From the NCBI GenBank assembly GCA_012522835.1, contig JAAYJR010000109.1, forward strand, positions 1 through 49,585: a stretch of DNA of 49,585 nt, in the 5' to 3' direction. Source of the DNA: Bacteroidales bacterium. GTDB lineage: Bacteria > Bacteroidota > Bacteroidia > Bacteroidales > Prolixibacteraceae. Under the pieces are notes generated by a model. That model saw only the letters and a program-made list of their open reading frames with translations, did no database searches and was not told the DNA's origin. Below are positions 1 to 49,585 of this stretch, piece by piece. Position 1 is the first letter of the stretch, and each line of letters starts with the position of its first letter. Position numbers and translations under genes: made by a program.

Positions 1-4
1 CTGT

Positions 5-2224
5 ATGGAAAACGCAATTAAAAAATTCGGTACAGCTCCGGTTTTTTTTACTGCAATATCAACAATTTTAGGTGCCATACTGTTTCTGCGATTTGGATAT
101 GCCGTTGGAACACTGGGTTTTTGGGGTGTAATCCTTATAATTCTTCTCGGCCACCTGGTTACAATACCAACAGCATTGGCAATTTCTGAAATAGCTACAA
201 ATAAGCGTGTTGAAGGAGGCGGAGAATATTTCATTATTTCCCGCTCATTCGGTTTGAATATAGGAGCAACGATCGGAGTGGCACTTTACTTTTCACAGGC
301 TATAAGCGTGGCCTTTTATGTTATAGCTTTTACTGAATCTTTTGAATTTATTTTTAACCTCTTGCTCGAAAAGTTTAATTTCACTTTACCCCGCCAGGCA
401 ATAAGCCTTCCTGTAATGCTGGGATTAGCTGCGCTGATTGTTAAAAAAGGAGCTAACCTGGGGGTAAAAGCTCTTTATATTGTAGTAGGAATATTGTTCA
501 TATCTATCATAATGTTTTTCCTGGGTAAAACCGGACATGCCGATACATCTACATTTAACCTGGCTAATGCCCAGCTTCGTAATCCCCAGGATTTTTTTGT
601 GGTATTTGCAATTGTCTTCCCTGCATTTACTGGAATGACTGCAGGTGTAGGCCTTTCAGGCGATCTGGCAAAACCCTCAAAATCAATCCCTCTGGGAACC
701 ACCCTTGCCACTTTTTCAGGTATGATAATATATTTTTTTGTAGTATATAAGTTGGCAAAATCTGTTCCGGTAGAGGAACTCCTTGAACACCAGCTCATAA
801 TGACAAAAATAGCCTTAGGAGGTTTAATAATTGTACCCCTCGGCCTTGCCGCTTCAACCATATCCTCAGCATTAGGGTCAGTAATGGTGGCTCCCCGTAC
901 TTTGCAGGCCCTGGCAATCGACAAGGCATTCCCGTCAAACAGAATGAACAACTGGCTGGCAAAATCCAGGCAAAATGACAATGAACCGGTCAACGCATCT
1001 CTTGTTACTTCGCTGATTGCACTGGTATTTGTCGCCCTGGGTGATGTAAATGCGGTGGCATCCATAATTTCAATGTTCTTTATGGTAACGTATGGTTCCC
1101 TCTGCCTGATATCATTCCTGAACCATTTTGGATCATCACCCTCATACAGGCCGTCATTTAAATCAAAATGGTATATTTCACTGACAGGATTTATTGTTGC
1201 TGTCTGGGTAATGTTTAAAATCAGTACCTTTTATGCAGTTCTGGCTTTTACACTGATTATACTGATTTACCTTTACATTGATCACTATCATAAGAACCGG
1301 AAAGGATTTGCTTCAATATTTGTAAATGCAATTTTTCAGCTTAACCGCAACCTGCAGGTGTTAATACAAAAGAAACAGAGCAGAAAGGCAGATAAAGAGT
1401 GGAGACCAAGTGCCATCTGTATTTCAAAGGATTCTTTTAAGAGGGATAAAGCATTCCGCCTATTAAATTGGATATCCTTTAAATACGGATTCGGCACCTA
1501 TCTTCACCAAATCGAAGGATACTATTCGAGCAACACAGTTAAGCAGGCAAGAAAAGAGCTGCGCAAACTACTGGAACAGGTCAGCAGTATTGAAAACCAT
1601 GTCTATATTGACACTCTTATTTCACCATCCAATACTTCTGCTATAGCTCAGGCAATACAAATTCCGGGAATTGCAGGGATGGAAAATAATATGGTGCTTT
1701 TTGAATATGATAAAGAAAACCCGGGTAACCTTGATGAGATAATTGACAACTTTGGTTTGGTGAATTCGGGTGATTTTGATATATGCATCCTGGCCAGCAG
1801 TGCGCGTAATATTCAGTGCAGAAACGGAATACACGTTTGGATCAATTCCTTTGATACGGAAAATTCAAACCTCATGATCCTGCTAAGTTTTATTATTATG
1901 GTGCATCCCGACTGGAAAAAGGGACAGATACAAATCTTCAATATTTGCAGGCCTGAGGAGCTGGAAAAAACAAAAGAGGCTATGCGGGATCTGGTAATGG
2001 CAGGCAGGTTGCCAATTCATCCCAAAAATATAAGGCTGATTATTCAGAAACCGGATATTTCAGCAAAAACAATAATTAACAACCATTCAGTAAATGCAGG
2101 TCTAACTTTGATCGGTATCCGGGAGGAATTAATAAAGAAAGATAAAACAAAGCTGTTTGAAGGTTATGACGAACTGGGCACCATACTGTTTGTTCATTCA
2201 AGAGACCAGAAAATTATAGATTAG
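5..2224 (+). CDS. APC-superfamily / SLC12-like (cation-chloride cotransporter-type) permease with a C-terminal cytosolic domain
   Basis: 739 aa ORF; N-terminal multi-TM region with 'ISTILGAILFLRFGYAVG' and 'AFAIVFPAFTGMTAGVGLSGDLAKPSKSIPLGT', typical of the SLC12 family; hydrophilic C-terminal about 290 aa. Confidence 0.85.
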   Translation: MENAIKKFGTAPVFFTAISTILGAILFLRFGYAVGTLGFWGVILIILLGHLVTIPTALAISEIATNKRVEGGGEYFIISRSFGLNIGATIGVALYFSQAISVAFYVIAFTESFEFIFNLLLEKFNFTLPRQAISLPVMLGLAALIVKKGANLGVKALYIVVGILFISIIMFFLGKTGHADTSTFNLANAQLRNPQDFFVVFAIVFPAFTGMTAGVGLSGDLAKPSKSIPLGTTLATFSGMIIYFFVVYKLAKSVPVEELLEHQLIMTKIALGGLIIVPLGLAASTISSALGSVMVAPRTLQALAIDKAFPSNRMNNWLAKSRQNDNEPVNASLVTSLIALVFVALGDVNAVASIISMFFMVTYGSLCLISFLNHFGSSPSYRPSFKSKWYISLTGFIVAVWVMFKISTFYAVLAFTLIILIYLYIDHYHKNRKGFASIFVNAIFQLNRNLQVLIQKKQSRKADKEWRPSAICISKDSFKRDKAFRLLNWISFKYGFGTYLHQIEGYYSSNTVKQARKELRKLLEQVSSIENHVYIDTLISPSNTSAIAQAIQIPGIAGMENNMVLFEYDKENPGNLDEIIDNFGLVNSGDFDICILASSARNIQCRNGIHVWINSFDTENSNLMILLSFIIMVHPDWKKGQIQIFNICRPEELEKTKEAMRDLVMAGRLPIHPKNIRLIIQKPDISAKTIINNHSVNAGLTLIGIREELIKKDKTKLFEGYDELGTILFVHSRDQKIID

Positions 2225-2291
2225 CAGCTCCCTGCTACCTCCCGGAATTTCATTTTCGTTACAACTATATTGCATTGATTGTGATGGCTAT

Positions 2292-3311
2292 TTAAAGGTT
2301 ATAGCCAAATTGCTTATCGAGGAATGAAATAAGCTGATAAATATTTTCAAACTTCTTATTATCCAGCCCTGACGAATATTCCCATAAGTTATCTTTAACA
2401 TGCACAGTAAAATCAGGCTCAGCCTCAATCACGATCTGATAACCTTTCCTGTTAAGTGCTTTTAATGTCCACATCATTGAAACACCATCACCAATAACCT
2501 TAACTTTTGCCCTGAATTTCTTTTTGAAAAAAAATCCACCCTCAACTGTGTCAAACCCGATATGCTCATTTTGAAAAAGCTGATCAAGCCAGCCTTTCAG
2601 GGCTGCATCCTCCGGAGCTCCCTGACTGGAAAAGTTTTCAGTAATCATCCATAATTTGTCTACTTCCCTAAAGGCAATATTCAGGTCATGGGTAGAAAGA
2701 ATAATAGTTTTATTCCTGTCTGCTGCCATAACCTGAAGAAGGTGAAAAATTTCATACTTATTGCTTACATCCAGGTATGCCGTTGGTTCATCGAGAATTA
2801 TGACAGGTGTATCCTGTGCCAGTGCCCTAGCTATCATTGCCCTTTGCCTCTCCCCGTCACTGATATGTAAAACCGAACGGTGCGCCAGCTTTTTAATACC
2901 TACCATCCCGATAGCACTGTTAATGACCGCCCTGTCATCCTCAGTCAGTGAACCCATCCAGTTTGTGTAAGGAAACCTTCCATAAGCGACCAGGTCAAAA
3001 ACTGTCATATTAGGAACCCTGATATTTTCGGTCGATACAAAACTGATTATTTGGGCCATCTCTTTAATGCCCATTGACCTGATACTTTTTCCACCTACCC
3101 TTACATCGCCTGCCAACCATGGCTGAAAGCCGGCAATTGTCCTAAGTAATGTGCTCTTACCTGTTCCGTTACTTCCTATGAGTGCAACCATTTCGCCGTG
3201 AGCAGCAGAAAAATTGAGTCGATTCAATACTTCAACAGGGACTCCCCGTTGCTGTTTATAGCCAACTGACAGGTCAAAAAGTTCAATATCAAAAAAATTT
3301 TCCTGTCTCAT
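2292..3311 (-). CDS. ABC transporter ATP-binding protein, FecE/BtuD type, with C-terminal extension
   Basis: Walker A 'GSNGTGKSTLL', signature-like 'HISDGERQRAMIARALAQ', Walker B 'VIILDEPTAYLD'; about 90 aa extra C-terminal domain. Confidence 0.9.
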   Translation of the reverse strand: MRQENFFDIELFDLSVGYKQQRGVPVEVLNRLNFSAAHGEMVALIGSNGTGKSTLLRTIAGFQPWLAGDVRVGGKSIRSMGIKEMAQIISFVSTENIRVPNMTVFDLVAYGRFPYTNWMGSLTEDDRAVINSAIGMVGIKKLAHRSVLHISDGERQRAMIARALAQDTPVIILDEPTAYLDVSNKYEIFHLLQVMAADRNKTIILSTHDLNIAFREVDKLWMITENFSSQGAPEDAALKGWLDQLFQNEHIGFDTVEGGFFFKKKFRAKVKVIGDGVSMMWTLKALNRKGYQIVIEAEPDFTVHVKDNLWEYSSGLDNKKFENIYQLISFLDKQFGYNL

Positions 3312-4354
3312 TGCACTGATACAAATTTTTTATTCTTAACTATCATCCATATTATTATGGGTATACCTATCAATGCTGTAACAGAATTTACCGGTAAAGT
3401 AGCCTGATATCCGGGAAGCTGTGAAACTATATCACTGAAAAGCATCACAATGCCTCCGGTTAGCAGTACTGCCGGGACTAATACCAGGTGGTCGGCTGTT
3501 TTAAAAAGCACACGACAGATATGTGGAACGGCAATGCCAATAAATCCTATAGGTCCGCAAAAGGCGGTTATTGTCCCGGCAAGCAGGCTTGTGCTTAAAA
3601 AAATAATCATCCTGCTGCTGATTACTGACACTCCAAGTGAACGGGCATAATTCTCTCCCAGCAAAAAGGCATTTAAATCCTTAATTTTAATGAATGCCAG
3701 AAATATCCCCGCAATAACAGCAGGAATTAAAACTGCCAGCTGTGACCAGGTTACACTGCCTAAACTTCCCATCGTCCATATAATAAATGCCTTTAAAAGC
3801 GACTCATTACTGAAATACTGCAATATACTAACTATTGCTGTCACTGCACTGGTAAACAAAATTCCTAAAATAAGGATGGTCATTATATCTTTTACCCTGA
3901 CAGAAACATAGAGAACAAGCATTAATACCAAAAATGATCCTGCCCAGGCGACAAGAGCCATGGACCAGGATCCGGATGTGCTTATAAAGGCGGTCGACAA
4001 TATCGTGGAAAAACCCATCACAAACAGAGCCACACCAAGGCTTGCCCCTGCACTTATTCCCAACACATAGGGTCCGGCCAGTGGATTCCGGAAAACAGTC
4101 TGCATCTGGAGTCCGCTTAATGAAAGAGCCGCTCCTGTAAGAACAGCTGTCAATGCTTTGGGCAAACGGAAATCCATTATAATTATATGAAATGTCTCTC
4201 CTGCCCCTGCTGAAGAAAATAATGAGCTGACAACCTGTCCTGCCGGTATTATGATTGAACCAAGCAACAAATCAGCAATAAAGAACAGTATAAATACACT
4301 TCCCAGTATAAAAAACCGGGAAAAGTAAGATCCTCTATTATTCCTGGTAATCAT
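3308..4354 (-). CDS. FecCD/BtuC-family iron-siderophore/heme/cobalamin ABC transporter permease
   Basis: 'RLPKALTAVLTGAALSLSGLQMQTVFRNPLAGPYVLGISAGASLG' and 'GPIGFIGIAVPHICR' hallmarks; 4-nt overlap with downstream ATPase gene. Confidence 0.93.
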   Translation of the reverse strand: MITRNNRGSYFSRFFILGSVFILFFIADLLLGSIIIPAGQVVSSLFSSAGAGETFHIIIMDFRLPKALTAVLTGAALSLSGLQMQTVFRNPLAGPYVLGISAGASLGVALFVMGFSTILSTAFISTSGSWSMALVAWAGSFLVLMLVLYVSVRVKDIMTILILGILFTSAVTAIVSILQYFSNESLLKAFIIWTMGSLGSVTWSQLAVLIPAVIAGIFLAFIKIKDLNAFLLGENYARSLGVSVISSRMIIFLSTSLLAGTITAFCGPIGFIGIAVPHICRVLFKTADHLVLVPAVLLTGGIVMLFSDIVSQLPGYQATLPVNSVTALIGIPIIIWMIVKNKKFVSVQ

Positions 4355-5478
4355 CTGATCTCTTTATAATAGGTCATTTCACCATCAAGAAGCTCTGGAT
4401 GGAGTACTAATATCAAATCCTCTAATACCAAATGGGGATTAACGGTTCCGCTCTCCCAAAAATCATTTCCCCCGTGAGGGCTTAGCTTATTTATATTATT
4501 AAAAACCCTGCCCTCCTGAAGTACTCTAAAAGATGATAATCTTTCGTCAGAGGCAACTATTTCCTCTTTTGATGACATATTACCCATATTGATCCAGACA
4601 TCTGCTTCATTACCCCACACCAGGGCGTTTTCAAAAGAGATAACATAACTTTCACGCGAACTATTATCTTTCCCCAGATAATGTCCGCCGGCATCCGCAA
4701 TTATATTAGCCATATATGAATTTCCTCCCGGCACCCACCATGACCCGTTATAGGAAGAGCCTACCAGTACTTTTGGTTTACCTGCCGTATTTGCTGTCTG
4801 TTCTTTTAGTTTAAGATATTCTTCTTCAATATGGAGAAAAAGATCACCAGCAAGATCCTCCTTCTCAAACAAGCTTCCCAGGAATTTAATCCATTCTGCT
4901 TTGCCCAGTGGTGACTCTTCAAGATACTCTGCAACAATAATGACAGGTACACCCAATTCCTTCAGCTTATGAACATAAGCTGTAATTTCACTGCCAATAC
5001 CATATACGATTACCAGATCTGGCTGCTGACTGACAAGCAGTTCATAATTCAGATTCTGTCCATAGCCAACATCATGAATATACCCTGTTTCAAATCTTTT
5101 CCTGATATCCGGATTATTGATATACCGGCCACCTGAAATACCCACAACTGACCCTGACTCATTTAATGCATCCAAATAGGCAAGATGAGTAGTAGAAAGG
5201 CAGATTACCCTGCGTACAGGTGTCCTGATAATATTCTTTCCGTCAGCAAACCCGGGTATATTTGTTTTTTCATTGAAGAGAAAATACTCAAATACGATGT
5301 TGTCAGCTCTTTCCCACGGATTCAGTACTGTCAGTTTTGTATAGTTCCCAAACTTCTCAATTCTGAAACCGTTTGCATAACTGTTTGTTCCGGTTTCCCC
5401 TTTTTTTTGTCCCACAGGAGATGAGCAACTAATATTAATCCAGATCAGGATAACAGCTATTAAAAAATTGTTTCTCAT
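4351..5478 (-). CDS. ABC transporter substrate-binding lipoprotein (FecB/BtuF-like)
   Basis: Lipobox-like N-terminus 'ISCSSP'; 'RRVICLSTTHLAYLDALNESGSVVGISGG' periplasmic-binding fold; overlaps permease gene by 4 nt. Confidence 0.87.
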   Translation of the reverse strand: MRNNFLIAVILIWINISCSSPVGQKKGETGTNSYANGFRIEKFGNYTKLTVLNPWERADNIVFEYFLFNEKTNIPGFADGKNIIRTPVRRVICLSTTHLAYLDALNESGSVVGISGGRYINNPDIRKRFETGYIHDVGYGQNLNYELLVSQQPDLVIVYGIGSEITAYVHKLKELGVPVIIVAEYLEESPLGKAEWIKFLGSLFEKEDLAGDLFLHIEEEYLKLKEQTANTAGKPKVLVGSSYNGSWWVPGGNSYMANIIADAGGHYLGKDNSSRESYVISFENALVWGNEADVWINMGNMSSKEEIVASDERLSSFRVLQEGRVFNNINKLSPHGGNDFWESGTVNPHLVLEDLILVLHPELLDGEMTYYKEIR

Positions 5479-5482
5479 ATTT

Positions 5483-7663
5483 TTAATACCACGGAATATA
5501 TGATACTTTTTTAACTATCGTCCCGGTACCTGTTTTAAATCTTACAAAGTATACACCCGGCAAATTTCCCGATAAATCGATTCTCACTCTCCTTCCCTGC
5601 ATATTTGAAAACTTCGCCTGAACTGCCTGTCCGATAATATTGAAAACACTCAGGTCATTCACATCTATATCCCTGCCAGCTTCAAATGTAAAGATATTTC
5701 CGGTCGGATTCGGGTAGACCAGGGCATCTTCAGGATTGTTAACCAAAGGGGTATCATTAACCATCACATCCACATTACAGGCAACCAGCTCCATAACATT
5801 GGTCATTGAATAATTGCCTGTATTCTCCTCCTTGAAGTCATACCATAAGCCGTCTTCGCGAAAGCAGAAGAAATTTTCCTTCCCCGGCAACCTTACTGAT
5901 TGAAATAATACGAAAGTATCCAGGGGTTGAATGCCTGTCAGTTCAATACCCACAAAAAAAGTATCTGCGGGTTCAACAGTCTGGCTGAATTCAATAAAAT
6001 TCATTGCTCCCTGATGAAGAGTACTGATCTTTACTTTTTCTGAGTGAATGAGCACTTCCGGTAATACTCCTCCGTTATATATGTTAACAGAGATTTCGCT
6101 GCCAGACCTGCTGTCATTAAGCACGATTTTGCCAATCCCCAGTGAAACCCCGGATAGTTGTTCATTCCCTCTGACCGAGAAACGTTCGGCAATAGTTGTT
6201 ATACCTGCACTGTTAGTACCGCCCCAGTAACCTGCAAACTGGTCTGCATCAATTAAAGTTACATTCTCGTGATGATCCCCGTCATTCAGGTTTGTGAATG
6301 CCAGACACAGATCTTCGGCAACATTAAACCTCCTGCCGTCTATTTGTTTTACTCCCGAATTTAAAGGATCAAGCCAGTATTTTAACTGCCTGGAAGAATC
6401 ATTCCGGAAATCCCATGCCAGGTCAAACCGTGCAAAATAATCATTGTATGGATAACCGCAATAAGCATCACCACCGGTAAGGGTGCCAATCACATTCTGA
6501 GAAGGGTCTAACAGTGGCCCCCCGGAAGAACCATCTTCTGTAACCCCCATATCCCACTCAATTACTTTCAAAAACCCGTTTTTTATGTAAGGACTACTTC
6601 CAACATCATAGATAACAGGCCTGTCTCTGTCAAATGAAATTTTTTTCAGGTGCCCTTCAGGCTGGTGTATGCTGACTGTTGAATCGGGAATATTGCCTGA
6701 GCTGTTCCAGCCGGAAAAATACGGTCTGAACGTGGGAGGAGGAGGCAGGGTAAGCTCAACAAGTGCAAAATCGAGACTGTCACTGTAAGCACGCACATAA
6801 GCCCCGGAGATCGAATTGGAAGGATCACCCTCTAAAACAGCACAATAAGGACTTTCATAATTAAATGTAAAAACAGCTGCCTCTGAATCCTGTGGTTTCG
6901 TGAAACAGTGTGCTGCAGTAATTATATACGGCCTTTCATCTTCAGATGTGTTGTTAACCAGGGTACCGGTGCAGATATCGCTTCCTACAATAAATCTGCA
7001 GACTGCATCTTTCACATCATTCCAATCTTCAGCAATCTCACAGTTAACATCAACATGGCATTCACCCGGTAATTGTCCTGATGGCCGGTATTCATCATAT
7101 TTTAATATCCCTGTAAAATCGTGATTAACCTGGCTGATAACAAAGTTGTATCTTTCAGCCAATCCTGCAGGGACTTCATACTGGATAGTAATTTCATCAC
7201 CGGGAACAGGAGACACGGCAAATTTTCTGAACTTTTTATTATTGCCAGAAGTATAGGCACCCAGATAGTACTCCTCCTTTTCGTTAAAAAGAAACAGCCG
7301 TGTGCCGTCAGGAAGATGGAATTCTTCAAAAATAACATTGACAGATAAAGCGCCTTCAGACCGCAATTTCAGAATCCATACATCATATCCCTTTACATCT
7401 GAAACCCATAAACCTTCGGTTTCGGGTGAAATATTAACATCAAAACTATGCGCAAAACGAAAAGGTTTCAGAAATGGCTCTGCTTTTCTCTCTTCCTCTG
7501 CCAACCTTATCAGATCTGAATTGATTACACGCGGCATCTCCTTTACCGGAACGCCCCTGCTCTTCAGTACGGGTACCTGTAAAGGCATACCTCCCCGGGA
7601 GATCTGTCCTTTAACAATAAAAACAGAAAATGTAAAAATGGTTGCTAAAAAAAACCAACGCAT
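5483..7663 (-). CDS. Secreted trypsin-like serine protease (lysyl-endopeptidase-like) with T9SS type A C-terminal sorting domain
   Basis: Catalytic motifs 'ITAAHCF', 'DFALVEL', 'GSSGGPLLDP'; C-terminus 'VYPNPTGNIFTFEA...LSVFNIIGQAV...LPGVYFVRFKTGTGTIVKKV' typical of T9SS sorting domains. Confidence 0.88.
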   Translation of the reverse strand: MRWFFLATIFTFSVFIVKGQISRGGMPLQVPVLKSRGVPVKEMPRVINSDLIRLAEEERKAEPFLKPFRFAHSFDVNISPETEGLWVSDVKGYDVWILKLRSEGALSVNVIFEEFHLPDGTRLFLFNEKEEYYLGAYTSGNNKKFRKFAVSPVPGDEITIQYEVPAGLAERYNFVISQVNHDFTGILKYDEYRPSGQLPGECHVDVNCEIAEDWNDVKDAVCRFIVGSDICTGTLVNNTSEDERPYIITAAHCFTKPQDSEAAVFTFNYESPYCAVLEGDPSNSISGAYVRAYSDSLDFALVELTLPPPPTFRPYFSGWNSSGNIPDSTVSIHQPEGHLKKISFDRDRPVIYDVGSSPYIKNGFLKVIEWDMGVTEDGSSGGPLLDPSQNVIGTLTGGDAYCGYPYNDYFARFDLAWDFRNDSSRQLKYWLDPLNSGVKQIDGRRFNVAEDLCLAFTNLNDGDHHENVTLIDADQFAGYWGGTNSAGITTIAERFSVRGNEQLSGVSLGIGKIVLNDSRSGSEISVNIYNGGVLPEVLIHSEKVKISTLHQGAMNFIEFSQTVEPADTFFVGIELTGIQPLDTFVLFQSVRLPGKENFFCFREDGLWYDFKEENTGNYSMTNVMELVACNVDVMVNDTPLVNNPEDALVYPNPTGNIFTFEAGRDIDVNDLSVFNIIGQAVQAKFSNMQGRRVRIDLSGNLPGVYFVRFKTGTGTIVKKVSYIPWY

Positions 7664-7679
7664 AATTATACTTTTTTGC

Positions 7680-7687
7680 CAAAGTTA
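7680..7687 (-). promoter_or_regulatory. Putative Bacteroidetes -7 element (TAACTTTG) for the protease/ABC operon
   Basis: Forward CAAAGTTA = reverse TAACTTTG, matches TAnnTTTG; 16 nt upstream of the ATG at 7663. Confidence 0.4.
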
Positions 7688-7781
7688 ATATTTAATGTTA
7701 ATCAAACAGTTTAAATTTAAAATCTGAATTTTAATATTTTTTTGATTATTTTGTTGGAAATAACGATAACACTGAGGTATT

Positions 7782-8195
7782 ATGAAGGTATTGGTAATGT
7801 ATGTTGATGAATTTAGTTATTCGCCTGCCGTGAAAAATCTTGAGACAGCAGATGAAGTGACCTCGGGTGAAAAATTCACTGACTCTATCCTGGCATTTAT
7901 CCAGGTAGAAAAGAGTGATGAAGAGTTTGACATAAAAAGCAGGGAGAAAAAATTAGTAAACCACTTAAAATGGACTGCCCGTAAAAATGACTGTCAAAAG
8001 ATCATCCTGCACTCTTTTGCCCATCTTTCTGAATCCAAGGCTTCTGCAGAGTACACAAAAGAACTCTTCACCCTTGCTGAAGCAAGGCTTCAAAATGGCG
8101 GGTTCACAACTGCCCAGACACCTTTTGGTTATTTTCTTGACCTTAGTCTGAAGGCTCCAGGCCATTCACTTGCAAGGATTTGGGCATCCCTGTAA
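7782..8195 (+). CDS. Free-standing archaeal-type threonyl-tRNA synthetase editing domain protein
   Basis: 137 aa; 'MKVLVMYVDEFSYSPAVKNLE...', 'ILHSFAHLSESKAS', 'TPFGYFLDLSLKAPGHSLARI' match the archaeal ThrRS N-terminal editing domain pattern; no synthetase catalytic core. Confidence 0.85.
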   Translation: MKVLVMYVDEFSYSPAVKNLETADEVTSGEKFTDSILAFIQVEKSDEEFDIKSREKKLVNHLKWTARKNDCQKIILHSFAHLSESKASAEYTKELFTLAEARLQNGGFTTAQTPFGYFLDLSLKAPGHSLARIWASL

Positions 8196-8275
8196 ATAAC
8201 CGGTATGGCAAATGAATTTTTTGGGTTATTTTTCGGCAGAAGAAAAGCAGTGCGGTAATACAACAGTACAATTTC

Positions 8276-8719
8276 TCATCTTATCCTGTTTATGCTGCGC
8301 ACCAGGGCCTCATCCTTACCAATTGCGCGGATAGCAAGATAGTCTAGAATAACTGCCACTAAAGGTATGACGGTAGGGATTTTAAAAACAACATTTACTT
8401 TATCAAAGCCGGCATATAAAAAGTATATTATTAAACCTGTCAATCCAATGAGCAATACAATAGTGAATGCAAGCAATCTTATCTGGAGAATCCGTTTTTT
8501 ATATAAAAAAATTATTATTAAGTGCAGAACAGTTATCAATCCTATAAAAATCGTGATAGGCAATCCGTTGAAAATCACATCTTCACCACTGGTGATACCT
8601 TTTGCGCTAAAAATATAATAATCTCCTCCGGATGCAATCTCTGCAAATTCCGTTTTAAACATCAAAGCTGTTAATAAAGCTGCAATAAAAATAAATATAG
8701 TCTGTATTCTCTGAATCAT
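8276..8719 (-). CDS. DUF4293-like four-TM membrane protein
   Basis: 'MIQRIQTIFIFIAALLTALMF' N-terminus and four hydrophobic segments as in Bacteroidetes DUF4293 proteins. Confidence 0.75.
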   Translation of the reverse strand: MIQRIQTIFIFIAALLTALMFKTEFAEIASGGDYYIFSAKGITSGEDVIFNGLPITIFIGLITVLHLIIIFLYKKRILQIRLLAFTIVLLIGLTGLIIYFLYAGFDKVNVVFKIPTVIPLVAVILDYLAIRAIGKDEALVRSINRIR

Positions 8720-8784
8720 GTTCTGATAAATAAAGGTGATGCAAAATTAAAAAATATTTGCTAAGTGCAGCGGTTTAACAGACT

Positions 8785-11700
8785 TTACCATTCCCCTACT
8801 TTCTCTGCTTCATTAAGATTAAGATACCAAATATATCCTTCCACAACATCAAAGCCACATTTTTTAAGAGTGCCGGCATATCGTTTTATCTGCCTGTGAT
8901 ACCTTTCAGTCATTTTATCCCCCCATTTATAATCCACAATCAATGCTTTTCTTCCCTTAATCATAATTCGGTCAGGCCTTAATATCTTATCTTTTGTAAG
9001 TAAATTTCGTTCATTTAATATCTGATATTTACCGTTGAACCATTCACCAACCAAAGGATTCTTCAATCCTTCCTCAAATTTCTTAATAATGCCGGCCTGT
9101 TCACTTTCACTTATCTTACCTTCTGCAAACGCCTTATTGCAGGATTTACGGAAATCGTCAGCCACTTCAACATTTTCCAGGATTTCATGAACCAGCTTAC
9201 CAGCATTTTTTACCGGTTTATTCTTTTCCCCGTTAATAAGAAAATCCTCACTTTTCAATCGCAGGCGGATCCTGTCGCGATAATCATAAAAATGATAACT
9301 GCCGGGCCAGTCAGGCTCTATAATCTCCTTTTGGCCCTCCACCGGCGGAAGATGTCCGAAACGAAATTCAGTTTTATCATCATTCCAACTGTCAGCAAAC
9401 TTACTGTCCAGTGCCATTCTGTCCAGTGAATTAACCAAAAGGGAGTTAAAGGCAACCGGAGGCTTAGGCATTTCATTACGGTCACTTTTTTCAAACGGAT
9501 CTTTACAATTAACGAATAGTACAGACCTGGCACGGGTGAAAGCCACATATACAAGGTTAAAACTATCAATATAGCTATTTACTTTTTCCTCAATATAGTC
9601 ATCCCTGAAAACTGTTTTCAAAAGCTTTTTACCGGCTTTTACAGGCACCAGGGGAAAACGGTTGAACGGGTCAATATCTGCCCGGCACCATAATATCGGT
9701 GCTCTATTGGAAGGCCAGGAAGTTTCCCAGTTAAAAAAGGGAAGTATAACGGCCTCAAATTCAAGTCCTTTAGCTTTATGCACAGTGAGCAACCTGACAG
9801 CATCCACGTCCTGGTTGACACTGACAGAAACCTTATATCCTTCTTCATTCCACCATAACAACAGGTTTGTCAGGTCATTTGAAAATGTTGCTTTCTCTTC
9901 AGCAGCTTTATCCAAAAGTGTTTGCAAAAATGGTATTTCTGATTTTATAGAAAAAAGTCCGAAGAGGTTACATATCTCAGATACTGTTTCTTCAGGGGAT
10001 AACAGCAACAACTTCTCCTTAAGTTCTTTCAATATCGGACCAAGTTCAGCTTCAAAAACTGTATCAGTATCATTAACAATCCTGCTCTCACCTGGATTGT
10101 TTTGAGTACGGCTCGCATCTGCCGGAAAAATTCCGGATTGATTCAGGCGTGGTTTCAACCATGACAACCAAAAATGCAAAAGAGCAGTTTTACTGATCAT
10201 GTTTTCCGGTTCTGTAAGGAGGCTGACAGTTAGCATAACCATATTAACTCCCTTAGAAACAGAGAGAAACAGCGATTCACCAGAGATAACCGACAAATTA
10301 TATCTCTCATTACCGGGTAGATTAGAGGCGGCTAGAAATTTTTCTATAATCCTGGGGCCCTCTTTATTCTTCCTTATAAGTATAGCTGTGTCAGAAGCCT
10401 TAATGCCCTTATCCTGCAAATATTTAACCTGTTCAAGTAAAAGATCAACCGAATTATTATCAAAATCTTCTGAAGGTAACAACTTTATCCCGGCAAGGCC
10501 GGTGGTCCCAGCCTGGCTGTTACCCGGCTGTTGCAGAAAATGTTCATATATCTGTGCAAATCGTTTTATATATTTTTCATCTTCTATCTCAGTGAGTATA
10601 AATTCCTCAAACAGGCACTTAATGTGGCCGGTTACCTCATTGTTAAATCTTATAATATTTTTACTGCTGCGCCAGTTTTTCTCCAGGGGAATCTCAAAAG
10701 GAGGATAATGGGGAAAATCGGTATTTATTTTAAATGCCAGTATATTCCAGTCACTGTTACGCCAACGGTAAATTGACTGTTTAACATCACCTGCAACCAA
10801 TGCAGAGTATCCTTCCGACAAGGCATTCGCTATCAGTGGTTTGAAGTTATTCCATTGGAGTGCAGATGTATCCTGGAATTCATCGATAATATAATATTTA
10901 AACCAGTTACCTGTTTTTTCATAAATAAACGGAGTATCGGTTTCGCCAATAATTTTACTCAACAGCAGATTAGAATCTGAAATTTGCAATATCCCCTTTT
11001 CATGCAGCAGGTTTTTGATCTCTTCCCTGAGGTCAGTTAAAATTCCGAGAACCCTGATCCTACTCAGTACCTCTTTAGCAGCAAGATATTTTGGTTCATT
11101 ATCATTGCGAAATCTTATTATTTCTATCAGCAGGGGCCTTAACTGCGTTTCAACTATACTGAATATCTTCTCTTTTTGTTTGCTACTTTTGGCATACCAC
11201 TTTTCAGAATCCTCTGCACATGATGTAACTGTATTTGTTATCTCAGGCAGATCTCCTGAGGCCAGCCTGGAAAATACATTTCCTATTCCCCTGCTTTTAC
11301 CGGAAAAATCATCAATTGTCAATCCACCTGCAAAAATAATCTCAACACCCTTTTCCCCTCTGTCCTTAAGTGCATTGTCAAAATAAGATATATATCTTTT
11401 AAGTTCTTTACGCACGGTTTCAAGGTTATCCCGCGTATACTCCGAATCTTTATCATGAGGAAAAAAAACCTGAAATTTTTCTTTGAAAAGCTCGTTGCCA
11501 AGAGCTCTTATGTCATCTTCTATCTTATGGCTGAAATTATCCATAATTTTTTCTTTACTGAATTCAACCAGCCATTTACGAAGATTCCGGTCAGTATCAA
11601 TACCTGACAGCATTCTGTCTGTTGCCTCATTCAGTATCATTTCATCTTCCATCCCCAGGGTAAATTGGGGAGATATCCCTGTTTCACGGTTAAAAGCCCT

Positions 11701-12039
11701 GATTATACGTTGTGTAAATGAATCAATGGTATTAACTGCAAACCTGCCGTAGTCATGAAGAATATTTTTCAAGGCTTTCGATGCTCTCAGTCTGATTTTA
11801 TCCTCATCAAAGATCAAAGACTCTTTCAGCATTTCCAGATAGTCAGAATCCTTATTGCCAGAAAGCAAAAAAAGTTGACGAAGGATCCGTATTTTCATTT
11901 CATTGGCTGCTTTATTGGTAAAGGTTACAGCCAAAATGTGCCTGTAGTTGTAAGGATTAGAAATAATCAGCTTCAGATATTCATAAACAAGATGAAATGT
12001 TTTACCCGACCCTGCTGAGGCTTTATAAACAGTTAACAT
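8785..12039 (-). CDS. UvrD/RecB-like helicase-nuclease (AddA-like)
   Basis: Walker A 'ASAGSGKTFHLVYEYL', 'YYIIDEFQDTSALQWNNFKPL', 'LLTVHKAKGLEFEAVILPF', 'LVYVAFTRARSVLFV', C-terminal PD-(D/E)XK-like 'RPDRIMIKGRKALIVDYKWG'. Confidence 0.9.
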   Translation of the reverse strand: MLTVYKASAGSGKTFHLVYEYLKLIISNPYNYRHILAVTFTNKAANEMKIRILRQLFLLSGNKDSDYLEMLKESLIFDEDKIRLRASKALKNILHDYGRFAVNTIDSFTQRIIRAFNRETGISPQFTLGMEDEMILNEATDRMLSGIDTDRNLRKWLVEFSKEKIMDNFSHKIEDDIRALGNELFKEKFQVFFPHDKDSEYTRDNLETVRKELKRYISYFDNALKDRGEKGVEIIFAGGLTIDDFSGKSRGIGNVFSRLASGDLPEITNTVTSCAEDSEKWYAKSSKQKEKIFSIVETQLRPLLIEIIRFRNDNEPKYLAAKEVLSRIRVLGILTDLREEIKNLLHEKGILQISDSNLLLSKIIGETDTPFIYEKTGNWFKYYIIDEFQDTSALQWNNFKPLIANALSEGYSALVAGDVKQSIYRWRNSDWNILAFKINTDFPHYPPFEIPLEKNWRSSKNIIRFNNEVTGHIKCLFEEFILTEIEDEKYIKRFAQIYEHFLQQPGNSQAGTTGLAGIKLLPSEDFDNNSVDLLLEQVKYLQDKGIKASDTAILIRKNKEGPRIIEKFLAASNLPGNERYNLSVISGESLFLSVSKGVNMVMLTVSLLTEPENMISKTALLHFWLSWLKPRLNQSGIFPADASRTQNNPGESRIVNDTDTVFEAELGPILKELKEKLLLLSPEETVSEICNLFGLFSIKSEIPFLQTLLDKAAEEKATFSNDLTNLLLWWNEEGYKVSVSVNQDVDAVRLLTVHKAKGLEFEAVILPFFNWETSWPSNRAPILWCRADIDPFNRFPLVPVKAGKKLLKTVFRDDYIEEKVNSYIDSFNLVYVAFTRARSVLFVNCKDPFEKSDRNEMPKPPVAFNSLLVNSLDRMALDSKFADSWNDDKTEFRFGHLPPVEGQKEIIEPDWPGSYHFYDYRDRIRLRLKSEDFLINGEKNKPVKNAGKLVHEILENVEVADDFRKSCNKAFAEGKISESEQAGIIKKFEEGLKNPLVGEWFNGKYQILNERNLLTKDKILRPDRIMIKGRKALIVDYKWGDKMTERYHRQIKRYAGTLKKCGFDVVEGYIWYLNLNEAEKVGEW

Positions 12040-12079
12040 GACTATAATTGAATTCAGTAATTAACAACCTTAATAAATG

Positions 12080-12613
12080 CTAAAATCCGGGACTCCTGGT
12101 GACACTGACACTGGTTCCGATCTTAAAATTCCTGGAAACATTATATTCCATAAAAAATGTGGAACCACGAAAATCATAATTGCCAATACCCCTGTTTGGT
12201 AATGGGGCGCTAAAAATAGAATTTCCTCCGTAACTGAAGCCTCCAAGCGATATCCGATCGTTTATTTTATAATTTGCACCACTAAAAACAGTTCCGTTTC
12301 TGATAAATGGGGAAAAAGCCAAACCCGGTGAAAATGGGAAAAAACTACCTGTGAAAAACTGATTATAATTAAATTCCGAAATAAAATAATTTCGTCTTCT
12401 GGCAAGTTCTGAGTCAAAGTTAAAATCAGGTAACTGAACAGGGTTTAAATGATTGTATAATAAAAGTTCTGCCGGTAGCGGATTGTTATACATGTAATTC
12501 CGGGATGTATCTGAAATTAAGGAATCATTTTCAGAAACTTCAGGCATCAGCAGCTCCTGAGCTGTAGATCCGCAATATACAATTATTAACAACAACAATA
12601 TCCGTAATTTCAC
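12080..12613 (-). CDS. Hypothetical secreted protein, possibly outer-membrane associated
   Basis: 177 aa with signal peptide 'MKLRILLLLIIVYCGSTAQE'; Gly/aromatic-rich, beta-like C-terminus. Confidence 0.6.
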   Translation of the reverse strand: MKLRILLLLIIVYCGSTAQELLMPEVSENDSLISDTSRNYMYNNPLPAELLLYNHLNPVQLPDFNFDSELARRRNYFISEFNYNQFFTGSFFPFSPGLAFSPFIRNGTVFSGANYKINDRISLGGFSYGGNSIFSAPLPNRGIGNYDFRGSTFFMEYNVSRNFKIGTSVSVTRSPGF

Positions 12614-13065
12614 GGCACTCCTCCATTATAATTAATACTTCAAAATTAATATAATTGATTAGAAAAAATAATCTTCTGAAAATCCTGTTTCGCAAAATTA
12701 TAATTCCTCAAATAAGGGACCTCCTGTTTTGATAAATCTTTTCAATTGCATCAACTATATCACTCATATGATTTCAGCTTTTTATTAATTAACAAATTCC
12801 CTACTCTAATACCAAAGTACAAAAACCAGCTTAAAAAACAGTTATATTTTATGTGAATTTATTTGGATAAGTCTTTATTCCAAAATACTTTTGATACAAA
12901 ACTGCAAACCTTTAAAACCAATAAATCTAAACCCTTATAACTTTATAATATTAATCCTATGTTAATATCTCTCATTTGAAACCGGATTGCTGATGCTATA
13001 AATATTTTTTGGCTGTAAAGTACTTTAATTTTGTTAAAAAAAACTAACTTCACATTCTGAAACCC

Positions 13066-14862
13066 ATGGTAGTTATATTTAACTATATATTGTTTGAGGA
13101 TTTACCCAGGACAAGTATCATTCATTTTTTTACTGTAATTGCTGCAATTGTCACAATTGTAATAATTTATAAATACAGAATAGTCCCTGAGGTAAAATAT
13201 CTCATATGTATTTTGGCCAGTGCGGCGATCTGGGCATTTACCTATGGTATGGAATTTTTGTCATCAGAATTTGAAGAAAAGGTGCTATGGTCAAAACTTT
13301 CATATTTTGGAATAACTTTCATCCCGGTGTCATATTTTTTGTTCACTAAAGCATTCAGTCAAAGAACAGATTTAATTAAGTCAGGTGAGAAAATTCTTAT
13401 CTCAATTATCCCATTAATCACACTAGTCCTTATAATTACAAATGATTACCACAAACTTATCTGGGCAGAGGTTATCCCTGATAATGAAAAAAATATGATC
13501 CTTTATAAATACGGAATCTGGTTTTGGCTGTTCTGGCTCTATTCGTTGCTGATAATTTTATTAGGAATTTATAATCTTTCCCGTTCTTTTAATAAATATA
13601 CAGGATACTATAATGCACAAGTGATAATTTTACTGCTTGCCACATTGATTCCGCTCATTGGAAATACGATGTATGTGACCGGACTGACTCCGGTTCCAGG
13701 ATTTGACCTTACACCGGTATTGTTTATATTCTCAGGGATAATTATCACAACAGGTATAATAAGTTATGGGATGTTTGAGCTGGTACCCCTGGCAAGGAAT
13801 AAACTCATTGACACCATGGAGGACGGAGTTTTAGTGGTAAACACAAAAGGAATTATTGAAGACCACAATCCGGCATTATTAAGTATTTTAAGGATAGAAG
13901 GCAGACAGATAATAAAAAAGCCGTTGAAAGAGGTCTTTGCCGGTTATAACGAACTGATTAATGCTACAAAAAATAACGAAGTTGAACAACTGAACATCGA
14001 AATTAACTTAGAAGATAAAAATAATTATTATCAGGTACGTATTTCACCGTTACTGAACCAGAAAAATATAGTAGCAGGCCACCTTGTTCAAATACACGAT
14101 ATTACTACCCTAAAGCAGGGAGAGGAAAAAATGATCGAAACTAACAGGCATTTACATGAAGAAATTAAACAGCGGGGCAAACTGATTGATGATCTGGATG
14201 CATTTGCACACACTATTGCTCATGAACTTCGCAATTCACTCGGTTCTATATACTCATCCAGTGAAGTCATAAAAGAGAGCCTTTCAGCTATTGCAGATGC
14301 AGATTTTCTGATAGAATTATCTGATCTTATGCGAAATTCTGCACAAAAGGCAATGCACATTACGGAAGAATTACTTATACTTGCCACAGTCAGGAATGAA
14401 AAGATTGACAGAAAGCCGCTTGACATGAAATCAATTTTTCATGAAGCTGAAAATCAACTTAGTGGAATGATAAAGGAATATGAAGCCCGGATCAATTCAC
14501 CCGGTACATGGCCTGAAGCATTGGGACATGCTCCATGGATTGAAGAAGTTTGGGTAAATTATATCAGTAATGCCATAAAATACGGGGGGACCCCTCCCGT
14601 AATTGAGGTAGGGGCTGACCAGCCATCAAACAATTTTGTTAAATTCTGGATAAAAGACAACGGCAATGGCATTACTGAAGATGAACAGACAAAACTTTTT
14701 AAGGAATATGCCAGGCTTGCCCCGGAAAAAGCCTACGGATACGGGCTTGGTCTTTCAATTGTCAAACGAATAGTGGATAAACTTGGAGGCAGGGTAGGTA
14801 TGGAAAGCACCGGCCAACCCGGTGAGGGGGCCAGATTCTGGTTTGAACTACCTGTTAACTGA
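13066..14862 (+). CDS. Sensor histidine kinase with N-terminal 7TM-type domain, PAS, HisKA and HATPase_c
   Basis: Seven or so N-terminal TM segments; PAS 'LIDTMEDGVLVVNTKGIIEDHNPA'; H-box 'FAHTIAHELRNSLGSI'; N/G boxes 'WVNYISNAIKYGG', 'KDNGNGI', 'YGYGLGLSIVKRIVDKLGG'. Confidence 0.92.
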   Translation: MVVIFNYILFEDLPRTSIIHFFTVIAAIVTIVIIYKYRIVPEVKYLICILASAAIWAFTYGMEFLSSEFEEKVLWSKLSYFGITFIPVSYFLFTKAFSQRTDLIKSGEKILISIIPLITLVLIITNDYHKLIWAEVIPDNEKNMILYKYGIWFWLFWLYSLLIILLGIYNLSRSFNKYTGYYNAQVIILLLATLIPLIGNTMYVTGLTPVPGFDLTPVLFIFSGIIITTGIISYGMFELVPLARNKLIDTMEDGVLVVNTKGIIEDHNPALLSILRIEGRQIIKKPLKEVFAGYNELINATKNNEVEQLNIEINLEDKNNYYQVRISPLLNQKNIVAGHLVQIHDITTLKQGEEKMIETNRHLHEEIKQRGKLIDDLDAFAHTIAHELRNSLGSIYSSSEVIKESLSAIADADFLIELSDLMRNSAQKAMHITEELLILATVRNEKIDRKPLDMKSIFHEAENQLSGMIKEYEARINSPGTWPEALGHAPWIEEVWVNYISNAIKYGGTPPVIEVGADQPSNNFVKFWIKDNGNGITEDEQTKLFKEYARLAPEKAYGYGLGLSIVKRIVDKLGGRVGMESTGQPGEGARFWFELPVN

Positions 14863-14878
14863 AAAATAAATTATTGTT

Positions 14879-15763
14879 ATGCAAGCATATATATTCCCCG
14901 GACAGGGTGCGCAGTACCCGGGTATGGGTAAAGACCTGTATGAAAAATCATATGAAGCAAAATTACTCTTTGAAAAAGCAAATGATATCCTTGGATTCAA
15001 TATTATAAAAATTATGTCCGAAGGAACTGCCGACGAGCTGAAACAAACAAGGGTGACCCAGCCGGCAATATTTTTACATTCTGTGCTTCTTGCCGGAACT
15101 GTTAATGAATTTAATCCCGGAATGGCAGCAGGCCACTCACTGGGAGAATTATCTGCACTTACAGTGAGCGGTGCGCTCTCTTTTGAAGATGGTCTGACAC
15201 TGGTATCAAAACGTGCAGCAGCCATGCAGAAGGCCTGCGAAGCAAAACCTTCTGCTATGGCAGCGATAATAGGACTGGATGATGAAATTGTTGAGGAAGT
15301 ATGTGCTGCAGATGAGGATATTGTAGTAGCAGCAAATTATAACTGTCCGGGTCAACTGGTTATCTCAGGCGCAGTGGAGGGGATAGACCGTGTATGTAAA
15401 ATTCTTGCCGGTAAAGGGGCCCGGCGGGCAATTAAACTTTCTGTAAGCGGCGCATTCCATTCCCCTTATATGGAACCGGCAGGGAAGGAACTGGAAGCTG
15501 CTATCAAGTCAGTAATCTTTAAAAATCCTGACTACCCTGTTTATCAAAATGTTAATGCAGAGCCTGTTACTGACCCGAAAAAAATCAGGACAAACCTTAT
15601 ATCACAATTAACATCTCCGGTGAGATGGACTCAAACTATTCAGAATATGATAAATGATGGCGCTACATCATTTATTGAAATAGGGCCGGGAAATGTACTG
15701 CAGGGACTGGTAAAAAAAATAAACAGGAACGTAGAGGTCAGTGGCATTGATAAACTGCTGTAA
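14879..15763 (+). CDS. fabD: Malonyl-CoA:ACP transacylase
   Basis: 'YIFPGQGAQYPGMGKDLY', 'AGHSLGELSAL', 'GAFHSPYMEPA', 'IEIGPGNVLQGL' hallmarks of FabD. Confidence 0.95.
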   Translation: MQAYIFPGQGAQYPGMGKDLYEKSYEAKLLFEKANDILGFNIIKIMSEGTADELKQTRVTQPAIFLHSVLLAGTVNEFNPGMAAGHSLGELSALTVSGALSFEDGLTLVSKRAAAMQKACEAKPSAMAAIIGLDDEIVEEVCAADEDIVVAANYNCPGQLVISGAVEGIDRVCKILAGKGARRAIKLSVSGAFHSPYMEPAGKELEAAIKSVIFKNPDYPVYQNVNAEPVTDPKKIRTNLISQLTSPVRWTQTIQNMINDGATSFIEIGPGNVLQGLVKKINRNVEVSGIDKLL

Positions 15764-15810
15764 AAGCTAACCCGAAAATCCCTTGACGATTTATGGCCTC
15801 TTCCTGGTTG

Positions 15811-16698
15811 TCAGCAGTTATTTCCGCACTCTTTTTCAAGGTTCCGCCTCTCTATCTGAAATGTGGTATGCCCGATATTAAAACGCTCCTTCAGTTCTGA
15901 CTTCAATTCTGATATAAATTTATCGTCATTACCAGCCGGCATTACCAGATGAGCAGTCAGAGCTGCCTGGGTAGTGCTCATTGCCCATATATGCAGGTCA
16001 TGCAAATTTTCCACACCGGCTTGTGATTCAATGAACTGACGGACTTTATCTATGTCAATATTTTTGGGTACAGCATCTAATGCAAGGTTGACAGAATCAG
16101 AAAAAAGTCCCCATGTACCATATAAAATGACCGCGATAATAATAAAACTCATCAGGGAATCAATCCAAAACAAACCAGTTACGTTGATCAGGAAACCTGC
16201 CAGAACAACCCCCAGCGATACGGCTGCATCTGCTGCCATATGAAGAAATGCTCCTCTTATATTCAGATCATGCTTCTGTCCTTTAAAAAAAAGCAGTGCA
16301 GTCAGGGTATTTATTACAACACCGATTCCGGCAACAATCATTACCTGCTCACCTGCTACCGCCTGTGGATCCTTTATCTTGTTATATGAATCCCAGCCTA
16401 TTGCTATAACTGCGGCAAATAATAGAAAAGCATTCAGTATTGCCACAAGAACTGTGGTTTTTCGCAAACCATAAGTATATTTCCCCCGGGGCCTGATGGT
16501 AGCAAGCCAGGAGGCAGTCCAGGCAAATACAAGTCCCAGGACATCACTGGCATTATGGCCGGCATCTGCAAGAAGGGCCGAAGAATTGGAAATAAGCCCA
16601 TAGATGATCTCAACTGCGACAAAAACTATGTTCAGTATGATCCCTATAGCAAAAGCCCTGTTATAGGATGTATGATTCTGACTGTGCAAATGTGCCAT
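15811..16698 (-). CDS. Cation diffusion facilitator (CDF/ZitB-like) transporter
   Basis: 'SSALLADAGHNASDVLGLVFAW' and 'AFLHMAADAAVSLGVVLAG' CDF metal-site motifs; 'LHDLHIWAMSTTQAALTAHLV' C-terminal domain. Confidence 0.93.
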   Translation of the reverse strand: MAHLHSQNHTSYNRAFAIGIILNIVFVAVEIIYGLISNSSALLADAGHNASDVLGLVFAWTASWLATIRPRGKYTYGLRKTTVLVAILNAFLLFAAVIAIGWDSYNKIKDPQAVAGEQVMIVAGIGVVINTLTALLFFKGQKHDLNIRGAFLHMAADAAVSLGVVLAGFLINVTGLFWIDSLMSFIIIAVILYGTWGLFSDSVNLALDAVPKNIDIDKVRQFIESQAGVENLHDLHIWAMSTTQAALTAHLVMPAGNDDKFISELKSELKERFNIGHTTFQIERRNLEKECGNNC

Positions 16699-16873
16699 AC
16701 TTATATAAATTCAATCACAAGTTACCTATTTTATATGCCAATTATTACAAAGCTTCTATTAAATAATCTAACAATCTACTAACAATCAGGTTCAAATTGT
16801 CATTTATTATTATATTTTACCACACTTTGATTTTTTTTGCGATTTTTACATAAAATTAGTATAAAAACCGGTC

Positions 16874-17992
16874 TTGGAGTCAGTTGTAAAAAAAAGAATA
16901 TTAGTGTCAGTTACCAGCGACCTTGTATCAGACAACAGGGTGCATAAAGTATGTACAGCACTGCATGAATCGGGATTTGATGTTTTGCTGACAGGCCGCA
17001 AAATACCAGGAGGGCCAGACCTGTCACCCCGTAAGTACAAAACAAAACGGTTCAAACTGCCCTTTAATAAAGGATTTTTCTTTTATGCATGTTTCAATCT
17101 CAGGCTCCTGGGGCTTCTGTTAGTTAATAAATTTGATGTTCTGCTTGCAAATGATCTTGATACTCTGCCCGCCAATTTTTTGATAGCCAAAATTAAAAAT
17201 AAACCTCTGGTGTATGACAGCCATGAATATTTTACTGAAGTACCTGAACTTGTAAACAGAAAATTTGTAAAACATATATGGGAGTTTATGGAACGCATTA
17301 TGCTGCCTCATATAAAATATGCATATACTGTCTGCGATTCAATTGCAGATATTTATTCCGCCAGATATAGAACCAGCTTCAGGGTTGTAAGGAATATTTC
17401 CTCCTACAAATATGCACCCCCGGAAGATGTGGAGACGGTTTCAGGATCTGAAAAAATAATATTATATCAGGGAGCTTTAAATGAAGGGCGGGGACTTAAA
17501 CAGGCTGTCATGGCCATGAAATTCATTGAAGGTGCCAGACTGATTATTGCCGGCGACGGCACTATTAAAAATGAATTAATAAAACTTATTGACAATCATA
17601 ACCTTCAACAAAAAGTACAATTGACAGGCAGATTGTCTATTGAGGAACTGGCCAGACTCACTCCCAGGGCTTCGGCAGGATTATCCATTGAAGAAGACCT
17701 GGCTATGAATTACCACTTTGCCCTGCCTAATAAACTTTTCGACTATATACAGGCCCACGTGCCTGTGATTGTTACTAATCTGCCAGAAATGGCTGCAGTT
17801 GTGAAACATTATCAGATTGGACTGGTGATATCTTCACATGAACCGACTGAGCTTGCAGAAGCAATCAGAACAGCGTTGTTTAACACAAAACTGAGAGAAG
17901 AATGGAGAAAGAACCTGAAAACAGCAACAGAAGAACTTACCTGGGAAAATGAAAAAAAAGTTCTTTATGACATATTTAAAGCTTTTTTGTGA
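16874..17992 (+). CDS. Glycosyltransferase family 4-like protein
   Basis: 372 aa, TTG start; 'KIILYQGALNEGRGLKQAVMAMKFI...LIIAGDGTIKNEL' and 'LPNKLFDYIQAHVPVIVTNLPEM' typical of GT-B glycosyltransferases. Confidence 0.85.
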   Translation: MESVVKKRILVSVTSDLVSDNRVHKVCTALHESGFDVLLTGRKIPGGPDLSPRKYKTKRFKLPFNKGFFFYACFNLRLLGLLLVNKFDVLLANDLDTLPANFLIAKIKNKPLVYDSHEYFTEVPELVNRKFVKHIWEFMERIMLPHIKYAYTVCDSIADIYSARYRTSFRVVRNISSYKYAPPEDVETVSGSEKIILYQGALNEGRGLKQAVMAMKFIEGARLIIAGDGTIKNELIKLIDNHNLQQKVQLTGRLSIEELARLTPRASAGLSIEEDLAMNYHFALPNKLFDYIQAHVPVIVTNLPEMAAVVKHYQIGLVISSHEPTELAEAIRTALFNTKLREEWRKNLKTATEELTWENEKKVLYDIFKAFL

Positions 17993-18216
17993 CTTAATTT
18001 TTTAATATTTAAATACTAAACAAGGGAAATGAACAGTTATTCTGTAAGAAACTTCAAAAACCTGATATGAGCATTCCGATAAAAACCGGGACACAAGAAT
18101 ATGATTAAACCATATGAATAAACTCAAACGCGGGTTCCATGTTGCTGAGGTGTTAATATAAAGTAGTAACAATAATACGCAATTAGTAATCGATAACATA
18201 AGAATGATTTATACAC

Positions 18217-21200
18217 ATGAAAACGACACATCTTATTTTTTTTATACTGTCATTCATAATTCAAACACAGTTTCAACTCTATGCACAAAAAACAGAATAC
18301 TACGGTACAGTTGAGCAGGAGGTAAAACTGGGAAGGGAGTTGTTCATGCAAGGCAAATACAATTCAGCTTTCAGACAGTTTGAAAAGGTTCAGAAAAAAG
18401 CAGATCCAAAGTCTGAAATATATTCTGAGGCAATATTCTATAAATCAGTATCAGCACTTAAATCTGGAAATTCAGCAGGTTATAAATTACTTGGCAGGTT
18501 TATCGAGGACTATCCGGAAAGTCCTTATATAGACAGGGCTTGGCTGAACCTCGGCGATTACCAGTTTGAACACAAACATTATCAGGCTGTTTTGCAAAGT
18601 TACAGCAAAGTTGACCGTACCTCATTAAATCCAAATGACCGGATTCAGTTTCAATACAGAAACGGGTACTCCCACCTTATGATGGAGAATAATGAGCAGG
18701 CACTCAGGGAATTTACAGAGATTAAAGATGCAAATAACCTGTATAGCAGGCCTGCAACATACTACTATGCCCACATTATGTATCTTAATGAAAATTATCA
18801 GTCAGCCCTGGAAGGTTTTACAAAGTTAAATGACGATCCGGTATATTCAAGGGTTATCCCGATCTATGTAAGCCATATATTTTACAAACAACAGAAATAT
18901 AATGAAATAGTTAACTATACAGTCAATATTATAGATGACGTTGAGGAGGAGCATAAAAGTGAATTATCCAAGATAACAGGTGATTCATACTTTCACCTGC
19001 GCGAATACGACAAAGCATTACCTTACCTGGAATATTACTATAACACACCCTCCCTGAAAACAAGGGAAGATAATTATATCCTGGGGTACTGTTATTATCA
19101 TTCTGAACAATTCCAAAAAGCAGTTCCTCTGTTGGAGAATGCCTCACAAGGTAAGGATGAAATGGCACAAAATGCTTATTATCACCTTGCTGATTCATAT
19201 ATCAAATTAAATGATAAAGAGAAAGCCAGAGTTGCATTTGAAGCTGCCTCTGAATTTGATTTCAATGAAAGGATTAAGGAAGATGCGCTTTTCAGCTATG
19301 CTAAACTTACTTATGAACTGTCATATTCTCCATTTAATGAAACTATAAAAGCATTCGACCGCTATATTACACTTTATCCCAATTCTCAAAGAAATACTGA
19401 AGCCTACCGTTATCTTACCGAAGTTTTTATGGTAACGAGAAATAACAGGGATGCAATAAGTTCAATTGAGAAAATTGAGATAAAAACATCAGAAATATTA
19501 AAAGCTTATCAACGGGTTACATTCTACCACGGAATGGAACTGTTTAATAACCTGGCATATAACGAAGCTATAGACTATTTTGACCTATCGCTCCAAAATG
19601 GCAGTCACAGCCGGGAGTTAAATGCAAAAGCGCTTTATTGGAAAGCTGAAGCATTATACAGGGTAGGAAACTATGGGGAGTCAGCAGAGGTATACTCTGA
19701 ATTTCTGCGCACTGCCGGGTCCTTTTCACTACCTGAATATTCAGAAGCTGAATATAACCTGGGTTATTCCCGGTTTAAATTAGGTGACTATAGCGCAGCA
19801 GCTTCACATTTCAGGAATTATATAAACTCTGAGAATAGCAACCGTACCGGTAAACTGGCTGATGCCTATAACCGCCTGGGAGATTACCATTTTCTCAATT
19901 CAAATTACAGTCTTGCCAGACAAAATTATCAGCAGGCCTACGATATGAACCTTTATGAACCAGACTATTCCCTGTATCAGATTGCTTTCTGCATGGGACT
20001 GGAACATAACCAGCAGGCAAAAATCAACAGCCTGGAAAGGCTGTTATCGGGATTCCCTGATTCAGATTACTCAGATGATGCATACTTCGAACTGGGACGT
20101 GCCCATGAGAGGCTGGGACAAATTTCGCAGGCTACAAAATATTACAGTGAAATTATATCGTCATATAAACAAAGTATTTATTACCCTAAGGCGCTGCTTC
20201 AAATGGGACTTATCAGTTTTAACAGCGGAGATTTCAACCAGGCTCTTACCAACTATAAACAGGTAGCGGAAAATTTTTCCGGCACACCTGATGCACAGGC
20301 AGCTTTACTGGGAATCAAAAACTGCTATGTGGAAATGAATAACGTTGATGCCTACTTCGCATATACACGTACCCTTGGGGGAGGAGCAGGAGTAGTAACA
20401 ACCTCTGAACAGGACTCACTTATATATATGTCTGCAGAACGTTTGTATATGTCTGGTGATCCTAAGGCATCTGAACAGCTACAGAGATATCTCAGGGAAT
20501 TTCCTGATGGCAGCTTCGTAATTAACACAAAATTCTACCTTGCCGAACTCTATTATAAAGAAGGAAGTTACTCTCTGGCAAATGACAATTATACCTTTGT
20601 AGCCGGGCAACCCAACAATATATTCAGCGAACAGGCCTTGTCGAGAGCTTCAGAGCTCACATACAATGCAGGAAAATACGAAGAGGCACTTGATCTGTTT
20701 AACAGACTGGAATCATTAGCCGGCTCAAAATGGAATACATTAAAAGCATACACCGGACAGATGAGGTGTAATTTTGAACTGAAGCGTTACAGTGAGGCAG
20801 TCCTTGCAGCCGGCAAAGTTAAAAATTCGGATGCAGTGAATGAAGCATGGATCAGAGAGGCTGATTTTATAGAAGGAAAATCTGAATACCTTACCGGACA
20901 ATTTGCATCAGCCCTCGAACCACTTAAAAAAGTAGCTTCAGATACCAAGCTTGCACAGGGAGCTGAATCTAAATATCTTATAGCTGATATATATTATAAA
21001 CAGAATCAAAAGAAACAGGCTGAAGATGAAATTATGGAATTTGTTTCAGAAGGTACCCCTTTCCAGTTTTGGCTGGGCAAATCCTTCCTGCTGCTGTCTG
21101 ATATCTATATTGACCGTAATGATGAATTTCAGGCTAAACATACCCTTCGAAGTGTTGTTGAAAACTATGGTAATGACGAAGACGGAATAAAAGAAGAAGC

Positions 21201-21288
21201 AGCACGCAAACTGGCACAAATCGAAACCAGGGAGCAACAAGATCAGCAAAGAGCAAAAGATAGTTCATTCCAGCTGAAACTTAATTAA
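18217..21288 (+). CDS. Large tetratricopeptide-repeat protein with signal peptide
   Basis: 1023 aa; signal peptide 'THLIFFILSFIIQTQFQLYAQ'; many TPR-like units ('AEALYRVGNYGESAEVYSEFLR', 'YNLGYSRFKLGDYSAAASHF'). Confidence 0.9.
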   Translation: MKTTHLIFFILSFIIQTQFQLYAQKTEYYGTVEQEVKLGRELFMQGKYNSAFRQFEKVQKKADPKSEIYSEAIFYKSVSALKSGNSAGYKLLGRFIEDYPESPYIDRAWLNLGDYQFEHKHYQAVLQSYSKVDRTSLNPNDRIQFQYRNGYSHLMMENNEQALREFTEIKDANNLYSRPATYYYAHIMYLNENYQSALEGFTKLNDDPVYSRVIPIYVSHIFYKQQKYNEIVNYTVNIIDDVEEEHKSELSKITGDSYFHLREYDKALPYLEYYYNTPSLKTREDNYILGYCYYHSEQFQKAVPLLENASQGKDEMAQNAYYHLADSYIKLNDKEKARVAFEAASEFDFNERIKEDALFSYAKLTYELSYSPFNETIKAFDRYITLYPNSQRNTEAYRYLTEVFMVTRNNRDAISSIEKIEIKTSEILKAYQRVTFYHGMELFNNLAYNEAIDYFDLSLQNGSHSRELNAKALYWKAEALYRVGNYGESAEVYSEFLRTAGSFSLPEYSEAEYNLGYSRFKLGDYSAAASHFRNYINSENSNRTGKLADAYNRLGDYHFLNSNYSLARQNYQQAYDMNLYEPDYSLYQIAFCMGLEHNQQAKINSLERLLSGFPDSDYSDDAYFELGRAHERLGQISQATKYYSEIISSYKQSIYYPKALLQMGLISFNSGDFNQALTNYKQVAENFSGTPDAQAALLGIKNCYVEMNNVDAYFAYTRTLGGGAGVVTTSEQDSLIYMSAERLYMSGDPKASEQLQRYLREFPDGSFVINTKFYLAELYYKEGSYSLANDNYTFVAGQPNNIFSEQALSRASELTYNAGKYEEALDLFNRLESLAGSKWNTLKAYTGQMRCNFELKRYSEAVLAAGKVKNSDAVNEAWIREADFIEGKSEYLTGQFASALEPLKKVASDTKLAQGAESKYLIADIYYKQNQKKQAEDEIMEFVSEGTPFQFWLGKSFLLLSDIYIDRNDEFQAKHTLRSVVENYGNDEDGIKEEAARKLAQIETREQQDQQRAKDSSFQLKLN

Positions 21289-21390
21289 TGAAATAAGCAT
21301 CCCTGTTAAAACCAGGATAAGTATCATTTAAGCGAGTTACATGAATTACAGCCGAAAATAATAATATAAACAAATAAAATATCACTGACT

Positions 21391-23190
21391 ATGTTTCGAA
21401 AATTAATTATATTGTTTCTGAGTATTCTTTCTGTGACTGCACCAATAAGGTCTTATGCACAAAAAGATACTACCCTTACAAGAGAGGTGGAAGTCATAAA
21501 ACCTTATAACCCTGCTATCTCCGATGCAAACAAGATCAGCAGCATGCCAGAAGCCGAAGAGCCAAAGCATGAAAAACCAAGCTTTACATATAGTATATTC
21601 AGCCAGCCGGTCTTTAATACATTTTCTGTAAATACACTAAAAGCAGCTGCTTTTGCCTCACAACCAAAAGAGGATACCGGATTTGGACTTATCAGGGCAG
21701 GTGCGGGAAATTATAACAGACCTTACGGAGAATTATTCTTTAACAGCAGGAATATGAAAAATACAATATTCGGGCTGCACGGGAAACACCTCTCCTCACA
21801 TGGGAAACTGAATCTGGAAGGTGGAGATAAGGTAGATGCCCCTTTTTCAGATAATGAAGCTGAAATGTATATCAAGCACTTCTTTAATAGATCCCTGCTC
21901 ACTGTTAATATTGATTTCAGCCATAATGGATTTAATTATTACGGATATCCAAAAGATTCAATACCCTCTTTACTAAAAGATGAAGATCAGGAGATAAATT
22001 ACCTCGGACAAAGACAGACATTTACCAGGGGGGGCTTTAATCTCAGCCTTGAAAATGCTTCAGCCGGAAAAAATGATTTCACATTTGACTTTGATTTTGA
22101 TTACGACTATTTTAAATCAAAAACAGGGCAAACAGAACATTACGGAAAGTTTTTAGCCGATATAAAAAAACCATATTATAAGGGGGCAGGATTGCTGACT
22201 GCAGGAGTAAATGTTATCCATACAGACAACATTTTTAACCCTTATCTGATGGGGATGGGAAAAAACAGACAAATATGGATTACTGCACAACCTTCCTTTA
22301 TGATCGGTGGAGATGTTGCAAATTTACAGATTGGGGCAAAAGGATGGTTTGTTCTGGACAGCAGTACTGATGCACTTGCAAAACTGGCACCGGTTGTTAA
22401 GGTCAATTTTATGCCGGTAGAGGAGATAATAAATATTTTTGCCGGCATAGACGGTAACTACTCGGCAAATAATTATTCGAAAATAGCATATGAGAATCCA
22501 TATATTGACCCCAGACACCATGTACATAAAAATACATTTGAAAGATTCCGGTTCTATGGAGGTTTTGACGGCAAGCTAGCCCCTAAGACAAATTTCAAGA
22601 TATCGGCAGACTATTCTATGTTCAAAAATAAACCGCTCTATTATCTTTTTAAATATATGAATAACGCTTCTATGCCGTCTTCATATATTGTTGATAATGA
22701 TTTCGATGTTATTTATGACAACCTTGATCTTTTAAAATTTAACCTCGAAATATTTCATGCGTCATTTGAAAAAATGAATTTACTCATTTCAGGAAATTAC
22801 TACGTTTATAAAATGGAATCAATGCAGGAAGCCTGGAACCTGCCCGACTGGGATGCAAAACTTTCTTTGGAATATAAAGCATCGGAACAGTTAAGTGTTG
22901 GGACCAGCCTCTTTTTTACCGGCAGCAGAAACGCTCTTATCTATTCATATCCCGGTGAAGATCCAAGGCCTCTGTCAAACGCAGACCTGCTACAGCTTGA
23001 AAATTTACAAACTGAAAAATATACTCTTGAACCAATATTTGACCTTAATTTTAATGCTGATTATAAAGTAACTGATAAATTTTCGGTTTTTGTTCATCTG
23101 AACAATTTTGCCTTCAATAAGTATCAGCACTGGTTAGGATATCCGGTACAAAGTTTCAATGTACTGGGTGGTTTGGGTTATGCATTTTAA
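21391..23190 (+). CDS. TonB-dependent-receptor-like outer-membrane beta-barrel protein
   Basis: Signal peptide; repeated aromatic/Gly beta strands; terminal 'FNVLGGLGYAF' aromatic end. Confidence 0.8.
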   Translation: MFRKLIILFLSILSVTAPIRSYAQKDTTLTREVEVIKPYNPAISDANKISSMPEAEEPKHEKPSFTYSIFSQPVFNTFSVNTLKAAAFASQPKEDTGFGLIRAGAGNYNRPYGELFFNSRNMKNTIFGLHGKHLSSHGKLNLEGGDKVDAPFSDNEAEMYIKHFFNRSLLTVNIDFSHNGFNYYGYPKDSIPSLLKDEDQEINYLGQRQTFTRGGFNLSLENASAGKNDFTFDFDFDYDYFKSKTGQTEHYGKFLADIKKPYYKGAGLLTAGVNVIHTDNIFNPYLMGMGKNRQIWITAQPSFMIGGDVANLQIGAKGWFVLDSSTDALAKLAPVVKVNFMPVEEIINIFAGIDGNYSANNYSKIAYENPYIDPRHHVHKNTFERFRFYGGFDGKLAPKTNFKISADYSMFKNKPLYYLFKYMNNASMPSSYIVDNDFDVIYDNLDLLKFNLEIFHASFEKMNLLISGNYYVYKMESMQEAWNLPDWDAKLSLEYKASEQLSVGTSLFFTGSRNALIYSYPGEDPRPLSNADLLQLENLQTEKYTLEPIFDLNFNADYKVTDKFSVFVHLNNFAFNKYQHWLGYPVQSFNVLGGLGYAF

Positions 23191-23320
23191 GTGTATGTTA
23201 AAACTTAAAAATCAGTCCTTGCAAAGAGTGCAATCCCAGGCTCTTTTAAAATAGTCTTATTCTCTCATTTTCAGGTTAATATCTTGTTGAAAAATAAGCG
23301 TTAAAAAGCCGGAAAAAGGT

Positions 23321-23332
23321 CCGTTGCAACGG
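23321..23332. repeat. Perfect 12-bp palindrome CCGTTGCAACGG upstream of gyrB
   Basis: Read directly; self reverse-complementary. Confidence 0.8.
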
Positions 23333-23342
23333 TTATTTTTAG

Positions 23343-23350
23343 TATATTTG
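23343..23350 (+). promoter_or_regulatory. Putative Bacteroidetes -7 element TATATTTG in the gyrB upstream region
   Basis: Matches TAnnTTTG; about 140 nt upstream of gyrB ATG. Confidence 0.5.
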
Positions 23351-23462
23351 CATTAATGGAATCAGTACTTCGTTTTTTTAAATATAATCCTGAATGCCAA
23401 TGTTTTAACCTAAATGCAAAAATAATTATATAAAACTAGCGGACGGGTACTGAGCCTTTTAA

Positions 23463-25463
<2,001 letters not shown>

Positions 25464-25482
25464 CAGCAATATTATTAGTTGA

Positions 25483-26082
25483 ATGAATAATAAACATATA
25501 AAGGTCTGTGTCTTCTCCTCTTCAAGTAATGCGATTCCTGATATTTATTTTAATGAAGCTGTAAAACTTGGAAAAATTATAGGTGAAAGAGGATACACTC
25601 TGATTAATGGAGGAGCAAATGTTGGGTTAATGGAAACCGTGACTGTTGCAGCATCACAGTCAGGCGCCCGGACAGTGGGAATAATACCTGAAAAATTTAT
25701 TAAAAAATCACTTACATCAGAAAATTCCCATCAGGTTATCAAAGCTAAGAATATGCAGGAACGAAAGGCAAAAATGCGCGAATTATCTGATGCATTCATT
25801 GCACTGCCGGGAGGATTCGGAACACTCGAAGAAATTATGGAGGTTTTAACACTCAGACAGCTGTCATACCATAAAAAACCTGTCGTTTTTATAAATGTGA
25901 ACAATTTTTTCGATTTTTTGTTTAAACAATTTGAAAAGTCGTTCCATGAAAAGTTCATAAAAGAAGAATACCGTCAACTCTATTATATTGCAGAAAATGC
26001 TGAGCAGGCAATTGATTATATTTCTGCTTATGAACCTTTTGAACCGGGTTCAAAATGGTTTAAAGTGCCTGACGCACGCTAA
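25483..26082 (+). CDS. LOG-family protein (TIGR00730-type, lysine decarboxylase-like nucleotide hydrolase)
   Basis: 'INGGANVGLMETV' and 'LPGGFGTLEEIMEVLTLRQLSYHKKPVVFIN' PGGxGTxxE motif. Confidence 0.93.
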   Translation: MNNKHIKVCVFSSSSNAIPDIYFNEAVKLGKIIGERGYTLINGGANVGLMETVTVAASQSGARTVGIIPEKFIKKSLTSENSHQVIKAKNMQERKAKMRELSDAFIALPGGFGTLEEIMEVLTLRQLSYHKKPVVFINVNNFFDFLFKQFEKSFHEKFIKEEYRQLYYIAENAEQAIDYISAYEPFEPGSKWFKVPDAR

Positions 26083-26254
26083 GACATGGCTTTATATGAC
26101 AAAATTTACATAACAGTGGTGTAAAGTTTGTATTTTTTTAACAAAATCATTTTTAGGTTGTTAAAATATGTAAAACTGGCCGTAATGTTTCGTTGATTAT
26201 GAAATAATGGCAAATTATTTGTTTACCTTATCATACAAATAAAATTTTAAAAAT

Positions 26255-27688
26255 ATGAAGAATATTAAAAAATATACTCTGATGCTGCTTGTGATAGTAG
26301 CAAGCGCCTTTTTTGCAGTCTGGATATTCAGCAACTATTTTCAAAAATCCGAGGTGATCACTATTGCCGAGCAACGGCCGGTTAACTTCGTTAACCTGCC
26401 CGCCAACAGTCAGCAACAGCTTCCCGATCTGACATTTGCAGCAGAAAATTCAGTTCATGCCGTTGTTCATATTGCAACCCAGTCGGTGAGAGGTGATGGC
26501 TGGTCCAGCGGAAATCCGTTTTTCGATGAATTCTTCGGACTACGGAGGCAGGAGCCTCAGTTAGCTACTGGTTACGGCTCAGGTGTAATTCTTTCTGAAG
26601 ACGGGGTTATTGTTACCAATAATCATGTAATAGAAAGGGCACAAAAAATAAAAGTCATATTAAACGATAAGCAGGAGTATGATGCCCGCCTCATCGGTGC
26701 CGATCCCTCTACCGACCTGGCTCTGGTAAAGATAGAAGCTGAAAATCTGCCATATCTTACCTATGGCGACTCAGATAACCTGAAGCTGGGAGAATGGGTG
26801 CTTGCAGTTGGTAATCCGTTTAACCTTACCTCTACAGTTACCGCAGGGATAGTGAGCGCCAGGGCAAGAAACCTTGGCATTAACCCTGAAGAATACTCTA
26901 TTGAGTCATTTATCCAGACTGATGCCGCCGTCAATCCCGGAAACAGCGGGGGAGCGCTTGTAAATCAGCAGGGAAACCTTGTGGGAATTAATACTGCAAT
27001 AGCATCACGTACGGGTTCATATGCCGGTTACTCATTTGCTGTTCCGGTTTCTATCGTAAAAAAAGTGGTTGAAGACCTGAAAGAGTACGGACAGGTACAG
27101 AGGGCATTACTGGGAGTAAGCATTGCAGATGTTACAGCATCCCTTGCTGAAGAAAGAGGACTTGAAAAAGTTGAAGGTGTTTTTGTTACTGCTGTTATTG
27201 AAAACGGAGCGGCAAATGAGGCTGGAATAAGAGAGGGGGATGTAATATTAAATGTTGCCGGTGAACCGGTGAACTCAGCTGCAGAGTTACAGGAAAAAGT
27301 AAGCCGGTTCCGTCCGGGAGAAGATATTAAAATTGTTATCAAAAGAAAAAACGACAAGAAACAATTTACTGTTACATTACGTAATAAACATGGAGATACA
27401 GAAATTGTGAGAGACAATGATACCTTTTTGGGAGCCCGTTTCGAACCGGTAACAAATGAAGATAAAAATTATCTGAAGATAGAGAGCGGAATAAAGATAA
27501 CAGAACTGAAGAACGGTAAACTTAAAGATGCGGGCCTGAGTAATGGGTTTATTATTACGCATGTTAATAAAAAACCTGTTTATGAGGTAAATGATTTTAG
27601 AAGAGAGACAGAGAACGCCAGAGGTGGAATCCTTGTAGAAGGGATTTACCCCAATGGAGAGTTGGCATATTTTGTTTTTGGTGTTTGA
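26255..27688 (+). CDS. Do/DegQ-family trypsin-like serine protease with PDZ domains
   Basis: 'GSGVILSEDGVIVTNNHVI', 'DPSTDLALVKIE', 'QTDAAVNPGNSGGALVNQQGNLVGINTAI', PDZ 'NGAANEAGIREGDVILNVAGEPV'. Confidence 0.94.
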   Translation: MKNIKKYTLMLLVIVASAFFAVWIFSNYFQKSEVITIAEQRPVNFVNLPANSQQQLPDLTFAAENSVHAVVHIATQSVRGDGWSSGNPFFDEFFGLRRQEPQLATGYGSGVILSEDGVIVTNNHVIERAQKIKVILNDKQEYDARLIGADPSTDLALVKIEAENLPYLTYGDSDNLKLGEWVLAVGNPFNLTSTVTAGIVSARARNLGINPEEYSIESFIQTDAAVNPGNSGGALVNQQGNLVGINTAIASRTGSYAGYSFAVPVSIVKKVVEDLKEYGQVQRALLGVSIADVTASLAEERGLEKVEGVFVTAVIENGAANEAGIREGDVILNVAGEPVNSAAELQEKVSRFRPGEDIKIVIKRKNDKKQFTVTLRNKHGDTEIVRDNDTFLGARFEPVTNEDKNYLKIESGIKITELKNGKLKDAGLSNGFIITHVNKKPVYEVNDFRRETENARGGILVEGIYPNGELAYFVFGV

Positions 27689-27772
27689 AATAATTGAAGC
27701 TAAATACCTTTAACATACCATTAAAATTGACGAATTAGATGCCTTCTTCATCGATAGTAATTATTAATATTC

Positions 27773-27780
27773 TATATTTG
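27773..27780 (+). promoter_or_regulatory. Putative -7 element TATATTTG for the sigma factor gene
   Basis: Matches TAnnTTTG, about 30 nt upstream of ATG 27811. Confidence 0.5.
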
Positions 27781-27791
27781 CACACTTTTTT

Positions 27792-27805
27792 AAGGAGATA
27801 AGGAG
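27792..27805 (+). promoter_or_regulatory. Tandem Shine-Dalgarno-like AAGGAGATAAGGAG before the sigma factor start
   Basis: Two AAGGAG hexamers; the second ends 5 nt before the ATG. Confidence 0.6.
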
Positions 27806-27810
27806 ATTAT

Positions 27811-28671
27811 ATGAGACAGCTAAAGATCACAAAGTCTATAACAAATCGTGAAAGTGCCTCTTTAGACAAATACCTGCAGGAAATTGGTAAGGAGGAACTT
27901 ATTACTGTGGAGGAAGAAGTAGAATTAGCCCAAAGAATTAAAAAGGGTGATCAGGCTGCTTTGGAAAAGTTGACAAGAGCTAACCTCAGGTTTGTAGTAT
28001 CTGTTGCAAAACAGTATCAGAATCAAGGACTTAGCCTTCCTGATTTAATTAATGAGGGTAACCTTGGATTAATTAAGGCCGCAGAAAAATTTGATGAAAC
28101 CAGAGGTTTTAAATTCATCTCTTATGCTGTCTGGTGGATCCGGCAATCTATTCTTCAGGCACTTGCCGAACAATCGAGGATTGTGCGCCTTCCCCTTAAC
28201 CAGGTTGGTTCGTTAAATAAAATAAATAAAGCTTTTTCAAAATTCGAACAGGAACACGAACGTAAACCATCTCCTGAAGAACTTGCAAATTCACTTGAGT
28301 TGTCTGCCGAAAAAGTATCAGATACATTAAGAGTCTCGGGAAGACATGTTTCTGTGGATGCACCATTTGTTGACGGTGAAGATAACAGTTTGCTGGATGT
28401 ACTGGTGAATAATGATTCTCCAAACGCAGACCGTACACTGATACAGGAATCCCTCTCCAAGGAAATTCACCGTGCTCTTGCTACGCTGACAGAAAGAGAA
28501 GCTGATATAATTCGCCTATTCTTTGGCATAGGGTGCCAGGAGATGACCCTGGAAGAAATTGGTGAAAGATTCGGCCTTACACGTGAAAGAGTGCGTCAGA
28601 TAAAAGAGAAAGCTATCAGAAGGCTAAGACATACATCAAGGAGCAAACTATTGAAAACTTATCTTGGATAA
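27811..28671 (+). CDS. rpoD: RNA polymerase primary sigma factor, sigma-70/RpoD type (short form)
   Basis: 286 aa; '[65 protein letters not shown]' region 2; '[28 protein letters not shown]' region 4. Confidence 0.95.
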
Positions 28672-28694
28672 AAAATTAATTGGTATATAATATT

Positions 28695-28727
28695 AAAACC
28701 CGGTGAATGACCATTCACCGGGTTTTT
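28695..28727. terminator. Rho-independent terminator, apparently bidirectional
   Basis: AAAACCCGGTGAATG-AC-CATTCACCGGGTTTTT: 13-15 bp perfect hairpin flanked by A and T runs, between convergent rpoD and OmpA-family genes. Confidence 0.92.
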
Positions 28728-28759
28728 GATTTTAGAAAATTTATCTTCTATTAGAATAT

Positions 28760-30304
28760 TTACATTTCTAAAATTGTAAACTCTGTCCTTCTGTTCATCC
28801 TGTGCTGCTCTTCAGTGCAGTTTACTCCGTCAGAACAATGGTTAACTAATTGTGACTCACCATAACCCTTAGCAATAATCCGGCTTTGGGCAATCCCTTT
28901 TGATACAATATATCTGACTGCAGAATCAGAACGTTTCTGACTCAGATCCTCATTGTAGGCATTTGTTCCGCGACTGTCTGTATGCGATCCTAATTCAACC
29001 TTCCATGAAGGATTATCTTTCATCACCTTTACAAGTTTGTCAAGTTCTATTTCTGATTCCGGTAGAATATCCCATTTGTCAAATTCATAATATATATTTT
29101 TCATCTCGAATTTTTGGCCAATCTCCACTTTTTCAATCTCTATTACCTCTTTTAAAATGCCAAATGGTTTTCCTTTGGTAGTGAATGATATTGATTCGTT
29201 CATATATCCGTCAAGCGCTGAGGCAGCAGTGTAGTCAAAATCCTTTTCCAGATCTCTTCTGATTATTCCGTCATTTCCGGTATAACGGGTCATGTTGTCG
29301 TTAAAATTAACTCTTGCGTTTGAGACGGGATTGCCGGTTTTCCTGTCCCTTACCAGTAATTCCAACTCGTATTTACCCTGGGGTTCAAAAAGAACTTTAT
29401 AAATATCATCATCACCTGTGCCTCCGTCTCTTTTCGACACAAAATAACCACTTGATTCATCATCATGAATTACTAGTCCGAAATCATCAGCAGAAGAATT
29501 CAAATCACCCAGGTTTTGTGGGGTGCCAAAATCAGAACCTGAAATCATTGTATAAAAAAGATCAAGTCCTCCTTTCCCTCCTGACTTGCCATTTGATGCA
29601 TATACTAAATATTTTCCTTTATGGAGAAACGGGAACATCTCATCTCCGTTTGAATTTATTTTATCTCCCAGGTTGATCATATCTCCCCACCTGCCGTTTC
29701 TGCGAACAGACATATAAATATCAGTACCTCCCTTACCCTTGTCCGGAATATCGGATACAAAAATCAAAGTATCGCCGGTAACTGATACAGAAGGATGTCC
29801 AACAGAATAAAAAGAATTGTTGAAAGGCATCTCTCCGGCTTCTGCCCAGCCACTACCGGACTTCCTGAGAATAATGATCTTTAGCGGTATACTGGCTTTT
29901 CTGAAAACAACCCTTTCTATCTCCGGATCTTCAAAGTTACTCAGGGTGACAAACAGCTCTTCTGTCTTTTCGCAAAATGAAACCGGACCGGCATGATAAC
30001 CCGAACTGACATCTTCAAGCCTGATCACTTTACCTCCCCTTATATTACCTTTCCCGTCAATTGGCACAGAGTAAAGGTTGTAAAACACCTCCCTGACCTT
30101 ACCCTGCCTGATCTTATTAATCTCATCGTCTGTAAATGCAGAAAACCAAAGTTCATTACCCACATATGAAGGGCCAAAATCACTTGCAGTACTGTTAATA
30201 TTAGTCTTTTCAATTTTTACTACTGCATTATCTAAAAAATCTCTGTTTTGGGAATATCCCAAATAGCTAAAAAATACTAATAAAATAAGTAATGTTCTTT
30301 TCAT
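28760..30304 (-). CDS. OmpA-family protein with WD40-like (PD40) beta-propeller repeats
   Basis: N-terminal PD40-like 'GGTDIYMSVRRNGRWGDMINLGDKINS' and 'YVSKRDGGTGDDDIY'; C-terminal OmpA 'VELGSHTDSRGTNAYNEDLSQKRSDSAVRYIVSKGI'. Confidence 0.92.
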   Translation of the reverse strand: MKRTLLILLVFFSYLGYSQNRDFLDNAVVKIEKTNINSTASDFGPSYVGNELWFSAFTDDEINKIRQGKVREVFYNLYSVPIDGKGNIRGGKVIRLEDVSSGYHAGPVSFCEKTEELFVTLSNFEDPEIERVVFRKASIPLKIIILRKSGSGWAEAGEMPFNNSFYSVGHPSVSVTGDTLIFVSDIPDKGKGGTDIYMSVRRNGRWGDMINLGDKINSNGDEMFPFLHKGKYLVYASNGKSGGKGGLDLFYTMISGSDFGTPQNLGDLNSSADDFGLVIHDDESSGYFVSKRDGGTGDDDIYKVLFEPQGKYELELLVRDRKTGNPVSNARVNFNDNMTRYTGNDGIIRRDLEKDFDYTAASALDGYMNESISFTTKGKPFGILKEVIEIEKVEIGQKFEMKNIYYEFDKWDILPESEIELDKLVKVMKDNPSWKVELGSHTDSRGTNAYNEDLSQKRSDSAVRYIVSKGIAQSRIIAKGYGESQLVNHCSDGVNCTEEQHRMNRRTEFTILEM

Positions 30305-30510
30305 CTTTCCCGATATTTTTAATTTATACTTATGAAACCAGCATTCTTCGATTCATGCATGTTTCATCTGACTCCTTTTATAAATAATGTATGAATTTAA
30401 CACAATTATTGCAATTTATCATTGAGAATTGATAATATTTTGTCCCCATGACATAAATCGCAACTTAACTGTATAACATCTGTAAAAAAAATACTATCCC
30501 TGATAAGGTC

Positions 30511-31926
30511 CTATTGCTCAATTACTCGCTCAAGCAAAACTACATTTTCCACATGTTGGGTATGTGGAAACATATCAACAGGCTGCACTTTTATCACTGT
30601 GTAGTGACTGCTCAACAGATTTATATCACGTGCCTGTGTTGCGGGGTTACAACTGACGTAGACAATCTTCTCCGGCAATATCTCAAGCAAACTTTCAATT
30701 ACATCTTTATGCATGCCTGCTCTTGGGGGGTCTGTAATAATGACATCCGGTTTCCCGTGTTCCTTTGTAAAATTCAGTTTCAACAGTTCTTTTATGTCGC
30801 CTGTAAAAAAGAAGACATTATCAATTTGATTGAGGGATGCACTTATAACAGCATCATTTATGGCTGAAGGAACGTAATCGATACCAACTACTTTTTGGGC
30901 ATTTCCTGCAATAAACTGAGCAATCGTTCCGGTCCCGGTATAAAGGTCATAAACAATTTCCCGTCCTGTAAGCGCGGCAAATTCACGAACCACCTTATAT
31001 AAATTATATGCCTGCGCCGAATTTGTCTGAAAAAAACTTTTGGGCCCAATCCTGAATTTAAGATTTTCCATCTCTTCAAGTATGTAATCCCTCCCGTAAT
31101 ACAGCATAATATCAAGATCTGAAATTGTATCATTCCCTTTAGAATTGATTACATACATTAGTGAAGTGACGGACGGAAAATTTTCTTTTACCGAATTCAG
31201 CAGTCCGGAAAGGGCTTCCCTGTCATCCCTGAACACCGACAACACAACCATTACTTCATTTCTTGCAGAAGTCCTGATCATAAGGGTTCGCAAAAATCCT
31301 TTTTGATTGCGAATATCAAAAAATTCGAGGCCATTATCTATGGCATATTGATAAACATAAGTCCGTATAGCATTGGAAGGATCAGGCTGAAGCCAACATT
31401 TTTCAATATTGATTACTTTATCAAACTGGCCGCTGGCATTAAAACCCAGAGAATCAGAATCGAAAAAATTATTCCCCGAATCTAACTCTGCCCGTGTCAG
31501 CGAACTTCTGGTTGAAAAGGTGTACTCAAGTTTATTACGATAGAATATTTTATTTTCTGAAGCTAATATAGGAGATATTACAGGCAATTTAACTTTTCCA
31601 ATTCTCGTTAACTGGTCCACAACCTGCTTCTGTTTATAGAATAGTTGTTTTTCGTAGGGTAAAAATTGCCAGACACAGCCTCCGCAGTCTCCAAAATGAG
31701 AACAAAAAGGTTTAACTCTCTCTTTCGAAAATTCATAAATCCTGGTGATAACAGCTTCCTGGTAATTTTTTCTCTTCCTTATTACCTGAAGATCCACAAT
31801 GTCGCCTGGTATGGCGTGACGTGTAAAAACTACCATGTCGTTGATCTTCACCAATGCTTTTCCTTCAGATCCGATATCTTCTATACTGACCCTTTCATAA
31901 AATGGTTTTTTCCTCTTCCTGGTCAT
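30511..31926 (-). CDS. rlmD: 23S rRNA (uracil(1939)-C(5))-methyltransferase
   Basis: TRAM-like N-terminus; 'CSHFGDCGGCVWQFLPYEKQL' Fe-S motif; 'VYDLYTGTGTIAQF', 'DPPRAGM', 'IVYVSCNPATQARD'. Track ORF extends to 31938 from a TTG; first ATG is at 31926. Confidence 0.92.
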   Translation of the reverse strand: MTRKRKKPFYERVSIEDIGSEGKALVKINDMVVFTRHAIPGDIVDLQVIRKRKNYQEAVITRIYEFSKERVKPFCSHFGDCGGCVWQFLPYEKQLFYKQKQVVDQLTRIGKVKLPVISPILASENKIFYRNKLEYTFSTRSSLTRAELDSGNNFFDSDSLGFNASGQFDKVINIEKCWLQPDPSNAIRTYVYQYAIDNGLEFFDIRNQKGFLRTLMIRTSARNEVMVVLSVFRDDREALSGLLNSVKENFPSVTSLMYVINSKGNDTISDLDIMLYYGRDYILEEMENLKFRIGPKSFFQTNSAQAYNLYKVVREFAALTGREIVYDLYTGTGTIAQFIAGNAQKVVGIDYVPSAINDAVISASLNQIDNVFFFTGDIKELLKLNFTKEHGKPDVIITDPPRAGMHKDVIESLLEILPEKIVYVSCNPATQARDINLLSSHYTVIKVQPVDMFPHTQHVENVVLLERVIEQ

Positions 31927-31935
31927 TTTTTTGTG

Positions 31936-31943
31936 CAAATATA
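31936..31943 (-). promoter_or_regulatory. Putative -7 element TATATTTG of rlmD
   Basis: Reverse-strand TATATTTG only 9 nt from the ATG at 31926; implies a very short 5' UTR. Confidence 0.45.
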
Positions 31944-32090
31944 GTGTTTATGCATGATACCGAAAGTTTTACTTAAAAAAAGTGATTCCCAAATAGATAT
32001 TTGTTGTCCCATTTTGGGAAAACTAACACAAAAACAGACATAAAAAGTAATTTTTATTGACACATTTTTAAATATATAAGTTAATATAGT

Positions 32091-32098
32091 TACATTTG
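32091..32098 (+). promoter_or_regulatory. Putative -7 element TACATTTG upstream of a leader-like ORF
   Basis: Matches TAnnTTTG; no clear -33 element at the expected distance. Confidence 0.4.
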
Positions 32099-32108
32099 GT
32101 ATGATTTA

Positions 32109-32195
32109 ATGGTTGGTTTTATTTTCACAAATAAAATTATTAAGGGGAAAGCATCTTCTGTATTTATGATTGGTTTTGTGTTTAGGGGTTTGTAA
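32109..32195 (+). CDS. Putative 28-aa leader peptide MVGFIFTNKIIKGKASSVFMIGFVFRGL
   Basis: ATG to TAA read directly; starts 11 nt after TACATTTG; its codons 9-15 form the 5' arm of a long-range stem. Confidence 0.35.
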   Translation: MVGFIFTNKIIKGKASSVFMIGFVFRGL

Positions 32196-32253
32196 ATCAT
32201 CAATCATCTTCAAAAGCGTCCATAAGCTTTCCCCTTTCTTCTTTAATAATTTT
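32133..32253 (+). ncRNA. Candidate structured RNA: long-range stem upstream of the ABC-F gene
   Basis: AAAATTATTAAGGGGAAAGC (32133-32152) pairs with GCTTTCCCC (32226-32234) plus TTAATAATTTT (32243-32253), 20 bp with an 8-nt 3' bulge; inner ATGATTG (32166-32172)/CAATCAT (32201-32207) pairing. Confidence 0.45.
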
Positions 32254-32339
32254 TCATCATCGTGATATTATTTTCTTAAAAAAAGTGAATAAACTGTTTC
32301 GCACTAAAAAATAATCAATACCCATACATTTGGGATGTA

Positions 32340-32370
32340 TTTGTTTGATGCCTCTTTATAACTATCTTTG
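32340..32370 (+). promoter_or_regulatory. Promoter of ABC-F gene: TTTG-N19-TATCTTTG
   Basis: TTTG 32340-32343, 19-nt spacer, TATCTTTG 32363-32370, matching the Bacteroidetes -33/-7 consensus; ATG at 32391. Confidence 0.65.
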
Positions 32371-32390
32371 GCCTCATCGAAATTTCATCT

Positions 32391-34343
32391 ATGATTTCAG
32401 TAAATAAAATAAGTGTCAGTTTCGGAGGATTTGACCTGCTTAAGGATATTAACTTCATAATAAATAAGGGGGACAGAATAGGGTTAACGGGAAAAAACGG
32501 AGCCGGCAAAACAACATTATTAAAGTTGCTGGCCGGGATTTCGGACCCATCATCGGGCGAAGTAACCAGACAAAAGGATACATCTGTGGGCTATTTGGCG
32601 CAACAGATAGAAATAAAAGATACCAGCACACTTATGGGAGAAACAATGCTGGCGTTTGGTGAACTCATAAATCTGGAAAAAAATATTTCAAAACTGAATA
32701 AGGAATTACCCTCAACAACAGATTTTCATTCTGAAAATTATCTTAAAAAACTGGACAGTCTGACTGAAATGAACGAAAGGTATTCAATCCTCGGAGGAGA
32801 TACCTATCAGGCAGATCTGGAACAGACTTTGCTGGGACTGGGCTTTGAAAGAAATGATTTTAACAGGCCGACGTCAGAATTCAGCGGTGGCTGGCGTATG
32901 CGAATTGAACTGGCTAAGCTGCTTTTGAAAAAGCCCGATATAATATTACTTGACGAACCAACAAATCACCTCGATATAGAGTCAATACAGTGGCTCGAAA
33001 ACTTTCTGAAAAACTACAGAGGGGCTGTGATGCTGGTTTCGCACGATAAAGCTTTTCTTGATGCTGTATGTAACAGAATAATGGAAATTTCTCTTGGAAG
33101 AATTAACGATCAGAAAATGATCTATTCCGATTTTGTCAAATGGAAAAAGGAACAGAGGGAGATCAATCTGGCAGCATACAGGAACCAACAAAAAATGATT
33201 GAGGATACTGAAAAATTTATTGAAAGATTCCGGTATAAGGCAACAAAAGCAATACAGGTTCAGTCAAGGATCAAGCAACTTGAAAAAATTGAACGTATTG
33301 AAATAGAGGAGAAAGACAAAGCTGAACTAAAGATTTATTTTCCACCTGTTCCATCTTCAGGGAAAGTTGTAATCGAGGGAAAAAATATTTCTAAAAGCTA
33401 TGGCCTCCACGTGGTGTTAAATAATGTCAACCTTACTGTGGAAAGGGGCGAGAAAGTAGCATTTGTCGGCAGAAACGGAGAAGGGAAAACCACTTTGGTT
33501 AAAATCATACTCCAACAACTGGAACATGAAGGGAGCATGAAAACAGGCCACAATGTTAAGACAGGGTATTTTGCACAGAACCAGTCAGATATGCTGGATG
33601 GGGAACTTACTGTACTGGAGACTATCGATGAAATCGCAACAGGAGAGATCAGAACAAAGATCAGGGATATACTTGGAGCATTTCTTTTCTCAGGTGATGA
33701 TGTCGACAAAAAAGTTAAAGTACTCAGCGGAGGAGAAAAAACAAGACTGGCTATGATACGGCTGATGTTGAAACCTGTTAACCTGCTGGTTCTTGATGAA
33801 CCGACAAACCACTTCGACATGCAGTCGAAAGAGATATTAAAAGAGGCCCTGATTCATTTTAAAGGCACGGTTATATTAGTGTCTCATGACAGGGATTTTC
33901 TGGACGGAATTGTCAACTGTGTTTATGAATTCAGAAACAGAGCGGTAAAGCAACATCTTGGTGGCATATACGACTTCCTGAGAAAAAAAAGGCTCGAATC
34001 TATGCAGGATTATGAAAAAGCAGGGATACAAAACAAGTCTGATAAAAAAGCTACAGAGAAACCACGCAACGGAGAGGGACAGAAGTATTTTGAGGAGCGC
34101 AAAGAGATCAACAGAAATATATCACGTCTGGAAAAAAAGATATCTGAAACAGAACTAAGCATTGAAAAACTTGAAGAGGAGATGTCTGCCGTAAACCTTA
34201 AATTATCTGCAACCGGTGTACTTAACAATACATCCATCTTCGAATCGTATGATTCTTTGCAGGAGGAACTGAACAAAACTCTTTCAATATGGGAAGAGTT
34301 ACATACAGAATTAGAAAACTGGAAATCTAAAAAAACCTGGTAG
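32391..34343 (+). CDS. ABC-F family ATP-binding cassette protein
   Basis: Two ABC domains: 'GLTGKNGAGKTTLLKLLAG', 'EFSGGWRMRIELAKLLLKKPDIILLDEPTNHLDI', 'FVGRNGEGKTTLVKIIL', 'VLSGGEKTRLAMIRLMLKPVNLLVLDEPTNHFD'; no TM segments; C-terminal coiled coil. Confidence 0.95.
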   Translation: MISVNKISVSFGGFDLLKDINFIINKGDRIGLTGKNGAGKTTLLKLLAGISDPSSGEVTRQKDTSVGYLAQQIEIKDTSTLMGETMLAFGELINLEKNISKLNKELPSTTDFHSENYLKKLDSLTEMNERYSILGGDTYQADLEQTLLGLGFERNDFNRPTSEFSGGWRMRIELAKLLLKKPDIILLDEPTNHLDIESIQWLENFLKNYRGAVMLVSHDKAFLDAVCNRIMEISLGRINDQKMIYSDFVKWKKEQREINLAAYRNQQKMIEDTEKFIERFRYKATKAIQVQSRIKQLEKIERIEIEEKDKAELKIYFPPVPSSGKVVIEGKNISKSYGLHVVLNNVNLTVERGEKVAFVGRNGEGKTTLVKIILQQLEHEGSMKTGHNVKTGYFAQNQSDMLDGELTVLETIDEIATGEIRTKIRDILGAFLFSGDDVDKKVKVLSGGEKTRLAMIRLMLKPVNLLVLDEPTNHFDMQSKEILKEALIHFKGTVILVSHDRDFLDGIVNCVYEFRNRAVKQHLGGIYDFLRKKRLESMQDYEKAGIQNKSDKKATEKPRNGEGQKYFEERKEINRNISRLEKKISETELSIEKLEEEMSAVNLKLSATGVLNNTSIFESYDSLQEELNKTLSIWEELHTELENWKSKKTW

Positions 34344-35089
34344 TGGATAAAGAAGATTATATATTTGGAACCAGAGCAGTCATTGAGGCTATCAGAAACG
34401 GCCGTTCAATAGATAAGATTTTGATAAAAAAAGGGATTGACAATGAATTGTTTAATACACTTTTCCCCTTAATTAAAGAAAATAATGTCAACTTCCAGTT
34501 TGTCCCGGCCGAAAAGATCAGCCGCATTACCAGGAAAAACCACCAGGGAGTACTGGCTTTTTTATCTCCGGTCGACTTTGCTGATATTGAAATTGTATTG
34601 CCGGGACTCTTTGAGGAGGCAGTAAATCCTTTAATACTTATGCTTGACAGGATTACCGATGTCAGAAACTTCGGAGCTATTGTAAGGAGTGCTGAATGTG
34701 GTGGCGTAAATGCTGTAATTGTCCCTGAAAAAGGCATGGCAAGAATTGGAGCTGATGCAGTGAAAACTTCGGCAGGAGCTCTTAATTACCTGCCTGTGTG
34801 CAAATCACCAAATCTGAAACAAACTTTACAGTTCCTGAAAAACTCCGGAATAAGAATTGTGGCTGCATCCGAAAAGGCAGATACTTTGTTTACTGATGCG
34901 AAAATGAATGTACCACTCTGCATAATAGTGGGAGCTGAAGACAAGGGAATATCTCCTGCAATTTTACAAATGGCTGATGAACAAGTCAGAATCCCTCTTT
35001 CCGGAAAAATTGACTCCCTGAATGTGTCTGTTGCTGCCGGATTGATGATCTTTGAGGCAGTAAGGCAAAGAAACCTTCCGGACCTATAA
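34343..35089 (+). CDS. rlmB: 23S rRNA 2'-O-methyltransferase, TrmH/RlmB family (SPOUT)
   Basis: GTG start overlapping the ABC-F stop; 'DYIFGTRAVIEAI', 'LDRITDVRNFGAIVRSAECGGVNAVIVP', 'IVGAEDKGIS', 'RIPLSGKIDSLNVSVAAGLMIFE'. Confidence 0.93.
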   Translation: MDKEDYIFGTRAVIEAIRNGRSIDKILIKKGIDNELFNTLFPLIKENNVNFQFVPAEKISRITRKNHQGVLAFLSPVDFADIEIVLPGLFEEAVNPLILMLDRITDVRNFGAIVRSAECGGVNAVIVPEKGMARIGADAVKTSAGALNYLPVCKSPNLKQTLQFLKNSGIRIVAASEKADTLFTDAKMNVPLCIIVGAEDKGISPAILQMADEQVRIPLSGKIDSLNVSVAAGLMIFEAVRQRNLPDL

Positions 35090-35091
35090 AA

Positions 35092-35559
35092 TCAGAGGCT
35101 TACAGGAATGGTTCTCTTAATTGACTCCTCCAGGGATATAAAAGTTTCTGTACTGGCAATACCATTGATCTTTTGTATTCTCCCACTCAAAATACTTTTC
35201 AGGTGCTCATTATTTTTTGCGTATACTTTTATAAAAATGGCATATTGCCCTGTTGTATAATGACATTCAACAATCTCCGGAATAAGTTCCAATTTTTCAA
35301 CCACCTCTGAGTAGAGGCTACCCTTTTCCAGAAAAATACCCATATAGCTGCATGTCCCGTATTCTACCTTTTTAGGATCGATATTATAGCCCGAGCCGGT
35401 AATGACCTCTTCGTCAATCATCCTGTTAACCCGCTGATGAACAGCGGCTCTGGATACTCCTACCTTATTCGCAACATCTTTAAAAGGTATCCGTGCATTT
35501 TGGGTGATAATATCCAAAATCTTCAAGTCAATATCGTCTAAATGATTCCTTACAGTCAT
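35092..35559 (-). CDS. Lrp/AsnC family transcriptional regulator (copy 1)
   Basis: 'LDDIDLKILDIITQNARIPFKDVANKVGVSRAAVHQRVNRM' HTH; RAM/AsnC ligand domain. Confidence 0.93.
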   Translation of the reverse strand: MTVRNHLDDIDLKILDIITQNARIPFKDVANKVGVSRAAVHQRVNRMIDEEVITGSGYNIDPKKVEYGTCSYMGIFLEKGSLYSEVVEKLELIPEIVECHYTTGQYAIFIKVYAKNNEHLKSILSGRIQKINGIASTETFISLEESIKRTIPVSL

Positions 35560-35590
35560 CTCTAATCTATTTTCTGTATTTCGTTTTTAG

Positions 35591-36073
35591 TTATTTTATT
35601 GGCACCTGTCTTTTAAAATCCATCTCGAGGGACATGAATGTCTCTGTCCGCAAAACTCCGTCAATTTGTTGTAGTTCATTGTCAATTAAATCCTTAAGAT
35701 GCTTATTTGTTTTAGTCTGAATTTTTATAAATATGGCATATTGCCCTGTTGTATAATGGCATTCAACTATTTCGGGAATTTTGCGCAGGGCCTTTACCAC
35801 CTGAATATGATATTTTGCTTTTTCGAGGTATATCCCCATGTATGCACAGGTATTATATCCTATCTTCTCAGGATCCACAATAAATTCACTGCCTGAAACT
35901 ACCCCTATATTTAATAAACGCTGTACCCTTTGATGTATTGCAGCACCTGAAACCCCACACTCTCTTGCTACTTCAAGAAAAGGAATCCGGGCATTTTTTG
36001 TGATCAGTTTCAGGATTTTTTCATCCAATTCATCTATATCAGGAGGGCGTTCAATATATTCAGATCTCTCCAT
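35591..36073 (-). CDS. Lrp/AsnC family transcriptional regulator (copy 2)
   Basis: 'IDELDEKILKLITKNARIPFLEVARECGVSGAAIHQRVQRL'; paralogous to adjacent gene. Confidence 0.93.
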   Translation of the reverse strand: MERSEYIERPPDIDELDEKILKLITKNARIPFLEVARECGVSGAAIHQRVQRLLNIGVVSGSEFIVDPEKIGYNTCAYMGIYLEKAKYHIQVVKALRKIPEIVECHYTTGQYAIFIKIQTKTNKHLKDLIDNELQQIDGVLRTETFMSLEMDFKRQVPIK

Positions 36074-36163
36074 TTTTTACTATTGTTTGAATAACACATT
36101 AATTAGCAAATGTATGGAAAAAATATAATTGAAAGCCAGAAATGTTTTATAATATTGCTTTTA

Positions 36164-37480
36164 TTACGATGTGACGAGTTTTGAAAAATCAGCTCCTGAA
36201 GGTTCCTGGAAAACCCGCAGGTCAAATCTTGGGATAACAGCCAGAATGTGATCAAAAATATCTGCCTGTATTGACTCATAGCTTGCCCATGACTTCTCTT
36301 TACAAAAAACATAGATCTCTATCGGCAGGCCTTTCCCTAAAGGCTGAAGGTGCCGTATCAGAAAGGTCATGTCATTATTGATCATTGGATGCTGTTTAAG
36401 ATAAACCTCCAGATACTTCCTGAAAATTCCAATGTTGGTTTGTCTGCGGCCGCTTACAACATCATCGTCAGAAATATTATTCAGTGCGTTGTATTCGGCA
36501 ATCTCCTTCTCCTTCCCAATTATATAGTCTTTTATAATTAAAAAGTTCTGAAGGCGGTGCAACAACTCTGAATCACATAACTTTATGCTGGTCATATCTA
36601 TATAAACTGCCCTTTTTATTCTTCTTCCCCCCGATTCCTGCATGCCTTTCCAGTTTATAAATGACTCAGTTACCATTGCATAAGTGGGAATGGTCGAAAT
36701 GGTCTTGTCCCAATTCTGGACCTTTACAGTATTCAGGGTAATATCAAAAACAGTACCATCAGCTCCTCTGCTCCTCATCTCAATCCAGTCGCCAATCTTA
36801 ACCATGTTATTACCTGACAGCTGTATTGAAGCTACAAATCCTAAAATTGAATCCTTAAAAACCAGCAACAGGACAGCGCCCATCGCTCCCAGTCCGGCAA
36901 GTAAGACCGTAGGGTCCTTTCCCAGCAGGACAGCGATTATCAAAATACCTGAAAGAAAGAAAATGAGGATCTTAAAAAGCTGAACATATCCTTTTACAGG
37001 CCTGTGTATCGCGTAGTCTGTGGTGTTGTAGATATCAAGTCCGGTGTTAAGCACCGCATTGAACAGAAAAATAAAAATGAATATGAAATATACTTGTGCA
37101 AACTTTGTTAATATTCTCCCCATATTCAAATAATAATCATTTGAAAGCATACTAACAGCTGCATCACTAAGTTCAGCCAATTCCTGCTTAAGTACCGGTG
37201 AGGCAAAATCAGCCGAATAATAGATAATAAATGCCGGGATAAAATGGGCTACATACCTGAAAACCTTCCTTTTTACCAGAATATCATCCCATGTTGTTTT
37301 GGTTCTGTCTGCAATTTTGACTGCAATTCCGATAAGTATTTTTCTTGTCAGGTAATGGCTTACCCATGCTATAAGTATAAGGATCAACAGGGTAACCATT
37401 AGTGCTCCGGGCCTGGCAAAACTGTCAAATTTATCTATCTCCCTTATATTATCAAGTAAAAATTTATAAAGTTCCCTCAT
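36164..37480 (-). CDS. Mechanosensitive ion channel (MscS family)
   Basis: 'GLGAMGAVLLLVFKDSILGFVASIQLSGNNMVKIGDWIEM' MscS pore/beta domain; N-terminal TM helices. Confidence 0.93.
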   Translation of the reverse strand: MRELYKFLLDNIREIDKFDSFARPGALMVTLLILILIAWVSHYLTRKILIGIAVKIADRTKTTWDDILVKRKVFRYVAHFIPAFIIYYSADFASPVLKQELAELSDAAVSMLSNDYYLNMGRILTKFAQVYFIFIFIFLFNAVLNTGLDIYNTTDYAIHRPVKGYVQLFKILIFFLSGILIIAVLLGKDPTVLLAGLGAMGAVLLLVFKDSILGFVASIQLSGNNMVKIGDWIEMRSRGADGTVFDITLNTVKVQNWDKTISTIPTYAMVTESFINWKGMQESGGRRIKRAVYIDMTSIKLCDSELLHRLQNFLIIKDYIIGKEKEIAEYNALNNISDDDVVSGRRQTNIGIFRKYLEVYLKQHPMINNDMTFLIRHLQPLGKGLPIEIYVFCKEKSWASYESIQADIFDHILAVIPRFDLRVFQEPSGADFSKLVTS

Positions 37481-37530
37481 TTTATCTAAATGATATTATA
37501 TTTTTGTCAAAAGTAATAAATGCTCAGAAA

Positions 37531-38808
37531 ATGATCAGGCAGTTCGTTGTATTTCTTTTGCTTCTGCCCATAATCGCAGAAGGACAGACAATATTTGAAA
37601 ACTTTTTCAGTGACTACTCTATGCGTTTTGATTTCCTTCTTGGAGGCAATTCAAATGAGGTAATGGTCTATCCCGGACAAATAAAAAAAGAGCCCCACTG
37701 GGCCGGATCACACACAAATTTAACAGATACTTTTAATTACGGTACATACAGGTTTCGGATATTTAATCTCAGTTCAGGGGCTCTGCTGTTTTCAAAAGGA
37801 TTTTGTACCCTTTTTCAGGAATGGCAGACAACTGCTGAGGCAAAGAATATAAATAAAACCTTCTACCAGGCAGCTGTTTTTCCCTATCCTAAAAATAAGG
37901 TCAGGCTGGAGATTGATGCCCGGCAATGGAAAGGTAACTTTAAAACAATTTATAAAACAGAAATAGATCCGGATAATTATTTCATAATCAGTGAAAAACC
38001 TTTTCCTTATGAAACAGCAACTATCCTCGAAAACGGCAAACCGGAAAAAAAAGTGGATCTGGTGCTCCTGTCTGAAGGTTATACTGAAACAGAAAAGGAT
38101 AAATTTCTGAATGATGCCAGCCGTATTACCGGATATTTATTTGATGAAGAACCATTTAAATCAAATAAAATGAATTTCAATATTAGGGCAGTATTTGCCC
38201 CCTCTGAAGAGACAGGCACTGATGTCCCCGGAGAAAAGATATATAACAATACTTTACTGAACTCCACCTTTTATACTTTTGATATACCCAGGTACCTGAC
38301 AACCAGCGACATGAAGACTATATATGATATTGCAGCCTGTGTACCTTATGACCACATATATGTACTGGTAAATACAGAACGTTACGGAGGAGGGGGATTC
38401 TATAATTTCCTGAGTGTTTGTTCCTCCGATCATCAACTTACCCGGGAGGTTTTTGTTCATGAATTTGGACACGGATTTGCAGGACTGGGTGATGAATATT
38501 ATACATCGGAAGTCGCTTATGAGAACTTCTACAATATTAAGGAAGAACCATGGGAGCCAAACCTGACTACACTGGTTAATTTTAATAAAAAATGGAAGTC
38601 AATGGTTTCAGAAAATACACCAGTACCAACTCCACGGACCGAAGGATTCAGTAATACAGTGGGAGTTTTTGAAGGAGGGGGATATATGACTGAAGGTATA
38701 TACAGCCCTTACATGGATTGCAGAATGAAAAGCAATAATGCTAAAAATTTCTGCCCGGTATGTTCTGGAGTCATTCAAAAAATCATTGACCTTCATTGTG
38801 ATAATTAA
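37531..38808 (+). CDS. Secreted metallopeptidase, M64 (IgA peptidase) family
   Basis: Signal peptide 'MIRQFVVFLLLLPIIAEGQ' (ATG 37531; track ORF extends upstream); 'VLLSEGYTETEKDKF', zinc motif 'HEFGHGFAGLGDEYY'. Confidence 0.88.
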   Translation: MIRQFVVFLLLLPIIAEGQTIFENFFSDYSMRFDFLLGGNSNEVMVYPGQIKKEPHWAGSHTNLTDTFNYGTYRFRIFNLSSGALLFSKGFCTLFQEWQTTAEAKNINKTFYQAAVFPYPKNKVRLEIDARQWKGNFKTIYKTEIDPDNYFIISEKPFPYETATILENGKPEKKVDLVLLSEGYTETEKDKFLNDASRITGYLFDEEPFKSNKMNFNIRAVFAPSEETGTDVPGEKIYNNTLLNSTFYTFDIPRYLTTSDMKTIYDIAACVPYDHIYVLVNTERYGGGGFYNFLSVCSSDHQLTREVFVHEFGHGFAGLGDEYYTSEVAYENFYNIKEEPWEPNLTTLVNFNKKWKSMVSENTPVPTPRTEGFSNTVGVFEGGGYMTEGIYSPYMDCRMKSNNAKNFCPVCSGVIQKIIDLHCDN

Positions 38809-38815
38809 TACAATA

Positions 38816-39139
38816 CTACTCCTTTTGAGATAATTTTTTTATTATCAGATAGGCTGTAATTAAACCAACTCCTCCAAACAGAAATATCATAGCAAAATAT
38901 GCCACAACTTCGTTTATTACAAGTGACAGGATATATCCGGCAATGACGCCAACAGCTGCCCCCATTAAAAATATACCCCACTTCAGCAAGGCATATTTTG
39001 AAGGAGTTGATTTGAAAATTCCTGCATCAATACCCTTCTCTATTAATGCCAGTCGTTCTTTGGTACGGTTTGACCAGTAAACATATAATATTGCAAACAA
39101 AGCCAGGAAAAATCCAATTGGCACAAAAATTTCTTCCAT
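38816..39139 (-). CDS. Small membrane protein (DUF6249-like)
   Basis: Likely start M57 of the track ORF ('MEEIFVPIGFFLALFAILYVYW'); three TM segments and KER motif; the longer ORF would overlap the divergent sigma factor. Confidence 0.65.
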   Translation of the reverse strand: MEEIFVPIGFFLALFAILYVYWSNRTKERLALIEKGIDAGIFKSTPSKYALLKWGIFLMGAAVGVIAGYILSLVINEVVAYFAMIFLFGGVGLITAYLIIKKLSQKE

Positions 39140-39256
39140 AACATTTAATTTTTTATCATTAATAACTGTTTTGACTATTTGACGCATACTTTTAATCATG
39201 GTTACAAATTTTAATAATTTTGTAACCGCCGGACTTTTTTTTCGTCCAAGATAAAA

Positions 39257-39823
39257 ATGGTAAAAAGAGACGATATCTATTATATTAAAAAAGTAATTAA
39301 CGGCCATACAAATTACTTTTCGTATCTTGTTGAAAGATATAAGGATATTGTTTTTTCAATTGCACTAAAAGTTCTTAAAAATCGTGAGGAGGCAGAGGAG
39401 GCAGCCCAGGAAACCTTCATCAAGGCATTCAAATCTTTGCATACTTACAGGGCGAAGGCAAAATTCTCAACCTGGTTATTCAGGATCGCATATAATACCT
39501 GCATCTCGGAAATCAGGAAGAAAAAACCGGAAAGTATCCCTTTGTACGATATTCAGGTCAGGGATGAAACTGAGGAGATTGATTTTGACGAATTCCCGGA
39601 AAAGGATCGTGAAAAATATGTAAAAACTGCTTTGAAACAACTTGCAGACGATGAATATACCCTCGTCTTATTATATTATTATGAAGATGAATCTATTGAA
39701 GGCATAAGTAAAATAACCGGACTGACAGTTAGTAATGTAAAGGTAAAATTGCACCGGGCCCGTAAAAAACTCTATGCAATTCTGTCTGAAATGTTAAATG
39801 ATAAATTATATACAATATTATGA
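39257..39823 (+). CDS. ECF-type RNA polymerase sigma factor
   Basis: 'YKDIVFSIALKVLKNREEAEEAAQETFIKAFKSLHTYRAKAKFSTWLFRIAYNTCISEIRKKK' region 2; 'SIEGISKITGLTVSNVKVKLHRARKKLY' region 4. Confidence 0.95.
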   Translation: MVKRDDIYYIKKVINGHTNYFSYLVERYKDIVFSIALKVLKNREEAEEAAQETFIKAFKSLHTYRAKAKFSTWLFRIAYNTCISEIRKKKPESIPLYDIQVRDETEEIDFDEFPEKDREKYVKTALKQLADDEYTLVLLYYYEDESIEGISKITGLTVSNVKVKLHRARKKLYAILSEMLNDKLYTIL

Positions 39824-40221
39824 ATCACTTTGAAAAAGATATAAAATTAAGACAATTACTTAAAACTATTACTCCGGAATCACCGGGTCCTGATTTTTCA
39901 AACAGGGTTATGAAAAGTATATTTGAAGAGCAGTTCTCACTGGAACAATTGAAAAAATACCCTGTTTTGAAGAAAAGTTTCTGGGTATTTTTATCGCTCT
40001 TTGCTATATTAATTGCAATTGCAGTTGTATTATCAATAATATCCGGAACTTATCCGGACCAATCAACTTTACAAAATTTTGGCATGGATAAAATTTTAAC
40101 CGGTTATCAGTCATTCCTGACACAATTAGGAACCCTGCCTGTGAGTATTGCAAGTATTTTAACAGCTACATCACTCCTGGTCTTAATGGAATTACTGTTT
40201 GATAAAAAATTTGGAGGTTAG
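39820..40221 (+). CDS. Hypothetical membrane protein, possible anti-sigma factor
   Basis: 4-nt ATGA overlap with ECF sigma gene; cytosolic N-terminus and two TM helices. Confidence 0.65.
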   Translation: MNHFEKDIKLRQLLKTITPESPGPDFSNRVMKSIFEEQFSLEQLKKYPVLKKSFWVFLSLFAILIAIAVVLSIISGTYPDQSTLQNFGMDKILTGYQSFLTQLGTLPVSIASILTATSLLVLMELLFDKKFGG

Positions 40222-41045
40222 ATAAAAATATCATCGGAAATTAATTTTATAACTCCTCTCTCAAAGGCTATTTTGTATAAGTATCTGATTGCCTCCTTTG
40301 CCTCATCATTCATCTCTATTGTATAATTATTAACATATAACTGAATATGTTGTAATATCACATGATCATCCAGCTCCTGTGCATATTTCTTAACAAAATC
40401 ATAAGCTGTATTGGGATTTTCAAGCGCGTACAGAACACTTCTTTTTAAAACCCGATTTACTTTAATCCTTATATCTTCATCAATTGCCCTCCTTATTGCT
40501 ATTCCGCCCAACGGGACAGGATACCCTGATTTTTTTTCCCAACTCTCACCCAGGTCGACAATTTTTCGTAATCCTTTTTGCTCATATGTAAACCTGCTTT
40601 CATGAATAATAACACCTGCATCGACCTCACCACCCAAAACTGCCTCTTCAATATCCGAAAAGAGATATACTTTCTTATCTCTGGCATCAGGGTATTCAAT
40701 GCTAAAAAGCATATTGGCGGTGGTATTAATACCGGGAACAGCAACTTTAATGCTGTTAACTTCGTCGGGGTATATTTTTTGCCTGGATATTAATAGCGGG
40801 CCGTTTTTTCTTCCCAGGGCTGAGCCTGAAGTAAGCAGGATATAATTTTGTGTTGCATGAGCATAGGCATGAAAACTCAATTTTGAAATATCGATACAAC
40901 TATCCGTTACTCTTTTATTCAGTTGCTCTACATCTTCCATTACAATATCAAATGACAAACCTTCCGTATCTACTTTGCCATGAATCATTGCGTCAAAAAT
41001 AAATGTGTCGTTCGGACACGTTGAAAATCCTAATGTAAGTTTCAT
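40218..41045 (-). CDS. mqnD: 1,4-dihydroxy-6-naphthoate synthase (futalosine menaquinone pathway)
   Basis: 'LGFSTCPNDTFIFDAMIHGKVD', 'LISRQ', 'DAGVIIHESRFTYEQKGLRKIVDLGESWEKKSGYPVPLGGIAIRR' match MqnD. Confidence 0.93.
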   Translation of the reverse strand: MKLTLGFSTCPNDTFIFDAMIHGKVDTEGLSFDIVMEDVEQLNKRVTDSCIDISKLSFHAYAHATQNYILLTSGSALGRKNGPLLISRQKIYPDEVNSIKVAVPGINTTANMLFSIEYPDARDKKVYLFSDIEEAVLGGEVDAGVIIHESRFTYEQKGLRKIVDLGESWEKKSGYPVPLGGIAIRRAIDEDIRIKVNRVLKRSVLYALENPNTAYDFVKKYAQELDDHVILQHIQLYVNNYTIEMNDEAKEAIRYLYKIAFERGVIKLISDDIFI

Positions 41046-41078
41046 TGAAGTCTTTTTTCTGAGGTATAAACAGATATT

Positions 41079-41756
41079 TTACATCAAATTATTAAAAGCA
41101 CACATCAGCCTCTCCTTCAGGTTCTCAATGGATAAAGGGATGTCCCAGTTTGTTGTATCATGAGGTTCCACATAGTTTGATATTGCCCTTATTTCACAGC
41201 ATGGTATCCCAGTATTAATGCATACATAAAAAACAGCAGCTCCCTCCATTGACTCAATATCTGCTTTAAATTTATTTCTGATTTTTTTTATACTTGTATT
41301 ATTACTATGACTGATATTGGAGGTAATCCCCCTCACCTTTTGCAGGGTACTAAAGGCCTTATTATCAAAAGTGGCATTCAGAAGACCCCCGCTGAAGGGA
41401 AATTCATCCAAATTTACAAAACCCGATTCAAACAGGGTAAGGAATTCCCCCTTTTTTTCAACTCCAAGGTCTGCAAACTCTTCAATTACCACATTTACAA
41501 CATCCCCAATCCCAAGGTCACTGTTCAGGCTTCCTGCGATTCCGGTATTTATAATCATGTCATACCTGTTATCATTAAGTAACTGTGTAAGGCTGAAGGT
41601 TGTGAACACAGTTCCTATACCAGTGATCAAAATATCAATGTTATGTCCTTTAATTTTTCCTGACTTCCAAAAATTCTGCTTCTCATAAACCAGGTTCAAT
41701 TCATCGGCCAGCAATTTTATTTCCATCCATGTTGCTGATGTTATCAAAATCTTCAT
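41079..41756 (-). CDS. mqnB: Futalosine hydrolase
   Basis: Nucleoside phosphorylase-like 'LITGIGTVFTTFSLTQLL', 'INTGIAGSLNSDLGIGDVV', 'DIESMEGAAVFYVC', 'RAISNYVEPHDTTNWDI'; adjacent to mqnD. Confidence 0.9.
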   Translation of the reverse strand: MKILITSATWMEIKLLADELNLVYEKQNFWKSGKIKGHNIDILITGIGTVFTTFSLTQLLNDNRYDMIINTGIAGSLNSDLGIGDVVNVVIEEFADLGVEKKGEFLTLFESGFVNLDEFPFSGGLLNATFDNKAFSTLQKVRGITSNISHSNNTSIKKIRNKFKADIESMEGAAVFYVCINTGIPCCEIRAISNYVEPHDTTNWDIPLSIENLKERLMCAFNNLM

Positions 41757-41860
41757 CTTACAAAATTTAGTTAAATTCTTAATTTTTTAAAACCTTACAA
41801 GTTTAAATACTCATTTTATAAAAAAAAGTTAATCTTTGTATCAATTAAATTTACACTAAA

Positions 41861-42484
41861 ATGGGATCACCAAAATTAATCGATTCAAACGGATACGAAA
41901 AATTAGAGATATATAATGAAAAAATGACCAGGGAACTTTCTGATAGTTACCGGAATATCTTAAAATTAATAGGAGAGGATATTTCAAGGGAAGGGCTGGA
42001 CAAAACCCCTGAACGTGTAGCCAAAGCAATGCAATTTTTATTGCAGGGATATAAGACCGACCCTGTTAAAATATTACAGTCAGCAATGTTCAGGGAAAAT
42101 TACAGGCAAATGGTAATTGTCAAGGATATTGAGATTTACTCACTTTGCGAACACCACTTGTTGCCATTCTTTGGTAAAGCCCATGTAGCATATATTCCAA
42201 ACGGATATATTACCGGATTAAGTAAAATAGCCCGTGTTGTTGATGTATTTTCCCGACGTTTGCAGGTTCAGGAGAGGTTAACTTCACAAATCAAAAATTG
42301 CATTCAAAATACCTTAAACCCACTTGGAGTTGCAGTTGTTATTGAAGCTCAGCACCTGTGCATGCAGATGCGCGGAATACAAAAACAACATTCAATAACC
42401 ACAACATCGGATTTTACTGGTGCTTTTCAAAAAAATGCAACCCGTGATGAATTCATTAAGCTTATAGGGTCAAAACTGAGCTGA
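41861..42484 (+). CDS. folE: GTP cyclohydrolase I
   Basis: '[23 protein letters not shown]', '[48 protein letters not shown]', '[17 protein letters not shown]'. Confidence 0.96.
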
Positions 42485-42495
42485 TCAGACTGGCA

Positions 42496-43614
42496 CTACA
42501 GAAATTCAATGCATACTGCAGAAGGAACATCTATTTCATTGCCGGTAAACTCTGGCATTCCGTTTGCCTTATTTATCCTGTAAACAACAATATTGCCACT
42601 TTTCTGGTTAGCTACAAGTATAAACTGTTGATCAGGACTGAATGCAAAATTCCTGGGCCAGTCACCCTTACTGGAGATATATCCTTTCCATATTAATTTT
42701 TTCGAAGCAGGATTAATATCATAAACGGCAAGTGAATTATGCCCCCTGTTTGATCCATAAAGGAATTTTCCATCGGCAGAGACATGTATGTCAGCGGGAT
42801 AGTTCACATCAGTGAATCCTTCCGGAACTGTGGAAATTGTCTCAAGCAAATTCCATCTCTTATTCTCCTTTTTATAGGAGGTAATTGTAGAATTCAGTTC
42901 ATTTATAACATAAATCACATCCCCGTCCGGATGAAAATCAAAATGACGAGGTCCCGAGCCTGCAGGCAGTTCCAGGTATTTCTGGGATGCCCGCTTCTGT
43001 TTTAAATTTTTAATCTGAAAAATATCAACCTTATCGGTCCCAAGGTCTGCACTAAAGACTTCGTCTCCATGCGGTGAGAACCTTATTGAATGAGCATGGG
43101 GGGCTGACTGCCTTGAGGGGTCAGGCCCGGATCCTTTGTTTATAACAGTTGAAGAAGCGGGACGAAGAGATCCGTCTTCATTTACCGGGTACAGTGAGGT
43201 TGTCCCTCCTCCGTAAGTAGCTATTCCGACAATTTTCCCGTCAGACGAAATATCAACATGACAGGGATGAGAGCCGTGAGAATCCTGACGGTTTATAAAC
43301 TTCAGGCTGCCTCCGGGACTAATGCGGTAGGCCTCAACAAAACCGTCCGCTTTCCCGTCATCTGATGCAAGTCTGGTTACTGCGTACAATGTTTTTCTGT
43401 CAGGTGATATTTTCAAAAAATTTGGATTGTCCATTCCTTTGAAAACCTGATTTAATGAAACCTCTCCTGTTTTATTGTTGAAATTACAGAGGTAAATACC
43501 TTCTGAGCCCTCGGCTGTATAAGTTCCAACATAAAATTTTTCGTCCTCCCGGCTTTGTGTAAAACCGGCTAATGAAAAAAAGGAAATTAGAAAAAAACCA
43601 AGAATTATCTTCAT
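42496..43614 (-). CDS. Lactonase family (6-phosphogluconolactonase-type seven-bladed propeller) protein, exported
   Basis: 'YVGTYTAEGSEGIYLCNFN', 'SHPCHVDISSDGKIVGIATYGGGT', 'GSGPRHFDFHPDGDVIYVINEL', 'WPRNFAFSPDQQFILVANQ'; signal peptide from ATG 43614. Confidence 0.92.
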   Translation of the reverse strand: MKIILGFFLISFFSLAGFTQSREDEKFYVGTYTAEGSEGIYLCNFNNKTGEVSLNQVFKGMDNPNFLKISPDRKTLYAVTRLASDDGKADGFVEAYRISPGGSLKFINRQDSHGSHPCHVDISSDGKIVGIATYGGGTTSLYPVNEDGSLRPASSTVINKGSGPDPSRQSAPHAHSIRFSPHGDEVFSADLGTDKVDIFQIKNLKQKRASQKYLELPAGSGPRHFDFHPDGDVIYVINELNSTITSYKKENKRWNLLETISTVPEGFTDVNYPADIHVSADGKFLYGSNRGHNSLAVYDINPASKKLIWKGYISSKGDWPRNFAFSPDQQFILVANQKSGNIVVYRINKANGMPEFTGNEIDVPSAVCIEFL

Positions 43615-43714
43615 TTTTATTTTTACTTTTGATTTCTGCAAAATAGCAGTTACGAAGTTGAAAAAAATTTTTAATTAATTTGCCAGATAAAGTGCATTTT
43701 TATAAAAACAAATA

Positions 43715-43957
43715 TTGAACATGGAAAATCCAAAGATTGCAGCCAAATTTCCTAAAATGGTATCTCTTGAACCTGGCACATACTATTGGTGCGCGTGTGG
43801 CAGAAGTAAAAACCAGCCATTTTGTGACGGCTCACATCAGGGAGGTGAATTTACACCACTGTCCTTTAAAATTGAAGAAAAAAAAGATGTCTGGCTATGC
43901 CAGTGTAAACACTCCCGGAATAAACCATATTGTGACGGCACTCACCATAAACTTTAA
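43715..43957 (+). CDS. CDGSH iron-sulfur domain protein with two CDGSH motifs
   Basis: 'CACGRSKNQPFCDGSH' and 'CQCKHSRNKPYCDGTH' in 80 aa. Confidence 0.93.
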   Translation: MNMENPKIAAKFPKMVSLEPGTYYWCACGRSKNQPFCDGSHQGGEFTPLSFKIEEKKDVWLCQCKHSRNKPYCDGTHHKL

Positions 43958-44015
43958 ACTGTTAATGGTGTTGTCCGATTTGCCTGCAGGTATTTACTTA
44001 ACCCGGTTAACGAAT

Positions 44016-44756
44016 TCAGCTTTTCTTAAAATACTCTTTTTCTGCATTGCAAACCGGACATCTGTAATCTTCAGGCAATTCACTGAAGGGTGTGCCCGGA
44101 GGTATGTTTGATGAAGGGTCGCCCTCTGCAGGGTCATAACGGTAACCGCATATCGAACAGGTATAAGTATCCATGTCGTCTTTGTCTGCAGATTCTTCAC
44201 CCTCTTCGGCCTCCTTATCTTTTCCCTGCAATCCCTCTTCTTCTAATTTGGTCTTTTCAATATAGGTCGGGGCATTTTTAGGAGCAAGCATTTTATATTT
44301 TTCCCGGTAATAAGCGTAAGTCAGTGGCTCTTCATCTGAAAGCAGATCACTCTCTTTTATCAGGCCGACAATTATCAAATGACTTCCTGCATCTGTTACC
44401 GAAACAACTTCACAATCAAACCATGCAACTGTATCATCTACAACAACAGGGGCACCTGTTACTGCCGTTATTGTACTAATGTCTGAAAATTTATCGATGC
44501 TGTCACCCGACATAAAGCCAAATCGTCCGATCAGCGAAGTATCTGTCTCTTTTTGCAATACAGAAACAGAAAAAACTTTGCTCTTTAAAATTTTTGAAGC
44601 CGACACATTATCTTTGTGACAACTAATGGCTAACTGCGGAGGTGAAGATGTAACCTGAAAAACAGTATTGCCTATATATCCGTAGGACCTTCCACTGTAA
44701 GAAGTAGAAATTATGTATAATCCATATGACAATTTGTGTAGTGCTTTATATTTCAT
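44016..44756 (-). CDS. Flavin reductase-rubredoxin fusion (high-molecular-weight rubredoxin-like)
   Basis: N-terminal flavin-reductase-like domain '[46 protein letters not shown]'; acidic linker; C-terminal rubredoxin '[46 protein letters not shown]'. Confidence 0.93.
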
Positions 44757-44989
44757 GCTTTAATTTTTACTGTTAAATTCTGCCGGCTAAATATTTGATT
44801 CTTAAACCCTGCTAACTTAACCAGATTTATTTAAACAGAGAGGTAAAAATAATAAATCAAATTTAGTCTGCTAATTATTAATTTGTGCATAATTTAATCA
44901 GACAATTTTAATCATAAATACAATTAAATTATCGACGCTCATGTACAATTAATCCAAAAACATATAAAAATGCCCCTAAAAAGTATAAA

Positions 44990-45040
44990 TTTGTACCAAA
45001 TTTGGAATTTTTTGCATTTTTTTTCCTATTTTGGTACAAA
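44990..45040. repeat. Inverted repeat TTTGTACCAAA ... TTTGGTACAAA (11-bp arms, 29-bp spacer)
   Basis: Arms 44990-45000 and 45030-45040 are exact reverse complements; upstream arm overlaps a TAAATTTG -7-like element (44986-44993). Confidence 0.75.
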
Positions 45041-45074
45041 ATTTACAAACTTAGGACGATTAAATCACGTGAAG

Positions 45075-46445
45075 ATGACTAACCAAAAGAGAAATGTAAA
45101 ATACGAAATTTTTATCTTAGAAGACAATACCCTTTATGCCCAGGTGCTTAAGAAACAGCTTACAGATAATAATTATCAGGTAAGAGTATTTTACAATGCC
45201 CGTGATTGCATGAATGCATTGGATGATCACCAGCCAGACGTACTTACTCTTGACTATACACTCCCCGACATGTCAGGACACGAAGCTCTGAAGGAGATCC
45301 AAAAAAAATCACCTCAAACAAATATTATAATAATATCTGCCCAGGAGAGTATTGATACTGCTATTGAACTAATGAAAAACGGAGCTTATGATTATATCAT
45401 GAAGGCTTCGGATACAAGGGAAAAACTGACTAATATTATTAAGAACATTTATGATTCTGACCAGCTGAAACAGGAAAACCAGCGACTGAAGGGGGCTATA
45501 AAGGATCGTTACAATTTCAGGAAACTAATAAAAGGCAACAGCAGGGAGATAGACCAGGTATTTTCATTAATGGAGAAAGCATCGCAAACCAATATCTCTG
45601 TATCTATCAGCGGTGAGACTGGAACGGGCAAAGAACTGGTCGCAAAAGGTATACACTATAACTCAACCCGCAGCAGCAAACCATTTATTCCTGTTAATGT
45701 ATCTGCAATCCCCGACACTCTCATTGAAAGCGAGCTATTCGGACATGAAAAAGGGGCTTTCACCAACGCTGAATTCCGGAAGATAGGTAAATTTGAACAG
45801 GCAAACACAGGAACACTTTTTCTTGATGAAATTGCTGACCTGACCCTAAACCTTCAGGCCAAACTGCTCAGGGTTATACAGGAGAGAGAACTCACGCGGC
45901 TTGGAGGTAATGAGATCATACCACTTGATGTGAGAATCCTTACAGCTACACATAAAAATCTTGCCAATCTGGTTGCCAATGGAAAATTCAGACAGGATCT
46001 CTATTACCGGCTTCTGGGACTGCCAATTGAGGTACCAGCGTTACGGCACCGGGGAAAAGATATCATTTTACTCGCCAAACATTTTGTAAATGAATTTTGC
46101 AGGGAGAATGACATGCCGGTAAAAACTATATCCGAAGATACAAAGAAGGTGCTCTTTTCGTATCACTTTCCCGGCAATATCAGGGAGTTAAAAACAATGA
46201 TGGAACTGGCCTGCGTAATGACTAACAGCGACATAATAAAACCGGTGCATCTGAATATTAATGTTGAAGAAAATGTGAACCACCTGCTGGCTGACGAAAG
46301 GACCCTGGAAGAGTATAACCATGAAATTGTTAAACATTTTCTGAATAAATATAATCATAACGTGCGGCTGGTTGCTTCAAAACTTGATATAGGAAAATCT
46401 ACAATATACAGGATGCTGCAAAATAAAGAGTTGTCGTTTAACTGA
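45075..46445 (+). CDS. Sigma-54-dependent NtrC-family response regulator
   Basis: REC 'IFILEDNTLYAQVLKK...LDYTLPDMSGHEAL', AAA+ 'GETGTGKELVAKGIH', 'ESELFGHEKGAFTNA' (GAFTGA-like), Fis-type HTH. Start placed at 45075 or GTG 45069, downstream of the promoter-like inverted repeat. Confidence 0.93.
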   Translation: MTNQKRNVKYEIFILEDNTLYAQVLKKQLTDNNYQVRVFYNARDCMNALDDHQPDVLTLDYTLPDMSGHEALKEIQKKSPQTNIIIISAQESIDTAIELMKNGAYDYIMKASDTREKLTNIIKNIYDSDQLKQENQRLKGAIKDRYNFRKLIKGNSREIDQVFSLMEKASQTNISVSISGETGTGKELVAKGIHYNSTRSSKPFIPVNVSAIPDTLIESELFGHEKGAFTNAEFRKIGKFEQANTGTLFLDEIADLTLNLQAKLLRVIQERELTRLGGNEIIPLDVRILTATHKNLANLVANGKFRQDLYYRLLGLPIEVPALRHRGKDIILLAKHFVNEFCRENDMPVKTISEDTKKVLFSYHFPGNIRELKTMMELACVMTNSDIIKPVHLNINVEENVNHLLADERTLEEYNHEIVKHFLNKYNHNVRLVASKLDIGKSTIYRMLQNKELSFN

Positions 46446-46453
46446 TTGCAGGC

Positions 46454-47482
46454 TTACTCGTTTAACAACTCTTCCAGTGCATATTCTGTTAACATCTCGT
46501 GGTTGCCCGTAAAGATGTTTAACTTAATATTATTGCTCTCTTTTATCAGGCAAATCTCTCGTCCGGAGATAGTACCAAAGGAGCCGAAAGGCCTCCTGAA
46601 CTCAAGAAGATCCAGTTTCTCCTTATCTGTAACATATTCAGACGAATCCTCTACATTCAGGTCGGCCAGCAACTTGTTGTAAAAGTTAATTGAATGAGTA
46701 ATCGGTACGCTTCCCTGGATCCCGTCATAAATACCTGCATAAATAAAAAGTTTTGATTTTAAAAGCTTTTCAGCAGGGGTTTCCCAATATATTGGAGATT
46801 TATTTTTGGCTATCGATTCATTCAGCCCTCCAACTGACTCTGTACAATTCAAAATATTTTCCGAATACCTGTTCTGTCTGATCAGGCTCTCATTATACCA
46901 TGCAATCAGATCTGAAATAGATGCCCATGCAGAAAATTTACTGATGTCATGCTTCGACTTCATAAATGTACTCAGTGTTGCATAGCCTCCTCCGCTAACC
47001 CCGATAACAAATATCTTTGACCTGTCAACCGAACTGTTAGACAGTGCATAACTGATTGCATCATCAATATCGCTAAGTGCAAGCTCACTACAACAGGCAT
47101 CTTTAGTATTATTGATCCCTCTGAAATCAGGATGTATATAATTAATATCCTTTTGCCTGCACAATCCTGCCAACTCATCCTTCTGTCTGTAATCCCCACT
47201 CCAGGTATGGAGGCTCACTACAAGAGGCTTCGGGCCATCTGACTTTGCCGGATAAAAGTATGCTTTCTGAATCTGGTTGTCAACTGAAGAGTTAATGCTG
47301 ACAAGTTTAAAATCACCCTCCCACTCAATTTTACTGGTATCGTCAAATCGTATATGTTCCGTGCCTTTTCCCTTATCCTTTTTCAAATGGGATAAAATAT
47401 CATCTTTACAATAAAGACCAATAAAGATACCTGAAAGTACAAGCAATAAATAAATTATAATTTGAAATACAGATTTTCTCAT
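46454..47482 (-). CDS. Alpha/beta hydrolase, prolyl-oligopeptidase-like, membrane anchored
   Basis: N-terminal TM; 'PLVVSLHTWSGDYRQKDELAGLC', nucleophile 'VIGVSGGGYATLSTF'. Confidence 0.8.
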   Translation of the reverse strand: MRKSVFQIIIYLLLVLSGIFIGLYCKDDILSHLKKDKGKGTEHIRFDDTSKIEWEGDFKLVSINSSVDNQIQKAYFYPAKSDGPKPLVVSLHTWSGDYRQKDELAGLCRQKDINYIHPDFRGINNTKDACCSELALSDIDDAISYALSNSSVDRSKIFVIGVSGGGYATLSTFMKSKHDISKFSAWASISDLIAWYNESLIRQNRYSENILNCTESVGGLNESIAKNKSPIYWETPAEKLLKSKLFIYAGIYDGIQGSVPITHSINFYNKLLADLNVEDSSEYVTDKEKLDLLEFRRPFGSFGTISGREICLIKESNNIKLNIFTGNHEMLTEYALEELLNE

Positions 47483-47623
47483 GCGACATAACTTAATAAA
47501 ACACTAAACTATAATAAAATAGGATCATCCTGCCTGGAATAAAACATATCTTTTAAAATTTGTAAATTTATTCCTTTTTACTAATTTAGCAATAACATCA
47601 AAACTGAAATAACCTTTGAAACC

Positions 47624-48388
47624 ATGTCAAAAAAATTATTTGCGCTGGCATTATTCCTATTCCCCCTGGTCACAAATGCCCAATTTTTCAAGATATATCC
47701 TTACATGACTCCCGAAGCGGGTGAAAAAGAGTTGGTTTACTGGTTCAGCGCCATAGGATCAGACCATCAGTATTCTTTCTTCGGAGAGGCAGTCGACAGG
47801 CAGGGATTACTTGCCCATTCCCTGGAATTAGAATATGGGTTAAGCAATAAATGGACCGCAGGACTATATCTGGATTTTGAACAGCCTGAGGGACACGACC
47901 TGAAACACGTTGCAACCAAAGCGCTGATGTTCCATGGCCGATTCTGGGAAAAAGGCGAACGGCCGGTAGATCTGGGTTTATATGTAGAATATATACTCCC
48001 CGGGAAAAATTACAAAAGTGGGGAACAACTTGAAATAAAATGTATACTTGAAAAGGATTTTGGTTTTAGTTCATTCGTATTGAACCCTACTTTTGAAAAA
48101 GTTATCAGCGGACCGGATGTAGGTGAAGGTGTCGAATTTGCCATGAATGGTGGTTGGTACTGCAGAAAAAGCCTGAAATTTCAACCGGGAATTGAGTTTT
48201 ATTCAAAATGGGGAGAACTAAAAGAGTTATCACCTCCGGACGAATCAAAAACCTATATATTCCCTGCTATCGATATTATCTTCGGAACCCATGGCCGTAT
48301 TAAATGGCATACAGGTGCAGGATTTGGATTATCAGATCCTGCAGATAATTTTGTTTTCAAATCTATCCTTTCAATAGGATTCTTTTAA
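47624..48388 (+). CDS. Hypothetical outer-membrane beta-barrel-like protein
   Basis: Signal peptide 'KKLFALALFLFPLVTNAQ'; alternating aromatic strands; terminal 'SILSIGFF'; 24 nt upstream of multiheme cytochrome gene. Confidence 0.65.
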   Translation: MSKKLFALALFLFPLVTNAQFFKIYPYMTPEAGEKELVYWFSAIGSDHQYSFFGEAVDRQGLLAHSLELEYGLSNKWTAGLYLDFEQPEGHDLKHVATKALMFHGRFWEKGERPVDLGLYVEYILPGKNYKSGEQLEIKCILEKDFGFSSFVLNPTFEKVISGPDVGEGVEFAMNGGWYCRKSLKFQPGIEFYSKWGELKELSPPDESKTYIFPAIDIIFGTHGRIKWHTGAGFGLSDPADNFVFKSILSIGFF

Positions 48389-48412
48389 TTAACAAACTAT
48401 AAAATTCAAGCG

Positions 48413-49585
48413 ATGCAAAAAATATTTATATGCTGTATACTGATGCTTCTGTCTGGAACACTGTCATCCCAGGAAACGGCAATACTGAAAGCGCAGGCAA
48501 AAAACCAGAATAAACCTTATCACTACTTTGAGAACCCGCAGGTATGTGCAGGTTGTCACTGGGATAAATTTGACAGGTGGAATGTTTCACAGCATTCAAA
48601 GGCTTTCACTGGTGATTTTTTCCAAAAACAGTTTTATGAACTTGTATTACCTTCTGAATCATTAAGCCCCGAACTTAAAGATGTAAAGGATGGCTGTATA
48701 GGCTGTCACTCTCCAAGTGCATTCCTTGCCGGAGAAATGGTGCCGGAAAAGTCATATGAAACAGATAATTACTGGAAAAAAACTGACGGATACAAAACAA
48801 GAGCCGACAGAGGTATTTTTTGCGATTTTTGCCATACAATAAGCCATTTCCGGAATGAACCCCCTTTTAATCACGATTACGTTTCTGCTGCAACCGAAGC
48901 GGTTGACACCAAGTTCGGAGACCTTGAATTCCCATGGTCTCCTCACCATGAAACTGCTACATCAGAAATCTTCGAGGATCCGATGATGTGTTCATCATGC
49001 CATAATGAACTTAATCCTTATGATGTATGGGTGAAGGCTACTTTTACTGAATATGAAGAGAGCCCTTATCCTTTCAAGGCAATAGTCTGTCAGACCTGTC
49101 ATATGCCTACAATGGGAGGAAAGCCGGCAAAAATGGGCATAACCCGGCCCCATAACTCTGATCATTGGCTTGGAGGAGGATTTTCTGAATTTGTAGAAGG
49201 AGCTGCAACGGTAACAATTAACCTTGACAGGTCAGAATTCAAAAAAGGTGAAGAAGTAAATTTTACTGTTGATGTACAGGCTGTGGCTACGGGACATAAA
49301 TTCCCAACAGGCTCAACTGAAGAACGCGATGTCTGGTTGCGCCTATCCTTAGTTGACAAAAGCGGACGAGAACTGCTCCACATTCCCATACCTCAAAATC
49401 CGGGAGACCCATATGATAAATATTTTATCACAAGCAATGAAGTGGTTGCGTATCCTTCTCACAGCAAGCTTTCACAACCAATTCCACGCGATGCCCTTCC
49501 TGAAGGGGACAGGTTATACCACAGCGCATTCCTGGACAGTGAAGGGGAATTTACTTATGCACAATGGTTATGCACTAAAGAGATC
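48413..49585 (+). CDS. Multiheme c-type cytochrome (cytochrome c554-like), truncated by window end
   Basis: Manual translation from ATG 48413: 391 codons open to the end; signal peptide 'MQKIFICCILMLLSGTLSSQ'; heme motifs CAGCH, CIGCH, CDFCH, CSSCH, CQTCH. Absent from the ORF track because no stop lies in the window. Confidence 0.88.
   Translation, partial: MQKIFICCILMLLSGTLSSQETAILKAQAKNQNKPYHYFENPQVCAGCHWDKFDRWNVSQHSKAFTGDFFQKQFYELVLPSESLSPELKDVKDGCIGCHSPSAFLAGEMVPEKSYETDNYWKKTDGYKTRADRGIFCDFCHTISHFRNEPPFNHDYVSAATEAVDTKFGDLEFPWSPHHETATSEIFEDPMMCSSCHNELNPYDVWVKATFTEYEESPYPFKAIVCQTCHMPTMGGKPAKMGITRPHNSDHWLGGGFSEFVEGAATVTINLDRSEFKKGEEVNFTVDVQAVATGHKFPTGSTEERDVWLRLSLVDKSGRELLHIPIPQNPGDPYDKYFITSNEVVAYPSHSKLSQPIPRDALPEGDRLYHSAFLDSEGEFTYAQWLCTKEI

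Follow-up and report, generated by a model that had tools for sequence, protein, structure and literature searches.

Small-RNA regulation in Bacteroidota is, to our knowledge, known mostly from gut Bacteroides. Within the phylum, the nearest known kind to the RNA considered here is FopS/GibS, a multi-copy family of Bacteroides thetaiotaomicron; FopS consists of a single-stranded 5′ part with the R1 seed sequence followed by a terminator hairpin, occurs in 14 copies, uses sigma-ABfr promoters only and is found in Bacteroidaceae (PMC11697453). Comparable in layout is the LuxO-sigma-54-Qrr system of Vibrio, in which several sibling RNAs per genome are transcribed from sigma-54 promoters, the NtrC-type regulator LuxO binds a palindrome with a 3-nt spacer (TTGCA-W3-TGCAA) at positions −89 to −119 (PMC11443567), and the Qrr RNAs repress LuxO production (PMC3262071). 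Qrr control is post-transcriptional and also reaches the master regulators of quorum sensing. Two further precedents concern NtrC-type proteins. Some of those without the GAFTGA loop, among them NtrC of Caulobacter and Rhodobacter and VpsR, act on sigma-70 promoters (PMC10274813). In rhizobia, the small RNA NfeR1 forms a double-negative loop with NtrBC in nitrogen metabolism (PMC10746234).

The window analysed here is a 49,585-nt stretch, contig JAAYJR010000109.1 of a Bacteroidales bacterium placed in Prolixibacteraceae (GCA_012522835.1). It carries a member of a new multi-copy family of predicted small RNAs that is restricted to a clade of this family of bacteria. With Qrr the new RNAs share layout, not homology: a genome has several siblings, their promoters are of sigma-54 type, a palindrome whose halves are 3 nt apart lies near −90 and is proposed to be bound by an NtrC-type regulator, and there is a predicted repression of that regulator by the RNA, which in Vibrio has been shown. 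They differ from Qrr in phylum, in RNA sequence (an Rfam search gave no homology to Qrr), in the palindrome (TTCCCA-N3-TGGGAA), in having two helices against four Qrr stem-loops and in one copy that uses a sigma-A type promoter; no link to quorum sensing is known here. FopS is set apart by description: the new family has a closing P1 helix, one to six copies per genome, mostly sigma-54 promoters and a home in Prolixibacteraceae, although the promoter class of the window is, as in FopS/GibS, of sigma-A type. What the system shares with NfeR1-NtrBC is a small RNA that acts in trans and is tied by feedback to an NtrC-type system; the RNA and the phylum there are unrelated to those here.

Our preferred reading, to which we assign a probability of about 0.7 as a whole, is that positions 32104–32260 specify a stand-alone trans-acting small RNA. 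An NtrC-type response regulator, most likely the product of 45075–46445, would bind TTCCCA-N3-TGGGAA, some 90 nt ahead of the RNA start, and so activate transcription. Most paralogs would use sigma-54 for this, whereas the window copy would use its TAnnTTTG promoter of sigma-A type. Segments that hardly vary between copies, enclosed by the covarying P1 helix, would pair with translation-start regions of mRNAs; the likeliest target found so far is the activator's own mRNA, which would give negative feedback. The features are collected in Table 1.

Table 1. Features of the predicted small-RNA locus, its neighbours and the candidate activator gene in the window.
Feature	Position	Strand	Remarks
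rlmD	30511–31938	−	NCBIfam TIGR00479 and synteny; adjoins one RNA copy in most carriers
Palindrome GTCCCATTTTGGGAA	32006–32020		Proposed activator site; consensus TTCCCA-N3-TGGGAA
TACATTTG	32091–32098	+	Bacteroidota −7 element (TAnnTTTG) of the RNA promoter
Predicted small RNA	32104–32260	+	Conserved block; ends approximate, start placed from the −7 element
28-codon ORF	32109–32195	+	Probable by-product
P1 helix, 5′ arm GGGGAAAGC	32144–32152	+	Covarying helix
P2 helix, 5′ arm ATGATTG	32166–32172	+	Predicted
Near-invariant segments round the P2 loop and linker (GTTTAGGGGTTTGTAAAT; ATCTTCAAAAGCGTCC)	32173–32221	+	Proposed pairing regions; conservation, complementarity
P2 helix, 3′ arm CAATCAT	32201–32207	+	Predicted
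P1 helix, 3′ arm GCTTTCCCC	32226–32234	+	Covarying helix; U-rich tract next
Separate promoter-like site of ABC-F, TTTG-N19-TATCTTTG	32340–32370	+	Read directly
ABC-F gene	32391–34343	+	NCBIfam NF000355; ATG at 32391; neighbour, outside the RNA system
Predicted pairing patches, activator mRNA	45041–45050, 45054–45058, 45070–45078	+	Prediction only
NtrC-type response regulator	45075–46445	+	Candidate RNA activator; longest ORF starts at 44970
GAFTNA loop	45753–45770	+	GAFTGA in the orthologues checked

When 60 relatives were searched at the nucleotide level, the whole or part of 32091–32244 was matched at 83–95% identity in 11 further Prolixibacteraceae genomes, some of them at more than one place, and the longest matches started at or before TACATTTG. 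A pattern for the core recovered 63 true loci in GTDB genomes, which belong to Mariniphaga, Draconibacterium, Maribellus, Tangfeifania and metagenome-assembled genomes named Prolixibacteraceae or, less precisely, Bacteroidales, Bacteroidota and in one case Chlorobiota. Pattern matches in Endozoicomonas and Salinisphaera (L038, L048, L079, L080), where the rest of the RNA is absent, were rejected as chance. With a covariance model the RNA was found in 51 of 140 family genomes at one to six copies each (one in the window's genome), with zero matches in 294 other Bacteroidia genomes; a second model, run on 344 genomes of the order, returned members of the same family and three weak matches judged chance. 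More than 600 genomes beyond the 140 of the family yielded no convincing homologue. Weak model matches in other genera and families (L185–L199) were likewise put down to chance, apart from L186:1501–1603, a 28-bit match in another genus of the family that ends in CAATAATCATCAAAAAGCCTCC and is possibly a distant relative. No family of Rfam 15, 6S RNA included, matched at gathering score, and at E values up to 10 only two chance-level matches appeared. The RNA was not found described in the open-licence papers searched. Among the individual copies, L022:1905–2004 has an expanded AATCATC repeat and lies near a divergent second copy on the opposite strand (L022:2377–2465, 38 bits), and L087:5564–5656 and L087:6234–6326 form a tandem pair, 670 nt apart, with almost identical upstream regions.

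The evidence against chance for a structured element is comparative and does not come from folding energy, which is unremarkable (z = −1.6 for 32091–32270). The initial annotation had drawn a 20-bp stem between 32133–32152 and 32226–32253. Its inner 9 bp, here called P1, are conserved and covary; the outer AT-rich part is unconserved in relatives and goes into a separate 5′ hairpin in the minimum-energy fold. In a structure-guided alignment of 41 distinct copies, itself fitted to the model, seven of the nine P1 pairs show changes on both sides, giving 41 double-change cells versus 10.5 in shuffles, and none of 500 shuffles scored as high. This signal was lost when the partner was slid, and the change from GGGGAAAGC/GCTTTCCCC to GGGTAGAAC/GTTCTACCC is plain in the raw sequences. 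The predicted P2 helix is almost invariant, so covariation is uninformative about it either way. We infer that 32104–32260 is transcribed. A search of the window sequence found no separate terminator-like hairpin for this RNA; such a hairpin is present in 23 of 28 copies among relatives of the same promoter class.

TAnnTTTG is the sigma-A −7 element in Bacteroidota. By this element, versus sigma-54 −24/−12 boxes, the RNA copies fall into two promoter classes. The TAnnTTTG class has the leader GATTTAATGG and comprises, in four genera including that of the window, the copy linked to rlmD; the window's own copy is of this sigma-A type, its TACATTTG being equivalent to TATATTTG or TATCTTTG in other copies of the class. 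A second TACATTTG stands at 32325–32332, between the RNA and the promoter-like site of ABC-F. Most paralogs belong to the sigma-54 class. The window's genome has a gene for RpoN, as do 34 of 36 relatives that were searched for it. The palindrome TTCCCA-N3-TGGGAA lies upstream of most copies in both classes. In counts that include related sequences, are not independent trials and are all inflated by relatedness, 34 of 38 second-class copies score at least 8 of 12 for the sigma-54 boxes (5.8% of shuffles), 24 of the 38 reaching 9 or more (1% of shuffles), and all 34 distinct TAnnTTTG-class copies score at least 10 of 12 for the palindrome (0.6% of shuffles). Two copies, L020 and L026, have neither palindrome nor sigma-54 box.

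The palindrome of the window matches the consensus at 11 of 12 positions. The window holds one match at up to two mismatches where chance would give 3.7; the argument therefore relies on where the palindrome lies and on its conservation. In most sigma-54 copies, 63–65 nt separate the centre of the palindrome from the −24 GG; in the TAnnTTTG class the centre is 77–80 nt from the −7 element, which places the presumed start site at a similar distance in both. A family-wide search with the composite element gave 29 matches in carriers, and comparison of their coordinates with the RNA loci placed 26 of the 29 immediately upstream of an RNA copy. Palindromes inside ORFs (L248, L259, L260, L267) were treated as chance. 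We propose that the palindrome is the site of the activator.

Sigma-54 promoters require an activator of the NtrC class. A search for perfect palindromes in 14 carriers led to a candidate: in the carrier G001, a gene for a response-regulator activator starts 104 nt downstream of a perfect palindrome (12/12). Its orthologue in the window, 63% identical over 440 aa, is 13 kb from the RNA and encodes a REC domain, a sigma-54 activator AAA+ domain and a C-terminal HTH (PF00072 and PF00158 far above cut-off, the HTH weakly recognised by Pfam). The linkage recurs in 14 other genomes, at approximately 13–21 kb in six (G007, G028, G145, G146, G025, G097) and at 15–21 kb in eight more. In the stretches fetched, the gene was not seen within 20 kb of the RNA in G009, G029, G122 and G023, nor was it found near rlmD in non-carriers, in stretches of up to 20 kb. 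The best palindromes before other activator genes score 11/12 in G025, 11/12 in G097 (at about −250) and 10/12 in G007; the best one upstream of the window's gene reaches only 9/12. From linkage and palindromes we infer that the product of this gene is the most likely activator of the RNA.

The GAFTGA sigma-54 contact loop is absent from the window's protein, which reads GAFTNA; with the glycine codon of G007 as reference, this takes two or more base substitutions; all other orthologues checked read GAFTGA. Such a loop would fit the sigma-A type promoter of the window copy in the manner of the NtrC-type proteins without GAFTGA mentioned above. This is only a lead, because Mariniphaga genomes of the same promoter class retain GAFTGA, and one residue is changed here, not the whole loop. 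The changed loop, the lack of a sigma-54 box in its promoter class and the weak palindrome before the window's gene would also suit a model that keeps the RNA family but has some other regulator bind the palindrome, the linked NtrC-type protein being a coincidence. We consider that model unlikely: the palindromes before the activator gene in G001, G025 and G097, the repeated linkage and the NtrC-class activator that sigma-54 promoters need all speak against it.

A pattern search for long complementary targets gave no excess over the reversed control and no long common complement. Among 571 start regions scanned, the activator genes of G001 and G007 ranked 6 and 8, which is where the idea of feedback came from. 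In a duplex-energy test that ignores RNA accessibility and relatedness, so that feedback is suggested only, eight activator orthologues (G001 and G007 included) had a mean of −21.3 versus −16.6 for 565 others (resampling P = 0.001), four of the eight containing perfect runs of 10–12 nt, and a second set of seven had −22.8 versus −17.0 (P = 5e-5), with a long perfect run in one. The segments used in the predicted pairing, for example TCATCTTCA/TGAAGATGA, differ between genera. In the window, the predicted patches were chosen by eye and the best single duplex leaves some of them unused; the third covers the start codon at 45075–45077. Repression of the activator's mRNA by the RNA, and with it negative feedback, is a weakly supported prediction. 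The scan also ranked first and fourth, for complementarity to the RNA core, the start regions of two ORFs of 489 and 497 aa (L283:112–1578, L281:192–1682), which occupy the place of rlmD in two genus-g2 genomes and are a possible second target.

The lack of a clear common mRNA target leaves some room for a stand-alone RNA that binds a protein, as sponge or scaffold, and does not base-pair with mRNA; its long near-invariant segments and conserved structured frame would suit that role too. Two points weigh against this minority reading, which we hold to be improbable: in two sets, pairing is better with the start regions of activator genes than with other start regions, and small RNAs that act by pairing commonly come as several copies under one regulator (PMC4211561).

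The regulator may have further outputs. Genus g5 has additional palindromes at 75–77 nt from sigma-54-like boxes, a distance longer by roughly one helical turn. One such site precedes an operon that encodes giant CHU_C/cadherin/SprB proteins of 3272–3959 aa (L262:4005–15881, 3959 aa; L263:4610–14425, 3272 aa), and a second one precedes PorP/SprF. In two genomes of genus g10 (L264:6782, L265:6662), the palindrome is upstream of PorP/SprF with no clear sigma-54 box, and PorP/SprF comes after a 2087-aa PKD/HYR/SprB-repeat protein. These sites hint at surface adhesion as an output of the circuit. PorP/SprF and adhesin start regions were not enriched as RNA targets in the scan of 571 start regions.

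The scatter of the copies over several loci of a genome, with one pair in tandem, could also be the mark of a mobile repeat that spread by transposition and has no function of its own. We find this scarcely credible in view of the compensatory changes in P1, the near-constant spacing of regulator site and promoter while the intervening sequence diverges, and the one copy that keeps its place next to rlmD from genus to genus; nothing matching the family turned up in the phages, plasmids and viral contigs searched.

Some antibiotic-resistance ABC-F genes are controlled by ribosome-mediated attenuation. The initial annotation had interpreted the locus in this way, as a ribosome-sensing leader of the downstream ABC-F gene, a member of the ribosomal-protection-like family, and had named a structured RNA or an independent sRNA as alternatives. 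All the elements it listed are present where it had placed them, and it is the alternatives that hold. Most carriers looked at have an RNA copy beside rlmD, the only neighbour gene common among paralogs; the other copies occupy unrelated loci. Downstream of the rlmD-linked copy lies ABC-F in many carriers and GpsA, a Na:Ala symporter, an acetyl-CoA hydrolase or a sortilin-like gene elsewhere, and in Draconibacterium the RNA keeps its rlmD-flanking site with a downstream gene that is not ABC-F. Conversely, the RNA-free genomes L202 and L204 keep the divergent rlmD-ABC-F pair with about 160–200 bp between the genes, compared with 452 bp in the window. The promoter noted between the element and the ABC-F start was confirmed as a promoter-like site, and a TTATCTTTGG motif recurs in relatives at a similar place. 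Judged from these genome comparisons, the predicted RNA is independent of ABC-F in evolution.

The 28-codon ORF is there as described, and as a gene it is unconserved. In several relatives the frame from the first ATG stops after 7–8 codons, the inner ATG is missing in 11 of 41 distinct copies, frames and start codons differ among copies, and variable sites fall 4/4/2 on codon positions 1/2/3, with the third position unfavoured. It looks like a by-product. The attenuator model, in which a ribosome on this ORF melts the stem and RNA polymerase reads into ABC-F, is the least credible of the alternatives: the window has the small ORF and stem of known attenuators, with ABC-F downstream in the same direction as in many relatives, but RNA and ABC-F each persist without the other, RNA copies sit at unrelated loci, the ORF is unconserved and ABC-F has a promoter-like site of its own.

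Taken further, the preferred reading leads to a more tentative proposal, which we put somewhat below even odds. A LuxO/Qrr-like circuit may have evolved independently in Prolixibacteraceae, with the RNA feeding back on a regulator that also controls giant type-IX-secreted cadherin/SprB adhesins and their PorP/SprF partner; within the clade, one RNA copy would differ between sigma-54 and sigma-A while keeping the same enhancer site, and GAFTGA would have begun to change in the window's lineage. The system described here would add a small-RNA family for which a candidate regulator and a binding site can be named and a feedback loop put to the test, and would amount to a convergent sigma-54/small-RNA circuit in a distant phylum. 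The natural difference in sigma factor at the same RNA gene, with the enhancer site retained, would offer a tractable case of promoter evolution.
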